DNA of 64,000 nt from Providencia sp. (GTDB lineage: Bacteria; Pseudomonadota; Gammaproteobacteria; Enterobacterales; Enterobacteriaceae), in the NCBI RefSeq assembly GCF_003533305.1, contig NZ_DOEH01000013.1, positions 32,696 through 96,695 on the forward strand. The letters run 5' to 3'. The notes below the pieces were generated by a model. That model saw nothing but the letters and a program-made list of their open reading frames with translations. It did not search any database and was not told the origin of the DNA. Below, piece by piece: positions 1 through 64,000 of this stretch. The position numbers were made by a program, and so were the translations under genes. Positions within the stretch are counted from its first letter, which is position 1, and the number at the start of each line of letters is the position of its first letter.

Positions 1-6
1 CTGAGC

Positions 7-45
7 GCAGTCAACACCCCTGCAGCTTGAAGTATGACGAGTATA
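7..45 (+). repeat. Dispersed intergenic repeat, copy 1
   Basis: This stretch ends in CTTGAAGTATGACGAGTATA. Related sequence recurs near 5408-5474, 9153-9190, 36247-36286 and 62231-62270. The copy ends nine bases before the stop codon of the phytase-like gene. It resembles the short intergenic repeats of Yersinia and Photorhabdus; that family resemblance is from memory, while the match between copies is seen directly. The window begins just inside it, so the left end may be missing. Confidence 0.75.
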
Positions 46-53
46 ACGGATTA

Positions 54-1412
54 TTATGGCGCTAATAACTCAGGTACTTTAAGTAAAATAAACTCATTAT
101 CATCTGCTTTATTTGGTTCACGGCTCGATGAGAACGGATAATTATTATCGTTACCAACAATAATATGTTCGCTATCAACTACATCAACATTTTCGATAGT
201 GAAGAATGGAAAAGTGAAAACACCCTCGTTTAATGGTTTTCTTGCTAAGCTATTTGGGTCTTGGATATTCATCAAATCAATATAAGCTTGCTTATCTACC
301 GCAGATCCAACATTTTTATCTGAAAACTCAATACGATAAACGCGTTTAAATTTAGCTAAATTGCTAAAGCAATTCTCTGTATTTGTTGCCCCTTGTGCAC
401 AAGCTTTATCAGCCGTACCTTCACCGTTATCACGTTCGATAATCAGCCCATGAGTAGCATCAATTAAGTTAAAATCACCAATCGCATTTTGATTATCTTC
501 AAAGACATATAACCAGCTACGGCCTGTCCAATCTTGTTTCTTCACATCAAATTCAAGAATGCGTGCAGCGCGTTTACCATCAACATTTTCATAATCTTGC
601 TTGTCTTCATTCCAAACTGCCCCTTCTAACATTGGGTACAGTTTTGAACCATCAGGTGATGAAGCCATCCCTTCAAAACCTTTTGACCGATTAACTTGAA
701 AGCTAACTTTATCAGTAGGTTTACCCGGTGTAGTAACTTGGTAGTGATCTGGAGAAACCACTTTTTTGCCATCAACTTGGGTTTCAAATAAGGCTAAAAC
801 TTTACCGTCTAAATCCATTTTGATTAAATACGGTCCAAACTCATCCCCTACCCATAACGCACCATCTGCAAATTGAAAACTTTCCGGGTCAAAATCACTA
901 CCAGTTAGGTAACGTTCTTGAGAACTTTCATTAATGATATGGAACGGAATAATTTTATTTGGATCTTGGAAGAAAACAGTTTTCAGCGGGTTGGCTTTAC
1001 CTGTTTTAAAATCGATATCGTATTGGGTTAGATAAAGCATTGAATCAGGAGAATTAACTTTATTACCAAAACCATTGTCCGTCAGTACCCAATAAGTCCC
1101 ATCAGCCATCCGCTTAATACCTGAATGTCCTTGTAAAGGCTGCCCTTTAATTGGGATATGCATACCTGTTGGACGATCTGCGGATTTTCCTTCAATTTGC
1201 CCAAGGGTATCAACACGTTTAGCAGTAGTAAATTTACCACTAGTTTGTAGATCCGAAGGGGCATTTTCAGGTGCAGGAACACTTGAATTCACGGGTAAAA
1301 TAGCATGTCCAGCCAATGAAGCCGGAACTTGTTGTTGAGCAAACCCTGTGGTGCTAAATGAAATTAAAGTAGCAAGTAAAGATAATGAGCCAATCATGCG
1401 ACGATGCAACAT
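54..1412 (-). CDS. Secreted esterase-like/phytase-like family protein
   Basis: This 452-residue protein has an N-terminal signal peptide (Arg-rich start, hydrophobic stretch at about residues 8-22, cleavage likely after GFAQ), so it should be exported to the periplasm. The body has the repeated Asp/Gly-rich strands of the phytase-like (PF13449) beta-propeller family, for example GDEFGPYLIKMDLDGK and FEGMASSPDGSKLYP. Members are annotated as esterase-like activity of phytase family proteins, and the true substrate is usually unknown. The ATG at 1412 follows an AGGAT-like ribosome site and gives a complete signal peptide. The gene stands alone upstream of the ybb block. I am sure of the family and unsure of the reaction. 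Confidence 0.8.
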   Translation of the reverse strand: MLHRRMIGSLSLLATLISFSTTGFAQQQVPASLAGHAILPVNSSVPAPENAPSDLQTSGKFTTAKRVDTLGQIEGKSADRPTGMHIPIKGQPLQGHSGIKRMADGTYWVLTDNGFGNKVNSPDSMLYLTQYDIDFKTGKANPLKTVFFQDPNKIIPFHIINESSQERYLTGSDFDPESFQFADGALWVGDEFGPYLIKMDLDGKVLALFETQVDGKKVVSPDHYQVTTPGKPTDKVSFQVNRSKGFEGMASSPDGSKLYPMLEGAVWNEDKQDYENVDGKRAARILEFDVKKQDWTGRSWLYVFEDNQNAIGDFNLIDATHGLIIERDNGEGTADKACAQGATNTENCFSNLAKFKRVYRIEFSDKNVGSAVDKQAYIDLMNIQDPNSLARKPLNEGVFTFPFFTIENVDVVDSEHIIVGNDNNYPFSSSREPNKADDNEFILLKVPELLAP

Positions 1413-1544
1413 TGTTATGATCCTATTATTAGATTATTCAATAATCGACGACGGAATCATAACTACGGCAAATGACAGTTTAGTGATGAATTCAAGACAG
1501 TTATTTTACTTGAAAGATTGTAGCGAATTTATTTTTCACAGAAG

Positions 1545-1589
1545 GAAAATAGGTAGACATCACGGTATTTAATACATTGATGTCTACCT
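1545..1589 (-). terminator. Terminator-like hairpin after ybbP
   Basis: A perfect 12-bp inverted repeat (1551-1562 with 1578-1589, stem AGGTAGACATCA) lies just beyond the ybbP stop. On the minus strand it is followed by a T-rich run (ATTTTCC). It probably ends the ybbA-ybbP transcript. The rest of the 1413-1602 gap shows nothing else recognisable. Confidence 0.65.
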
Positions 1590-1602
1590 GAAGTTTTATA
1601 AC

Positions 1603-4050
1603 TCAACCATTCGATAAACGTCGGTGCTGATTGCCAGTGCCTAATAAGCGCAAGCCTAACCAACCTCCGCATATTGATAGCAACAACGCAGCGCTTAGCG
1701 GTAGTATTAACCAGATACGCCACTCAGGTTGCCATGGGAAATCAAACACTTTAGTTTGCAATAACCACAGAGCAATTTCTGCACCAAAAGCCGCAGCAAA
1801 ACCGGCCATTAGACCTAATAATGCAAACTCACTCCAAAGTGTTCTTCGCATCAGCTTTTTACTGGCACCTAGCGTACGGTAAACCACTAACTCGCGTTCA
1901 CGTTGACTCATACCGACTTGGACTTGAGCAAGTAATAGCAGCAATCCGCATAAAATCACTAACACCACCATCACTTCTAAAGCCTGACTCACTTGTTGGA
2001 GAATTTGCTGAATTTGGGTAATAATTGCGCCAGTGTCTAGCACATTAATGGTTGGATAGTTACGGCTAAGCTGCGTCAATAACTGACCATCACCGTCATA
2101 ATGAAAACTACTCAACCAAGTGGCTGGCATTTGAGATAAACTTTCTTCAGAGAAAATAAAGTAAAAATTAGGTCGTAAACTTTCCCAATCTACCGTTCGA
2201 ATACTACTCACCGTCGCAGAAAAAATTTGTGCCCCAGAGTTAAACGTTAGCTTATCGCCAATTTTTATTCCAAGCTCTTTCACGACTGTCTGTTCAATAG
2301 ACACCTCACCCGCTTTTGGTGGCCAAGTGCCTTTATCCATTAAATTGGCCGGTGGTAAAATGGATTCCCAAGTCAGGCTAAGCTCACGTCGTACCGTGTT
2401 ATTGTTTGGATCGCGTTCATCTGCCCATTCAATCGCTGATCTATCGTTAATCTCCGCCAGGCGCGCCAATACTACAGGGTTAAAGCCTGTTGGTTTGACT
2501 TTATATTGCGCCAAAAGCTCTGTTACTGGCTTAATTTGTTCTTGAGTCATATTGATCAAGAAATAATTCGGACTATCGGCTGGAAGCTGCTGCTGCCAAC
2601 GGTCGAGCAAATCACCTCGAACCAAAACTAATAATGCTAACAACATAAACGAGAGCGAAAATGCGCTCATTTGTGTGATTGTTTGCATTGGTTGGCGCAA
2701 TAAACGGCTGACCGAAAGCCGTAAACTTAACTGTTTAAACTTAATATGACGTAAGCCCCACAGCCCTATCCAACCGATAAGTGCTAGGAGAATTGCCAAA
2801 ACCACGATGCCAATCAGGATTGACCATAGTAAAGGGTTCACACCCGCAAATAAAAATAATCCTCCCACGACAATGAGTGTGACTATGGGGAGATAGTAAT
2901 ACAAAGGCCAAACGGGTGATTGTGCATCTTCACGTAACACTCGCGAAGGTTGCGTTGCCATTAATTGATAATAAGGACGAATACCCACAATAATCGCGAT
3001 GATAAATAATGTGCCTATCGCCCAAACCCAAGGCCATAAACTTGCTGAAGGTAATGCTTTTGGGAGCATTGCGCCTAGAATTTGCATCAAGATGCCTTCA
3101 AAGGCAAGCCCAAGCAATGAACCTAATAGCGCAGCGGCAATTAAAATAACCAACCACTGACCAATAATCCATTTACGTAATGCGCTACGCCCTGCTCCAA
3201 GGGTTTTTAATACCGCAATCAACTGATGTCGACTACGACAATAATGGGTCATTGAAACAACAACAGCAGCAATTGCCAGTAATAACGTCAATAAAACAGA
3301 CAATAAAAGAAATTGTTGTGCACGTTGAAATGTCTTTCCTACCGCACCATTATCTTCATTTAAGGTATACCAACGTTGGTCAGTTCTTAAATCTTTATCA
3401 AATTTTGCATGGAAAGCCTCAATAGCGTCACTATCTCCGGCGAACATGTCTCGATACGTTAATCGGCTTCCTAATTGAATAGCGCCGGTCAATGCAGCAT
3501 CTTCAATCGAAATAAGTGCTCTTGGGGCGATTTGAAAAGGATTAAAGCCACTATCCGGTTCTTGCTCTAAAGTACCTGCAACTTTTAATGTGGCATCGCC
3601 AATATCAATATCATCGCCTAACTTTAGGTTTAATAGCTCAAGCAATCTAGGGGCGACTAATATTTGCCCTTTTGTTGGCTGTAACCCCGCAGGCTTAGTG
3701 ACTAATCCACCATATAACGGATAGGCACTATCGGCGGCTTTGATCAGCACTAATTGTGGTCGAGCATCTTCATCTGCCGTTGAGTAGGCCATAGTTGAAA
3801 ATGAAATTTGCTGACTCACTTTCAAGCCACTATTTTTAGCATCCTGTAACCAAGCCGGGTCGCTCGGCTGAGAAGATCGCAACACTAAATCACCCGCTAA
3901 TAATTCGCGGCTCTGATAGCTCATGCTATTTTCAATACGGTCGCTAATACGCCCTAACGCTAACACGCAAGCAACCGCTAGCGTCAGTGCCAACCAAACA
4001 ATTAATAATGATGGCGTTTTCCACTCACGCCAGAACCAGCGCCAAATCAT
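1603..4050 (-). CDS. ybbP: ABC transporter permease YbbP (FtsX/MacB type)
   Basis: This 815-residue inner-membrane permease is about the length of E. coli YbbP (804). It has an N-terminal membrane segment (about residues 15-35), a large extracytoplasmic domain, then two FtsX-type groups of membrane helices (about 245-360 and 395-480), a second soluble domain and a C-terminal FtsX block with the family motif RERELVVYRTLGASKK. It pairs with the ATPase encoded immediately upstream: the two reading frames overlap by four bases, so translation is probably coupled. MacB-type systems of this kind move or extract lipids, peptides or toxins at the membrane; the substrate of YbbAP is not established. 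Synteny with tesA and ybbO matches E. coli. Confidence 0.93.
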   Translation of the reverse strand: MIWRWFWREWKTPSLLIVWLALTLAVACVLALGRISDRIENSMSYQSRELLAGDLVLRSSQPSDPAWLQDAKNSGLKVSQQISFSTMAYSTADEDARPQLVLIKAADSAYPLYGGLVTKPAGLQPTKGQILVAPRLLELLNLKLGDDIDIGDATLKVAGTLEQEPDSGFNPFQIAPRALISIEDAALTGAIQLGSRLTYRDMFAGDSDAIEAFHAKFDKDLRTDQRWYTLNEDNGAVGKTFQRAQQFLLLSVLLTLLLAIAAVVVSMTHYCRSRHQLIAVLKTLGAGRSALRKWIIGQWLVILIAAALLGSLLGLAFEGILMQILGAMLPKALPSASLWPWVWAIGTLFIIAIIVGIRPYYQLMATQPSRVLREDAQSPVWPLYYYLPIVTLIVVGGLFLFAGVNPLLWSILIGIVVLAILLALIGWIGLWGLRHIKFKQLSLRLSVSRLLRQPMQTITQMSAFSLSFMLLALLVLVRGDLLDRWQQQLPADSPNYFLINMTQEQIKPVTELLAQYKVKPTGFNPVVLARLAEINDRSAIEWADERDPNNNTVRRELSLTWESILPPANLMDKGTWPPKAGEVSIEQTVVKELGIKIGDKLTFNSGAQIFSATVSSIRTVDWESLRPNFYFIFSEESLSQMPATWLSSFHYDGDGQLLTQLSRNYPTINVLDTGAIITQIQQILQQVSQALEVMVVLVILCGLLLLLAQVQVGMSQRERELVVYRTLGASKKLMRRTLWSEFALLGLMAGFAAAFGAEIALWLLQTKVFDFPWQPEWRIWLILPLSAALLLSICGGWLGLRLLGTGNQHRRLSNG

Positions 4051-4733
4051 GCCTCTTCCCTTAATAGACCATCGACCAATCTTAAACGGCGTTGACAGCG
4101 TGCTGCCAGTTCATGGTCATGAGTAACGAGGATCAAGGTTGTGCCATGCTCTTTATTCATTGAAAAAAGCAAATCAGCAATTTTATCCCCTGTCTGACGA
4201 TCAAGATTCCCCGTCGGTTCATCTGCAAATAAAATTTCAGGACGGCCATTGAAAGCTCTGGCTAATGCAACTCGCTGTTGCTCACCACCGGACAATTGTG
4301 CTGGCATATGTTTGAGTCGATTACCGAGACCTAATTCAGTTAATAAACTAACGGCATGTTGCTGGCTGCTGGATTCTGGTTCACCCCGTAATAACGAGGG
4401 AAGTTGTACGTTTTCAATGGCATTCAGTGTGGGGATCAACATAAAGGATTGAAAAACAAAACCCACACTTTGTGCACGTAGACGCGCCCGCTGTTCTTCG
4501 TCCATTTGCGTTAACTCTTGCCCCAGCAAACTGACACTACCACTGGTGCCGTCATCAAGTCCGGCAATGATCCCTAAAAGGGTTGATTTACCTGATCCCG
4601 ACTCGCCGATAAGAGCAATTGTTTGACCGGGCTCGACAATTAGCTCAACACCTTGCAATATAGTCAGTTCATGTTCACCTTGGCCAACACGTTTAATGAG
4701 ATGATGAACTTCAAGAATATTTTTCGCCGACAT
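4047..4733 (-). CDS. ybbA: ABC transporter ATPase YbbA
   Basis: This 228-residue ATPase has Walker A GESGSGKST near residue 40, the signature LSGGEQQR near 145, Walker B ILFADEPT and the switch histidine in LVTHDHEL. It is of the LolD/MacB type and should energise the YbbP permease, whose start overlaps this gene by four bases. Its 5' end overlaps the divergently transcribed tesA by 33 bp, so the two promoters must lie inside or close to each other's coding sequence. The same arrangement is seen in E. coli. Confidence 0.95.
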   Translation of the reverse strand: MSAKNILEVHHLIKRVGQGEHELTILQGVELIVEPGQTIALIGESGSGKSTLLGIIAGLDDGTSGSVSLLGQELTQMDEEQRARLRAQSVGFVFQSFMLIPTLNAIENVQLPSLLRGEPESSSQQHAVSLLTELGLGNRLKHMPAQLSGGEQQRVALARAFNGRPEILFADEPTGNLDRQTGDKIADLLFSMNKEHGTTLILVTHDHELAARCQRRLRLVDGLLREEA

Positions 4734-5342
4734 ATATTGGTTTTTCTCCTGTTATTGATTGCAAGTGGACAGGCACTCGCAACAACAAAACTATTGATCC
4801 TCGGTGATAGCCTGAGTGCAGGTTATCGCTTACCGGCAGAGCAGGCTTGGGCCTCTTTGCTCGCCAGTCGTTGGCAGAAATTGTCACCGCCTGTAACTGT
4901 GATTAATGGCAGTATCAGTGGAAACACTTCAGCTCAAGGGCTGGAACGTCTTTCTACCTTACTTGAACAACATAAACCTAATTGGGTATTGATTGAGCTT
5001 GGTGCAAACGATGGTTTACAAGGGCTAGCTGTAGAACAGTTAGAGACTAATTTACAACAAATTATCGATAAAATAGAGCAATCTGGTGCTAAACCGCTTT
5101 TAATGCAAATTCGTATTCCACCAAACTATGGAAAACGCTATACATCAAGCTTTGAACGCGTGTATTCAAAATTAGCACAAGAAAATAATATTCCACTATT
5201 ACCATTTTATATGGAAACTGTGATAACCAAGCCTGAATGGATACAACAAGATGGTATTCATCCAACAGTAGAGGCTCAGCCTTCTATTACAGATTTCATG
5301 GAAAAACAGCTTTCTCTCTATATTTTACCGCCTAAGAAGTGA
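4701..5342 (+). CDS. tesA: Multifunctional acyl-CoA thioesterase I / lysophospholipase L1
   Basis: This SGNH-hydrolase has the nucleophile block GDSLSAGY, the block with conserved Gly and Asn in GANDGL, and the catalytic Asp/His in DGIHP. A signal peptide (MMNFKNIFRRH then a hydrophobic run ending ASGQALA) directs it to the periplasm, where TesA hydrolyses acyl-CoA, acyl esters and some peptides. I place the start at 4701 because the protein then begins MMNF like E. coli TesA and has 213 residues (E. coli 208). A longer in-frame start at 4653 would bury the signal peptide. It is divergent from ybbA with a 33-bp overlap. Confidence 0.95.
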   Translation: MMNFKNIFRRHILVFLLLLIASGQALATTKLLILGDSLSAGYRLPAEQAWASLLASRWQKLSPPVTVINGSISGNTSAQGLERLSTLLEQHKPNWVLIELGANDGLQGLAVEQLETNLQQIIDKIEQSGAKPLLMQIRIPPNYGKRYTSSFERVYSKLAQENNIPLLPFYMETVITKPEWIQQDGIHPTVEAQPSITDFMEKQLSLYILPPKK

Positions 5343-5407
5343 AATATATACTTAACACATTAATTCAAATTAGAGTGAATAATCAACATTCTGTTTAAAT
5401 AACGTTA

Positions 5408-5474
5408 TGAAAACAACAACGCTACGGCGCAAAGAATGACGAGAACACTACGGCGCAAAGAATGACGAGCATAG
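5408..5474 (+). repeat. Dispersed intergenic repeat, copy 2, with internal duplication
   Basis: The repeat core ACAACAACGCTACGGCGCAA...ATGACGAG is present, and its right half is tandemly duplicated: CTACGGCGCAAAGAATGACG recurs at 5422 and 5448, a 26-bp period. The right end reaches to within about 10 bases of the ybbO start codon. An ATG inside the repeat (5462) is in frame with ybbO but is unlikely to be the start. Confidence 0.8.
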
Positions 5475-5482
5475 GTAAAGTT

Positions 5483-6268
5483 ATGAAAAAATCCGTACTA
5501 ATCACTGGCGCCTCAAGCGGCATAGGCTTTTGTGCTGCACAAACTCTCCGCCAACGCGGCTACCATGTCATTGCTGCCTGCCGCAAAGAAGCGGATATAT
5601 TGCGCTTAAAAGATCTCGGTTATGACACTGTTGCTCTTGATCTTGATGATAACGATAGCATAGATGCCGCGGCTGACGCGGTGCTGTCATTATGCCATGG
5701 ACGTCTTTTCGGATTATTTAATAATGCCGGATTTGGCGTTTATGGTGCCTTAAGTACTGTCAGCCGTCAGCAGCTTGAAGCGCAATTTTCCACTAATTTT
5801 TTCGGTGTTCATCAATTAACCTTCCGCTTGCTCCCCGCCATGCTTGTGCACAATGAAGGCCGTATTGTACAGACCAGCTCAGTGATGGGAATTATTTCAA
5901 CACCGGGGCGTGGTGCTTATGCGGCCAGTAAATATGCATTAGAGGCCTGGTCAGACGCCTTGCGATTAGAATTAAAAGGCAGTGGTATTCACATCAGTTT
6001 GATTGAACCCGGTCCTATTCATACCGCATTTACACAAAATGTGGCACAAACCCAAAAAGATAAACCCGTTAAAAATCCAGGGATTGCGGCTCGTTTCACC
6101 TTAACACCAGAACGTGTTGTTGAAAAATTAATTCATGCGCTCGAAAGCCCACATCCTCGTATACGCTACTCTGTCACACTACTGACGGTATTTGTGCGTA
6201 TACTTAAACGAATACTGCCTGATAAGTTAATGGATAAAATACTGTCTAATCAGGGCAAAAAAGCTTGA
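5483..6268 (+). CDS. ybbO: Short-chain dehydrogenase/reductase YbbO
   Basis: This 261-residue classical SDR has the nucleotide-binding motif TGASSGIG near the N terminus, NNAG, a catalytic Ser in SSVMG, YAASK and the PGP loop. The E. coli orthologue is an NADP(H)-dependent aldehyde reductase of the cytoplasm. The start at 5483 (MKKSVLITGASSG) has an AGG ribosome site and gives the usual Rossmann start. The upstream ATG at 5462 lies in the dispersed repeat and adds seven non-conserved residues. A hydrophobic patch near the C terminus (TLLTVFVRILKRILP) suggests membrane association. It follows tesA as in E. coli. Confidence 0.93.
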   Translation: MKKSVLITGASSGIGFCAAQTLRQRGYHVIAACRKEADILRLKDLGYDTVALDLDDNDSIDAAADAVLSLCHGRLFGLFNNAGFGVYGALSTVSRQQLEAQFSTNFFGVHQLTFRLLPAMLVHNEGRIVQTSSVMGIISTPGRGAYAASKYALEAWSDALRLELKGSGIHISLIEPGPIHTAFTQNVAQTQKDKPVKNPGIAARFTLTPERVVEKLIHALESPHPRIRYSVTLLTVFVRILKRILPDKLMDKILSNQGKKA

Positions 6269-6339
6269 AAAATCAAAAAACGCCCCCATTTTATAGACAA
6301 CAATTTTAGTATTAATAACAATTTACAAAGAGATACCTT

Positions 6340-7197
6340 ATGTTAGCTAACGCTCAAATTATTGATATTAACGAAACCAATTTACATCAAGTCATTGAAC
6401 AATCGATGACTTTGCCTGTCATGTTTTATTTTTGGTCTCCGCGCAGCCCACATTGCCAAGATCTTGGATTAACACTTGATAAGATTGCCAATGAGTATGC
6501 AGGCTTATTTATTTTAGCTAAAGTTAACTGTGATGAAGAGCAAATGGTCGCCAGCCAATTTGGCCTAAAAGCGATCCCAACCGTCTATATATTGCAAAAT
6601 GGTCGTCCTGTTGATGGCTTTGAAGGCCCGCAACCAGAGGAGGTTGTGCTGGAAATGCTTTCTCGCGTACTGCCAAGCCCTGAAGAGCTAAAAGCTGCAC
6701 AAGCCGCTGAATTACTCGCAGAAGGTAAAGCTCAAGAAGCCCTGCCGCTGCTAAAAGAAGCTAATCAAATCAATCCTAAAAATAGTGATATCACGCTGTT
6801 ATTAGCAGAAACACAAATTAATTTGAATTTGACTGATGATGCACAAATCACCCTTGCCACTGTACCGATGCAAGACAAAGATAGCCGCTATCAAGGGTTA
6901 ATTGCACAAATCGATTTATTAAAGCAAGCTGCTGATACGCCTGAAATTCAGCAATTGCAGCAAGAATTTAATCAAAACCCAGCAGATACCACCCTTGCTG
7001 TGCAGCTTGCCCTAAAACTACATGAAGTAAACCGTAATGAAGAAGCACTAGAACTGCTACTGGCATTCTTGAAAAAAGATTTAAATGCCGGAGACGGTGC
7101 AGTTAAGAAAACAATGATGGATATCATGTCAGCAATGGGTACCGGCGATTCATTAGCCAGTAAATACCGCAGACAAGTTTATTCATTACTTTACTAA
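6340..7197 (+). CDS. cnoX: Chaperedoxin CnoX (thioredoxin fold plus TPR)
   Basis: This 285-residue protein (E. coli YbbN/CnoX 284) has a thioredoxin domain at residues 1-110 followed by TPR-like helices. The usual CxxC is replaced by SPHC (residues 36-39), as in E. coli (SQHC), so it is not a dithiol reductase. The second cysteine that forms mixed disulfides in E. coli CnoX is also kept (Cys64 in KVNCDEEQ). CnoX protects proteins from over-oxidation and unfolding under bleach stress and hands clients to GroEL/ES and DnaK; this is family knowledge. The start has an AAGAG-like site. qmcA follows 13 bases downstream. Confidence 0.95.
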
Positions 7198-7210
7198 TTA
7201 AGGGCTTAAT

Positions 7211-8155
7211 ATGGACTTGTTCGCGTTTGGTGCTATACCGATTATTATCTTTTTCGCCATTGTTATTGTTTTTACCTGTGTAAAAACAGTGCCGCAAGGA
7301 TTCCAATGGACTGTTGAACGTTTTGGTCGTTACACTCGAACGTTACAACCGGGTTTGCATTTTATCGTTCCATTTATGGATAAAATAGGCCGTCGCATCA
7401 ATGTGATGGAACAAGTCCTTGATATTCCATCCCAAGAAGTCATTTCACGAGATAACGCCAACGTCACTATTGATGCTGTGTGCTTTATTCAAGTGGTTGA
7501 CCCGGTTCGCGCTGCTTATGAAGTCAGTAATCTTGAGTTATCTGTACTTAATTTAACCATGACCAATATTCGTACCGTATTGGGTTCAATGGAATTAGAT
7601 GAAATGCTTTCCCAGCGTGATTCCATCAATAACCGCTTACTGCATGTTGTTGACGAAGCGACCAACCCTTGGGGTGTAAAAATCACCCGTATTGAAATTC
7701 GTGATGTAAAACCGCCGAAAGAATTGATTAGCGCGATGAATGCTCAAATGAAAGCTGAGCGTACTAAGCGTGCCGATATTCTTGAAGCTGAAGGTATTCG
7801 ACAAGCCGCCATCCTAAAAGCAGAAGGTGAGAAGCAATCTCAAATTCTAAAAGCGGAAGGTGAACGCCAATCTGCGTTTTTACAAGCAGAAGCTCGTGAA
7901 AGAGCGGCAGAAGCGGAGGCTAAAGCCACTCAAATGGTATCAGAAGCTATTGCAGTTGGTGACATGCAAGCGATTAACTATTTCGTAGCACAAAAATATA
8001 CCGATGCTCTAATTAGTATTGGTTCTGCTGAAAATAGTAAAGTGATCATGATGCCACTAGAGGCAAGTAGTTTAATGGGAGCAATCGGTGGTATCACTGA
8101 ACTTATTGGCGACAGTACTAAAGCTAGAGCTGATAAGAAGCAGGTAAACAAATGA
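7211..8155 (+). CDS. qmcA: SPFH/band-7 membrane protein QmcA
   Basis: This 314-residue SPFH protein has one N-terminal membrane helix (about residues 5-25), the prohibitin-like domain containing [15 protein letters not shown], and a long charged coiled coil rich in Glu, Ala and Lys (about 185-260, with repeats like ILKAEGEKQ). QmcA forms large oligomeric cages in the inner membrane, often with an NfeD-type partner. That partner, ybbJ, is encoded next with a four-base overlap, so translation is probably coupled. QmcA was found in E. coli as a multicopy suppressor of an ftsH htpX double mutant. Confidence 0.95.
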
Positions 8156-8631
8156 TAGAACTCATCAGCACTCAGCCCGCATGGTTTTGGCTATGTCTCG
8201 GTGGTTTATTGCTGATTAGTGAACTCATTGGGACTGGCGGCTACCTATTATGGACAGGTATTGCTGCCGTGCTGGTCGGTTTTATCGCCCTCGTATTGCC
8301 ATTTCTCGGTTGGGAATGGCAAGGTATTTTGTTCGCTATTTTTACCATTGTTTCTGCTGTGTTATGGCGAAAATGGCTTAGTGGGCGGCAAAACACTAAA
8401 GCTGACGATGTAAACCAAATTAGCCACCAGCTAATAGGTATTAAGGCACGTTTACTTACGGATACCGAAGAAGGTTTCAGCCGTGTACGTTTGGCCGACG
8501 GAAGCTGGCGTATCTATTCAGATATCCCACTTTTAGCGGATACCGAAGTGGTTGTTATTACTGTCGACGGTATCACGTTAAAAGTTAAGCCTTACTCTGA
8601 TGACAGCAACCACGAGCAAGATGGTCAATAA
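8152..8631 (+). CDS. ybbJ: NfeD-like membrane protein YbbJ
   Basis: This 159-residue protein has two to three N-terminal membrane helices (about residues 10-75) and a C-terminal OB-fold-like NfeD domain (about 90-150, ending in the typical [10 protein letters not shown]). It is the usual partner of the SPFH protein QmcA, whose stop overlaps this start. Its last 47 bases are antisense to the 3' end of cueR, so the two convergent transcripts overlap in coding sequence. E. coli YbbJ has 152 residues. Confidence 0.92.
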
Positions 8632-8995
8632 TCGGGCAGTCTGCACCATCATCACCGGGACATTCATCCACTAATTTTTGCAACGTATCTCGTATGGCAG
8701 ACAATTTCACCATTGTCTGCTCTATTTCTTGCACTTTTGCGATAGTCGTCGTTTTCACATCCGAACTATGTCTGGTTGGGTTTCGAAATAATCCCAGTAA
8801 TTCACCGCATTCATCGAGAGTAAACCCAACATCTTTAGCTTGCTTTAATAACACCAGTTCATCAAAGTGTCTATCTTGATAATAGCGATAACTATTATCA
8901 CCGCGTAAAGGAGGAGTAATTAAGCCTTTATCTTCATAAAAGCGAATCGCTTTTGCGGTCAAACCTGTTTTTTTCGCAATTTCACTAATATTCAT
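8585..8995 (-). CDS. cueR: Copper-responsive MerR-family regulator CueR
   Basis: This 136-residue protein is close to E. coli CueR (135). It has an N-terminal winged helix ([25 protein letters not shown]), a dimerisation helix and the metal loop [10 protein letters not shown]. The two cysteines there bind Cu(I) with very high affinity. The C-terminal CC pair (GCCHQ) is also kept. CueR activates copA and cueO by twisting promoters with a 19-bp spacer, and one such promoter lies directly upstream at 9004-9034. The 3' end overlaps ybbJ on the other strand. Confidence 0.95.
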
Positions 8996-9003
8996 AATTT
9001 TCC

Positions 9004-9034
9004 TTGACCTTAACCTTGAAGGAAGGTTTAACCT
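9004..9034 (+). promoter_or_regulatory. CueR-dependent promoter with 19-bp spacer
   Basis: A -35 TTGACC and a -10 TAACCT are separated by 19 bases that contain the inverted repeat AACCTT...AAGGTT. This closely matches the E. coli copA promoter as I recall it. It points rightward, towards the copper-binding gene at 9203. The cueR start lies just to the left and reads the other way. Confidence 0.85.
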
Positions 9035-9152
9035 CTACTACATAGTTAAATGATAGATTAAGTTGATGCCTAATTATACACCCTAAACCATTCGAATGCA
9101 GATAGGTTGTCGGTAAAGCCAAAGTTTTATGGCTATGACTGAAAGTTTTACG

Positions 9153-9190
9153 CAGCCAACACCCCTGTAGCTCGAAGAATGACGGGTAAA
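9153..9190 (+). repeat. Dispersed intergenic repeat, copy 3
   Basis: GCAGCCAACACCCCTGTAGC followed by TCGAAGAATGACGGGTAAA matches copy 1 at most positions. It lies in the leader between the CueR promoter and the start codon of the copper-binding gene, and ends 12 bases before that start. Confidence 0.75.
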
Positions 9191-9202
9191 ATGGAGAATA
9201 AA

Positions 9203-9598
9203 ATGAATAAGATAATACTTTCCCTACAAGGACTCACTTGCAGCCACTGTGTGGGCTCCGTGACTAAAGTACTACAAGCTCGTGATGATGTTGAAAGTGC
9301 TAAAGTCACTCTTGAGTATGCTGTTGTTGAGGGCAGTGCTAGTGCTGATGCATTAATTGCAACTATTGAACAAGATGGATATCAGGCGGCTGTTGCTACA
9401 ACGCCGGATGTTGAGTTGCAATTGTCAGGTTTGAGTTGTATGAAATGTGCGGGTAAAACGCAACAAGCACTTGAGGCTGTTGAAGGCGTTGCTGGCGCTA
9501 TTGTTGATACTGAACGCGCTAAAATTTATGGCAAAGCTTCAACTGACAGCTTGATTAAAGCGGTTGAGCAAGCGGGTTATCAAGCGAACGCAATCTAA
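9203..9598 (+). CDS. Stand-alone twin heavy-metal-associated domain protein (CopA N-terminal domains only)
   Basis: This 131-residue protein consists of two HMA domains and nothing else. The first has the copper site GLTCSHC (about residues 10-16), the second GLSCMKC (about 78-84). The order, the spacing and the ends resemble the N-terminal metal-binding part of E. coli CopA, but the P-type ATPase that should follow is absent: the frame stops right after the second domain and a terminator comes next. Position (beside cueR) and promoter also match copA. It could be a copper chaperone of the CopZ kind or a remnant of copA. The start at 9203 has GGAG seven bases upstream; an ATG at 9179 lies in the repeat. 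Confidence 0.85.
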   Translation: MNKIILSLQGLTCSHCVGSVTKVLQARDDVESAKVTLEYAVVEGSASADALIATIEQDGYQAAVATTPDVELQLSGLSCMKCAGKTQQALEAVEGVAGAIVDTERAKIYGKASTDSLIKAVEQAGYQANAI

Positions 9599-9635
9599 AT
9601 ATTGTTGTTTTGCATTAAAGTACGCCAATATTAAA

Positions 9636-9671
9636 TGAAAATAGCCCTAGTTCGATATCGGGCTATTTTCA
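9636..9671. terminator. Bidirectional terminator
   Basis: A perfect 12-bp stem (TGAAAATAGCCC with GGGCTATTTTCA) separated by 12 bases lies between the copper-binding gene and the convergent PTS operon. Both arms end in A/T-rich runs, so it can stop transcripts from either side. Confidence 0.85.
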
Positions 9672-9694
9672 ATTTAGAATCAAATTTTTACTCT

Positions 9695-10012
9695 TTAGTT
9701 TTTCTCTGCCACTTTTTTATGCAACATGATGATTTCACGCCCTAATTCAGTCAACATAATCGCATTCATTAGGTGGTCTTGAGCATGAACCATGATGATA
9801 TGAACGGGAACTTTACCAGTTCCTTCATCCATTTCAATTAATCGTGTTTGAGTGTGATGCGCAATGGATAATGCATCTTGAGCCTGCTGCATTAAACTTT
9901 CCGCTTCAGCAAAATCATTATTTTCACGTGCAACCGCAATGGCTTGAAAAACTAAGCTTCGTGCATAACCTGCATTAGTAATCAGCTCCATGACTTCATT
10001 TTCGAGATCCAT
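9695..10012 (-). CDS. PTS EIIA, lactose/cellobiose (Lac) family
   Basis: This 105-residue all-helical protein is of the ChbA/LacF type. The phospho-accepting histidine should be His76 in VHAQDHLM, which carries phosphate from HPr to the EIIB encoded just upstream. A conserved Asp (HAQD) is present for the trimer metal site. It is the last gene of a five-gene operon, nine bases after the IIB stop. Lac-family PTS proteins usually carry disaccharides such as chitobiose, cellobiose or lactose; the neighbours here suggest a GlcNAc-containing compound instead. Confidence 0.92.
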   Translation of the reverse strand: MDLENEVMELITNAGYARSLVFQAIAVARENNDFAEAESLMQQAQDALSIAHHTQTRLIEMDEGTGKVPVHIIMVHAQDHLMNAIMLTELGREIIMLHKKVAEKN

Positions 10013-10021
10013 ACTGACTCC

Positions 10022-10327
10022 TTAATCAATCAGCGCTAATGCTTGGTCTAATACTTTATCCCCTTTCAGGGTTCCATAGGCCATCATATCGATACACTCA
10101 ACTTTTTTACCTGCCGCATCGGCAATTTTTTGACATTCTGCTAGTTTGTAACGAATTTGTGGGCCTAAAAGCGCAACATCAAAATCATTTACACAGGCTT
10201 TATAATCACGCACCGACTTTGCCGTAATTTCAGCGTCAATACCACGTGTTTTAGCCGCTTCTTGCATTTTTTTAACCATCAGACTTGTGGACATTCCTAA
10301 ATCACAAATCAATAAAATTTTTTTCAT
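10022..10327 (-). CDS. PTS EIIB, lactose/cellobiose family
   Basis: This 101-residue EIIB has the phosphorylation loop CDLGMSTS with the active Cys8. It passes phosphate from EIIA to the incoming sugar at EIIC. I start it at 10327 (MKKILLICDLG) because this is the usual IIB start and a GGAG site lies before it. A longer frame to 10345 would run into the aminopeptidase end. It begins one base after the stop of the M17 peptidase gene, so the two are probably translationally coupled. Confidence 0.92.
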   Translation of the reverse strand: MKKILLICDLGMSTSLMVKKMQEAAKTRGIDAEITAKSVRDYKACVNDFDVALLGPQIRYKLAECQKIADAAGKKVECIDMMAYGTLKGDKVLDQALALID

Positions 10328-10328
10328 A

Positions 10329-11801
10329 TTATTTCTCCAAGTCATTCATAATATGTTGAATTAAAAGCGGAATCGGTCGACCAGATGCTGTGCTATAACC
10401 ATTCTCACGCCATAATGCTGTTCCACTAACATCTAAATGCGCCCAAGGTAAATCGGTGGGGCAAAATAGACTTAAAAAGTAAGCAGCTGATGCACTTATT
10501 GCCGCATTGTTACTCGGTGTATTACACGCATCCGCAATATGACTTTTCACCTGTCCTGCAAGACGTTTATCCAAGGGCAACGCCCAAATCTCATCACGAC
10601 TATCCAGACCTGCCTGATGCAAATCGGCACTCAATGCCATATCTGAGGACATGAGTCCGGTTAAGTCATAACCCAATGCTTTCACAACGGCTCCGGTTAA
10701 CGTCGCCACGTCAATAATATATTTTGGCTGTAATGTGCTGGCGTAAGCAATCCCATCAGCCAATACCAGTCGACCTTCTGCATCTGTATTATTAATTTCT
10801 ACGGTTAAACCTGAGTAACTCGTCGCAATTTCACTCGGGCGCATAGCCTCTGGACCTATCATGTTCTCTGCCAGCATCAAGATCCCAACAAGATTAACTG
10901 GCAATTTCATTTCTGCTGCGGCAACGAGTAAACCAAAAACGTTAGCAGCACCGCACATGTCATATTTCATGGTATACATGCCATCACCACTTTTTAACCA
11001 ATAACCACCAGTATCATAGGTCACACCTTTCCCGACATATGCACGGCAACGATTATTAGCATCATCGCTACCTTGATAGCGAATAATAACAATACGAGGC
11101 GGATTCTTAGCGCCCTTACCAACAGCATGAAGCAAACCAAATCCTTGGGCTTTGACTTCTTTTTCATCTAAGATTGAGGCAGAAAGTGAAGGATAGTTAG
11201 CAATCACAGAAGTCACTGTGTCTGCCACAAAAGCAGGCGTACAAATATCACTCGGGATATCCGCTAATTGCCGTGCATCAATCATACCTTTACTCACACA
11301 AAAGGCGTGTTGTGCTAATTTATTTAACTCATCTACTTGCTCAACATGACTATAAAAAATCAAATTTTTAATTTTCTGAGTCACAGTTTGAGTGGTTTTA
11401 AATTGCTGATCATCAAGGCTATAACTTTGATTAAACAGTAAAATCAATAGCTGCTGGCAGGCACCGCGATGTTTCGCTTGGCTAAGGTCAAATAACCGAC
11501 AATCTACGCATACATTGGCTAGTGGCGCTTTAACCAAAGAACGAATATCTGTAAGTAATTGCCCTTCAGGCCATGATAACCAATGATTTTCAGGAATTAG
11601 CGTCAAACGCCCCACGGGCTCACAGCCAAATTGGCAATCGGCAATTTGTCCATTCGCGCTGTAATTATTAAGCTGTTCCACTAATGGACTACGGAGACCT
11701 AATTGTTTTAACAAGTCACTTTGCGGATAAGTAATAACTTGTGTCGTAGAAAGTGCCTGAGTAAACGCTTTGCTCTCAATAATAATTTGATAATTAATCA
11801 T
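10329..11801 (-). CDS. M17 (leucyl aminopeptidase family) metallopeptidase
   Basis: This roughly 490-residue cytosolic peptidase has the M17 metal and catalytic blocks: GKGVTYDTGG, the lysine of YWLKSGDGM, MKYDMCGAANV and NTDAEGRLVLADG. These bind two metal ions and remove N-terminal residues from peptides. It differs enough from PepA and PepB that I give no symbol. The start at 11801 (MINYQIII) has GGAG nine bases before it and overlaps the upstream glycosylasparaginase stop by eight bases. An in-frame start at 11843 would overlap that gene more. Its place inside a PTS operon is unusual and suggests the imported substrate includes an amino acid or peptide part. Confidence 0.88.
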   Translation of the reverse strand: MINYQIIIESKAFTQALSTTQVITYPQSDLLKQLGLRSPLVEQLNNYSANGQIADCQFGCEPVGRLTLIPENHWLSWPEGQLLTDIRSLVKAPLANVCVDCRLFDLSQAKHRGACQQLLILLFNQSYSLDDQQFKTTQTVTQKIKNLIFYSHVEQVDELNKLAQHAFCVSKGMIDARQLADIPSDICTPAFVADTVTSVIANYPSLSASILDEKEVKAQGFGLLHAVGKGAKNPPRIVIIRYQGSDDANNRCRAYVGKGVTYDTGGYWLKSGDGMYTMKYDMCGAANVFGLLVAAAEMKLPVNLVGILMLAENMIGPEAMRPSEIATSYSGLTVEINNTDAEGRLVLADGIAYASTLQPKYIIDVATLTGAVVKALGYDLTGLMSSDMALSADLHQAGLDSRDEIWALPLDKRLAGQVKSHIADACNTPSNNAAISASAAYFLSLFCPTDLPWAHLDVSGTALWRENGYSTASGRPIPLLIQHIMNDLEK

Positions 11802-12762
11802 AATGTAACGCTCCATCGATAGGCTCTCTGATCCGCGTTTCATAATCTTGTAACCAATTGCTATCGGCTAGCCTATAGGTCGTGTGCTCATCATGGCGAT
11901 CCGCTAAATAAACGGTTGGTGACATATTGGCGGTCGCCACAACAAATGAGAAAGTTTTGATATTCGTAGCCACGCCAAATTCACCCAGTGCATTCATACA
12001 CACCACAGATAAATCACCACAACGGCCAAATCGCTTCATTAATTTATCTTCTAGCTCAAGTACCACTGAATCCGCGGCCTGTTGTGGAGTTAAACCGGCA
12101 GCCATACGTCGAACAATCTCATAGCTCGTACAGCCTTTCATTAGATCTTCACCAACACCCGTTGCGGTAGCACCGCCAATTTCGCTATCACAATAAAAAC
12201 CAGAACCAATTATTGGTGAATCCCCGACTCGACCTCTACGTTTCATAAATAGCCCACTGGTAGAAGTTGCTACGCTCATACTGCCTTGTAAATCTAACCC
12301 GACCATACCGACAGTATCGTGGCCATCATATGGGCTCAATCCTTTATCGATGGTCTCTCTACAACGCTTTTTATAATGTGCAATTGATCTTTGCGTTAGC
12401 ATTTTTTTCTGCGCAAAACCTTGCTCGATAGCCCACTCTCTGGCTCCACGTCCAACTAATAGCGAATTAAATCGTTCTCGACTTAATGCATGTGCGACAC
12501 GTACGGGATTCGCAATATCGATCAAATTACCGACTGCACCAAATGCGAGAGAATCGCCATCCATAAAAGCTGCATCTAACTCAACTTCACAGTTTTCACT
12601 GGGTAATCCGCCATAACCGACCGATTTATATAAAGGAAAATCCTCAACATCAGAGACTGCCTCTACGACAGCGTGGGATGCGCTTTCACCATGGTTCAAC
12701 ATGCCTGTCGCTCGAGTGACACCTTCTAAGGCCATACGCCATGTTGCTATAATTCCCCACAT
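11794..12762 (-). CDS. Glycosylasparaginase (N4-(beta-N-acetylglucosaminyl)-L-asparaginase) family Ntn-hydrolase
   Basis: This 322-residue protein belongs to the glycosylasparaginase branch of the Ntn-hydrolases. The autocleavage and catalytic site is GHDTVGMV: Thr150 should become the N-terminal nucleophile of the beta chain. The following blocks TSTSGLFMKRRGRVGDSPI and GGATATGVGEDLM are the substrate-binding loops seen in human AGA and the Elizabethkingia enzyme. The enzyme cuts the bond between GlcNAc and asparagine in GlcNAc-Asn, releasing aspartate. No signal peptide is visible, so it should act in the cytosol, after import. It is the second gene of the PTS operon. An isoaspartyl-peptidase role is possible but fits the motifs less well. 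Confidence 0.88.
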   Translation of the reverse strand: MWGIIATWRMALEGVTRATGMLNHGESASHAVVEAVSDVEDFPLYKSVGYGGLPSENCEVELDAAFMDGDSLAFGAVGNLIDIANPVRVAHALSRERFNSLLVGRGAREWAIEQGFAQKKMLTQRSIAHYKKRCRETIDKGLSPYDGHDTVGMVGLDLQGSMSVATSTSGLFMKRRGRVGDSPIIGSGFYCDSEIGGATATGVGEDLMKGCTSYEIVRRMAAGLTPQQAADSVVLELEDKLMKRFGRCGDLSVVCMNALGEFGVATNIKTFSFVVATANMSPTVYLADRHDEHTTYRLADSNWLQDYETRIREPIDGALHYD

Positions 12763-12795
12763 AACAGCTCCTTGAATTTCTAATAAAACAACAAA

Positions 12796-14079
12796 TTATA
12801 CTTTCTGTTCAGTGGCTAAATACTGTTTATCAATGATGCGCAAGAAGGGTAAATAGATCATCGCGCCAATCAATAAATTAATAATTTGCATAATACTGCC
12901 GCTTATATGCCCCGTGACGATGAAACCACTAATTACCGGTGGCAATGTCCATGGAATAAACACCCCGGTCGTTGAAGCCACAGCTCCTAGGCTCATTGCG
13001 ATATATTGCGTCGTGATAAGCACGAGTGGGACGAGATTGAATGGGATCAACATAATCGGGTTCATAATGATAGGTAGCCCGAAGAGGATCGGCTCATTAA
13101 TGTTGAAAATTGAAGCGCCAGCCCCTATTCGTCCAACTTCACGAATACTTTTACTACGCGCAAAAATCAGCATTGCTATCACTAAAGATAAGGTCGCTCC
13201 TGCCCCACCCATCCAAACCATGTCAAAAAATTGTTCTGTAATAACATGAGGAGGTGTTACACCAGCTTGAATAGCGGCAATATTGTCTGTCTGATTTTCC
13301 ATCCAAAGTGGACGAATAATACCGTTGACCATCGATCCTGAATTTATTCCTACAGACCATAACAAAGTAATACTCAACCCAGTTAACAGCGCACCAAAAT
13401 ATGAAGTCCCAAAGTGGCGCATCGGTGTTGCAAGCGTTTGATAAATAAATTGATGAACTGTTTCATAGCTGGTTTGGGCAACTAAAGTACGGATTGCTAA
13501 CACTAAAATCACCACCAATAACGCAGGGATCAGTGCCGCAAAAGATTCTTGAACAGCAGGTGGAACGCCTTCTGGCATTTTGATCACCCATTTTTTGCGT
13601 TTGATATAGCAAAAAAGTTCAGTCCATATTAATGAACCAATCATCGCTACAAACAGACCTTTACTACCAATCCATTCAGTCGAGATTACAGTGACATTCC
13701 CTAATGATTCTGCTTTTAAAAAAGGGGTCAAAATTAAAAAACAGATCAAACCCAAAATTCCACAAGAAACTTGGTCTTCCTCATAATGCTCCGCTAAACG
13801 GTACGCGACCATAAAGCTGATAAATAACGACATAGTCGAAAATACGGCATTAAAAGGGATTTCAACAATACTGGTCCAGCTCTCGCCAAAAATACCACTC
13901 ATAAATTGTTGATAGGCCTGATTCGGAAAGGACGAAATAATTAGCATCACCGAGCCGACGATGATAAATGGCATAAAAGAGACATAAGCCCCGCGAATTG
14001 CGCATAAATGCCGTTGTGATGCAGCTTTTGCAGCTAATGGCATCAGCTTAGCTTCTAAGTAATCAAGTACCTTACTCAT
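12796..14079 (-). CDS. PTS EIIC, cellobiose/chitobiose (Lac) family
   Basis: This 427-residue membrane protein has about ten hydrophobic segments. It shows the CelB/ChbC hallmarks PPHVITEQFFDMVWMGGAGA and FNINEPILFGLPIIMNP, the second of which contains the NEP sugar-binding motif. It is the channel that imports and helps phosphorylate the substrate. It is the first gene of the operon, with a GGGAG site before the ATG. Because IIC, IIB and IIA are separate and interleaved with hydrolases, the whole operon (9695-14079) forms one catabolic unit. The 215-bp region upstream (14080-14294) is shared with a divergent regulator-like gene, and I see no convincing operator in it. Confidence 0.92.
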   Translation of the reverse strand: MSKVLDYLEAKLMPLAAKAASQRHLCAIRGAYVSFMPFIIVGSVMLIISSFPNQAYQQFMSGIFGESWTSIVEIPFNAVFSTMSLFISFMVAYRLAEHYEEDQVSCGILGLICFLILTPFLKAESLGNVTVISTEWIGSKGLFVAMIGSLIWTELFCYIKRKKWVIKMPEGVPPAVQESFAALIPALLVVILVLAIRTLVAQTSYETVHQFIYQTLATPMRHFGTSYFGALLTGLSITLLWSVGINSGSMVNGIIRPLWMENQTDNIAAIQAGVTPPHVITEQFFDMVWMGGAGATLSLVIAMLIFARSKSIREVGRIGAGASIFNINEPILFGLPIIMNPIMLIPFNLVPLVLITTQYIAMSLGAVASTTGVFIPWTLPPVISGFIVTGHISGSIMQIINLLIGAMIYLPFLRIIDKQYLATEQKV

Positions 14080-14294
14080 GGTAAATCTCCCATAAAAGGC
14101 GATATTGGATATAACAGACGAAAGTTATTGAGCATTTTAGTTACGTTGTTTTGGTTAATTATCTGTCTATTTGCCAGCGTTTTGATTATTGCCTAAGGCA
14201 ATTTAAATAAAGTTGCGATACGTCACAGTATTTAGTACCAAATAAACTAGTCTCATAAGATTGAATACCACCTCATTTAGAAGAGGAGTTTGAG

Positions 14295-15170
14295 ATGGAA
14301 ATAAAATTACATGCTAACGCGACAACGACACCTCGAGTTCGCCGCTACCTGCAACAGTCAGACAAAAGTGACCGCGAGCTTGCTAAAGAATTAGGTATTT
14401 CGGTTTCTACCGTACGACGTTGGCGCATAAGGCAAGATGTTGAGGATCAGAAATCCACCCCACGAAATGTACACAAGGTAATGAGACAAGAACAAATTAA
14501 TCTAGCCCTTTGGCTAAGAACACACTTTGTTTTACCTCTGGATGAGCTCATCACTTATGTTAATGATGGCATGGGACAAGCTATTTCACGGGCAAGTTTA
14601 GATAGGATGCTGAAAAAGGGGAATATGGTTCATATGAATATTCTTGGCACCCGAGTTTTAAAAGGGAAAAAAGCCTTGAACAGTGGCCTGCATTGCGGAA
14701 CATTGAAATTACGCTATCGTCGATTGAATTTACTACCTCAAGATGATGGGCAACTTCATTTACTCTGGTTAGAAGAACAGGTCAGCGGCTATTTGTGCAT
14801 CGCAATCTTTCAAGGAATATCTGCACAACTCGTCGTCAATTGGTTAAATGAAATACAACCCAGCTTACCGGCTGCTATACAAAGTCTTGAGACTGAAAAT
14901 AAAACGCTATTTTTAGAATCTGTATTTGAAGAGCACCCATTGCAACAATGGTGTAGCCAACAGAATCTCAACTTAAGTTATTTTGATGTTGAAAATGAGG
15001 CATCAATACGACTTGAAATACCATTTTCTACGCTAATACCTGCGGCACAAAACCTAACTGTAGCCGAGTTTTTATCAAGCGTTATCCTTCACCATAACGC
15101 GCACTGGCCTCAAAAGAAATTGGGCGGTTTAACACCAGCAGAGTTCTGGCGTCAAAATAGCCACTTATGA
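14295..15170 (+). CDS. IS481-type transposase-derived HTH protein, catalytically eroded
   Basis: This 291-residue protein keeps the N-terminal layout of IS481-family transposases: LHANATTTPRVRRYL, a helix-turn-helix (RELAKELGISVSTVRRWR, about residues 29-46), a second HTH region (about 65-110), and the integrase-tail motif GGLTPAEFW at the end. The DDE catalytic residues look lost: where the first Asp should be the sequence reads LLWLEEQ, and the second Asp site reads ENKTLF. It has a strong GAGGAG ribosome site and no frameshift, so the gene appears maintained. It is divergent from the PTS operon, which makes a regulatory role plausible. No IS ends were recognised. Confidence 0.7.
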   Translation: MEIKLHANATTTPRVRRYLQQSDKSDRELAKELGISVSTVRRWRIRQDVEDQKSTPRNVHKVMRQEQINLALWLRTHFVLPLDELITYVNDGMGQAISRASLDRMLKKGNMVHMNILGTRVLKGKKALNSGLHCGTLKLRYRRLNLLPQDDGQLHLLWLEEQVSGYLCIAIFQGISAQLVVNWLNEIQPSLPAAIQSLETENKTLFLESVFEEHPLQQWCSQQNLNLSYFDVENEASIRLEIPFSTLIPAAQNLTVAEFLSSVILHHNAHWPQKKLGGLTPAEFWRQNSHL

Positions 15171-15283
15171 TTATAGTAAACAGAACAACACGTAAAGAAA
15201 GGAAATAATCCCTTGAGTTATTCGCAAATCCACCCAAGATTGTTTAACCTAAGCAACTGAAACTTAAAGTCGGTGGGTTACAC

Positions 15284-16084
15284 ATGGGAAAGCTACTCGA
15301 AAATTTGAAAAATTGGCTACATACTGAAGTCGCACCAGTATATCCCTATCCTGCTGCTGATATTCGTTTATCAAAAAAACTAAAACTGCATATTGTCGGT
15401 AGCATTCATATGGGAACAGAAAACATGTTTCCTTTATCTGCGGTACTTTTAGAAAAACTCAACCAAGCGGATGCGTTGATTGTAGAAGCAGATATTACCG
15501 ATAATTATTCCCCCTTCCCCTCACAAGCCGCAGCACAGGTGAAGGTAGAAGAACGACTTACCAAAGAAGAGTATGCGTTGTTTTTACAGTATTGTCAGGA
15601 AATTCGCCAAGAACCAAGCCAATTCGATAGACTGCCCGCTTGGCAAATTGCACTGATTTTGCAGGCGACTCAAGCTCAAGAACTGGGTTTAAGGGGTTAC
15701 TATGGCATTGACTATCAACTCTTACGCAGCGCTCAATCGCAACAAAAAGAAATGATTGAACTTGAAGGAACTGATTCGCAAATTGAGCTACTGCTCAAGC
15801 TACCGAATCAAGGTTTAGCGCTATTACAAGACTCCCTTGTCCATTGGCGAGCGAATGCACGCTCTTTACAAACCATGATTAGCTGGTGGCTTGATTATCA
15901 ACCTAATCATTGTGCGACATTGCCCAATACCTTCAGTGAAGATGTTTACCAAGCCTTAATGGTTAAGCGCAACCAAGCTTGGAGTGAAAAATTAAAAGCA
16001 CTACCAGATGGAAACTATGTGGTGGCTGTTGGTGCTTTGCACCTATTTGGTGAAGGCAGCCTTGTTGATTATTTACGTAAGTAG
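15284..16084 (+). CDS. ybaP: TraB/PrgY-family protein YbaP
   Basis: This 266-residue protein matches E. coli YbaP (264) along its length. It has the TraB-family blocks GSIHMGT near residue 40 with a conserved His, LIVEAD near 65, YGIDYQLL near 145, ELEG near 165 and GALHLFGEG near 255. Family members carry conserved His and Glu residues and some are proposed metal-dependent proteases; the function of YbaP is unknown. It precedes ybaK by 26 bases as in E. coli. Confidence 0.93.
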   Translation: MGKLLENLKNWLHTEVAPVYPYPAADIRLSKKLKLHIVGSIHMGTENMFPLSAVLLEKLNQADALIVEADITDNYSPFPSQAAAQVKVEERLTKEEYALFLQYCQEIRQEPSQFDRLPAWQIALILQATQAQELGLRGYYGIDYQLLRSAQSQQKEMIELEGTDSQIELLLKLPNQGLALLQDSLVHWRANARSLQTMISWWLDYQPNHCATLPNTFSEDVYQALMVKRNQAWSEKLKALPDGNYVVAVGALHLFGEGSLVDYLRK

Positions 16085-16110
16085 TTGATTAGAAAATAGC
16101 AGGTATAAAT

Positions 16111-16587
16111 ATGACACCCGCAGTAAAATTACTCGAAAAACATAAAATTCAATTTATCTTACACCCTTACGACCATGACCCAAATGAGCATAACTTTGGT
16201 GATGAAGCCGTCAATAAATTAGGGTTAGATGCTAAACAGGTATTTAAAACCTTGTTAGTGGCATTAAATGGCGATCAAAAAACGCTGGCAGTCGCAGTCA
16301 CACCGGTTTCTGGTCAATTGGACTTAAAACTGGTAGCTAAAGTCTTCAAAGTAAAAAAAGTCGAAATGGCCGACCCGCAAATAGCACAAAAAACAACGGG
16401 CTATTTACTCGGTGGGATCAGCCCTCTTGGTCAGAAAAAACGTCTGCCTACCGTTATTGATAGCCAGGCCAAACAATATGACACGATGTTTATTTCAGGT
16501 GGAAAACGCGGACTTGACATTGAATTAGCGCCAAATGCCCTTGCTGAGGTATTAAACGCGACTTTTGCGGAGATAAAAAAAGACTAA
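16111..16587 (+). CDS. ybaK: Cys-tRNA(Pro)/Cys-tRNA(Cys) deacylase YbaK
   Basis: This 158-residue editing domain (E. coli 159) hydrolyses cysteine mischarged onto tRNA(Pro), acting with prolyl-tRNA synthetase. The conserved lysine in QVFKTLL and the blocks [13 protein letters not shown] and [13 protein letters not shown] are present. The gene follows ybaP and ends just before a terminator facing ushA. Confidence 0.96.
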
Positions 16588-16595
16588 CCTAGCAA

Positions 16596-16617
16596 AAAGC
16601 CCCATCTCTGGGGCTTT
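16596..16617. terminator. Terminator between ybaK and ushA
   Basis: An 8-bp stem (AAAGCCCC with GGGGCTTT) and a 6-base loop lie between the convergent ybaK and ushA stops. A-rich sequence precedes it, giving a T-run for ushA on the minus strand. Confidence 0.8.
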
Positions 16618-16640
16618 GAATATCAATCTATTACTGCTGA

Positions 16641-18311
16641 TTATTTATTTTTATAAACAATCTCACCTTTCGGCTCATAATCAGAAGCTTTCAATGGAGA
16701 ATGTTTCTCAATGTAGCCTTTAAGCACTTCTGCATCAACAAAACCGGTATTTACATAGTTTGGATGATTATCAATTTTAGGGTAACCATCGCCACCGATA
16801 GCATTAAAGTTCAATGTCGCCATGCGATAAGTTTTTGATGTATCTACAGGTTTACCATCAATCTTAACATCGCTAATAGTGCCATCTGCATTTAATGTCA
16901 GATTAACATTATAAAATTGTCCATAAGCGCCCGCGTCAGGTTTCATATTGGCAACCGCTTGCAGATAAGGAATGACTTCATCACCTTTAAAATCAACATA
17001 CACCAATTCATTGGCAAATGGCTGAACTTTCAGCACATCTTTATATGTTATCTCACCAGCTTCAATTGAATCACGAACACCACCACCACTCATAATGGCA
17101 AAGTCAGCACCCGCACGCTCTTTTTGTGCCGCTAACAACAAATGACCCATGTTAGTTTGGACAAAACGAACTTTACTACGATCACCTTCTAATTTACCGT
17201 CAACTGAACCTACTTTCACGCCAAGTTGTGTGTCACCTTTTTCTTGATAAGGCGTCAACAATTTAGTCATTTCAGGATTATGTGCAATTTCTTGAGTGTA
17301 ATAGACGCGCTCAGTCGTCCCATCTTCTTTAGTAACTTTTTTCTTTAAATTTACAGGGATCAATTGATAATGTTTTAGTGTGAATTTGCCATTTTTAAAT
17401 TCAAAATCAGCACGACCTACATATTTACCCCATTCATGGGCTTGAACAATCCAAGTGCCATTTTGGTTATCAGGTGCACAAGGTGTTCCCGGTACATAAT
17501 CAGCTTGTTTGTAATCTTTATTTTCTTTTGACATACAAACAGGATCTTGTGAGTGTCCACCCACAATCATATCTAAATAGCCCGCAGGTAAACTACGCGC
17601 CATTTCCACATCGCCGGGTGCATTTGAACCGTGATTACCATTGTCATAATGTCCCATATGGGTTGCCGCAATGATAATATCTGGTTTTTCAGTTTCACGA
17701 AGCTCATCAACAACTTTTTTGGCTTCTTCTGCTGGAACACGAAATTCAACATCAGGGAAATTAGCCGGATTACCAATTCGAACAGTATCATCCGTTGTCA
17801 GCCCCATCACCGCAATTTTCACACCTTGCTTATCAAAAATTTGATAAGGCTTAAATAGACGTTTACCGGTACTAGTTTGATAAATATTAGCGGAAAGGAA
17901 TGGGAAAGTAGCCCATTTTTCTTGTTGGCGCAATATTTCAAGTGGATTATCAAATTCATGGTTGCCCAGTGCCATTGCATCATAACCCACTAAATTCATC
18001 CCTTTAAAGTCAGGTTCTGCATCTTGCAGATCAGACTCAGGAACACCTGTATTAATATCACCACCAGATAGCAGTAATACACTGCCGCCTTGTTTAGCAA
18101 CTTCATCACGGATTTCATCAACAACCGTTTTTTGTGCCGCTAAACCATACTCTCCATTATCATTGTGCCAAAAGTGCCCGTGATGGTCATTCGTATGTAA
18201 AATAGTAATATTATAGGCTTTATCTTTTTCCCATGCGTTTGCCAATGCCGCTGGTAATAGCGCCAAAGACACAGTTAACGCACATACTGATGCCTTAAAT
18301 GTAAACTTCAT
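16641..18311 (-). CDS. ushA: Periplasmic UDP-sugar hydrolase / 5'-nucleotidase
   Basis: This 556-residue protein (E. coli UshA 550) has a signal peptide ending at about residue 25 (LPAALANA). The metallophosphoesterase domain carries the two-metal site: HTNDHHGHF, the Asp of GGDINTG, GNHEFD, THMGHYD and GGHSQD. The C-terminal substrate-specificity domain includes FNAIGGDGYPK. In the periplasm it breaks down nucleotide mono-, di- and triphosphates and UDP-sugars for salvage. It is divergent from fsr, as in E. coli. Confidence 0.97.
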   Translation of the reverse strand: MKFTFKASVCALTVSLALLPAALANAWEKDKAYNITILHTNDHHGHFWHNDNGEYGLAAQKTVVDEIRDEVAKQGGSVLLLSGGDINTGVPESDLQDAEPDFKGMNLVGYDAMALGNHEFDNPLEILRQQEKWATFPFLSANIYQTSTGKRLFKPYQIFDKQGVKIAVMGLTTDDTVRIGNPANFPDVEFRVPAEEAKKVVDELRETEKPDIIIAATHMGHYDNGNHGSNAPGDVEMARSLPAGYLDMIVGGHSQDPVCMSKENKDYKQADYVPGTPCAPDNQNGTWIVQAHEWGKYVGRADFEFKNGKFTLKHYQLIPVNLKKKVTKEDGTTERVYYTQEIAHNPEMTKLLTPYQEKGDTQLGVKVGSVDGKLEGDRSKVRFVQTNMGHLLLAAQKERAGADFAIMSGGGVRDSIEAGEITYKDVLKVQPFANELVYVDFKGDEVIPYLQAVANMKPDAGAYGQFYNVNLTLNADGTISDVKIDGKPVDTSKTYRMATLNFNAIGGDGYPKIDNHPNYVNTGFVDAEVLKGYIEKHSPLKASDYEPKGEIVYKNK

Positions 18312-18641
18312 ACATTTCTCCCTGCTGATATAGGAATTTTCTACAGTGTGTGTAGATTATAGTGAGTAATCGAGTTCTGTTTTATAGCATAAAAATTTGA
18401 GCAAGATTTGATACCTCTTGCATAATAAGAAATTCGTTTCATAAAAATGAGATCTACTTCAAATAATTCATTGTTATGCTTTTTGAAACTTCTTATTTCT
18501 TCATTTAAATATAGGTGAAATACGGCGAATTATAGACAAGCTGTAGATGATCGAGATTGAATATAACCACTAACTTGAAGTATGCCAAGAATATCGGATA
18601 TATTGATAACAATTATATAACACAATAATAAGTTGATAATT
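18312..18641. other. Divergent ushA/fsr intergenic region
   Basis: This 330-bp AT-rich stretch has no open frame of note. A TATAAT on the minus strand at about 18356-18361 is a candidate -10 for ushA, without a clear -35. Near 18572 the sequence AACTTGAAGTATGCC shares 11 bases with the dispersed repeat, so a decayed copy may lie here. I recognise nothing else. Confidence 0.4.
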
Positions 18642-19865
18642 ATGAGTGAGCAGACCACAACACCAAACAACATCAGTCCACCGAAACCGTCGAGCAAAAC
18701 AGGGAAAACTGTTTTTAGTATTCTCACCGCAATCAGTTTTTCTCACCTGTTAAATGACATGATCCAATCGCTAATCCTAGCGATTTATCCATTGTTGCAA
18801 GCTGATTTCTCGCTGAGTTTTGTTCAAATAGGAATGATAACCCTAACTTATCAAATTACGGCATCATTACTACAGCCAATAATTGGTTATTACACGGATA
18901 AGCACCCACAGCCCTATTCCTTACCCATTGGCATGACCTTCACCCTTTCAGGATTAATACTACTAGCGATGGCTGAAACTTTCCCCATGATTTTATTAGC
19001 GGCGGCGCTAGTGGGAACTGGATCATCCGTATTTCACCCTGAATCGTCTCGCGTCGCACGTATGGCATCTGGTGGACGTCACGGTCTTGCCCAGTCGTTT
19101 TTTCAAGTTGGGGGAAATTTAGGGGCTTCATTAGGCCCATTACTTGCAGCGCTGATTATTGAACCTTACGGCAAAGGCAATATTGGTTGGTTTTCACTTG
19201 CCGCACTACTGGCGATTGTCATTCTATTACAGGTTAGTAGCTGGTATAAGCAACAACACCGCACAGCAAATAAAAAGAGCACTTATGACGCTAATATTAA
19301 AGTTTTACCGCGCAAGGCAGTAATCGGCTCTTTGGCTGTCCTGCTGGTATTAATCTTTTCTAAATACTTTTATTTAGCGAGCATTAGCAGCTATTACACA
19401 TTCTATTTAATCGATAAATTCGGTGTTTCGGTTCAAAATGCCCAAATTCACCTCTTTGTATTTTTATTTGCTGTTGCTGCAGGCACTATGATTGGTGGCC
19501 CTATCGGTGACAAAATTGGTCGTAAGTATGTTATTTGGTTTTCTATACTTGGTGTTGCGCCATTTACCTTAATTTTACCTCACGTATCGCTCTATTGGAC
19601 AGGCGTACTCACTGTGATCATTGGCTTGATATTAGCATCTGCTTTTTCAGCGATCCTAGTTTATGCCCAAGACCTGATCCCCGGTAAAACAGGAATGGTT
19701 TCAGGCCTCTTTTTTGGACTAGCCTTTGGCATGGGTGGTGTTGGCGCAGCAGTACTCGGGTATGTTGCAGACCAAACCAGTATTGAACAAGTTTATCAAT
19801 ATTGCGCCTTTCTACCATTACTTGGTATTTTCACAGTGTTACTACCAAATATTGGTAATAAATAG
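18642..19865 (+). CDS. fsr: MFS transporter Fsr (fosmidomycin resistance family)
   Basis: This roughly 407-residue MFS permease has about twelve hydrophobic segments. It shows SFSHLLNDMIQSLI at the first helix, a helix 2-3 loop YYTDKHPQPY, and GTGSSVFHPESSRVA, typical of Fsr. E. coli Fsr exports fosmidomycin when overexpressed. The start at 18642 is preferred over 18633, but neither has a strong ribosome site. Position beside ushA is conserved. Confidence 0.92.
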   Translation: MSEQTTTPNNISPPKPSSKTGKTVFSILTAISFSHLLNDMIQSLILAIYPLLQADFSLSFVQIGMITLTYQITASLLQPIIGYYTDKHPQPYSLPIGMTFTLSGLILLAMAETFPMILLAAALVGTGSSVFHPESSRVARMASGGRHGLAQSFFQVGGNLGASLGPLLAALIIEPYGKGNIGWFSLAALLAIVILLQVSSWYKQQHRTANKKSTYDANIKVLPRKAVIGSLAVLLVLIFSKYFYLASISSYYTFYLIDKFGVSVQNAQIHLFVFLFAVAAGTMIGGPIGDKIGRKYVIWFSILGVAPFTLILPHVSLYWTGVLTVIIGLILASAFSAILVYAQDLIPGKTGMVSGLFFGLAFGMGGVGAAVLGYVADQTSIEQVYQYCAFLPLLGIFTVLLPNIGNK

Positions 19866-19882
19866 TTTTATTTTCTTATTTT

Positions 19883-19912
19883 ACCCATACTTATCAAAAC
19901 ATAAGTATGGGT
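19883..19912. terminator. Terminator-like hairpin after fsr
   Basis: A perfect 12-bp stem (ACCCATACTTAT with ATAAGTATGGGT) and a 6-base loop lie 18 bases after the fsr stop. There is no good T-run on the plus strand, so it may be a weak terminator. The rest of the gap to 20160 is AT-rich and must hold the ybaL promoter, which I cannot place. Confidence 0.6.
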
Positions 19913-20160
19913 TACTACAGCTATATTTGACTCAAATATCAGCCCTAAATCTCAAAAACTCAAACCTTTAAACTATTTATCACCTCTAGTCCGCTTTTTT
20001 TTTAAAAACATTGCATTTTTTTAAGGCAATTTATCTCAAAAAAAGATAAAATACCTAAACATGAAATTTGTATTTCAAAATGATAGTCAATGCATCACCG
20101 TCATTTTAAAAGTCAAAGGCATGTACCCACCTTTTTTATTCACGACCCAGAGGAGACTAA

Positions 20161-21912
20161 ATGGAGCATTCAACGCCCTTAATTACAACCATTGTTGGTG
20201 GTCTCGCCCTTGCATATTTGTTAGGAATGATAGCTCAACGATTAAAAATTTCCCCTTTAGTTGGTTATTTAGCGGCTGGTGTACTAGCCGGTCCTTTTAC
20301 ACCTGGATTCGTCGCCGACACCACCCTGGCACCAGAGCTCGCTGAAATAGGTGTTATCCTATTAATGTTTGGGGTTGGCCTTCACTTTTCACTTAAAGAT
20401 TTGCTCGCAGTTAAAGCGATTGCCATCCCCGGCGCAGTGGCACAAATAGCGGTCGCAACGATATTAGGCCTCGGCCTTTCCATGTTATTTGGCTGGGGAA
20501 TATTTACTGGTATTGTTTTTGGACTCTGTTTGTCTACCGCCAGTACCGTTGTACTACTTCGAGCCTTAGAAGAACGACAACTAATAGAAAGTCAGCGCGG
20601 ACAAATTGCCATTGGTTGGTTAATAGTTGAAGATTTAGCCATGGTGCTAGCTCTTGTACTATTACCTGCTGCTGCTGCCATCATGAATACCGATGACGCA
20701 AGCTTTAGCGAGCTTATCCTCGGACTTGCTTGGACAGTTGGTAAAGTTGTTGCCTTTATTGTTCTTATGGTTGTTATTGGCCGTAAAGTGATCCCATGGA
20801 TTTTATCGCGCACTGCTTCAACGGGTTCCCGCGAGCTCTTTACCTTAGCCGTCCTTGTTCTTGCATTAGGTATAGCTTATGCGGCGGTGGCAATATTTGA
20901 TGCCTCATTTGCCCTTGGTGCTTTCTTTGCCGGAATGGTATTGAATGAATCTGAGCTTAGCCATCGTGCTGCTCAAGATACCTTACCGCTACGCGATGCA
21001 TTTGCCGTACTGTTTTTCGTTTCTGTCGGTATGCTATTTGACCCAATGGTACTATTACAGCAACCGCTGGGTATTTTAGGTGTACTTGCGATTATCATTA
21101 TCGGTAAGTCAGCCGCAGCATTGGTGCTTGTACGCATGTTTGGTCATTCACGGCGAACAGCACTAACCATATCAGTCAGTCTTGCACAAATCGGTGAGTT
21201 TGCCTTTATCTTAGCAGGTATGGGATTAGCACTCGGTGTGATGGATAAAGACGCTCAAAACCTTGTATTAGCAGGTGCAATTGTCTCTATCATGCTTAAC
21301 CCTATCTTATTTACCTTATTAGATAAGTATCTTGAAAGAACAGAAACTATCGAAGAGCAGCTTCTTGAAGAAACCTTAGAAGATGAAACTCAAGTTCCTG
21401 TCGATATCTGTGGTCACGCCATTATTGTTGGTTATGGACGTGTCGGTGGGATGCTAGCGGACAAACTACGTAGAAAAAATATCCCACTGGTTGTCGTTGA
21501 GGACACTCGAGCTAGATTTGAAGGTCTTGCCGAAAATGGATTTAGCGCAATCTTAGGTAATGGAGCAAACAAAGAAACCATTAGCTTAGCGCGTATTGAA
21601 TGTGCTAAGACCTTACTTGTGACCATTCCTAATGGTTATGAAGCTGGTGAAATTGTGGCAACAGCTAAAGAACTAAACCCTAATGTTATCGTGATTGTCC
21701 GTGCTCACTACGATGATGAAGTTAGCTTCATAAAAGAGCGTGGAGCGGACCATATTATTATCGGTGAACATGAAATTGCTAAATCAATGGCAACATTTAT
21801 GTGTAATGACGTCGAAGAGTTCGGCTGTACTATTAATGACGATACTGATAGCGATAATAATGATAAAGGTGAAGGTAAAAATTTAGATGAATATCTAAAA
21901 CCAATTCACTAA
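20161..21912 (+). CDS. ybaL: Monovalent cation:proton antiporter-2 family protein YbaL
   Basis: This 583-residue protein (E. coli 558) has a Kef-type exchanger domain of about twelve helices (residues 1-385), with LVGYLAAGVLAGPFTPGF and the conserved GWLIVEDL. A cytosolic TrkA-N domain follows, with nucleotide-binding GYGRVG near residue 425. The C terminus is Asp/Asn-rich (DDTDSDNNDKGE) and longer than in E. coli. It is predicted to exchange K+ for H+ across the inner membrane, but transport by YbaL has been little studied. Confidence 0.95.
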   Translation: MEHSTPLITTIVGGLALAYLLGMIAQRLKISPLVGYLAAGVLAGPFTPGFVADTTLAPELAEIGVILLMFGVGLHFSLKDLLAVKAIAIPGAVAQIAVATILGLGLSMLFGWGIFTGIVFGLCLSTASTVVLLRALEERQLIESQRGQIAIGWLIVEDLAMVLALVLLPAAAAIMNTDDASFSELILGLAWTVGKVVAFIVLMVVIGRKVIPWILSRTASTGSRELFTLAVLVLALGIAYAAVAIFDASFALGAFFAGMVLNESELSHRAAQDTLPLRDAFAVLFFVSVGMLFDPMVLLQQPLGILGVLAIIIIGKSAAALVLVRMFGHSRRTALTISVSLAQIGEFAFILAGMGLALGVMDKDAQNLVLAGAIVSIMLNPILFTLLDKYLERTETIEEQLLEETLEDETQVPVDICGHAIIVGYGRVGGMLADKLRRKNIPLVVVEDTRARFEGLAENGFSAILGNGANKETISLARIECAKTLLVTIPNGYEAGEIVATAKELNPNVIVIVRAHYDDEVSFIKERGADHIIIGEHEIAKSMATFMCNDVEEFGCTINDDTDSDNNDKGEGKNLDEYLKPIH

Positions 21913-21936
21913 TTATCACTTAGTTTAATAAATTTA

Positions 21937-21961
21937 GGGAAGCCAGATGGCTTCCCTTTTT
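21937..21961 (+). terminator. Rho-independent terminator of ybaL
   Basis: An 8-bp GC-rich stem (GGGAAGCC with GGCTTCCC) with a four-base loop is followed directly by a T-run, 25 bases after the ybaL stop. Confidence 0.92.
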
Positions 21962-22054
21962 TATCCAAACTCAATTAATAGTTTATTCTTTGTTAATTAA
22001 AGTTATTAGTAACACAATAAGTAACTTTATTCCCTAAGCTCCAAAAATGACTGT

Positions 22055-22396
22055 TTATTGTGTAATAAACTCATCATAGGTCCAAACAGGTAATCCTTTA
22101 TCCTTCATGAATTGAATCTCAGCAGCAACACCACCACTTTTCTCCCATCCCGGGAGCGTCAATACAATTAAGCCATCACAGCGATCTAAAAATGCCATAT
22201 CAATAGATGACCAAGCGACTTTTTTATTCTGTGTTGCAAGATATTGGTTAATTGGGTGTGTAATAGTAATTTGGCTATAAGTTGCGATGCCTTTTAATGC
22301 CAATTCAGCGGCAACCTTAGTACATTCTTGAAAGCGCATTTCAACCACATTGCTATCAGGGTCTGAATATGGGCAAGCAATAAAATAGATTTTCAT
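22055..22396 (-). CDS. DUF1937 family protein
   Basis: This 113-residue protein has the layout I associate with DUF1937: YFIACPYSDPDS at the N terminus, HPINQYL in the middle, FLDRCDGLIVLTLPGWEKSGGV and an end with GLPVW. The fold resembles nucleoside 2-deoxyribosyltransferases and other nucleotide-binding Rossmann proteins; its reaction is unknown. It sits last on the minus strand of the catabolic island, 106 bases after the DeoR gene and behind a hairpin, so it may be expressed apart from that operon. The ATG has a GGAAATTAT-like site. Confidence 0.75.
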   Translation of the reverse strand: MKIYFIACPYSDPDSNVVEMRFQECTKVAAELALKGIATYSQITITHPINQYLATQNKKVAWSSIDMAFLDRCDGLIVLTLPGWEKSGGVAAEIQFMKDKGLPVWTYDEFITQ

Positions 22397-22436
22397 ATAA
22401 TTTCCTGGTTATAAAATAACAAATTTTGAGTACAGT

Positions 22437-22476
22437 AAACCTATGAAGGAATATTAATATTGTTCTTCATAGGTTT
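22437..22476 (-). terminator. Hairpin between the DeoR gene and the DUF1937 gene
   Basis: A perfect 12-bp inverted repeat (AAACCTATGAAG with CTTCATAGGTTT) separated by 16 bases lies between the two minus-strand genes. It lacks a strong T-run, so it could be a weak terminator or a processing site rather than a full stop. Confidence 0.5.
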
Positions 22477-22502
22477 GTATTAACGATTTTTAAAATTAAC
22501 TC

Positions 22503-23279
22503 TTATTCAATTTCAGCAATAATAATTTTTGTTTTTGGTCGTTTTTTATTTTCAGATAATTTAAAGTCTTTGCAGGTTGTCACTAAAAAATCAATATTAT
22601 CCCACCCCGTTACAAAGTTAATTGCATGCTTATTTGCTTTAGTACCATCGGCTAAAACAATTAATTTATCGCTATTTTCCATCATTTTTTGTGCAATAGC
22701 CGCTTCATCAACATGTTGATCCATCACGCCATGTAATGAATGAATTGCGCCAACACCAATAACGGCATAATCAGCAAAAAACTCAGCGATATTTTTCAGT
22801 GCAATAACACCTAAACAGGCATTTTGCATCGCATTAAATTGTCCACCAATTAGAATTGTTTCAATTGTTGGATTTTCCTGCAATGTATTGGCAAGCAAAG
22901 GGGAATTAGTAATAACCGTTAAATTATCGATTAATTTAACCCGCTGGCTAAACTCAAAAGTTGTTGTGCCAAAATCAATAAACAGCGTATCACCCGGCTT
23001 AATTAATTTCGCGGCTTGAAAAGCTATTGCTTTTTTTTCATCAACGGCAACTTGAGCTCTTTCTGTAAAATTACGCTCAAATTTGGATTGAATATTAACG
23101 GCACCACCATGGACTTTTTTCAATAATTTTTGAGTTTCAAGCTTACTGAGGTCGCGACGAATTGTTTCTTGTGCAACATTAAAATACTTAGCAAGCTCTT
23201 GCACATACACCTGACCATGAGTTGATAATAATTCAATAATGGCTTGATGTCGTACTTTTGAAGAACGCCCCTCACTCAT
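22503..23279 (-). CDS. DeoR/GlpR-family transcriptional repressor
   Basis: This 258-residue regulator has the DeoR N-terminal helix-turn-helix (VQELAKYFNVAQETIRRDL, about residues 19-37), the signature KKVHGGAV and a C-terminal sugar-phosphate sensing domain. That domain has the substrate-binding blocks DFGTTTFEF, TNSPLLANTL, GGQFNA, GVGAIHS and LADGTKA. Such proteins are inactivated by a phosphorylated intermediate of the pathway they control. It follows the two FAD oxidoreductases by 35 bases and probably controls the divergent promoters at 25942-26183. GlpR itself binds glycerol-3-phosphate, so the ligand here may be a similar small phosphate. Confidence 0.9.
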   Translation of the reverse strand: MSEGRSSKVRHQAIIELLSTHGQVYVQELAKYFNVAQETIRRDLSKLETQKLLKKVHGGAVNIQSKFERNFTERAQVAVDEKKAIAFQAAKLIKPGDTLFIDFGTTTFEFSQRVKLIDNLTVITNSPLLANTLQENPTIETILIGGQFNAMQNACLGVIALKNIAEFFADYAVIGVGAIHSLHGVMDQHVDEAAIAQKMMENSDKLIVLADGTKANKHAINFVTGWDNIDFLVTTCKDFKLSENKKRPKTKIIIAEIE

Positions 23280-23314
23280 CTATTTACCTTTATAACTATT
23301 TAACATTTTCAGCA

Positions 23315-24544
23315 CTATACAACAGTGATACGAATTTCAGTAGCATCCGGTTGAATTTTTGTTAAATCGATGCCTTTAAGCAATATACGTCTTGTAGGCA
23401 AACAACGATGATGTTTCTCATACAAAATATAATCTCCAGCCATAACTTTGACAGTACCGGTAATAGCGTGTTTAACTTGAATATTAAAATCAGTTTTATC
23501 CATATTCATCACTGATAAATCAATACAGGCAGGCACACTAAAGCGAATCGAAGAGCCAATACTAACGGGTAATCTTACCGTATTATTAATCGATAACTTA
23601 TGGTGATGAGCTAAAATATCATCTGCTATATGGCCTCCAATAATGAGACCTTCTTGATAGCATTGGTCGCCCATATCCGCAGGATGCAGCATATTACCCG
23701 CAGCATAATAATGTATATCTGAACAATGCCCATATTGATCAGTAACGGGCTTACCTGTGTTCGCGTCAAAATCAAGATGACTTTTACGAATTAAAGTATT
23801 TTCCCCAACAAATCCCCCCGTAAAAATAATGGAATCACACATAATTTTGTGAGATTGCCCTGCGGTTTCGACTACCACATATTCAACGCGTTCAAGGCCA
23901 CCAATTTGGGTAATTTTACTATTCAGGTACACAGGCGTACCCATTGCTTTTGCAAATAATACCGCAGGTTTATAAGCAAGAATGCGTGAACCACTTTCAA
24001 TCATACCTTGTGCTTTTACACCTGCATTTTTCAAGGTCCACAATGCGGAAAAACTGACAAGTTCACTTCCCACAATCACAGGGTTACGACAAGGTTTTTT
24101 ACCTTTCAAATAGACAAATTGCTGCAATGCTCCTGCGGTAAGTATTCCTTGAGGACGTAAGCCCGTGACTAATCGTGGGTGGCGAGGCGTTTCGCGCACA
24201 CCAGTGGCGACTAACACACGCTTTGCATGCATTTCAACAATTCCGTCTGACATTGACACGGTCAGTATTCCATTAGGTTGAAAACTTACTACGGTACTGC
24301 GCGTATAAATTTGAGTATCACCCACACGTTTAATAAGGGCCTGTGCAAATTTATTGCCTTTCATTGGACGCTTAAATGCTAACAAACCAAATGTAGGATG
24401 CTGACAATGACGAGGAACTCCACCGGCATGCTCTTCACGCTCTATGATAGCAATATTGTGAATACCGCGACGACGTAATGTTTGTGCTGCCGCTAACCCT
24501 GTAGGTCCTGCACCAATAATAATAACATCGTAATTCAAATTCAT
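23315..24544 (-). CDS. NAD(P)/FAD-dependent oxidoreductase (glp-associated type)
   Basis: This 409-residue flavoprotein has an FAD-binding GAGPTGLAAA near the N terminus, ATGVRETPR, and a C-terminal FAD block (YYAAGNMLHPADMGDQC). It is like the oxidoreductase that accompanies GlpA/GlpO-type dehydrogenases in Thermotoga and clostridia. There it is thought to pass electrons between the dehydrogenase and NAD(P) or another carrier. Its start overlaps the stop of the dehydrogenase gene by four bases, so the two are probably coupled and form a complex. The last 100 residues (after about 300) carry a small beta-rich domain of unknown role. Confidence 0.85.
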   Translation of the reverse strand: MNLNYDVIIIGAGPTGLAAAQTLRRRGIHNIAIIEREEHAGGVPRHCQHPTFGLLAFKRPMKGNKFAQALIKRVGDTQIYTRSTVVSFQPNGILTVSMSDGIVEMHAKRVLVATGVRETPRHPRLVTGLRPQGILTAGALQQFVYLKGKKPCRNPVIVGSELVSFSALWTLKNAGVKAQGMIESGSRILAYKPAVLFAKAMGTPVYLNSKITQIGGLERVEYVVVETAGQSHKIMCDSIIFTGGFVGENTLIRKSHLDFDANTGKPVTDQYGHCSDIHYYAAGNMLHPADMGDQCYQEGLIIGGHIADDILAHHHKLSINNTVRLPVSIGSSIRFSVPACIDLSVMNMDKTDFNIQVKHAITGTVKVMAGDYILYEKHHRCLPTRRILLKGIDLTKIQPDATEIRITVV

Positions 24545-25941
24545 TTCACCGCCTCCACTGCGAGTGTGTTATCGAAGCGAGAATTAATAATTTCTTCTAC
24601 CTGACTACTACAATAAAATCCATTACAGCGCCCCATCATGACACGTGTTCTACGTCGAAGTGCGCCTAAACATTCAGGGGGAATATCCGAATCAAATGTG
24701 GCTTCGATTTCTCTTTGAGTAACTAACTCACAGTGACAGACAATCCCACCATTACTTTTACATTGGTAATCACGTTGATGATATTCTGAAATCATTGGCA
24801 TTTTTGGCCATATCAACGCATCTGGCGGAGATAATTCAAATAAAGGCGTAAAGTTTTTTTGATAAAGTTGGCTCAAATAATTAGCCACCCCCAACGCTGA
24901 AGTCAACCCCGTAGAACGAATTCCACCAGCACACAGCCACTGTTTTTCAGGGTAATCATTAATACGATAATATTTTTCTTCTGTTGCTGGACGTAAGCCT
25001 GCATAAGTCGCGGTAACGCTATAATTATGCAAGGAAGGTAACAAGCGCGAACCTTGTTCAATCAAGTCTTGCAGCACCTCTTCTTTGACTTCCGCTTTCC
25101 AACGATCTTCTTGTTCCTCAGCCGTTGGCCCTAGTAATAAATTACCAAATATTGTTTTTGATAACAGTACACCTTTAGTTATCGCAGTCGGCACAGGTAG
25201 AATAATGGCATTAATGTCTGCCGCCGCAGCTTTATCATAAACTAAGAACTGTCCTTTACGCGGTTTGATTTGAAATGGCGATGGATGACAAATAGATTCC
25301 ACAATATCACCATTAATACCCGCACAGTTGATCACTAAACGGGCAGAAAACTCACCTTTTGATGTCAACAAATGCCAAATTCCCTCACTTAATGAGCCCG
25401 ATATCACCTCACTATGAAAATGATACTGCGCCCCATGTTTCACGGCTTGTGTTAAATAAGCTAATGGAGTGCTCCAAGGATCAATTACCGCTTCTCCGGG
25501 AACAGTGACAGCCGCCATCGCACCTTCCGCTAAATGAGGTTCTCTACGATATAATTCGTCTTTATCTATAATTGCCACATCTAATACGTTGTTAGTGTGT
25601 GCTTGTTCCACAATACTCGGGAGTTTGCTCAGTTGCTCATCATTCCAAGCAACAACTAACGCCCCAGTTTCTAATATCGGTAAATTCATTTTTTCTCTAA
25701 TATCAATGAATTCACGATATCCATCTTGCATACAGGCTAATTCGAGACTCCCTGGTGTGGCGTCAAATCCTGTATGCAATAGTGCACTATTTGCTTTACT
25801 TGCCCCCGATAAAATATCACCACCGCGTTCGAGTAAGAGTGTCTTAGCCCCTATTAAGGTAAATTTTCGGGTCACTGCACAACCAATGACACCACCACCG
25901 ATAACAATGACATCCCAAATTTTTTTATTATTAATATCCAT
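24541..25941 (-). CDS. GlpA/LhgO-like FAD dehydrogenase with C-terminal [2Fe-2S] domain
   Basis: This 466-residue protein has an N-terminal FAD domain (GGGVIGCAV, ERGGDILSGASKANSALLHTG) of the DAO family, similar to glycerol-3-phosphate and 2-hydroxyglutarate dehydrogenases. A C-terminal BFD-like [2Fe-2S] domain follows: CHCEL near residue 405 and CNGFYC near 445 supply four cysteines. The substrate is not known. The operon partners suggest a phosphorylated small polyol made by the divergent kinase. An AAAGGA site precedes the ATG. It is the first gene of the minus-strand operon. Confidence 0.87.
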   Translation of the reverse strand: MDINNKKIWDVIVIGGGVIGCAVTRKFTLIGAKTLLLERGGDILSGASKANSALLHTGFDATPGSLELACMQDGYREFIDIREKMNLPILETGALVVAWNDEQLSKLPSIVEQAHTNNVLDVAIIDKDELYRREPHLAEGAMAAVTVPGEAVIDPWSTPLAYLTQAVKHGAQYHFHSEVISGSLSEGIWHLLTSKGEFSARLVINCAGINGDIVESICHPSPFQIKPRKGQFLVYDKAAAADINAIILPVPTAITKGVLLSKTIFGNLLLGPTAEEQEDRWKAEVKEEVLQDLIEQGSRLLPSLHNYSVTATYAGLRPATEEKYYRINDYPEKQWLCAGGIRSTGLTSALGVANYLSQLYQKNFTPLFELSPPDALIWPKMPMISEYHQRDYQCKSNGGIVCHCELVTQREIEATFDSDIPPECLGALRRRTRVMMGRCNGFYCSSQVEEIINSRFDNTLAVEAVK

Positions 25942-25981
25942 GGCTGAAATCCTTTACTTAAAACTTTCACACATAAAACCA

Positions 25982-26095
25982 CACAATAACCACAAACTCA
26001 ATAACCAAAACAACACAAATTAAAGTAATAAACCAAAAAACACCCACACTGTTACTTTATTGTGATTTTTATCACAATCATGAAACTTATTGTGA
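25982..26095. promoter_or_regulatory. Divergent control region with repeated TTATTGTG octamers
   Basis: The octamer TTATTGTG occurs at 26057 and 26088 on the plus strand and, in reverse, at 25982-25989. Related AT-rich TTGTGG-like runs lie between. They are candidates for operator half-sites of the DeoR-family protein. The spacing is not regular, so this is a suggestion only. Confidence 0.4.
26061..26076. promoter_or_regulatory. CRP binding site
   Basis: TGTGA-TTTTTA-TCACA is a perfect match to the symmetric CRP consensus. It lies about midway between the GlpA-like dehydrogenase and the kinase, 108 bases before the kinase start, so either or both operons may be under catabolite control. Confidence 0.85.
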
Positions 26096-26183
26096 GTTTT
26101 TTGTGGATTTTATTTCCGATTGAACGATAGTAAGCAAAAAAACAGACTAGTTTACAACATTTATAACACTAGGAAGAAATGCG

Positions 26184-27623
26184 ATGCTCAATCAACGCTA
26201 TGCTGCTATCGATCAGGGAACAACGGGAACCCGGGTCGTGGTTTTTGATGAAAGTGGCCATTATCACTCCCCGATGAGTATCCCACATAAGCAAATCACG
26301 CTAAATAGTGGTTGGGTAGAGCATGACCCTGAAGAAATATTGGCAAATATTATTAAATGCCTACATAGCTGTGAAGTTGTTGATGCTATCGGTATTGCTC
26401 ATCAGGGTGAAAGCATTGTGGCTTGGGATGCTGACAGCAAACGTCCGCTTTACAATGCCATAGTTTGGCAAGATCTGCGTACCGAAAAAACGATCCAAGA
26501 ACTCAAAAATGCAGGTTTTGAATCTATTGTGCAGTCAAAATCAGGCTTGCCGCTAGACCCTTATTTCTCCGCTAGCAAAATGGGATGGATTATAAAAAAC
26601 GTTGTAGGCGCCAAAACACTGGCAGATAAGAACAAACTACGCTTAGGCACTATGGATGCTTTCTTCCTTGATAGACTATGCGGCGTTTTTGTCACAGACT
26701 ACAATTCGGCATCGCGTACCTCATTACTGAATATTCACACATTAGAATGGGATCCCCAACTATGTGAAATCTTTGGCGTACCTATCCATTGCCTTCCAAC
26801 GCTGAGCGATAATATTGGCAATTTTGGCGCAATTAATCTAGATGGGCACTTAACCCCAGTTACCGCTGTTATTGTCGATCAGTTTGCGGGGACTTTTGGT
26901 CATGGCTGTCGCAATAAAGGGGATGCCAAAATTACATTTGGTACTGGCGCTTTCCTACAAGCACTCACTGGCCCTGAAATTCCACAAACCCATGAGACCG
27001 GTCTTTTACCCACACTTTGTTGGAAATTTCCTAAAGAAGCTGCTGTATTTGGTCTTGATGGTGGTGTTTACAATGCCGCTTCAGCCGTGAACTGGGCTCG
27101 AAAAATAGGCTTATTTGATCAGTTTGATGAACTGAGTGACTTCAGAGCCGAATCTGCCATTCAACGAGGTCTAGCATTTGTACCTGCTTTATCGGGTTTA
27201 GGTTGCCCTTATTGGGATCGAAGTGCTGCCGGTATGTGGGCGGGTCTTTCACTTGATACAGATAAAAAAGATATGATGCAGTCTGTATTAGAAGGGATTG
27301 CGGCGCGTTCAGCTGAAGTTATTTTCGCAATGGAGAAAATTTCGCCGTTAGGTCAGTCCATTTCTGTTGATGGAGGATTATCATCAAATCAATACTTTAA
27401 ACAATTTTTAGCCAATTTATTACAAAAAAATATTGAATCGCCAGCAAATCGCGAAGTCACCGCTTTAGGTGCTGCATTGCTAGCCCGTAAAGGTTTAGGT
27501 ATAAGCCACGAAATGCCTGTAAAACGCAATTCCACAATAACGCGTCCCGATGGGACAAATATGCAAGGCGTTATGGCGCAATATCGCGACATCATCGCCC
27601 GTTCTCGCCAATTAAGACACTAA
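26184..27623 (+). CDS. FGGY-family kinase, glycerol kinase-like
   Basis: This 479-residue kinase (E. coli GlpK 502) has IDQGTTGTR at the phosphate loop, YNAIVWQ, DPYFSASK, DYNSASRTSLLNIHT, FGTGAFLQ and VDGGLSSNQYF. It aligns well with GlpK, but the glycerol-contact arginine of E. coli (the R of NQRET) is replaced by Gly75 (HQGES), while Glu76, Tyr127 and the Asp of VDQFAG are kept. The substrate may therefore differ from glycerol. It is divergent from the flavoprotein operon, behind a CRP site, with an AGGAAG ribosome site. Confidence 0.88.
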   Translation: MLNQRYAAIDQGTTGTRVVVFDESGHYHSPMSIPHKQITLNSGWVEHDPEEILANIIKCLHSCEVVDAIGIAHQGESIVAWDADSKRPLYNAIVWQDLRTEKTIQELKNAGFESIVQSKSGLPLDPYFSASKMGWIIKNVVGAKTLADKNKLRLGTMDAFFLDRLCGVFVTDYNSASRTSLLNIHTLEWDPQLCEIFGVPIHCLPTLSDNIGNFGAINLDGHLTPVTAVIVDQFAGTFGHGCRNKGDAKITFGTGAFLQALTGPEIPQTHETGLLPTLCWKFPKEAAVFGLDGGVYNAASAVNWARKIGLFDQFDELSDFRAESAIQRGLAFVPALSGLGCPYWDRSAAGMWAGLSLDTDKKDMMQSVLEGIAARSAEVIFAMEKISPLGQSISVDGGLSSNQYFKQFLANLLQKNIESPANREVTALGAALLARKGLGISHEMPVKRNSTITRPDGTNMQGVMAQYRDIIARSRQLRH

Positions 27624-27638
27624 ATATAAGCAAAATAA

Positions 27639-27762
27639 TTCAAGTTGTATGTTAACAACATGCTGCTATCTCCAAAGTCACATAGTAATCCAGTGATTTA
27701 GGCATGGGGTATAACCACACTGATTAAAAAATCATGCAATTTGAAGCATTACGGCTATACAC
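27639..27762. repeat. Palindromic element with terminal inverted repeats, related to the dispersed repeat
   Basis: The ends match as an inverted repeat: TTCAAGTTGTATG at 27639 against the complement of CATGCAATTTGAA at 27733-27745 (11 of 13). The right end continues into GCATTACGGCTATA, like the GTATGACGGGTATA end of the other copies. About 80 unrelated bases lie between. It separates the kinase from the EutH-like gene and ends 22 bases before the latter's start. Confidence 0.65.
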
Positions 27763-27784
27763 AATAATAAAAGGAAACCCTACT

Positions 27785-29035
27785 ATGGCTGAATTTGGTA
27801 ATTATATTATCTACTTAATTATGTGCGGAGCCATCATTGGCGCTGTCGCATCAATAGTAAGACCCACCAGCGACCTTGGAAAAGAATTTGTTAACGGTAT
27901 TTTTTCAATTGGCCCCGTATTCCTTGCCCAAGCAGGGATCATGGCTGCTGTTCCTTTACTTTCCCAACTGATTTCTTACGTACTTGGCCCTATCTTTTCA
28001 TCAGTAGGATCAGATGTCTCTATCGCGGCCCTATCAATCATTGCGGTTGATATGGGCGGTTACCAATTAGCAGACGCTCTTACTACTAATCGAGATATGT
28101 GGATCACTGCGATGCTAATAGGCTACACCTCTGGTGCAACTATTGTGTATCTGATCCCTGTTGGATTGACCATGCTCAACCGTAAAGATCATAAATATCT
28201 AGCATTAGGTGCAATGGCTGGTTTGATTTCCATCCCATTTGCTGTATTAGCATCACTACTTTTGATCACTTTTAGCAATATCCCAGTAAGAGACATTATT
28301 TCAACTAACTCACCTGCAACTCATCAGATAGCGCTCGACTTTCTAACCATGTTGCAATACTTAATGCCATTATTTATTTTCTGCTTTTTATTAGCGGCAG
28401 GACTTAAATACCGCCCAATGTTGATGGTAACAGGCTTCCTAATTTTTGGTAAAATTATGGATGCATTCGTTAAACTTGTATTGGCGTTTTCAATTGTTGA
28501 ACACTTTACAGGTGTATTTACTAAAGTGTTTGGCGCTTGGGGATTTGATCCTCTATTTGCAGACCAAAATGAGTTGTTTAGAGCGATTGAGATTGCAGGT
28601 TATATCGGGATCATGTTGGCAGGCACATTTCCTATCTGCTACCTATTTCAACGCTATTGTAAACCATTAGTCCGTGCATTAAGTAACCGTTTAAAACTAA
28701 GCGATACGGGTTCTTTAGGCTTTATCATGGTCATGGCGAATATCATTGCAACCTATCATTTGTTCAAAGATATGAAAGCAAGAGATAAAGTTTTGTGTGT
28801 AGCATTCGGTGTTTGTGCTCAAGCAACTATTGGCGACCATTTAGCCTTTACTGCTAACTTTCAACCGACACTCGTATTACCTATTTTATTAGGTAAGCTA
28901 GTTGGTGGTTTCTTGGCTGTTTTCATTGCCATCAAAATTTCAGTTCCACAAGCAATACGCTACGAAATTGAAGATGAAAAAGAAATTGAATTCACAAAAG
29001 TAAATGTGGAGTTAGGGCTCACTAAACAAGCTTAA
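27785..29035 (+). CDS. EutH-family transporter
   Basis: This roughly 416-residue protein has about eleven hydrophobic segments. It shares with EutH the blocks GPVFLAQAGIMAAVPLLS, AVDMGGYQLA, YTSGATIVYLIPVGL, the charged turn FRAIEIAGYIG, and ATIGDHLAFTANF with LLGKLVGGFLAV. EutH moves ethanolamine across the inner membrane. Here no eut genes are nearby; the partners are a glycerol-kinase-like enzyme and FAD dehydrogenases, so the cargo may be another small amino alcohol or polyol. The start at 27785 (MAEFGNY) has AAGGA upstream; the longer frame from 27734 is inside the repeat. Confidence 0.85.
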   Translation: MAEFGNYIIYLIMCGAIIGAVASIVRPTSDLGKEFVNGIFSIGPVFLAQAGIMAAVPLLSQLISYVLGPIFSSVGSDVSIAALSIIAVDMGGYQLADALTTNRDMWITAMLIGYTSGATIVYLIPVGLTMLNRKDHKYLALGAMAGLISIPFAVLASLLLITFSNIPVRDIISTNSPATHQIALDFLTMLQYLMPLFIFCFLLAAGLKYRPMLMVTGFLIFGKIMDAFVKLVLAFSIVEHFTGVFTKVFGAWGFDPLFADQNELFRAIEIAGYIGIMLAGTFPICYLFQRYCKPLVRALSNRLKLSDTGSLGFIMVMANIIATYHLFKDMKARDKVLCVAFGVCAQATIGDHLAFTANFQPTLVLPILLGKLVGGFLAVFIAIKISVPQAIRYEIEDEKEIEFTKVNVELGLTKQA

Positions 29036-29296
29036 ATATATTAATAATATTTATGTATTGTTAATGACTCGCTCGAATTTTAATTATCAAAAATAGGCGA
29101 ATTAAAGTTAAATTTCATAATCAATTTTTATAAACACTCATATTTGATATCACCATCCAAATATGACTAAAAATTATTCAACAATAATACTACTTTTTTG
29201 ATTAATTTAATTTCAACTAACTTAAGTGGCTATTTTAGCCTTCAAATAAGTATTTTTGTTAATACCTAATCTAGCAGCAATAGTATAGTGATTAAC

Positions 29297-29336
29297 TTGA
29301 ATGCCCCAATGTTGATTTAAACATTGGGGCATTCAA
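29297..29336. terminator. Bidirectional terminator; remainder of gap empty
   Basis: A perfect 17-bp stem (TTGAATGCCCCAATGTT) with a 6-base loop lies between the convergent EutH-like and gsk genes. The rest of 29036-29385 is AT-rich and shows no gene or repeat I can support. Confidence 0.88.
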
Positions 29337-29385
29337 TTACACTCAATAGTATTAACTCATCTAATAATCACTCACGATAATAAAT

Positions 29386-30699
29386 TTATCTTTCCCAATA
29401 AGATTCTTCTAAGCTATCTTCTTTCTCAGGTAAACCACGAGTCAATCGTGGCGAGTGTTGGGTTAAAACCTGATAACTGACACGGTTTGCATATTTGCAC
29501 ACTTGCGCTAATGATGAGTAAGTTAAGTATTGGCGCTCATGCTTACTTGAATTTGGCACATTAGAGCGGTGGTAGGAGTTCGCCGTAATATCATGAAGCA
29601 ATGCAGATAAAGCCCCATCCCCTGCACCATTCGTATTCATTATTTTCTCTGGCCCACCCATATAAGGCTCAATATGAGAAAAGATTTTCAATGGGACTTT
29701 GCAATCTTGCTGACGCATAGCTCGGCTAAACTCATACAAATTAAACTCAGCAATCGCACCGGGTAATAATGGATGTTGAGTCACCCGTTTGACGGCTTCT
29801 TCAGTATAACCCGCCATATATAGCCCTGAAGGGCCTGCGGTGCATAAAACAAGGTCAACCCAATCTAATGCCATATTAGAAGCAAGCAAAGGGTCACTAA
29901 AGCCTGTCAATTCTAATGCTTCGTCCTCATTCATTGCCACGACAGATATATGTTCTGTTAGGAAGTCACGCCAAAATTGAGGATCTTGAGCAATAACAAA
30001 CTTAGTCCCCAAGGTTAACACGACAGGAACATTATGTTTTTTAGCATAGGTGATTGCTTGCATTGTGGCTTCAGGCATCGTTTCACCCGGCTTACAACGC
30101 ACTAAATACGCTGTTAAAACCAAAGCAGATGCATTTGCGATAATATCTTCTGGAATACTATCAGGGTGCAAACGATTCATATGACCAGGGCTAATGGCAA
30201 AAGTCCGCTCACCATTTTCTGTTATTAACGTAAAACAGCGGCCAATAGGTCCATCAACACCTTGTAAATAGTTAAGATTAACGCGGCTAGAGGTATGGCA
30301 CAAATAACGATATGAATAACTACCTATCCCTATGTTATTACACATAGTTCCAAGCAATACAGATTTATCATCAGCCAGTACAGAATAGTTATGTAGTGTA
30401 TTACCAATAGTGCCACCGGCAAACTCATGAGTAATCAATGCGTTGTCTGTAAGCTCTTTATAAAGCGATTCAGCTGAATCGTCTTCAATAACTAATGAAT
30501 GACCTTTACTTAATTGATAACGCTGAATAAATTTATCATCAACTTTAGCTTCTATATCCACTAATGTTTGATCGATACCAACAATATAAGATTTACAATT
30601 TTCGTCTTCGCTCATTCTCTCTTTAATTGGTTGCAAAAGAGGATCTCTGAGGCTGACAGGGAAATAGTGTTTTGATTTGCGTTGACCGGGGAATTTCAT
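29386..30699 (-). CDS. gsk: Inosine/guanosine kinase
   Basis: This 437-residue PfkB-family kinase (E. coli Gsk 434) has the ribokinase block FAGGTIGNTLHNYSVLADD and the C-terminal anion hole and catalytic Asp NTNGAGDGALSALLHD. It phosphorylates inosine and guanosine for purine salvage. In E. coli it lies next to ybaL; here the seven-kilobase catabolic island separates them. Confidence 0.97.
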   Translation of the reverse strand: MKFPGQRKSKHYFPVSLRDPLLQPIKERMSEDENCKSYIVGIDQTLVDIEAKVDDKFIQRYQLSKGHSLVIEDDSAESLYKELTDNALITHEFAGGTIGNTLHNYSVLADDKSVLLGTMCNNIGIGSYSYRYLCHTSSRVNLNYLQGVDGPIGRCFTLITENGERTFAISPGHMNRLHPDSIPEDIIANASALVLTAYLVRCKPGETMPEATMQAITYAKKHNVPVVLTLGTKFVIAQDPQFWRDFLTEHISVVAMNEDEALELTGFSDPLLASNMALDWVDLVLCTAGPSGLYMAGYTEEAVKRVTQHPLLPGAIAEFNLYEFSRAMRQQDCKVPLKIFSHIEPYMGGPEKIMNTNGAGDGALSALLHDITANSYHRSNVPNSSKHERQYLTYSSLAQVCKYANRVSYQVLTQHSPRLTRGLPEKEDSLEESYWER

Positions 30700-30742
30700 A
30701 ATGAAAAAAATCAGAAAAGGAACATTGGTCTATTCTAGCACG

Positions 30743-30779
30743 ATAAAAGAAAACCAGCACCCTTGTCTCAAGGTGCTGG
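30743..30779 (-). terminator. Rho-independent terminator of the Wzz gene
   Basis: The stem CCAGCACC/GGTGCTGG with a 10-base loop is followed on the minus strand by TTTTCTTTTA. It lies 28 bases after the stop of the Wzz-type gene and upstream of gsk. Confidence 0.88.
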
Positions 30780-30807
30780 CTTCATTATTAATTATTTAGC
30801 AATTTAC

Positions 30808-31929
30808 TTAATGTGTATTTTGTTTGCTGTAATCACGAAACATTTCGCGACTTAACACAAAAGCACAACTAAGAATAAATCCAAGTATTGCGCTCAATGC
30901 AACAATCAATGAAGATTTAGGTGAGTCTTTACGTAGCGGTAAATCTGGCGTTAGAATAAATTTCACCGGTGTGAAATTTAATTCTTGGCTCGTTAACTCA
31001 TTCAAATTATTAATATAGTGTTGACGATTTTGTAAGTCTTCACTCATTAATTCAATATCTCGATTTTGTGTTTCAATCAGTAATTTTTGCTCTAACGCTT
31101 CAGTTCCCAATGCAATTGGATAATCAGGATCATCAATAATAGAAGCCGCTTCACTCGAAATCGGTTTTGTCACACCTGCCGCTTTCGCAATATCAATAGC
31201 GCGTTTTAATCTTTCAACTTTAACATCATACTTAGTACGAATTTTAGTAATTTCCTGCTTGAAAGATTCCGTTGCATATACCAATTGGCGAGCAATGGCA
31301 TTTTCAATTTCTATTTTGATTTGCGTTCTGACTTTTGAAGCCGTATAACGAACATAGCCTTCAAGTAAGTCTTGAGCTTCAATAGGTTGAGGGGCAGTAA
31401 AAGTTAAAACAATATCAGTAGAATCACTGTTTTTCTCTTTTGATTTATCTTTAAGTTGAATACCATTCTCAATGATTTGATTAACCAATCTTTGCTGGCT
31501 AAGCACTTCTTCTTTTGAATCTATTTTTTGTGAAAGCTTTTTATAATAATCAGTACTTCTCACATAGGCTTCTTGATTTACTTTCGAACGAAACTGATCA
31601 ATGAAAACATTGAATATACGTTGTGCGCCTAAATCAATATTAATATCTAATACACTCAATTGTGCGCCAATTGAACTAATCTCTTGAATCTCTTCAGACG
31701 TTGGAGGGATCACAACGGCTGTGCTCGTCCACTTTTGTGGTAAATAACTGACGACAGCAATACTTATAATTGTCATTACAACTGTAAAAGCAATTATTAG
31801 AAATTTATGCCTCAGCAAAACTGCTAATAATGCCATTAAGTCAATTTCATCACTTGGTTGCATATTGAATTGCGGGCTTTGCACTAGTGCCTGTTTTAAG
31901 CCACCTTGTGATTCTTTACCATTGCTCAT
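30808..31929 (-). CDS. Wzz/FepE-type polysaccharide chain-length determinant
   Basis: This roughly 373-residue protein has the two-helix layout of polysaccharide co-polymerases: helix 1 (FLIIAFTVVMTIISIAVVSYL, about residues 45-65) followed by the Wzz motif WTSTAVVIPP, a long periplasmic coiled coil, and helix 2 near the C terminus after PLRKDSPKSS. Such proteins set the length of O-antigen or similar chains made by Wzy. It is not beside a sugar cluster here. I choose the start at 31929 (MSNGKES) because GGAATTAAT precedes it; the ATG at 31947 has no ribosome site. Confidence 0.88.
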   Translation of the reverse strand: MSNGKESQGGLKQALVQSPQFNMQPSDEIDLMALLAVLLRHKFLIIAFTVVMTIISIAVVSYLPQKWTSTAVVIPPTSEEIQEISSIGAQLSVLDINIDLGAQRIFNVFIDQFRSKVNQEAYVRSTDYYKKLSQKIDSKEEVLSQQRLVNQIIENGIQLKDKSKEKNSDSTDIVLTFTAPQPIEAQDLLEGYVRYTASKVRTQIKIEIENAIARQLVYATESFKQEITKIRTKYDVKVERLKRAIDIAKAAGVTKPISSEAASIIDDPDYPIALGTEALEQKLLIETQNRDIELMSEDLQNRQHYINNLNELTSQELNFTPVKFILTPDLPLRKDSPKSSLIVALSAILGFILSCAFVLSREMFRDYSKQNTH

Positions 31930-32049
31930 ATTAATTCCAAATGACATATAATATTTTATATAATTAAGTTCTAGATAAGTATTATAGTCAATTTTGAAAT
32001 TTTTGATATATCGATAACAGCAGATTATTGTATTAATTTAAGCCATAGA

Positions 32050-33015
32050 TTATTTAATTACACCTTTTATAATTAATTTAAGCATGTCAATACTATTTTG
32101 ACTATCATTTAACGCAGGAATGTAATGATAATTAGTACCGCCGTTATTGATAAAAAATTCTTTATTTTGCTCGCTGATTTCCTCTAATGTCTCTAAGCAA
32201 TCCACTGAAAATCCTGGACAAATTACCTGAACGGATTTTACGCCTTTTGCGGGTAATTGCTGCATAGTTTTATCCATATAAGGCGTTAACCATGGCTCAC
32301 GACCAAAACGAGACTGATAAGTTAATAACACTTTTTCACTTGGAAAATCTAAAGCTTCTCTCAGTAATTGTGCCGTTTTTTCACATTCCTGCTGATAAAT
32401 ATCGCCTGTATCACAATAACGCTGAGGGATGCCATGAAAAGACAGCACTAATCTATCAGGCTCACCATGTTCAGAAAAACTGCTTTCAATAGAAGAAACC
32501 AATGCTTGAATATACGCAGGATGCGTCGCATAGCTACGAATAAACTGTAGAGATGGGATAGTCCTCATCCTCTGAAATACTTTCGTCACAGCATCATAGA
32601 CGGCCGCTGTTGTAGTACATGAATACTGAGGATATAACGGTAATACGATTAAATCAGTAACATTTTGGCTCATTAAATTATCTATCGCACTTTTCACTGA
32701 AGGTGAACCATAACTCATGCCTAATTCAACCGGTATCTCAGGAAAACATTGCGCTAATTTTTCTTTCTGACGCAAAGAGTAAACTAATAAAGGAGAACCC
32801 TCTTCTTGCCAAATTGATTGATATAGTTTCGCCACTTTAGACGAACGCAAAGGTAAAATTGCACCATGCAAAATGGGTTTCCAAATAATGCGAGGAAGAT
32901 CAATAACACGAATATCACTCAAAAATTCGGCCAAATAACGTTTAACTGCGGATGTTGTTGGGGCATCTGGAGTGCCTAAATTAACTAACAGAATTCCGGT
33001 TTTTTTTTCTAACAT
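32050..33015 (-). CDS. hemH: Ferrochelatase
   Basis: This 321-residue enzyme (E. coli 320) inserts Fe(II) into protoporphyrin IX, the last step of haem synthesis. It carries the active-site histidine in LSFHGIP and the C-terminal acidic block [12 protein letters not shown]. The protein starts [16 protein letters not shown], as usual. It lies between adk and the Wzz-type gene on the same strand. Confidence 0.97.
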
Positions 33016-33089
33016 TATAATTACTCCTAATTGATAATCATTCCCAACTTTATCACAGATAAATAACTATTTTTGACACCAAGTGGCAC

Positions 33090-33120
33090 AAAAATAAAGG
33101 CAGCGGTTATCGCTGCCTTT
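33090..33120 (-). terminator. Terminator of adk
   Basis: A 10-bp stem (AAAGGCAGCG with CGCTGCCTTT) with a five-base loop lies 20 bases after adk and is followed on the minus strand by TATTTTTG. Confidence 0.9.
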
Positions 33121-33140
33121 ATTAATAATCAATTCTAAAA

Positions 33141-33803
<663 letters not shown>

Positions 33804-33910
33804 TTAGTTTTTTATAATTTGAAAAGAAAACAAGCTACCATACCATTAGCATAGCGCTCGACTCAAGAAGACACGTAAACGTTTTCGCATTTAACTTTCT
33901 TCGCAAAAGA

Positions 33911-33947
33911 AAAAAACCACGCTAAAGCACAAGCTAAAACGTGGTTT
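33911..33947 (-). terminator. Terminator of htpG
   Basis: The stem AACCACG/CGTGGTT with an 18-base loop lies about 30 bases after htpG. On the minus strand it is followed by TTTTTTCTTTTG. Confidence 0.75.
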
Positions 33948-33976
33948 ATGTTCAAAAACGAAAATGAGTCACTTAA

Positions 33977-35851
33977 TTATTTCAAAAGTAATTCATTGAT
34001 TTTGCGAATGAATAAGTTTGGATCTTCTAACGTGCCACGTTCAGCAAGTAGTGCTTGATCCAAAAGTACATCAACCCAATCAGAGAAAACAGATTCATCA
34101 GTCACTTCTGATGCCTTTTTAACTAATGGATGTGCTGGGTTTAACTCGAAGTTATATTTAACTTCAGGCGCTGCTTGCCCTGCTGCCGCAAATAGTTTGG
34201 CCATCTGCGTACTCATTTCATCTGCATTAGTCGTTACAATTGCTGGCGTATCAGTTAAACGATGAGTTAGTTTCACATCATTAACGCGTTCACCTAAAAA
34301 GGTTTTTACACGCTCTACAAATGGTGCTAATTGTTTATCCGCTTCTTCTAACTCTGCTTTATTTTCATCGGCTAATTTATCTAATGACTCATCAGCTTTA
34401 CTAACTGACTGGAACTGTTTACCATCAAATTCAGATAGGTAATTCATCATCCATTCATCAATACGATCAGATAGCAGCAGAACCTCAATTCCTTTATTAC
34501 GGAATAACTCTAAATGTGGACTTCCTTTCGCAGCAGCGTAACTATCAGCAGTAATAAAGTATATTTTGTCCTGCCCTTCAACCATACGGCTTATATAGTC
34601 TTCCAAAGAGACATTTTGCACACTACTTTCTGAGTGCGTTGTCGCAAAGCGCAGAAGTTTAGCAATCGCTTCACCATTGCTTGTATCTTCCGCAGGCCCT
34701 TCTTTCATGACTAAGCCAAATTGTTGCCAGAAAGCTTGGTATTTTTCAGGATCATTTTTTGCCATTTTCTCTAACATTTGCAAGACACGTTTAGTCAACG
34801 CGCTACGTAAATTACGTGTTAGTGCGCTATCTTGCAAAATTTCGCGAGAGACATTCAGTGGCAAATCGTTCGAGTCAAGCACACCGCGTACAAAACGTAG
34901 GTAATTAGGCATAAACTGTTCAGCATCATCCATAATAAAGACACGCTGTACATACAGTTTTAAGCCATGCTGTTGGTCACGATTCCATAAATCAAATGGC
35001 GCTTTCGATGGGATATACAGCAAGCTGGTATATTCTTGTTTACCTTCAACGCGATTATGGGTCCAACTCAACGGGTCAGCATAGTCATGAGAAATATGTT
35101 TATAGAATTCGACATATTCCTCATCTGAAATTTCAGATTTATTACGCGTCCACAGTGCTTTTGCTTGGTTGATTTTTTCCCAAGTGACTGTGCCATCTTC
35201 TTCATTTTTATCTTCAATTTCAACAGGCAATGCGATATGGTCAGAATATTTGCTAATCACTGAACGTAAGCGCCAGTTATCTAAATATTCTTTTTCATCT
35301 TCTCGAAGATGCAAAGTAATTTCTGTACCACGTTGTTCTTTTTCGATATCAGCGATGGTGTAGTCACCTTCACCAACAGATTCCCAAAAAACACCTTGGT
35401 CAGGGGCTGAACCTGCCGCACGGGTGCGTACAGTCACTTTATCAGCCACAATGAACGCAGAATAGAAACCAACACCAAACTGCCCAATCATTTGGCTATC
35501 TTTGGCTTGGTCACTACCTAATGATTCTAAAAATGATTTAGTACCCGATTTTGCAATAGTCCCTAAATTATCAATCACCTCTTCACGGCTCATCCCGATA
35601 CCGTTATCACTGATTGTTAACGTTCCTTTATCTTTATCGGCACTGATGCGCACATGCAATTCACCATCATTTTCATACAGTTCAGGTTTTGAAAGTGCAC
35701 GAAAACGCAGCTTATCTGCGGCGTCTGACGCATTTGATATAAGCTCACGCAAAAAGATTTCTTTATTTGAATAAAGCGAGTGGATCATCAATTGCAGCAG
35801 TTGTTTAACTTCTGATTGGAAACCGCGAGTTTCCTGTCCTTTCATACTCAT
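33977..35851 (-). CDS. htpG: Molecular chaperone HtpG (Hsp90)
   Basis: This 624-residue Hsp90 matches E. coli HtpG closely. The N-terminal GHKL ATPase carries [20 protein letters not shown] and [11 protein letters not shown]; the middle domain carries the catalytic Arg region LNVSREILQ; the C-terminal dimerisation domain ends in a region rich in Leu. I use the first ATG (35851) because AGAGG precedes it by six bases; the second ATG (35845) gives the E. coli start. A good sigma-32 promoter lies at 35909-35936. Confidence 0.97.
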
Positions 35852-35908
35852 TAATGGCCTCTATATCTTTAATCTAATTGAAGAGTTTTAACTTATCGAT
35901 AGTCCAAT

Positions 35909-35936
35909 AGTTGGGGGCATAAAATGAGAATTCAAG
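35909..35936 (-). promoter_or_regulatory. Sigma-32 heat-shock promoter of htpG
   Basis: On the minus strand CTTGAA is followed after 13 bases by CCCCCAACT, close to the sigma-32 consensus (CTTGAAA and CCCCATNT). It lies 58 bases upstream of the htpG start. HtpG is a known heat-shock gene, which supports the call. Confidence 0.8.
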
Positions 35937-36017
35937 CTCACCACACAAAAAATTGCACAAATCACAATAAAAAGCAGAGAGTTAAAATAACAGGATAAGC
36001 TTTGACGGTTTTTTAAA

Positions 36018-36139
36018 ATTTTGAAGTTTTTGAAGTTTTTGAAATTTTTGAAATTTTTGAAATTTTTGAAGTTTTTGAAGTTTTTGAAGTTTTTGAAGTT
36101 TTTGAAGTTTTTGAAGTTTTTGAAGTTTTTGAAGTTTTC
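36018..36139. repeat. 9-bp tandem repeat (minisatellite), about 13 units
   Basis: The unit TTTTTGAAG (variant TTTTTGAAA) repeats about 13 times with a regular 9-base period from 36023 to 36131. The period is a multiple of three, so any frame through it stays open. It sits between the htpG promoter and the dispersed repeat at 36197. A 102-codon frame (35888-36196, minus) encodes repeated Asn-Phe-Lys, but it starts with TTG inside the repeat element and runs through the htpG promoter, so I do not call a gene. Confidence 0.9.
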
Positions 36140-36196
36140 TAGCAAATCATATTTAACAACATCCTCTAAATAATTCGTGTTGTAGCTAGGCGTCAA

Positions 36197-36286
36197 ATAC
36201 GTTAAGCCCTAGGAGCATACACAAGTATGTGACTAGGGTTAACGTATGAAGACAACAACGCTACAGCGCGAAGTATGACGAGGACC
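36197..36286 (+). repeat. Dispersed intergenic repeat, copy 4, with long hairpin
   Basis: Left half (36197-36247): a near-perfect palindrome ATACGTTAAGCCCTAG...CTAGGGTTAACGTAT whose tip is GAGCATAC-ACAA-GTATGTGA. Right half (36247-36286): the repeat core ACAACAACGCTACAGCGCGA with ATGACGAG. The element ends exactly where recR stops. It is the longest copy here and shows that the short copies may be remnants of a hairpin-carrying element. Confidence 0.85.
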
Positions 36287-36886
36287 TTACAACCGAGAGC
36301 GACCGGAAAGAGAATGAGACAACGTCGTACTATCTACCAGCTCCAACTCCCCACCTACCGGCACTCCATGAGCGATGCGACTTGCCATCACGCCATATTG
36401 CCCACATATTTGAGCAATATAATTAGCGGTCGCTTCACCTTCAACAGTTGGATTAGTCGCTAAAATGACCTCAGTAATAGATTCAGAAGAAAGACGCTCT
36501 TCTAGTCTATCCAAACCGATATCCATAGGACCGATACCGTCAAGAGGTGATAAATGCCCCATTAAAACAAAATAACGCCCTGAAAACTGGCCTGTTTGTT
36601 CAATGGCATAGATATCCGCAGGGCTTTCCACTACACAGATTAGCCCCTGTTGTTTACGGCGTGGATTATCACAAATATTACAGACATCTTGTTCTGTAAA
36701 TGTTCTGCAATCACGACAATGCCCTATTTCAGACATTGCCCGTGTCAGCGCTTGTGCTAATCGCATCCCACCACTACGATCACGCTGTAGTAGCTGAAAA
36801 GCCATTCGCTGCGCTGACTTTGGTCCCACTCCGGGAAGACAGCGCAGCGCTTCCATTAATGATTCAAGAAGCGGACTTGTCTGCAT
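36287..36886 (-). CDS. recR: Recombination mediator RecR
   Basis: This 199-residue protein (E. coli 201) has an N-terminal helix-hairpin-helix, a zinc finger ([16 protein letters not shown], about residues 57-72), a Toprim domain with VVESPAD, and a C-terminal Walker-B-like strand. With RecF and RecO it loads RecA at gaps. Its start overlaps the ybaB stop by one base (TAATG). The dispersed repeat begins directly after its stop. Confidence 0.96.
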
Positions 36887-37215
36887 TAGAATGGCATCTT
36901 AAAGCCTGGTGGTAACTGCATACCACTTGAAACGCCAGCCATTTTTTCTTTCTGGGTTTCTTCAATACGGCGAGCTGCATCGTTGAAAGCAGCAGCAATC
37001 AAGTCTTCTAGTAAATCTTTATCATCTTCAAAAAGACTTTGGTCAATCTCAACGCGGCGGCAATTATGTGCCCCATTGATAGTCACTTTGACTAAACCTG
37101 CACCAGATTCGCCCGTTGCTTCCAGTTGAGCGATTTCTTCCTGAACCTTTTGCATTTTATCTTGCATTTGTTGGGCCTGTTTCATCAGGTTACCCAATCC
37201 GCCTTTTCCAAACAT
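36886..37215 (-). CDS. ybaB: Nucleoid-associated protein YbaB/EbfC family
   Basis: This 109-residue protein has the same length as E. coli YbaB and starts [18 protein letters not shown]. It is a small DNA-binding dimer with long helices. The start at 37215 is chosen over 37239 because it matches the family. It is encoded between dnaX and recR, as in most gamma-proteobacteria. Confidence 0.95.
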
Positions 37216-37272
37216 ATTTTTTCTCACAACTGAGGCCACAGCTTACTTTATATAACAGTAATCACTGTAGCG

Positions 37273-39213
37273 TTAAACGGGGCGAATACTCTCTTCATCA
37301 AGCTGCGCATCAAACATTGATTGCAATTTTTGAATCGTTTTATCCGCAATAATAGACTGACGAGCTTGCGCCAGTTTCTCTTCGTAAATCGCTTGTCGCC
37401 ATTCAAGTGGTGTTTTTACCGCTGTATTATCATCTTGAACGATTTTTAGTTCAACAGAACGACCATAATGTTGGCTCAATGCTTCTTGCAATGCTGCATG
37501 AGCAGCGGGTTTATCAAGATGACGCTGAACCGGTCGCAAATGTAAAATAATTTGCGATTCATTTAATTCTTCTTTATATGAGTTCAAAGCCAATTGTTCA
37601 ACTAGCTTTGGAATATTTAATTTTGCAATTTCACCTGACCAACTATCTCGCTCTCGAGATTCTTCAATAATTTTAGCCGCCAACTCAGGTGTTTTTTCAT
37701 ACTCTAAAGCTTCTTTAATTTCAGTTGGCGTTGTCAGGGTATTTTTAGGTTCTAATACCTCTTCATTCTGTGGACGCCACTGATAATGCTTCGGCTTTAC
37801 GGATTTCCCTTTTTCCGAGGCTTTACTTTCAATATTTTGCTGATATTTGCTGGTCACCGCGGCCAGCCTTTCAAGTGCTGATGCCGCCGGCTTAGCCTTT
37901 TGAGGCATCGCCGGTTTAGACTTTTTTGAGTCAGGATCCTCATTTTGAGGAACTTGAAGCGCCTGCCTTGCTTTTAAGAGCTGTAAGGTCGGGCTATTCT
38001 CAGGTAAGTTATCAGCACTTGGACTTGATAAAGCTTGACGATTAACCGCAGTTGGTGCGGATTGCGTTGGCACACTTTGCACTAGTCTTGGCGGCGTTTC
38101 AACTTCCTCAATTATACTTTTAGGATGAAAAGCTAATGCTCTAAGCAATGTCATTTCCACCCCCATGCGCCGCTCTGGAGCAAAAGGCATCTCTTTACGC
38201 CCAACAAGTAAAATTTGATAAAAAAGTTGTAAATCCGCAGGAGAAACGACTCTTGCAACTTGCCTTAAACGACCTTCCGTTGACGATGGATCTGTTTCTT
38301 TTTCTGCCGGTAATAGCTGGATCATGGCAATTCGATGTAGTAAAGATAAAGTCTCAACCAGCAAATTATCCCAATCAGCACCTCGAGTACCAGCCTGTTC
38401 AACTTGCGCCATCACCGCCATACTATCTGCACGTACTAAGGCTTCAATAATTGCCAATGGTTGTTCATCATCAAGTGTACCAAGCATTTGACTAACGATA
38501 TCACCCGTGACCACACCTTGCCCCATTGCAATGGCTTGATCCGTCAAACTTAATGCATCACGTAGGCTGCCGTCGGCTGCACGTGCTATTAGCTGACGAG
38601 CACGCTTATCATGTTCAATATTTTCTGCATTGAGAATAACTTCAAGCTGCTCTGCAATCTGCGTCACATCAAGTGCTTTAAGATGAAATTGCAAACAGCG
38701 CGATAATATCGTGACAGGTAGCTTTTGCGGATCCGTCGTCGCAAGTAAAAATTTCACATGCTCAGGGGGTTCTTCAAGCGTTTTTAATAGTGCATTAAAG
38801 CTATGACGAGAGAGCATGTGCACTTCGTCAATAAGATAAACTTTAAAACGACCTCTTGCTGGCGCATATTGAACGTTATCAAGTAATTCACGCGTATCTT
38901 CAACTTTAGTGCGAGAAGCCGCATCAATTTCAATCAAATCAACAAATCGCCCTTGCTCAATTTCAAGACAATTAGCACATTGACCACAAGGCGTTGCCGT
39001 AATGCCAGTCTCACAATTGAGTCCTTTCGCAAACAAACGCGCAATCGTCGTTTTTCCGACGCCGCGAGTACCCGAAAAAAGATAGGCGTGATGAAGCCGC
39101 TGATGCTCCAACCCATTAGCCAGTGCGGTCAAGACGTGTTGTTGACCAACAACATCTGAAAATTTTTGGGGGCGCCACTTACGGGCAAGTACCTGATAGC
39201 TCATGGATTCCAC
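37273..39213 (-). CDS. dnaX: DNA polymerase III tau/gamma subunit
   Basis: This 646-residue tau subunit (E. coli 643) has an AAA+ clamp-loader domain (Walker A GTRGVGKTT near residue 45, a zinc module CETGITATPCGQCANC, DEVHMLS), a proline/lysine-rich linker and the C-terminal polymerase- and helicase-binding domains. A programmed -1 frameshift at codon 430-431 yields the shorter gamma (432 residues). It heads the dnaX-ybaB-recR operon. Confidence 0.96.
   Translation of the reverse strand: MESMSYQVLARKWRPQKFSDVVGQQHVLTALANGLEHQRLHHAYLFSGTRGVGKTTIARLFAKGLNCETGITATPCGQCANCLEIEQGRFVDLIEIDAASRTKVEDTRELLDNVQYAPARGRFKVYLIDEVHMLSRHSFNALLKTLEEPPEHVKFLLATTDPQKLPVTILSRCLQFHLKALDVTQIAEQLEVILNAENIEHDKRARQLIARAADGSLRDALSLTDQAIAMGQGVVTGDIVSQMLGTLDDEQPLAIIEALVRADSMAVMAQVEQAGTRGADWDNLLVETLSLLHRIAMIQLLPAEKETDPSSTEGRLRQVARVVSPADLQLFYQILLVGRKEMPFAPERRMGVEMTLLRALAFHPKSIIEEVETPPRLVQSVPTQSAPTAVNRQALSSPSADNLPENSPTLQLLKARQALQVPQNEDPDSKKSKPAMPQKAKPAASALERLAAVTSKYQQNIESKASEKGKSVKPKHYQWRPQNEEVLEPKNTLTTPTEIKEALEYEKTPELAAKIIEESRERDSWSGEIAKLNIPKLVEQLALNSYKEELNESQIILHLRPVQRHLDKPAAHAALQEALSQHYGRSVELKIVQDDNTAVKTPLEWRQAIYEEKLAQARQSIIADKTIQKLQSMFDAQLDEESIRPV
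37916..37927 (-). other. Programmed -1 ribosomal frameshift site in dnaX
   Basis: The slippery heptamer A-AAA-AAG occupies 37921-37927 in the right frame. After a -1 slip the next codons are GTC and TAA, so gamma ends one residue after the slip, at 432 residues (E. coli gamma 431). Upstream, GAGGA lies about ten bases before the heptamer. Downstream, a nested hairpin can form (CCGGC with GCCGG, GCCT with AGGC). All three elements of the E. coli signal are present. Confidence 0.93.
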
Positions 39214-39302
39214 AGTTATTAAACATGGTCATTAATAAAGTACAATAAATGGTACGGCGATTAAATATAATAAGTCATTAAATATAATATTAGTACCATG
39301 CT

Positions 39303-39336
39303 ATCACAGCCTCAACCTCTACGGCGAGGCTGTGAT
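39303..39336. terminator. Hairpin downstream of apt
   Basis: An 11-bp perfect stem (ATCACAGCCTC with GAGGCTGTGAT) lies between apt and dnaX. Neither side has a good T-run, so it may be a weak terminator or an attenuator-like structure before dnaX. Confidence 0.6.
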
Positions 39337-39358
39337 TAAAATAGTGGGGAAAAGAGGA

Positions 39359-39910
39359 TTAATGGCCAGGGAATTCGACAAGGCTATATGAACTAATACC
39401 CTGCTCAGCCAAGCGTTCAACGCCACCTAAGTCAGGTAGACTGATGATAAATGCCGCTTCAACAACTTTTGCGCCAAGTTGTTTAATCATTTTAACGGTC
39501 GCTTCAATTGTGCCACCAGTGGCCAATAAATCATCAACAACTAAAACATTATCTTCAGGAAGAATACTGTCTTTGTGGATCTCAAGTGTATCAGTGCCAT
39601 ACTCAAGATCATAAGTCATACTTAATACTTCGCGCGGCAATTTGCCTTTTTTACGTACAGGTACAAAACCAACACCTAAACGTAATGCAACCGGAGCCCC
39701 AAACAGAAAACCACGAGCCTCAGTACCAACGATCTTAGTTATTCCTTTGTTTTCATAATGTTCAACTAACATATCAATCGTTGCTTGGTATGCAGCTGGG
39801 TTATTTAACAATGTAGTTATGTCACGGAATAACACACCTTCCTTCGGATAATCAGGAATAGATGCGATACTTTCTTTAATCAATTGCAGTTGTTGCTCTT
39901 TAGCAGTCAT
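39359..39910 (-). CDS. apt: Adenine phosphoribosyltransferase
   Basis: This 183-residue enzyme is the same length as E. coli Apt. The PRPP-binding motif [13 protein letters not shown] lies near residue 125, and [10 protein letters not shown] near the N terminus and GTEARGF are conserved. It makes AMP from adenine. I choose the ATG at 39910 because it gives the usual length; an upstream in-frame ATG at 39973 adds a non-conserved segment. No strong ribosome site is visible for either. Confidence 0.95.
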
Positions 39911-40053
39911 AATAAAAGCCAATATAGTAAATACGAAAAGGTAGAATCTATGTAAAGTACCATAAAAATGCAATAAGAAGCCGTCTATTTGCGGTGAGTT
40001 TTCTTGTTGGATATCAATATTCCGTTATTTTTCACCTTTATTGAGCACAAAAA

Positions 40054-40602
40054 ATGAAAATACAGGCGCTTTTAGATGCGTTAAAAACGCAAATTATTGA
40101 GCTAGAAACTCGAATAGAACCAATAAAAGACCAAGAATTTTCGCAATCTCGTTTTGATCTACAGCTATTTAGTCATAAATCGGCACGCCTTGGCGATTGC
40201 CAAAATGAATTAAATAAACTCTACCAGCAACTTTGTCACAGTGTTTCTTTGAACAACAATCAGCAAGTCAATTTTCTGACCGAGAAAATTGTTCATCAAA
40301 TACAAGCTATTTCACGTGAAATTTCAACACAGCCATTACGCGAAAAAGAGACCTCTTTCACGAAGAAAAAAGAACATATTGATTTATACGAGCGTTTATC
40401 TCAACATCAAGACTTCGAACGTCGTTTACAAGCTATGGTCAGTGAGAAAGAATTGTATTTAAGTGGCTTAACCAATCAAACACAGCAATATCAATGTCAA
40501 AAAGAACTGGCAGTTTTAGCGGGGCGTTTATATCGCTGTCGACAAGCCTTATTACGTATTGAAAAAGCCATTGAACATCAAGAAGGCCAGTTTTTAGAAT
40601 AA
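40054..40602 (+). CDS. priC: Primosomal replication protein PriC
   Basis: This 182-residue helical protein (E. coli 175) has the family block HQDFERRLQAMVSEKE near residue 125. PriC restarts stalled forks by loading DnaB at single-stranded gaps. rsmS follows 53 bases downstream, as in E. coli. Confidence 0.92.
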   Translation: MKIQALLDALKTQIIELETRIEPIKDQEFSQSRFDLQLFSHKSARLGDCQNELNKLYQQLCHSVSLNNNQQVNFLTEKIVHQIQAISREISTQPLREKETSFTKKKEHIDLYERLSQHQDFERRLQAMVSEKELYLSGLTNQTQQYQCQKELAVLAGRLYRCRQALLRIEKAIEHQEGQFLE

Positions 40603-40655
40603 ACGCACAAATGAAATAAACCAGAATCTGAAAATAGATAGATAAAGGAATATCG

Positions 40656-40832
40656 ATGAATTCATTAAAGGACGCCCCAATTGAAACCCAACTCGCCGTT
40701 GATCTTATCTATTTGTTAGAGTCATCTGACATTAAAACAGAGATCGTACTGAAAGCCCTTGATATTGTGAAAAATGACTATCTCAGCAAACAAGCAGCAG
40801 ACATCATCGATGAATGCCCAAAATCACGCTAA
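40656..40832 (+). CDS. rsmS: Small protein RsmS (YbaM, DUF2496)
   Basis: This 58-residue protein (E. coli YbaM 53) has the conserved segments LAVDLIYLLES and VLKALDIVKNDY. A ribosome site AAAGGAA lies eight bases before the ATG. It is a small acidic protein with an unclear role; in plant pathogens an RsmS protein has been linked to the Rsm regulatory system. It closes the priC-rsmS pair and its stop is six bases from the end of the convergent mscK. Confidence 0.93.
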   Translation: MNSLKDAPIETQLAVDLIYLLESSDIKTEIVLKALDIVKNDYLSKQAADIIDECPKSR

Positions 40833-40838
40833 CACTTA

Positions 40839-43800
40839 TTAATCATCCGTTTTATCATTATTTTCTTTAGGTATGCGTTTAATTTCTTGCACTTCATCGC
40901 CTTTATTATTATGCAGATGCACTTCCAACTGATTAAAGGCAATATTGATATCATTCTCTCGACATAGTCTATCAATTTCCCGATTAACTTCATCGCTAGT
41001 TGTCCCACGATCGCCTATTTGACGGACGTAAAAGCGCAGCTCATGATCCAAAGTACTTGCACCAAAGGTGGTAAAATAAACGCCTGGCGCGGGTTCTGTC
41101 ATTACTTTGCTATTTGATGTCGCTGCGCTCAATAAGACTTCTTTCACTTTATCTAGATCCGAGCCATAAGCTACACCTAATGCCACGGTGATCCGAGTAA
41201 CCGTATCGGAAAGAGACCAGTTGATCAGCCGTTCTGTAACAAAAGCTTTATTCGGGATGATCACTTCTTTGCGATCAAAATCAATAATGGTAGTCGCACG
41301 AATTCGAATTTTACTCACGGTACCTGAATAAGTACCAATTGTAACGGTATCCCCAATACGGATCGGCCTTTCAAACAATAAGATGATCCCTGAAACAAAG
41401 TTAGCAAAAATTTCCTGCAAACCGAACCCTAACCCCACCGTTAACCCAGCGGCAAGCCATTGTAGTTTATTCCAAGTGACTCCAATCATCCCCATCGAGG
41501 TTATAGTACCAATACCAATGATTATGTAGGTCAATATAGTGGTGATCGCATAAGTTGAGCCTTGTCTTAGCTTTAAACGTGATAACACCAATACTTCTAA
41601 TAAACCGGGTAAGTTCCTCGTCATAATCCAAGACACCACGATAATAACCAAAGCGAGGATCAGATTAGCCAAGGTAACCGATTGAAGAATATTTCCCCCT
41701 TCAGGAGAAGTCGTGGTAAAGCTCCATAAATTCACACTGTCTAAAAATGAAAATATAGTAATAAAATCAGACCAAATAGCATAAAAACCAAGGGCAAAGA
41801 TGATGAATAGCACCATCGTGGTTAAGCGCAATGACTGTTGGCTAATCAATTCAATTGTCATTGGGGGTTCTTTGATTGGTTCATTTTCAGTATCTTCTTG
41901 CTTAAGCATCGCACGACGCTCAAGAGCTCGTTGATACGCCAGTTTCCGCGCAACCAGTGTTAAATCTCTTAAACAAGTGCTGTAAGTGATATACCACAAC
42001 AATAAAAGATAAAGGCTATCAAGCCAGCGATTCGCTAATCTTAATGTGGTGTAATAGTACCCCGCCATCATGAGGCCAATCAGTATCAAAGGGGAAAACG
42101 TCAGCATCGTTATCACAACTGAGCGTGTCAAATGACTGCCTTTTTCTCGCCAAACTTCTTTGCAAAATGGGATAGTAAAAACACACAACAGCAATAATGA
42201 AACCAACACAACGAGCTGCCCAATCACATCATCAGAGACCTTAAGTGGGTTAGTCACGCCATAAGTTGAAAAGTAAATTAATGGAATTAGAGGGATGGAT
42301 AGTCTAAGCATCCTGCGCCGAATTTGGGCCGCTTTTTCTTTTTCGATTGAAAAATGTTTCTCAGCAATACCTTCTGGTTTTAATATTCTAAAGGTCAGTT
42401 CAAACAAAATCCAAAAAATAGCAAATTGTAAACAAAAAGCCCAAACAAATTCACCTTGTGCATTCCCTGTTTTCAAAAACCAATAACCCGCAGCAATCAC
42501 CACAAGAGAAACAGGTATCGTCTGTAATAACGTCAATAACAAGGCAAAAGGCGTATTTAAAATACTATCTTGCCTAAGACTAGAAAGGCTTTTATTTATA
42601 TCATGTAACTTATTGCTAATTTTCCGATTTAACCAAATAAAGGCTAATGCAATAAAGAGCAAGGGAATAACAACCAACATTGAGTTAGTAAATCCCTTTT
42701 TAAGACTGCCAGTAGACAGGTTAAAATCAAAACTACTGACTTGTGCTGCCGCGGCTTCAGGGAAAGCTTTCACCCATTCAATATCAATAGGTTTATTACT
42801 ATTAACCCAAAATATTTGTTGAGCTAACGTATTTTCAAGCGAACTTATGACACTCAATAATTGATTTTGATCTAACTGTAAATTAATCGCTTGAGAGATT
42901 TGACTACCTAACTGAAGATTTAATTCATCCAGTAGTTCACGACGGACATCCAGTAATCTCACTAATACCGCTTTATCTTCCGATGAAAAAAGATCGGATG
43001 TAACGTGTTCATCTCCCGATGTCACAGCCTGCTGACGTTCTAAATTAGTAATATAATCATTAACTTGATACAACACATCCCGTTGCTGATTAACATCAAA
43101 TTGCTCAAGACGTAAATCAGCAATAGTAATCGGTAAATTTTTAGTTAAAATATCAGCAGGTAAATCAATTTGTTGCTGAAATAAAATACGCGATAATAAT
43201 AAACTTCCCCGTAAAACATTAATTTGCTCTTTAAGATTGCGTTCCGATTGAGTCGCTCTTTCTAACCAGGCTTTTACTCGAATACCATTTTGTACTAATT
43301 TATTGCTACCTTGTGTTGCTTCAATCAACCGATTACTCAGTTGATTATTAATCGCAATTTCTTTTTGAATAATCGGATTTTGTTGTACCTGTATACCAGC
43401 CTCAGAGGTACTCTGAGCTTCTCTCACTGTGGATTGAGAGTCATTAAGGCGCTTATTATTAATCACCTCTTGAATAAGTTGGATATGCCCTTCGAGTTGT
43501 TCAATATAAACCGCGGTATAATCACGCTGTTTCTGTAAAACATCTTGTAGCTGCGTATTAACCTGTAATACACGCTTTTGAAATTCATTTTGTTGCTGCA
43601 ATAAATACTGTTCAATTTGCAGCATATCAATTTGCGTCGGCCGTAATTTTACCGAGTCGTTTATCGTACTGTTTAACTCATTGCGGATTTCTTGTAATCG
43701 CCTCACATTATCTAGCATCATAGCCTGAGCACGTTCGGGCTGAGTCTGTAAACCAATTAACTGACTATTATAAGTAGCTAAATCATTTTGCTCAGATTGT

Positions 43801-44246
43801 AAATTCTCCAAATAACGAGTTAGCATCTCTTCTAATTGAGATAGGCTGACATTTTCAATTTTTTTGGAAAAGTTAGCAGCTTGATTTTCACTTTGATTTT
43901 TTAATTGAAGTAATCCTTGAACCGCTTGTTTGGACTCTTCATTGGCACGATTGATTTTTTTTTGCAGTTCGTCTAGCTTTTGATCTAACTTATCTAGCTC
44001 ATCATAAAAAGAAAGGGATTTTTCAAGATCTGCGATCGCTAATTTATTATCTTCGCTCACATTACTTTTTTTATTTAATGTATTGAGCTCGGCTTTAATA
44101 TCGTTTTTACTCGGAAAATTGTTAGTGGTTATTGCCATTGCATGAGCGGAGAAAAAGAGAATAAGCGTCAAAAATACGCCCACTGAGTATAGCCACCTAT
44201 TTTCTTGTTTCATCATAATGTTCTGTTTCATTACAACCCAACTCAT
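40839..44246 (-). CDS. mscK: Mechanosensitive channel MscK
   Basis: This 1135-residue protein (E. coli MscK 1120) has a signal peptide (hydrophobic run to AHAMA), a long Gln-rich periplasmic coiled coil (about residues 50-480), about eleven membrane helices from 520 on, and a C-terminal MscS domain. The pore helix GLTVGLGFGLQEIFANFVSG and the beta domain DTVTIGTYSGTVSKIRIRA are clear. It opens under membrane tension and in K+-dependent fashion, releasing solutes. The start is uncertain: 44246 and 44231 are both possible. Confidence 0.94.
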   Translation of the reverse strand: MSWVVMKQNIMMKQENRWLYSVGVFLTLILFFSAHAMAITTNNFPSKNDIKAELNTLNKKSNVSEDNKLAIADLEKSLSFYDELDKLDQKLDELQKKINRANEESKQAVQGLLQLKNQSENQAANFSKKIENVSLSQLEEMLTRYLENLQSEQNDLATYNSQLIGLQTQPERAQAMMLDNVRRLQEIRNELNSTINDSVKLRPTQIDMLQIEQYLLQQQNEFQKRVLQVNTQLQDVLQKQRDYTAVYIEQLEGHIQLIQEVINNKRLNDSQSTVREAQSTSEAGIQVQQNPIIQKEIAINNQLSNRLIEATQGSNKLVQNGIRVKAWLERATQSERNLKEQINVLRGSLLLSRILFQQQIDLPADILTKNLPITIADLRLEQFDVNQQRDVLYQVNDYITNLERQQAVTSGDEHVTSDLFSSEDKAVLVRLLDVRRELLDELNLQLGSQISQAINLQLDQNQLLSVISSLENTLAQQIFWVNSNKPIDIEWVKAFPEAAAAQVSSFDFNLSTGSLKKGFTNSMLVVIPLLFIALAFIWLNRKISNKLHDINKSLSSLRQDSILNTPFALLLTLLQTIPVSLVVIAAGYWFLKTGNAQGEFVWAFCLQFAIFWILFELTFRILKPEGIAEKHFSIEKEKAAQIRRRMLRLSIPLIPLIYFSTYGVTNPLKVSDDVIGQLVVLVSLLLLCVFTIPFCKEVWREKGSHLTRSVVITMLTFSPLILIGLMMAGYYYTTLRLANRWLDSLYLLLLWYITYSTCLRDLTLVARKLAYQRALERRAMLKQEDTENEPIKEPPMTIELISQQSLRLTTMVLFIIFALGFYAIWSDFITIFSFLDSVNLWSFTTTSPEGGNILQSVTLANLILALVIIVVSWIMTRNLPGLLEVLVLSRLKLRQGSTYAITTILTYIIIGIGTITSMGMIGVTWNKLQWLAAGLTVGLGFGLQEIFANFVSGIILLFERPIRIGDTVTIGTYSGTVSKIRIRATTIIDFDRKEVIIPNKAFVTERLINWSLSDTVTRITVALGVAYGSDLDKVKEVLLSAATSNSKVMTEPAPGVYFTTFGASTLDHELRFYVRQIGDRGTTSDEVNREIDRLCRENDINIAFNQLEVHLHNNKGDEVQEIKRIPKENNDKTDD

Positions 44247-44321
44247 GATACTTCATCTAAAATGCGACTTAATGGTAGATATTGCATGCTAGCAATTTAA
44301 TTGCAGCACGCAATCTCATCA

Positions 44322-44675
44322 TTAAAAAGTGAGAACTTTATCAACTTCGAGTGTCCAATTAGCCAACTCAACGAGAGTACCAATTTCGACACCATCAATT
44401 AAAGGTAGCTCACTTATACCTCTTGCATCAGTGCAAGTTTTACAAAGCTTAACAGGTACCTGTTGAGCCGTTAAAATCTCTAACATCTGTTGAAGATTAT
44501 AACCCTCTTTTGGTTTTTGCGCAGTGATACCCGCGCTCACCGCATCTGACATCAAAAATATTTTTAAATCCGTTTCTGGATGCAGCTCTTTTATGGTAAT
44601 TGCTAAACGTAATGAATTGAATAATGTTTCGCTACCATAAGGTGCGCCGTTGGCTATAATCAGAATGGATGACAT
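44322..44675 (-). CDS. DsrE-family protein
   Basis: This 117-residue protein has the DsrE/YchN fold motif IIANGAPYGSE near the N terminus, FLMSDAV, and a pair of cysteines in LCKTCTDARGI. Members move sulfur or are of unknown role. The start at 44675 has GGAGAG six bases before it; the ORF start at 44687 lacks one. It lies between acrR and mscK. Confidence 0.85.
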   Translation of the reverse strand: MSSILIIANGAPYGSETLFNSLRLAITIKELHPETDLKIFLMSDAVSAGITAQKPKEGYNLQQMLEILTAQQVPVKLCKTCTDARGISELPLIDGVEIGTLVELANWTLEVDKVLTF

Positions 44676-44745
44676 TTTACTCTCCAACTATTGATTGTAT
44701 TTAAATTGCTATGTTTAATTTGCTATATTTAAACGGCGATTATGT

Positions 44746-45387
44746 TCAGATTTCGTTTAACCGTATTGCTGGGTTATGTTTAAACGTTTCTAACAGTGTA
44801 TCAACCAAAGTAATCGTATATTGATTCATATTAAAACTTTCGGGTTGTAATAACCAAGTTTCAAGTAAACCAGACATTAGGGAACGTGTCATTATAGCCG
44901 CACATTCAATATTAAGGTTGGCTGGAAGTTGTCCTGCATCAATACATGCACGTAAAATATCTAAAATACGACATTGGCTCGCAACATAGTTTGCTCTTTT
45001 AAAGTCAACTAAAGCAGCCATTTCACCAACAAGTTCGCATTTTAAAAAGAAAATTTCCATCAATGCTCTGTTTTTAGGACTCTCAATAAAATCAGTCAAA
45101 ATATAAATGAGTAATTCTCTTAGTATTGAGAGCGGATCGTTGGTATATTTAGAGCGATAATATTCTTCAGCTTGTATTATTTGATTATCACCAAATTCAC
45201 AGGCTTGATAAAAAAGATCGACTTTATTTTTAAAATGCCAGTATATAGCACCTCGGGTAACACCCGCTGCCGCAGCTATATCAGCTAATGATGTGGCAGA
45301 AACGCCCCGTTCAGAGAATGTTTTGATAGCAGCATCTAAAATCTCTTGGCGGGTTTCTTCAGCCTGTTGTTTAGTTTTTCGTGCCAT
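44746..45387 (-). CDS. acrR: TetR-family repressor AcrR
   Basis: This 213-residue repressor (E. coli 215) starts MARKTKQ and has the TetR helix-turn-helix SLADIAAAAGVTRGAIYWHF (about residues 33-52). The ligand-binding half is helical and less conserved. It represses acrAB and is released by drugs and other ligands. It is divergent from acrA, with a consensus operator between them. Confidence 0.96.
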   Translation of the reverse strand: MARKTKQQAEETRQEILDAAIKTFSERGVSATSLADIAAAAGVTRGAIYWHFKNKVDLFYQACEFGDNQIIQAEEYYRSKYTNDPLSILRELLIYILTDFIESPKNRALMEIFFLKCELVGEMAALVDFKRANYVASQCRILDILRACIDAGQLPANLNIECAAIMTRSLMSGLLETWLLQPESFNMNQYTITLVDTLLETFKHNPAIRLNEI

Positions 45388-45415
45388 TTTGACTCGTTTT
45401 TATCGAAAGCAGATT

Positions 45416-45439
45416 TACATACATTCGTGTATGTTTGTA
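45416..45439. promoter_or_regulatory. AcrR operator
   Basis: A 24-bp inverted repeat with half-sites TACATACATT and its near-complement GTATGTTTGTA lies between acrR and acrA. It is almost the known E. coli AcrR site. It lies about 80 bases before the acrA start. Confidence 0.88.
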
Positions 45440-45521
45440 TTATAGCATAGTGATAAATCTTATTGTTTACCATTTTTCCTATTTTTATTTTAAAACTCAT
45501 ATTGATTAATTGAGGTTACTT

Positions 45522-46709
45522 ATGCGAAAAAACAGAGGGGTGTTACCTCTGGCTCTGTTGGTTCTTTCAGGTGGCTTAGCTTTATCAGGTTGTAACGATG
45601 AACAGAAAGGTGGCGGTGAACGCCCGGCGCCTGAGGTAGGAATTGTTACGCTTAAAGCTGAACCTCTGACTGTCAAAACCGAATTACCAGGCCGTACATC
45701 TGCATTTCGTGTTGCTGAAGTTCGCCCACAAGTTAGTGGGATAATTTTGCAACGCAATTATAAAGAAGGTAGCGATGTCGAAGCAGGTACATCTTTGTAT
45801 CAAATCGATCCTGCACCTTTCCAAGCTACCTATGACAGCGCAAAGGCAGAACTTGCAAAAGCACAAGCAAATGCAAATTTGGCCGGTTTGACCGTTAAAC
45901 GTCAAAAACAACTCATTGGTACAAATTACATTAGCCAACAAGAATATGACCAAGCGACCTCAACTTACGCACAAGCTTTAGCTTCGGTAAAAGCAAGCGA
46001 GGCGGCTGTTGAAACTGCACGTATTAACCTGAACTACACTAAAGTCACAGCTCCGATTAGTGGCCGTACAGGCAAATCAAATGTAACTGAAGGTGCTTTA
46101 GTTTCAAGTGGTCAAGCAACTGAGCTAATGCGTGTTCAGCAACTCGACCCAATCTATGTAGATGTAACTCAATCAAGTGATGATTTTTTACGTCTGAAAA
46201 ATGAGATTGAACAAGGTTCTATTCAAAAAGAAGTGGGTAAAGCGCCTGTAAGCTTAGTCAATAATAACGGCAAAGAATATGCGCAAAAAGGAACACTTGA
46301 GTTTTCGGATGTGACTGTTGATGAAACAACAGGTTCAATCACTATGAGAGCGGTCTTCCCGAACCCGAATAAAGAGCTTCTTCCTGGCATGTTCGTGCGC
46401 GCTATTTTAGAAGATGGCGTTATTGAAAAAGCAATTTTAGTTCCACAGCAAGGGGTGTCTCGTACAGCTCAAGGAACTTCTCAGGTCATGGTTGTTGGCG
46501 CTGAGAATAAAATTGAAGTTCGAAATGTTAAAGCAGCACAAGCTATTGGCAACAAATGGTTGGTTACTGATGGTTTACAAGCAGGTGAACGCGTTGTCGT
46601 CATTGGCTTACAAAAAATCAAACCTGGCATTGTTGTTGTTCCTAAGGAAGCTAACTTAGAAACGCAATCCATAGACAATCAGGCTAAACCTGAAGAAAAG
46701 TCTAAATAA
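45522..46709 (+). CDS. acrA: RND efflux periplasmic adaptor AcrA
   Basis: This 395-residue lipoprotein (E. coli 397) has a lipobox LALSGC at its signal peptide end, then alpha-hairpin, lipoyl, beta-barrel and membrane-proximal domains (for example VRPQVSGIILQRNYKEGSDV). It links AcrB to TolC. The start at 45522 has GAGG seven bases upstream. The acrB gene follows after 15 bases. Confidence 0.96.
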   Translation: MRKNRGVLPLALLVLSGGLALSGCNDEQKGGGERPAPEVGIVTLKAEPLTVKTELPGRTSAFRVAEVRPQVSGIILQRNYKEGSDVEAGTSLYQIDPAPFQATYDSAKAELAKAQANANLAGLTVKRQKQLIGTNYISQQEYDQATSTYAQALASVKASEAAVETARINLNYTKVTAPISGRTGKSNVTEGALVSSGQATELMRVQQLDPIYVDVTQSSDDFLRLKNEIEQGSIQKEVGKAPVSLVNNNGKEYAQKGTLEFSDVTVDETTGSITMRAVFPNPNKELLPGMFVRAILEDGVIEKAILVPQQGVSRTAQGTSQVMVVGAENKIEVRNVKAAQAIGNKWLVTDGLQAGERVVVIGLQKIKPGIVVVPKEANLETQSIDNQAKPEEKSK

Positions 46710-46724
46710 GGGAGCGGCTGATTA

Positions 46725-49700
46725 ATGCCTAAGTTTTTTATAGAAAGACCAATTTTTGCGTGGGTAATTGCGATTATCACCATGCTTGCTGGTCTGTTGG
46801 CAATTATCCAGTTACCTGTTTCTCAGTACCCGACTATCGCACCTCCTGCTGTTTCTATTTCAGCTAACTACCCAGGAGCCGATGCCTCAACGGTACAAAA
46901 TACAGTAACTCAAGTTATCGAACAGAACATGAATGGTATCGATAACTTGGTATATATGTCATCAAGCAGCGATTCATCGGGCTCAGCAAGTATTACATTA
47001 ACCTTTGAAGCTGGCACAGATGGTGATATTGCGCAGGTTCAGGTGCAAAATAAATTGCAGCTGGCTATGCCATTATTGCCACAAGAAGTACAGCAGCAAG
47101 GGATTAGTGTTGATAAATCCACAAGCTCATTTTTGATGGTTGCAGGTTTCGTTTCTAATGATGGTTCCATGGGGCAATATGACATTGCCGACTATGTGGG
47201 ATCAAACGTTAAAGACCCACTTAGCCGAGTCAACGGTGTTGGTGAAACCCAACTGTTTGGTACCCAATATGCAATGCGTATTTGGCTCAAACCAGAGCAA
47301 CTTGTAAAATACAATATGACGACAACCGATGTCATCAATGCGATCAAAGTTCAAAATAACCAGGTCGCAGCGGGACAACTCGGGGGGACTCCTCCTGTTG
47401 GCGGACAACGTTTAAACGTTTCCATCATCGCTCAAACTCGTTTGAATAATGTTGAAGAATTCTCCAATATTTTACTGCGTGTTAATCAAGATGGTTCCCA
47501 AGTTCGCTTAAAAGATCTTGCAGAAGTTCAGTTAGGTGCTGAGAACTACAGTACTATCGCTCGCTTTAATGGTAAGCCAGCTGCTGGTATCGGTATCAAA
47601 TTAGCCACAGGCGCAAATGCACTAGACACATCAAACAACGTTCGTACAGCGCTTGAAGATATGAAGCCATTCTTTCCTCAAGGCCTAGAGATTGTTTACC
47701 CTTACGATACAACGCCTTTCGTTAAGATTTCCATTAATGAAGTGGTAAAAACGTTAGTTGAAGCAATCATGCTCGTTGTTGTGGTTATGTATTTATTCCT
47801 ACAAAATATCAGAGCAACTTTAATACCAACGATTGCGGTTCCAGTCGTATTGCTCGGTACCTTTGCCATCTTATCGGCATTTGGTTATTCCATTAACACC
47901 TTGACCATGTTTGCGATGGTACTCGCCATCGGGCTACTCGTCGATGATGCTATTGTCGTAGTCGAAAACGTTGAGCGTGTTATGCAAGAAGAAGGCTTAT
48001 CACCAAAAGAAGCGACCAAAAAATCAATGGGTCAAATCCAAGGTGCATTAGTCGGTATCGCATTAGTACTATCTGCCGTATTTATCCCAATGGCCTTCTT
48101 TGGAGGAGCGACAGGGGCAATTTACCGTCAATTCTCCATTACCATAGTTTCATCAATGCTTTTATCTGTACTGGTAGCAATGATTTTAACACCAGCACTG
48201 TGTGCAACGATGCTTAAGCCAATTGAAAAAGGCAGCCATGGTAGTCAAAAAGGTTTCTTTGGATGGTTTAACCGGACATTTGAAAAACAAGCTCACCACT
48301 ACACTGATAGCGTAAGTCGTATGCTTAACGGCACTGGCCGTTACTTATTGATTTATCTTGTCTTAGTTGCGGGCATGGCGCTAATGTTTGTTCGTCTACC
48401 TTCTTCTTTCTTACCAGCAGAAGACCAAGGTGTATTCCTTTCTATGGTTCAGCTACCGCCGGGTTCAACACAGGAACAGACGCAGGCTGTACTAGATGAA
48501 GTGACTAAATACTACCTAGTTGATGAGAAAAAGAATGTTGAATCTGTCTTTACCGTTGGAGGTTTTAGCTTCGCAGGTCAAGGACAAAACATGGGTCTTG
48601 CTTTCGTCGTTCTGAAAAACTGGAGCGAACGTAAAGGTGATGAAAACCACGTTGATGCTATTGTATTACGTGCAAATATGGCGCTTTCCAAAAAGCAAGA
48701 GGCTATGATCTACGCCTTTAACCTACCGGCAATTGTTGAGTTAGGTACTGCTGATGGATTTGACTTTGAGTTAGTTGATAGAGCTAACTTAGGACATGAA
48801 GCACTAATGCAAGCCCGTAATCAATTACTTGGACTCGCGGCCCAACATCCAGAAATGCTTCAAGGTGTCCGTCCAAATGGGCAGGATGATACATCCCAAT
48901 ACCGTGTTTATATCGACCAACAAAAAGCTCAGGCTCAAGGTGTTGCAATCAGCGATATCAACGCAACGCTAAGTTCTGTCTTTGGTGGAAGCTATGTAAA
49001 TGACTTTATCGACCGCGGTCGTGTGAAAAAAGTTTATGTACAAGGTGACGCTGAAAGCCGTATGTTACCATCCGATATTAGCAATCTGTATGTCCGTAAT
49101 AACCTCGGTAAAATGGTGCCATTCTCTGCATTCTTGGATACATCTCAAGATCCTTGGAAATTTGGTTCACCACGTTTAGAGCGTTATAACGGCGTGCCTG
49201 CAATGAATATTCAAGGGCAAGCTGCACCTGGTAAGAGTACAGGTGATGCGATGTTAATGATGGAACAACTGACCACCGAAAACTTACCTGCTGGTATCGG
49301 TTATGAGTGGACAGGTATGTCATATCAGGAACGTTTAGCAGGTAACCAAGCTCCAGCCCTGTATGCAATTTCATTGATTGTCGTATTCCTATGCTTAGCT
49401 GCATTGTATGAGAGTTGGTCTGTTCCGTTCTCTGTCATGTTAGTTGTACCACTAGGGATCATCGGTGCATTACTCTTTACCTCTATACGAGGCTTAGATA
49501 ATGACGTTTACTTTAAAGTGGGACTCCTTACAACCATTGGACTCTCGGCGAAGAATGCAATCTTGATTGTTGAATTTGCCAAAGACTTGATGGAAAAAGA
49601 AGGAAAAGGATTGGTTGAAGCAACATTGAATGCAGTTAAAATGCGTTTAAGACCAATTTTGATGACATCATTAGCCTTTATGTTAGGTGTTATTCCTCTG

Positions 49701-49886
49701 GTATTTAGTAATGGTGCGGGCTCTGCATCCCAGAACTCTGTAGGTACAGGCGTTCTTGGTGGTATGTTTGCTGCAACATCACTAGCTATCTTCTTCGTTC
49801 CAGTGTTCTTCGTGGTGATCCGTCGCCGTTTCTCGAAGAAATCTGAAGATGTAGAACATAGTCATCCACCGACAACGAATAGCTAA
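46725..49886 (+). CDS. acrB: RND multidrug efflux pump AcrB
   Basis: This 1053-residue pump (E. coli 1049) has twelve membrane helices, two large periplasmic loops and the proton-relay residues: the Asp pair in [18 protein letters not shown] (about residue 410) and the Lys in [16 protein letters not shown] (about residue 940). It exports many drugs, bile salts and dyes through TolC. It is followed by a terminator shared with the convergent toxin gene. Confidence 0.97.
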
Positions 49887-49893
49887 TTGTTAT

Positions 49894-49929
49894 CTATAAA
49901 ATGCCAGTCAGTAGACTGGCATTTTATAG
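49894..49929. terminator. Bidirectional terminator between acrB and the toxin gene
   Basis: A perfect 16-bp stem (CTATAAAATGCCAGTC with its complement) and a four-base loop AGTA lie eight bases after acrB and eleven before the toxin stop. It has A/T tracts on both sides. Confidence 0.92.
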
Positions 49930-49939
49930 ATTAATATAC

Positions 49940-52900
49940 TTACATTCCTCTTCCAAAAAGATGATTTGAAAGATTAGTTGTTCTACTTAATAGCTCTGTT
50001 GTTTTAAAACCACTAACCATCCCGATATCTTTATCCGCTCCTATAGACGATGTAGATTCAATCAAAGTAGAGGTAGTAACATCTTCATTACTATAATAAG
50101 TCTGCAATGTCATAAGGGGCCCACGTTCTTGATATACTTCTATTAATTTATCAAGTCTGACGCTTTCTTCTTCATTAGGTAAGATTATATTTAAATGTTG
50201 GTGCTGCTTTGTCTGAGGGCCAAATACTTGCCGAAAAATTAATTTTGTCTGATACTTCACATCAAAAAAAACTAGATCATCTTTATTTCGATCAACTACA
50301 ACTTGATTCAGATCTTTTATTATCAATACAAGGTCATCCGTCTTCATATCGATAGCATTATTATCAATAATAATTGTTTCACTTTCTTTCCACATTGACT
50401 CACTAATAATGTAGGTATCATGCCCCTCTTTACCATTAAAAATAATTTTTCGAATACCACTACTTTTATACATAGTTAAAAAGTTATCAACATTGCTACC
50501 CGATTTAATAAAAACTGAGCTTTTTTCATCAAGACTATTTTTATTAACTGAGCTATTAATAACATGGATAATCACATCATCATTTGAGGTTTTTAAAATT
50601 AAATTTTCACCACTCCTTTTTATATCTTTAATTTTAAATTCAGAATATAGCTGACTAGGACTGTTAATTAGCTCTGGATATATCAAAGCACCTTCATTTG
50701 AAAATGCTTGGTTAACAATGATAGAATTTATTTTTTTTTGTGAATATAATTTTCCATTCTCTCTATCAAAAATAAATATCGACTCCTTTAAACGATCATA
50801 ACCTAAAAAAGTTAATTTTTTACTCGAAGAAAATTCAGTAGAAACAAAAAGTCCCTCATTTACATACCAAGCATAAAGGGAGTAATCATTATTTTTATCC
50901 GTTAGTCCAAAAATTGAAATAATAGTATCATTATCAACACGAACCATTAGTTCATTAAACCACATACTGTATTTTTTTAACCACAACTCATTTACTGCTA
51001 TGATACTCGGCAGCCCAGTAGTTGATATATGATATATACCTCCATCTTTGGTTATTGCGATGCAATTGCCCTCCCAGTTAATAGCATTAATCACATTTTT
51101 AAGATCAATTGCTTGCGCAATAGGCCCACTGTCATCTTGAAGCTCTAAAGGTAAACCTTTTTGCCAATAAACAGTATGATCACTAGAATTATAAAAATAA
51201 AAAACCTCTTCTCCTTCATCATTATATTGACTATTAATATAAATTAAATCCTCATATACATCACTATGCGATACTTTTTTATTCTCTTGATTAGCTAATT
51301 TATATGAAATATCTTTTTTTATATTGGCCTTTATTACTACACAATCCTTTATCCGTAACCAAACTCGTATATTTTCATTACTATTTAATTTTCCAAAAAT
51401 CATAATGGTATCAGATAGTTTTACTTCTTTATTTTTTAGCCGTTTACCTTTAACATCATAATTAAATGCCATTTTAGGATATAAAAGAGACAACATCTCA
51501 TTTTTATTCATCTCATTCTTAAATATATCAACTTGTTCCGAATCAAAATAAGATGAAATCTTCCCCCTAGTAGATACACTCACTAGGTTAAGTGTATTAT
51601 TACTATATTGATACACACTTTTAATTTCATGACTATCTTCTTTTGAAATGCAGCTCATATAAATATAATTGTTCATTTTCCATATCTTAATATCTTTAAT
51701 TTTTTCTCCAAAATCATTGTCAAAACAGTACTTGACCAATGTTTTATTTGAATCGATATCAATAATAAAAAAAACTGACTCATCTGGTAAGCTAATGTAT
51801 GCATGACCATCCGCGACTAGCGATAATACCGCATTTTCCCCCGATGCATAGCCTGGTTCAATATAAAACATTTTACTCTTTTCAACATCGTAAAAGGCTC
51901 TACCTATATCAATCCCATTATGCTGATAATTATCTATCGTAATATATTTCTCATATAATCGATGATTTTTAGATAACATATTTAAATGTTTATCAACCGA
52001 TTCTTGATTTCCTGTCCAGTTACTAGCATCTTCTTTAATAATTTTTACCATTTTATGGTCTAATTCCACAAAACTAGTTTCATTATTCTTACCAACAATC
52101 ATAATCGAGCCGATATTTTCAGGAGATATTAGATTAATAGTTACACCCCCAACTTTTATTTTACCTGAATAAAATTCAACATTATTATTTGGCAATGAAT
52201 TTACGTTAATAATCCAATTAGATTTCTTATTATTAAATTCATGACTTAGCAATGTTAATTCTACACCCTCACTAAGATAAATTTGATAGTTACTATTAAA
52301 TCCTTCTATTTTATAATTTAATAACCCATGCCATTCTTTAGGTAACGTCGGGACAATTAAATGTCTTTCATTATCATCTAATATAATATCAATTTTTGTT
52401 TTAATATATTCTTGCTTAATACTAGATATGATATACTCAGATGGAAATGTATAATAATCAAAATCAAATTTTTCACTTCCCTCTATTCTTCTCAAAATAT
52501 TAAATCCTAAATCATTTCTGCTAGTTGAACCCGGTAGCATACTATGCTCATAATTAATATAAGATCGAGGTGTATTCGGTAAAATAATAGCCTTGGATTT
52601 ATTATAATCTACATAATGCGTATTTTCTATATATCCCATTTCTTCGCGAACATTCAATGAATCTTCTCTGTCATGATTTATCACATTCGCATATGACGGC
52701 CAAAAAAAATAATTTCGCTCCCCCCCACCTTCTTCATGTTCTCCTGAACGATATATATACTGGCTACCAAAGACCATACGGCTATTTTTAAAATCAATTA
52801 GCTCTATTATCCCCCCTTGCCGAGCCACTAAAAATTCGCTATCCGAAATATAATCAAATCCATTCCCTTGATAAGCTTTATCCAATAAATAAAAATATCT

Positions 52901-55900
52901 CCCTACAGCCTTAGCATCTTCCGTAATCGTTGCAAAATTTGCGGCAAGTGAAGCAAACCCAATAGCTAAACCACCGAATATCACCCCACCGCCACCACAG
53001 AATGCTGCAACGCCAGTTGCACCAGCGGCACCAGCCGACATGGATGCGATACCAAACGTCAGTGATGCAGAATCAAATGCTAGTTGTGTTCCAAAAATAG
53101 TTTTTTGAGGCTCTGTTTCAGACTGCGTCAATTCATAAATATCTAACCCGACTAATGTGCCATTAAAAATAAGTCCAATTCCTTCATTTGCAGTCCGAGC
53201 TACACTGGAAGTAAAGGTATTCATACTACTTTTAAGTGTACTGGCATCGTCCTGCCATAATAATTTAACGGCATTACTCACTTTAAACATATCATTTATA
53301 GCACCATGCGACATCATAGTGAAACCAACGTAACTATGTATTTTTAATGCAATACCCAAATTAGATTCAGCTCCCAGTGAAGAACCTCGATTTTTATTAT
53401 TAGCCCATTGAATTAATGTTTGAATCTCAATTCCCATATTTAAACCATCTGCAGCTTCAACATCATCTATACTATCTTCTCGTATAAACCTATCTTTAGA
53501 TAAAGTATTATGATTTTTTATTTTATCTATTTGTTGACTAAAATAATGAGAAAATTCCAGAAATGTACTATCTGATGTTTCTATCCAGCGAGGCTCTACA
53601 GTTTTATCCTGATGCAAAAATTGTATTAGATAATCACCTTCTGCTAATTTTTTAATATTAGAGAAATTAATTAACCATTTATTATCAAGATGATTTTCAT
53701 CCGCAAGTCGCTTCACTGCATCATCAATTCTTTCTCCCCACTGTTTTGCATCAATAACTTGTAATGATGCTTGTAATTGTAGATCATGATAGATAGCATT
53801 TTTTTGTTCAGCAACTAAACTCACTTTTGCTCTTCGTTCACTTATTTCATTTAATTTATTTGCATCATGTAAATCATCAACAATCAAACCAGAACCTATA
53901 GGAACATCTGCCATTTTATCTATATCAATAGTAATTAATTCAAACTTGGGATCTTTTTCATTCCCCATAGCATTATAAAATGCCGCCATTTTCTTTTTTA
54001 ACATATACTCTTTAATTCCACTAAATAACTTAGCTTCATCATTAAATCCAAATATCCCAAAGTTTGGATCATAAAAATAATATATAGCTCCCTCCGAATT
54101 CACAATTTTCCCTAACAACATGGCATGCTTTGTCGTATTAAGAGAATACATCTGTGTTGTATTAGACTCTGAAATTTTATGCTGAATTTCAGTCAAATTT
54201 AATATACCATTTGAAATAGATGCTTGATTCGCTAACACATTAGAATGTAAAGTAATTAAACTTGTTTTTAATCGTTTAGAACTTTCTTCATCAGGTAAAG
54301 ATATTGCATAGTATAGCTTATCAATTAAATGATCTGCCCCTGTTTTCCCTTCTTTAGCTAGCGCCACCGCCATAGCTCTAACTAATGGATAACAACGACC
54401 ACCACTATTGTCCTTTACTGACAGTAGATAGAAATCCTGCGGAATAAGTCGTATATTGTCACAACCTGAATGATGAAAAAACTCTTTTATTTTTTCACCT
54501 TTTATTAAAATTAGTGCAATATATTCTTTCTCAAACTCAATTTCAATATAACGACTTAAAGCCCCTCTCTGCTCTATTGTTAACTCGCAATTTAAATATA
54601 CTCTTTTTAATTCAAGTGATGGTAAATTTTCCAGAGAAATAGGGAACCTGATCTTACTATAATTATTATAACCATAAAAAAAATGACTATTATCACGATT
54701 CACATCATCCATAAGCAAAAATTTAAATCTCTGTTCTACTGAAGAGTCAAACTCCTCACCTTTGCCTAATTCAACTGATTCATCATAATTATGATCTATA
54801 ACTGAGCTACTTCCTTCCATATTTTTTATTTTTAACCAAAGCCAATTTCTTTCAAGTATCAAGACTTCAGATAATAATTTATTATATTTTACTTTAAAAT
54901 AGTCACACTTAGTCTCAATCAAAAAAATATCATTTTTTAATTTTTTATATCTATCTATTTTAGAACCAGATTCAAATTCAAGCTCACTCAACTCAATTTT
55001 TATTTTATTTATTTCAACAAAATAAGCGCTAGTTTTAAAGTTTATTACATCCTTTACTTCCTGAACTAACTTAGACCACGTTCTTGTTTTCATATTATAT
55101 AATGAAAACTCTCCAGGGTTATATTCTATATCATATATATTTTCAGTATTAACGCCAAGTTCTTTAGCTGCGTCAATTAACTCTTGATGTTTCATATCAC
55201 GTTCTATTTTAAATTTATTTACATTCTCCATCTGATCTCGTATTAAAGGAAATTGAACTAAAAGTGAAGTTGTATTATCTCTTAAATAAACTTTTGGTAC
55301 ACCGCTAATAACTTCATACTTTTGTTTTTGCAATACTAATTGCCAGGTTTCATTTTCATATTGCATATATGCCATCCCAATACCTACATCAGCACCTTTA
55401 ATTTGATAATCCTTATAATCTACAGCCATCACTACATTATCATAGAGTAGCGAACTATTAACTCTCTCATCATGATAAACCCGATATGTTGTTTCATTTA
55501 ATTCTGTAACAACTACTGAAGAGCTAGAAAGTGTACCTGTAAATAAGAACTTCGTTTTAGATGGATGTTTTGGTATATCGATATATGCAGGTGATTTATT
55601 TGACTGACTAGTCTCGCTATACCCTAGAAAATAAGCTTCAACCATCATAGATGCGTCTTTCTTTGAAGCATTGATTACGAACTCCATTTCATAGGAATAA
55701 CTGCTAGTTTTAATAAATTGAATATCTACTATAGAAGATTTTTTTATTTTATTAGTGATACAATCTAAGCTAATTGCATTTTTAATCACAAACTCTGATG
55801 AGTTCGATTTGAATGACTTAATATCCAAGCTGGCAAGCCTATTTTTTAATCTTACACCACTAATCATGCCTGACTTTAATTTTTTATCATTAATTGCTTG

Positions 55901-56023
55901 TAAAATAAAACTATATTTTTTCATATTTGAAAATTTATTTTTATTTTTAATTGTTAAAAATAAATTAAAATATGAATCATAAAATATTCCCTTGCTTTCA
56001 TTTTCATTTATCACATTAAGCAT
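49940..56023 (-). CDS. Large TcdA/TcdB-like pore-forming toxin with Mcf-type cysteine protease motif
   Basis: This 2027-residue protein has no signal peptide. Residues 1-500 show no domain I recognise. Residues 540-660 carry a cysteine-protease-like triad: Arg543-Cys544 in GGRCYPLVRAM, His633 in TTKHAMLLGK and Asp652 in YFYDPNFGIF, like YopT/C58 and the Mcf/MARTX family. Residues about 860-1040 include GAESNLGIALKIHSYVGF and a glycine-rich hydrophobic stretch (ASMSAGAAGATGVAAFCGGG), as in the pore-forming region of clostridial TcdA/TcdB and Photorhabdus toxins. The C-terminal third is beta-rich and includes FNGKEGHDTYIIS, like calcium-binding repeats. The gene is very AT-rich and divergent from a TPS-domain gene. 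The class is likely; target and exact activity are unknown. Confidence 0.75.
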   Translation of the reverse strand: MLNVINENESKGIFYDSYFNLFLTIKNKNKFSNMKKYSFILQAINDKKLKSGMISGVRLKNRLASLDIKSFKSNSSEFVIKNAISLDCITNKIKKSSIVDIQFIKTSSYSYEMEFVINASKKDASMMVEAYFLGYSETSQSNKSPAYIDIPKHPSKTKFLFTGTLSSSSVVVTELNETTYRVYHDERVNSSLLYDNVVMAVDYKDYQIKGADVGIGMAYMQYENETWQLVLQKQKYEVISGVPKVYLRDNTTSLLVQFPLIRDQMENVNKFKIERDMKHQELIDAAKELGVNTENIYDIEYNPGEFSLYNMKTRTWSKLVQEVKDVINFKTSAYFVEINKIKIELSELEFESGSKIDRYKKLKNDIFLIETKCDYFKVKYNKLLSEVLILERNWLWLKIKNMEGSSSVIDHNYDESVELGKGEEFDSSVEQRFKFLLMDDVNRDNSHFFYGYNNYSKIRFPISLENLPSLELKRVYLNCELTIEQRGALSRYIEIEFEKEYIALILIKGEKIKEFFHHSGCDNIRLIPQDFYLLSVKDNSGGRCYPLVRAMAVALAKEGKTGADHLIDKLYYAISLPDEESSKRLKTSLITLHSNVLANQASISNGILNLTEIQHKISESNTTQMYSLNTTKHAMLLGKIVNSEGAIYYFYDPNFGIFGFNDEAKLFSGIKEYMLKKKMAAFYNAMGNEKDPKFELITIDIDKMADVPIGSGLIVDDLHDANKLNEISERRAKVSLVAEQKNAIYHDLQLQASLQVIDAKQWGERIDDAVKRLADENHLDNKWLINFSNIKKLAEGDYLIQFLHQDKTVEPRWIETSDSTFLEFSHYFSQQIDKIKNHNTLSKDRFIREDSIDDVEAADGLNMGIEIQTLIQWANNKNRGSSLGAESNLGIALKIHSYVGFTMMSHGAINDMFKVSNAVKLLWQDDASTLKSSMNTFTSSVARTANEGIGLIFNGTLVGLDIYELTQSETEPQKTIFGTQLAFDSASLTFGIASMSAGAAGATGVAAFCGGGGVIFGGLAIGFASLAANFATITEDAKAVGRYFYLLDKAYQGNGFDYISDSEFLVARQGGIIELIDFKNSRMVFGSQYIYRSGEHEEGGGERNYFFWPSYANVINHDREDSLNVREEMGYIENTHYVDYNKSKAIILPNTPRSYINYEHSMLPGSTSRNDLGFNILRRIEGSEKFDFDYYTFPSEYIISSIKQEYIKTKIDIILDDNERHLIVPTLPKEWHGLLNYKIEGFNSNYQIYLSEGVELTLLSHEFNNKKSNWIINVNSLPNNNVEFYSGKIKVGGVTINLISPENIGSIMIVGKNNETSFVELDHKMVKIIKEDASNWTGNQESVDKHLNMLSKNHRLYEKYITIDNYQHNGIDIGRAFYDVEKSKMFYIEPGYASGENAVLSLVADGHAYISLPDESVFFIIDIDSNKTLVKYCFDNDFGEKIKDIKIWKMNNYIYMSCISKEDSHEIKSVYQYSNNTLNLVSVSTRGKISSYFDSEQVDIFKNEMNKNEMLSLLYPKMAFNYDVKGKRLKNKEVKLSDTIMIFGKLNSNENIRVWLRIKDCVVIKANIKKDISYKLANQENKKVSHSDVYEDLIYINSQYNDEGEEVFYFYNSSDHTVYWQKGLPLELQDDSGPIAQAIDLKNVINAINWEGNCIAITKDGGIYHISTTGLPSIIAVNELWLKKYSMWFNELMVRVDNDTIISIFGLTDKNNDYSLYAWYVNEGLFVSTEFSSSKKLTFLGYDRLKESIFIFDRENGKLYSQKKINSIIVNQAFSNEGALIYPELINSPSQLYSEFKIKDIKRSGENLILKTSNDDVIIHVINSSVNKNSLDEKSSVFIKSGSNVDNFLTMYKSSGIRKIIFNGKEGHDTYIISESMWKESETIIIDNNAIDMKTDDLVLIIKDLNQVVVDRNKDDLVFFDVKYQTKLIFRQVFGPQTKQHQHLNIILPNEEESVRLDKLIEVYQERGPLMTLQTYYSNEDVTTSTLIESTSSIGADKDIGMVSGFKTTELLSRTTNLSNHLFGRGM

Positions 56024-56218
56024 ATTAATTCCCTTTTATTATAGATAAAAAACATTTTAACGACTAAACAGATTGTAATTGAAAACAATGAAATTTTTAT
56101 GTGAATAATAAAATAACATAAATCATTACACCTATATTATTTTTTGATACAAGAATAAAAACAAAAAATGAGTTATGGTTTATGACTTCAATTAGGATTA
56201 TTATTACAAGGAGATGTA

Positions 56219-57154
56219 ATGAATAATGAAGCTTTTTTTATCTGTCTAGCAACTACTTTTCTATCTTGCTTTAATTTCCCTGTCTTTGCTCAATCTGATG
56301 TAGCCAAAGCGAAAGTCATTAATATTGAAGCCCCCCTTAAAAATGATATTTCATTCAATTCATTCGATAGTTTATCATCTAATGAGCACGGACTTATTTT
56401 TAATAATGATATCGGTGATAATATTAACTTTACTGATAAAGCAGCAAAATTAATATTAGCCGAAGTGACAGGAACTGAAGAAAGTAAAATTCAAGGAATA
56501 CTAGGTATTAAAGGACAGGCTGCTAATCTTATTATAGCCAACCCTAATGGAATTTCATGGGTTGATGGAACCGTAAGCAATATCAATAGTCTTTCTCTTA
56601 TCGCAGGTAGTATGGATAAGCAATATATAAAAAATAAAAACAAACAGTTAGAAGCTAAACCATTAGAAGACTATAGCCAGTTAAAATTTTCAGTTAGCCC
56701 AACAAGTCAAATCAGTATTAGTCAGCAGCAAGCGCAACCAATTCAACTATCTAAACTAAACGTATTTGCTGATCGAATTAAATTACAAAATGCGATAAAT
56801 ATTACCTCTGCCATACAAAACTATTTGAGCACATCGGGAAGTGCTTCCATTTCACCAAGAGAAGGTATTATTCGTTCAGGTTCTAAATTTAAAACAAGTA
56901 TTCCCTATAGCGAAGGTAGTCAATTAGAATTAAGCGAGAATGCAAAGCTACTTGGACGCTTGATTTCATTTGAAAGTCATCAATATCAATGTAAAGATAG
57001 CTTTTTATGTCCGCAAAATAACATTGATATTAAAGGGCTTATTCAAACCATGAATTTTTCATTACGCGGAGATGCTGATTTCTCAGTAGCTAGTTCAGGA
57101 AAAATTCAAATAGGAAAAAACCAGCAAATACTCATTGCAAAACCCATACAGTAA
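56219..57154 (+). CDS. Orphan TPS (filamentous haemagglutinin N-terminal) domain protein
   Basis: This 311-residue protein has a signal peptide (cleavage likely after VFAQ) and a two-partner-secretion domain: LGIKGQAANLIIANPNGISW is the classic NPNGI block, and a Cys pair (CKDSFLC) is present near residue 265. Normal TpsA exoproteins go on for over a thousand residues; this one stops after about one domain, without a frameshift sign. No TpsB pore gene lies nearby. It could be a truncated adhesin or haemolysin, or a secreted single-domain protein. A strong AAGGAG site precedes the ATG. It is divergent from the toxin gene across 195 AT-rich bases. Confidence 0.8.
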   Translation: MNNEAFFICLATTFLSCFNFPVFAQSDVAKAKVINIEAPLKNDISFNSFDSLSSNEHGLIFNNDIGDNINFTDKAAKLILAEVTGTEESKIQGILGIKGQAANLIIANPNGISWVDGTVSNINSLSLIAGSMDKQYIKNKNKQLEAKPLEDYSQLKFSVSPTSQISISQQQAQPIQLSKLNVFADRIKLQNAINITSAIQNYLSTSGSASISPREGIIRSGSKFKTSIPYSEGSQLELSENAKLLGRLISFESHQYQCKDSFLCPQNNIDIKGLIQTMNFSLRGDADFSVASSGKIQIGKNQQILIAKPIQ

Positions 57155-57158
57155 TGCA

Positions 57159-57185
57159 AACGGCCTCATAAATTATGAGGCCGTT
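57159..57185. terminator. Bidirectional terminator
   Basis: A perfect 12-bp stem (AACGGCCTCATA with TATGAGGCCGTT) and a three-base loop lie between the TPS-domain gene and the convergent DASS transporter. Confidence 0.9.
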
Positions 57186-57219
57186 ATATACTAAAGATAC
57201 AATGCTAAATTAGTGTCTA

Positions 57220-58605
57220 CTAGAGCCAGAAGAACCATGCAAATAGTGAGATAACAATGATACAGGCAACATTTAATACCGCACCGACTCGTACCATCTC
57301 AATTTGCCTTATATAACCAGACCCAAAAACAATTGCATTTGGTGGTGTCGCTACAGGCAACATAAAGGCACAAGAAGCACCAATACCAATGATCATTGTC
57401 AATACGATTACAGGCATACCTAATGCTTCTGCAACTGTTGCAAAAATAGGTACCAATAATGCCGCACTTGCTGTATTACTTGTAAATTCAGTTAATATAA
57501 TAATGAAGGTCGTAACAGCTAAAATAATAATAAACCAGTGGCTCTCACCAAAAGTTAATTGCATCCAGTCGGCCATAATCTTACTGGCTCCTGAAGTACT
57601 TAAAATTGCACTCAAAGTTAAACCACCACCGAATAGCATTAATACGCCCCATTCAGTATTTTTTTGAATTTGAGACCAAGTCGCAACGCCTGTTATAGCG
57701 ATTAAAATTGCCGCACTCATTGCAATAATTGTATCTAAATCTTTAATGCCACCGAGTGCTTCACTAATAAAAGTACTCGTAATCCAACAAACTACTGCTA
57801 ATAAGAAGATAGTCATTGCAGTGATGCGTTTACCGTTCCATTCAACCTGTTCTAATTCTATTTCAAAGCGGTGTTTAAGATTTGGACGTAACATCATATA
57901 CATCAAAGCAAACATCATGGGTAACAACACTACCATGATTGGAATACCGTATTTCATCCATGATAGAAAATCTAAACCTAACGCCGCAGCGGCGATTGCA
58001 TTTGGAGGGCTACCTACAATCGTTCCTAAACCACCGATACTGGCACTATATGCCACGCCCAATAATACGAACACAAAAGTATTACGTTCATGGCGAACAT
58101 CGAGGTTAGATAAAATACCAAGCACTAAAGGTAACATCATCGCTGCCGTTGCAGTATTACTAATCCACATTGATAACAGTGCCGTTACGCCAAACAGCAG
58201 CAAAACAGCAACAGAAAGTCGTCCACGAGCAGCCATCAGTAATCGATTGGCAATCAATCTATCTAAGCCTTGAATATGCAAAGCGGTTGCCAATGCAAAT
58301 CCACCGAAAAATAAGAAAATGATCGGATTTGCAAAAGATTTAAGCGCATCACCAGTATTCATTAGCCCTAAACCAACTGCTAAAATTGGAATACATAGAG
58401 CAGTTATCGTAACGTGAATCGCCTCAGTTAACCAAAGGACTCCCACAAAAACCATCATTGCCAAGCCTGCATTGGCTTTATCGTCAAAAGGTAAATATTT
58501 CAAAAGTAAAATTAATATTACTATATCAACAGCTAAGATAATCCATCCCCTTTTATTTGGTGGGGTAGGTCCTACTGCTGGTGTCAAGGATTCAGAAGCG
58601 TCCAT
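57220..58605 (-). CDS. DASS (SLC13) family anion:sodium symporter
   Basis: This roughly 461-residue transporter (VcINDY 462) has two SNT motifs, SNTATAAMM and TSNTASAALLVPI, which bind Na+ and carboxylate. GSPPNAIA and PVATPPNAIVFGSG are also present. Members import succinate, citrate or similar dicarboxylates. The start at 58605 has GGAG upstream; 58629 adds eight residues. I do not assign a substrate. Confidence 0.9.
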   Translation of the reverse strand: MDASESLTPAVGPTPPNKRGWIILAVDIVILILLLKYLPFDDKANAGLAMMVFVGVLWLTEAIHVTITALCIPILAVGLGLMNTGDALKSFANPIIFLFFGGFALATALHIQGLDRLIANRLLMAARGRLSVAVLLLFGVTALLSMWISNTATAAMMLPLVLGILSNLDVRHERNTFVFVLLGVAYSASIGGLGTIVGSPPNAIAAAALGLDFLSWMKYGIPIMVVLLPMMFALMYMMLRPNLKHRFEIELEQVEWNGKRITAMTIFLLAVVCWITSTFISEALGGIKDLDTIIAMSAAILIAITGVATWSQIQKNTEWGVLMLFGGGLTLSAILSTSGASKIMADWMQLTFGESHWFIIILAVTTFIIILTEFTSNTASAALLVPIFATVAEALGMPVIVLTMIIGIGASCAFMLPVATPPNAIVFGSGYIRQIEMVRVGAVLNVACIIVISLFAWFFWL

Positions 58606-58629
58606 ATAAACTCCGTAGCTCGGAAGCAA

Positions 58630-58836
58630 ATTAGTTTCGAGTATTATTGTTAAAATTTATTTACGAGACGTGGAATATAGAGTTAATTGAATGGGATGAA
58701 AATGTGGATAGTCCAAAAATGAGACCTATACCGCGCAATTAAACTGTTTTTTAGTTTAAAAGATAAAAAACAATCTACTTTGTCGACAAATTAACAGATT
58801 ATTTAACTGGTTTCTTTGACTTTCTATTGAATAAAA
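58630..58836. other. Gap between the DASS gene and the eno terminator
   Basis: This stretch must carry the DASS promoter. It is AT-rich, and I find no open frame, repeat or clear operator in it. Confidence 0.4.
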
Positions 58837-58860
58837 AATGGGAAGCCTAAGCTTCCCATT
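58837..58860 (-). terminator. Rho-independent terminator of eno
   Basis: The stem AATGGGAAGC/GCTTCCCATT with a four-base loop lies 28 bases after eno and is followed on the minus strand by a T-run (TTTTTTAT). Confidence 0.92.
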
Positions 58861-58887
58861 AAAGATATTTGCTAAGCAAAATTTAAA

Positions 58888-62230
<3,343 letters not shown>

Positions 62231-62270
62231 GCGCAGCCAACAACGCTGTAGTGCGAAATATGACGAGCCA
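62231..62270 (+). repeat. Dispersed intergenic repeat, copy 5
   Basis: GCAGCCAACAACGCTGTAGT followed by GCGAAATATGACGAG matches copies 1-4. It ends directly against the mazG stop codon, just as copy 4 ends against recR. Confidence 0.8.
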
Positions 62271-63065
62271 CTATTCTTGACGCTTAATAGAAACCCACAA
62301 AGCCTCCATCTCATCAAGTGTAGCACTTTCTGTTGATTTGCCACTTTCTGCTAAACGTTCTTCGATTTGTCTAAAACGGTTCTCAAATTTCTGACAAGCT
62401 TTTTGCAGTGCCATTTCCGGTTTATGACCTAAATGACGAGAAAGATTAACTGTAGCAAACAATAAATCACCTAATTCTTCTTCAAGGCGTTGTTCATTGA
62501 TAACCACTTGCGTCGCCTCTTCCATCACTTCTTCAAGTTCTTCATGTACTTTGCCAACAACTGGACCTAAAGTATCCCAATCAAAACCAACGGATGCGCA
62601 ACGTTTTTGAATTTTATAAGCTTTCATTAACGCAGGTAATGCACTCGGAATATCATCAAGCACGGAAAATTGTTCTTTTTCTGCTCGTTCCTTCGCTTTA
62701 CGCTTTTCCCAACCCGCGATAACTTCACTACTACTCAGCCGATTTTCAGCATCAAATATATGTGGATGGCGACGTTCTAGCTTGTCACTCACCGCTTGGC
62801 AAATATCATCAAAATCAAACAAAGACTGCTCTTTAGCCATTTGAGCATAAAATACGACCTGAAATAACAAGTCTCCTAGCTCACCTTTTAAGTCACTAAA
62901 ATCTTCGCGTTCAATTGCATCTAGCACTTCATAAGTTTCTTCTAACGTATAAGGTGCTATGGTTTTAAACGTTTGCACTTTATCCCACGGGCAGCCATCC
63001 TGCGGGTCACGCAACTTATTCATAATATTTAATAATCTTTCAATTTGTAGTTTTCCCTGACTCAT
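62271..63065 (-). CDS. mazG: Nucleoside triphosphate pyrophosphohydrolase MazG
   Basis: This 264-residue enzyme (E. coli 263) has two MazG folds, each with the EExxE-type metal site (ETYEVLDAIEREDFSDLKGE and EELEEVMEEA with GDLLF). It cleaves NTPs and dNTPs to monophosphates and helps lower ppGpp. The dispersed repeat ends right at its stop. The order mazG-pyrG-eno is conserved. Confidence 0.95.
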   Translation of the reverse strand: MSQGKLQIERLLNIMNKLRDPQDGCPWDKVQTFKTIAPYTLEETYEVLDAIEREDFSDLKGELGDLLFQVVFYAQMAKEQSLFDFDDICQAVSDKLERRHPHIFDAENRLSSSEVIAGWEKRKAKERAEKEQFSVLDDIPSALPALMKAYKIQKRCASVGFDWDTLGPVVGKVHEELEEVMEEATQVVINEQRLEEELGDLLFATVNLSRHLGHKPEMALQKACQKFENRFRQIEERLAESGKSTESATLDEMEALWVSIKRQE

Positions 63066-63277
63066 TTTACTAACCTTTGTTTTGCTTAATTACATAAACC
63101 GCTATTTTTATATCAAATGAATAGCAAGTGGAATTTTATTTATTAAACCTTAAATTAACCATTTATTACAATAAGTTAATTATTCCAGTCATATGAAAAT
63201 TTAGGACTAACTTTTCTATATCCAGACTAAAATTTCGCTAATATTTTAGTCATTAAACAGATGGAAAGGTTTCAAGT

Positions 63278-64000
63278 ATGACAACGGATTACCATAACAC
63301 ACCCCATGACTCTGCATTTAAAGGCTTTATGTCTAAAGTGGGAAATGCGCGAGATTTTTTTGATATTCATTTACCTAAAAATATTAAACAATTATGTGAT
63401 TTTAATACATTACAACTTACCAATTCATCGTTTATTGACCATAAGCTACGTTCTCGTTTATCGGATGTTCTGTATTCTATCGAGACTCATTATGGCGACG
63501 GTTATATTTATGTTCTTGTAGAGCACCAATCTGTACCAGATAAACTAATGACATGGCGTCTCATGCATTATGCCTTTCTTGCTATGAGCCAACATTTGCA
63601 ACAAGGCCATAAAACATTGCCTTTTGTTGTTCCAATGTTGTTCTATAATGGAAAAATCACGCCTTATCCCTATTCACAAATGTGGACCCATTGTTTCCAA
63701 TTTCCAGAATTAGCTAATGAACTTTATTTTAACCCTTTACCTTTGATTGATATTACTGTTATTGATGATAATGAACTACTGAAACACCGTAAGATAGCCG
63801 TGATGGAGCTTGCCATGAAACATAAAGATTTGCGGGATGATGTTAATCAGATAATCGCTAATCTAGCCCAAGCAATAAATCAAGACTATAATGATGAAGA
63901 TGACATCGATAAAATATTCTATTACTGGTTTTATACAATTGATTCGCATAGCTTTACTCAAATTATAAAACAGCTAACAAATCAAATTCACAACCATCAA
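63278..64000 (+). CDS. Rpn-family recombination-promoting nuclease / transposase_31 protein, partial
   Basis: The frame begins at 63278 with AAAGG upstream and stays open to the window end (241 codons, no stop). It matches E. coli RpnA: HDSAFKGFMSKVGNARDFFDIHLP at the start, then the nuclease core with SDVLYSIET, GYIYVLVEHQS and RLMHYAF, and VPMLFYNGK. The Asp, Glu and Gln of these blocks fit the PD-(D/E)XK active site. Rpn proteins are DNA nucleases that promote RecA-independent recombination. The C terminus is not seen, so intactness is unknown. Confidence 0.9.
   Translation, partial: MTTDYHNTPHDSAFKGFMSKVGNARDFFDIHLPKNIKQLCDFNTLQLTNSSFIDHKLRSRLSDVLYSIETHYGDGYIYVLVEHQSVPDKLMTWRLMHYAFLAMSQHLQQGHKTLPFVVPMLFYNGKITPYPYSQMWTHCFQFPELANELYFNPLPLIDITVIDDNELLKHRKIAVMELAMKHKDLRDDVNQIIANLAQAINQDYNDEDDIDKIFYYWFYTIDSHSFTQIIKQLTNQIHNHQ

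Follow-up and report, generated by a model that had tools for sequence, protein, structure and literature searches.

A PTS operon with a glycosylasparaginase beside a probable regulator that looks like a domesticated IS481-type transposase

Operon structure and distribution

A 64-kb stretch of Providencia sp. DNA (the window) contains a cluster in which genes for a lactose/cellobiose-family phosphotransferase system (PTS) enclose genes for a glycosylasparaginase (AGA) and an aminopeptidase, raising the question of what this operon takes up and what controls it. We consider it probable that the operon breaks down remnants of glycoproteins and is governed by a domesticated transposase dedicated to it. 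The genes concerned are as follows.

9695..10012, minus strand: PTS IIA, lactose/cellobiose family (Pfam PTS_IIA, 1.9e-29)
10022..10327, minus strand: PTS IIB, lactose/cellobiose family, with Cys8 in LLICDLGMS (Pfam PTS_IIB, 9.8e-21)
10329..11801, minus strand: leucyl aminopeptidase of family M17, 490 aa if translation begins at the 11801 ATG (Pfam Peptidase_M17, 7.1e-104)
11794..12762, minus strand: glycosylasparaginase (N4-(beta-GlcNAc)-L-asparaginase), AGA, probably cytosolic (Pfam Asparaginase_2, 9.1e-62)
12796..14079, minus strand: PTS IIC, lactose/cellobiose family, 427 aa (Pfam PTS_EIIC, 6.7e-58; NCBIfam lacE subfamily TIGR00410, 435 bits against a cut-off of 236)
14295..15170, plus strand: divergent ORF, predicted regulator of 291 aa (IS481 transposase-like; two N-terminal helix-turn-helix units and an RNase H-like domain without a DDE triad)

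As an earlier interpretation of the letters alone (the sequence-only reading) had claimed, the minus strand carries the five genes in the order IIC, AGA, M17, IIB and IIA, free of internal stops and tightly packed: IIC and AGA are 33 bp apart, the largest gap between neighbors, AGA and M17 overlap by 8 bp, and M17–IIB and IIB–IIA are separated by 1 and 9 bp, respectively. The starts at 11801 (M17) and 10327 (IIB) are the more likely ones because upstream ATGs would enlarge the overlaps. The M17 blocks GKGVTYDTGG, MKYDMCGAA and NTDAEGR align to 3h8e. IIC, IIB and IIA are all present and the IIB cysteine is in place, as expected of a lactose/cellobiose-family PTS; the NCBIfam model nearest to IIA is that of the N,N'-diacetylchitobiose IIA (PRK10454), at 104.5 bits and under its cut-off of 148.

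The sequence-only reading proposed a search for conserved co-occurrence in other genomes, and this was borne out: among the best 80 of 543 AGA loci confirmed in our genome collection, IIC lies within 200 bp of AGA in 67, so the operon is no chance grouping. Within the same best 80 of 543, an M17 gene is found in 63 loci, both IIB and IIA in 11 operons and IIB only in 5; neither is in the operon in 45 of the 51 closest loci, one of which (L046) ends 166 bp past M17, and four Vibrionaceae-type loci (L061, L063, L064 and L068) are without M17. The operon is patchy, since only 1 of 24 genomes of the source genus carries it and the regulator. Buttiauxella is among its carriers (L067, L069, L071, L079 and L080). 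Near-match DNA searches of a plasmid collection and an E. coli collection returned no near match to the operon; a protein-level plasmid search recovered relatives from Enterococcus and Latilactobacillus, and L. curvatus (L116) has a similar locus.

Glycosylasparaginase and predicted substrate

The GHDTVG autocleavage site attributed to AGA is indeed present, with the Thr150 codon at 12313–12315. D149, T150, G152, R178 and D181 are invariant in an alignment of 22 sequences; we take these to comprise the Asp-Thr autocleavage site, the N-terminal Thr nucleophile and the substrate-binding Arg and Asp of GRVGD. Judged by sequence, AGA sits on the glycosylasparaginase branch: its best PDB relatives are glycosylasparaginases (1p4k and others, 2.9e-52), nearer than the named isoaspartyl peptidases (1.2e-32 or weaker). 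AGA shares family membership, the autocleavage Thr and the GRVGDSP and ATATG blocks with the Elizabethkingia (Flavobacterium) glycosylasparaginase (1p4k, 9gaa), but the TWRM of the PTS-linked branch is replaced by TWNF in the Elizabethkingia enzyme. The Elizabethkingia enzyme is described as having a signal peptide, unlike L. casei AsnA2 (PMC6960285).

The TWRMA loop occurs in all 22 aligned AGA relatives and also in two Bacillota loci, and AGAs outside the branch (L157–L160) have TWDF or TWEH in place of TWRM. A branch-specific invariant Arg (Arg9) adjoins the conserved Trp of the sugar loop and is a candidate phosphate ligand for a 6-phosphorylated sugar, narrowing to one candidate residue the question of how the hydrolase would accept such a substrate. 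L156, a distant AGA relative outside the branch, carries W-R-M too, so the Arg is no proof of a PTS role.

Two published systems resemble the operon. In E. faecalis, use of GlcNAc-L-asparagine depends on the catabolic and transport enzymes of the ega locus, according to the title of Combret et al. (2024, Res Microbiol 175:104169), and this locus is described as encoding a glycosylasparaginase, lactose/cellobiose-type PTS EIIB and EIIC, and a dipeptidase (PMC11160706). The idea of a PTS coupled to a glycosylasparaginase for GlcNAc-Asn is therefore already reported, and the statement of the sequence-only reading that it knew of no PTS described for such a role has been overtaken by the E. faecalis work. 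AGA adjoins lactose/cellobiose-type PTS genes in the Providencia operon too, but as far as the ega description goes the gene order differs, and where ega has a GntR regulator and a dipeptidase the Providencia operon has a domesticated transposase and an M17 aminopeptidase. The ega locus was compared by its description, with the layout taken from an E. raffinosus plasmid (L115), in which the order is GntR-dipeptidase-AGA-IIB-IIC-IIA. Neither a GntR regulator nor a dipeptidase was recognized among ORFs of at least 80 aa at 7000–17500, inspected by eye with profile scans of some, and a local GntR-type regulator for the operon was set aside on that count. The L. casei alf-2 operon, for Fuc-GlcNAc-Asn, likewise unites a glycosylasparaginase gene (intracellular AsnA2) with a peptidase gene (PepV, dispensable for growth) but differs in having an MFS permease, a fucosidase, a ROK kinase and a GntR regulator, and no PTS in the operon as PMC6960285 describes it.

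The proposal that the operon imports GlcNAc-Asn is partly supported and is the best reading of the locus, given the branch on which AGA sits, the presence of nagA in the genome and these E. faecalis and L. casei loci as published accounts describe them. A different sugar conjugate (an Amadori product of the fructose-asparagine type or another glyco-dipeptide), with the AGA-like protein acting on it as an isoaspartyl peptidase or asparaginase, is an unlikely alternative to which the breadth of the family lends some weight: Asparaginase_2 includes isoaspartyl peptidases and sequence leaves the substrate unsettled. Against it stand the far closer match of AGA to glycosylasparaginases, the fact that 6 of the 9 genomes encoding this AGA also encode a second, more distant Asparaginase_2 protein, and the similar Enterococcus locus that the accounts above connect with GlcNAc-Asn.

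Taking GlcNAc-Asn as the substrate, we predict that IIC, IIB and IIA take in GlcNAc-Asn, or else very short glycopeptides, phosphorylating the GlcNAc on C6 as they do so, and that the M17 aminopeptidase, absent from some relatives, removes residues preceding the glycosylated Asn. AGA, presumably a cytosolic Ntn-hydrolase that must first cut itself before Thr150, would cleave GlcNAc-6P-Asn to aspartate and 1-amino-GlcNAc-6P, which would decay to GlcNAc-6P and ammonia. NagA, encoded in the same genome ∼118 kb from the operon, could carry GlcNAc-6P further. If this is true, a Gram-positive trick, the uptake of GlcNAc-Asn by a PTS, reaches Enterobacterales, Vibrionaceae-type and Pasteurellaceae-type bacteria.

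The divergent ORF

The ORF at 14295–15170 lies beyond the region that the sequence-only reading covered and was unmentioned there; we regard it as the most informative part of the locus. Family models score its product as IS481 transposase-like, all under cut-off (48.8 bits against 224), and the regulator HMM matches an intact IS481 transposase over its full length (188 bits, 5.7e-58). Foldseek searches with a structure model (pLDDT 83.5) matched IstA transposase and retroviral integrases. Intact IS481-type elements (L212–L219 and L224), homologous over the full length of the protein, are available for comparison with the domesticated regulator; they have TGT-tipped ends, are present in several copies in some genomes, and bear terminal inverted repeats (TIRs) that resemble the operator described below. 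The DDE triad is intact in all seven of the relatives' proteins checked as against none of 66 regulators (L223 was left out of the comparison, and the transposase of L218, interrupted by an internal stop, was not counted as an intact protein), with the first Asp kept by 13 of the 14 clade-2 regulators. The divergent protein looks like a catalytically dead, domesticated IS481-type transposase. A live insertion sequence was set aside in view of the lost triad, the single match to the protein in the source genome and the linkage to the operon.

This linkage is extensive. Among the best 80 of 543 AGA loci, the regulator accompanies 65 of the 67 that have IIC beside AGA, the exceptions being L062 and L086; Clostridia-type loci have no regulator. 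A full-length regulator is encoded by 9 of 394 genomes of the order (source genome included), the same 9 that have this AGA, and is always adjacent to it. The gene may stand at either end of the operon, its frame is at least 271 aa in 65 of 66 cases (190 aa in L052), and 33 of 35 invariant columns fall within the first 104 residues, the helix-turn-helix half. A degenerate insertion sequence that lies beside the operon by chance and has no regulatory role could share the subthreshold IS481 scores and the lost triad; it is nevertheless highly improbable given that the gene adjoins the operon, at one end or the other, in 65 of 67 loci and in all 9 of the genomes, and given the single genomic match, the preserved frames, the concentration of invariant columns in the DNA-binding half, and the conserved box and promoter spacing reported below. 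The divergent protein is thus the probable regulator of the operon, and we found no domesticated-transposase regulator at such an operon in print.

Promoter and operator box

The divergent intergenic region, 215 bp long, contains the following elements.

14247..14266, minus strand: putative operator box ATTCAATCTTATGAGACTAG, transposon-end-like, conserved in 52 divergent intergenic regions
14213..14227, minus strand: CRP-like site TGTGACGTATCGCAA, centered at -41.5 from the inferred start, with a weak right half in the source genome
14185..14190, minus strand: AATAAT, putative -10 hexamer for IIC

A TATAAT-like hexamer (at least 4 of 6 positions) occurs at identical spacing from the CRP-like site in 52 of 52 aligned promoters, in which the box is centered at -77.5 to -78.5, suggesting a CRP class II-type promoter for IIC. 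The seed used for placing operators was written after the intergenic alignment and the first TIRs had been viewed. No box was seen by eye upstream of IIC in the two regulator-less loci, L062 and L086. At up to two mismatches the 17-mer operator core has itself as sole match in the genome, a search that says little about further sites because the backward control also gave one match. A near-palindrome TTGCCTAAGGCAA around 14190 in the source genome was rejected as a site, as it is not conserved among the alignment rows listed.

To compare the box with transposon ends, we used a TIR matrix built from 14 ends of intact IS481 relatives only, without L224 (ends found, but more distant) and L223 (ends not found); the G693 element has a left end that fits it poorly. 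In 23 promoter regions hand-picked for diversity from 66 (the whole-locus test took all 66), the matrix ranks the operator box first in 17, second in 3 (L066, L072 and L068), third in 2 (L011 and L067) and seventh in 1 (L020), ranks that are not independent because the regions share descent. The match is in register in all 23 regions and 0 of 300 column shuffles did equally well. Across the window, the same matrix ranks the operator of the source locus only 89th of 127,962 places. In the reverse comparison, an operator matrix placed the left ends of two copies of the G039 element 2nd and 13th, and the right ends 48th and 45th, of 7960 places. This comparison is equivocal, the test with the TIR-only matrix being the informative one.

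Another factor could instead occupy the box at -78, whose likeness to transposon ends would then be coincidental. The box is partly palindromic (perfectly so in L027), as is common among operators, its agreement with the ends is limited to part of the core, and the G039 comparison is equivocal. Such a coincidence is nonetheless quite improbable, considering the ranks, register and shuffles obtained with the TIR-only matrix, the lack of a visible box in L062 and L086, and the similar boxes in 9 of 12 pfaR upstream regions (see below). The regulator, then, seems still to read DNA sites that resemble the ends of a jumping gene, and the locus would offer an example of bacteria that have seemingly retained the two components of a transposon, the enzyme that binds DNA and the end sequences, as regulator and operators.

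A second box and a possible mode of control

Many relatives have a second, inverted box, either across the promoter or within the regulator gene. In clade 2 it is present in 13 of 14 loci, two of the 13 being weak, and a good second box is absent from L077. The intragenic motif is found inside the regulator gene in 46 of 52 loci, and in 43 of these it is significant (p < 0.05) relative to synonymous recodings of the gene. The source genome has the following at the corresponding place.

14874..14900, plus strand: AIQSLETEN codons in the regulator gene, where relatives have the intragenic box (p = 0.278 in the synonymous-codon test, not significant)

Upstream of the regulator gene, clade 2 has no consistent box: L061 and L068 score best, with ∼10 bits at positions that do not correspond, and the other 12 loci reach 6.2 at most.

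The computed evidence covers homology, linkage, loss of the triad, the layout of the promoter and the likeness of the box to transposon ends; the mode of control can be sketched from it. Transcription of IIC would start at the CRP class II-type promoter and be controlled by the divergent protein, which has lost its DDE site, kept both helix-turn-helix units and may bind the -78 box resembling ancestral transposon ends. Because many relatives have the second inverted box, we expect the regulator to bring two boxes together in the way that a transposase does with two ends, and to keep the operon silent until it binds either the substrate or the substrate phosphate. More speculatively, and in our view less likely than not, the complex may be a frozen transpososome, in which the regulator still recognizes transposon-end sequences and brings two end-like boxes together, either across the promoter or from the promoter to the regulator coding sequence. 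The operon would be silenced by this mimicry of the synapsis of a transposon that the protein can no longer cut, and the decayed catalytic domain would act as a sensor of the sugar-amino acid. If so, PfaR would provide another instance of this principle.

PfaR is the regulator of the omega-3 fatty acid (pfa) genes, as far as its description in PMC4744452 extends. Like the operon regulator, it has an IS481-type double helix-turn-helix N-terminal half, has lost the DDE triad and adjoins the gene cluster that it reportedly regulates, but its C-terminal half and target genes are different. End-like boxes lie upstream in 9 of 12 loci, drawn from 58 genomes with a PfaR-type match. These common traits suggest a shared principle. 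In the tree, PfaR and the operon regulators form separate clades, each with a support of 99, and the branching order has a support of 56.

Gene content of the operon

The sequence-only reading had described five genes packed tightly on one strand in the order IIC, glycosylasparaginase (AGA), M17 aminopeptidase (M17), IIB and IIA, and this order stands. IIC, IIB and IIA are lactose/cellobiose-family PTS subunits. The features are:

14079-12796, minus strand, IIC
12762-11794, minus strand, AGA
11801-10329, minus strand, M17 aminopeptidase
10327-10022, minus strand, IIB
10012-9695, minus strand, IIA
14295-15170, plus strand, probable regulator (divergent protein) of 291 aa

Successive gaps are 33 bp (IIC-AGA), -8 bp (AGA-M17), 1 bp (M17-IIB) and 9 bp (IIB-IIA). 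The genome containing the window, a 4.39-Mb draft, has one Asparaginase_2 protein, twelve IIC matches and a strong nagA match on the same contig ∼118 kb from the operon. The window also encodes a 139-aa protein (9179-9598) with two heavy-metal-associated domains, resembling a CopA N-terminus without the ATPase, and a MerR-like regulator (8585-8995, assigned by eye) divergent from it.

Compared with solved structures, AGA matches the glycosylasparaginase 1p4k at 2.9e-52 and named isoaspartyl peptidases at 1.2e-32 or weaker, and on sequence grounds is a glycosylasparaginase. Its N-terminus, as read from the sequence, begins right at the conserved fold with no leader, so the enzyme should be cytosolic. 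All 22 aligned proteins of the PTS-linked AGA branch carry T-W-R-M-A in an N-terminal loop, a motif found too in the AGAs of an Enterococcus (L115) and a Latilactobacillus (L116) locus, whereas the Elizabethkingia glycosylasparaginase has TWNF at this position. AGAs outside the branch have TWDF (loci L157, L158) or TWEH (L159, L160) and are preceded by ∼40-65 residues of open frame, leaving room for a leader; a distant relative (L156) has W-R-M and no D-T site. Arg9, adjoining the loop Trp, is a candidate ligand for the sugar 6-phosphate. Four contigs of Clostridium sp. KNHs214 (L073-L076) bear the same AGA with equal identity, probably an assembly effect.

The Enterococcus faecalis ega locus is described as comprising a glycosylasparaginase (EgaG), lactose/cellobiose PTS EIIB and EIIC, a GntR regulator and a dipeptidase (PMC11160706), and GlcNAc-L-asparagine use depends on it according to the title of Combret et al. 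2024, cited in the same paper. In Lactobacillus casei alf-2, an MFS permease is reported to stand in for the PTS (PMC6960285). With ega and alf-2 described, the metabolic idea is already known, and the window operon is a gammaproteobacterial version of this type of GlcNAc-Asn pathway, differing from ega in its peptidase and its regulator. The AGA of the E. raffinosus locus L115, which has the same kinds of genes as ega, is 52% identical to the window AGA. This operon was not found described in the open-licence literature searched.

Operon neighbourhoods in other genomes

Among the best 80 of 543 confirmed AGA loci in the genome collection, 67 have IIC no more than 200 bp from AGA and 63 carry M17; 11 operons include both IIB and IIA, and 5 others have only IIB. 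Of the 51 closest loci, 45 (L013-L016, L019, L021-L060) have an operon in which no IIB or IIA was seen; one of these, L046, breaks off 166 bp past M17, too early to judge. All 11 examined genomes whose operon is without IIB/IIA (18 genomes examined overall) have at least one other lactose-family IIA, so PTS subunits could be borrowed, possibly from, for example, the chitobiose system. Four loci (L061, L063, L064, L068) are without M17, which is therefore not essential to the operon layout. One Trabulsiella odontotermitis genome (L052) has a split M17 gene and a short regulator of 190 aa, which looks like an operon in decay.

The closest named relatives of the regulator are from Providencia. 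Counterparts occur in 65 of the best 80 AGA loci, all among the 67 with IIC beside AGA; the two IIC-AGA loci without it (L062, L086) have another gene order, and the L062 contig stops shortly past AGA. The regulator is divergent and upstream of IIC in 51 loci (clade 1, together with the window) and at the far end of the operon in 14 (clade 2). Across 394 genomes of the order, the same nine, window genome included, hold a full-length regulator match (at least 249 bits) and this AGA type (at least 549 bits; next best 241), and in each of them the two genes are separated by less than 2.5 kb. The window genome has a single regulator match and is the only one of 24 genomes of its genus with operon and regulator. 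The pair is patchy in distribution yet stays together.

Descent of the regulator

The regulator profile gives a full-length match to L096, an intact IS481 transposase (188 bits, 5.7e-58). The DDE triad is present in 7/7 intact relatives and in none of 66 regulators or 12 PfaR proteins, with its first Asp retained in 13/14 clade-2 and 0/52 clade-1 regulators; the triad columns depend on the alignment within the decayed half, T-D-N of L061 lying one column off the second Asp. In the alignment that includes the regulators, 33 of 35 invariant columns fall within the first 104 residues. The structural prediction (pLDDT 83.5) shows an RNase H-like domain together with the helices of two helix-turn-helix units at the N-terminus; Foldseek places it nearest to the IS21 transposase IstA (1.7e-8, whole-chain TM 0.38) and to retroviral integrases (1bl3 core, TM 0.67 on target).

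In the same 394-genome search, 58 other genomes match the regulator mainly in its N-terminal 120 residues, a few reaching about residue 200. These relatives are most likely PfaR: in a sample of 12 loci, the gene adjoins a frame of at least 1483 residues in 8/8 examined for the neighbour, and one checked frame is PfaA (2326 bits). A tree of the N-terminal part groups the regulators in one clade (support 99), itself divided into two subclades (100, 98), and places PfaR in a separate clade (99); the branching order of the regulator and PfaR clades has support of only 56. PfaR is described as regulating the pfa genes, its predicted fold resembling the Mu transposase and its catalytic residues not being conserved (PMC4744452); it is a precedent for a regulatory role of a transposase-like protein. 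The divergent protein is a domesticated transposase akin to PfaR, with a new putative target.

Promoter and operator-like boxes

The 52 divergent intergenic regions (window and 51 loci) share a TATAAT-like -10 (GATAAT in 37, CATAAT in 8, AATAAT in 7; the chance rate for a hexamer reaching 4 of 6 is ∼7%) at identical spacing, placing a TGTGA-type CRP site at -41.5 and a conserved box at -77.5 to -78.5. The full CRP pattern TGTGA-N6-TCAC occurs in 45/52 regions and is absent from the window promoter. The strict box pattern AATCNNRTGAGAYT is found in 43/52 and a looser pattern in 48/52. Beside the putative -10 region, window positions 14187-14202 form a near-palindrome, ATTGCC-TAA-GGCAAT, which has no counterpart among the other intergenic regions listed in the alignment.

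All 14 clade-2 loci have the box upstream of IIC, and in 13 of them a second, inverted box begins 29-46 bp upstream of the IIC start; this copy is weak in L066 and L064, and L077 lacks it. Clade 1 has its second box within the regulator gene, spelled by codons of the IQSxET motif (46/52 regulators), ∼600 bp from the upstream box and inverted relative to it (L010, L027). Against synonymous recodings, the native codons give a closer match to the box matrix (median p 0.003; p < 0.05 in 43/46), suggesting that the DNA sequence itself is under selection; for the window gene, this test is not significant (p 0.278).

Computation establishes which genes are present and their families, their linkage, the lost triad, the layout of the promoter and the conservation of the boxes. 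In the pathway that we infer, the PTS would import and phosphorylate GlcNAc-Asn, M17 would trim the substrate and AGA would cleave the phosphorylated form. The divergent protein would bind the boxes and may pair two of them. PfaR acts as an activator, and activation by the divergent protein is nearly as likely as repression; we lean to repression relieved by substrate, with CRP as the presumed activator.

Resemblance of the boxes to transposon ends

Paired TGT tips were used to locate the ends of seven IS481 relatives, all intact or nearly so, and a 20-column terminal matrix of these 14 ends, tips excluded, was run over 23 upstream regions. It meets the box in register (offset 0) in 23/23, ranking it among 274-442 places first in 17, second in 3, third in 2 and seventh in 1; the second inverted box takes first rank in L066, L067, L072 and L068. 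None of 300 column-shuffled matrices does as well (-128.2 vs mean -50.4, s.d. 12.1, best -97.9), and control matrices score -48.5 (reversed), -37.0 (complemented) and -60.1 (reverse-complemented). In scans of whole loci (mostly ∼34,000 places), the box is first in 15/66 and in the top ten in 41/66 (median rank 6); the window box ranks 89th of 127,962. Because the regions share descent, none of these counts, nor those for pfaR below, represents independent trials. By computation, the box resembles transposon ends. The idea of operators derived from such ends was not found in the open-licence literature searched.

In the pfaR loci, the best matrix match lies 77-165 bp upstream of pfaR in 9/12 (L177-L180, L182-L184, L186, L188) and elsewhere in L181, L185 and L187. 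The pfaR upstream boxes are oriented like the left end of a transposon, with a second box in tandem in both L179 and L180.
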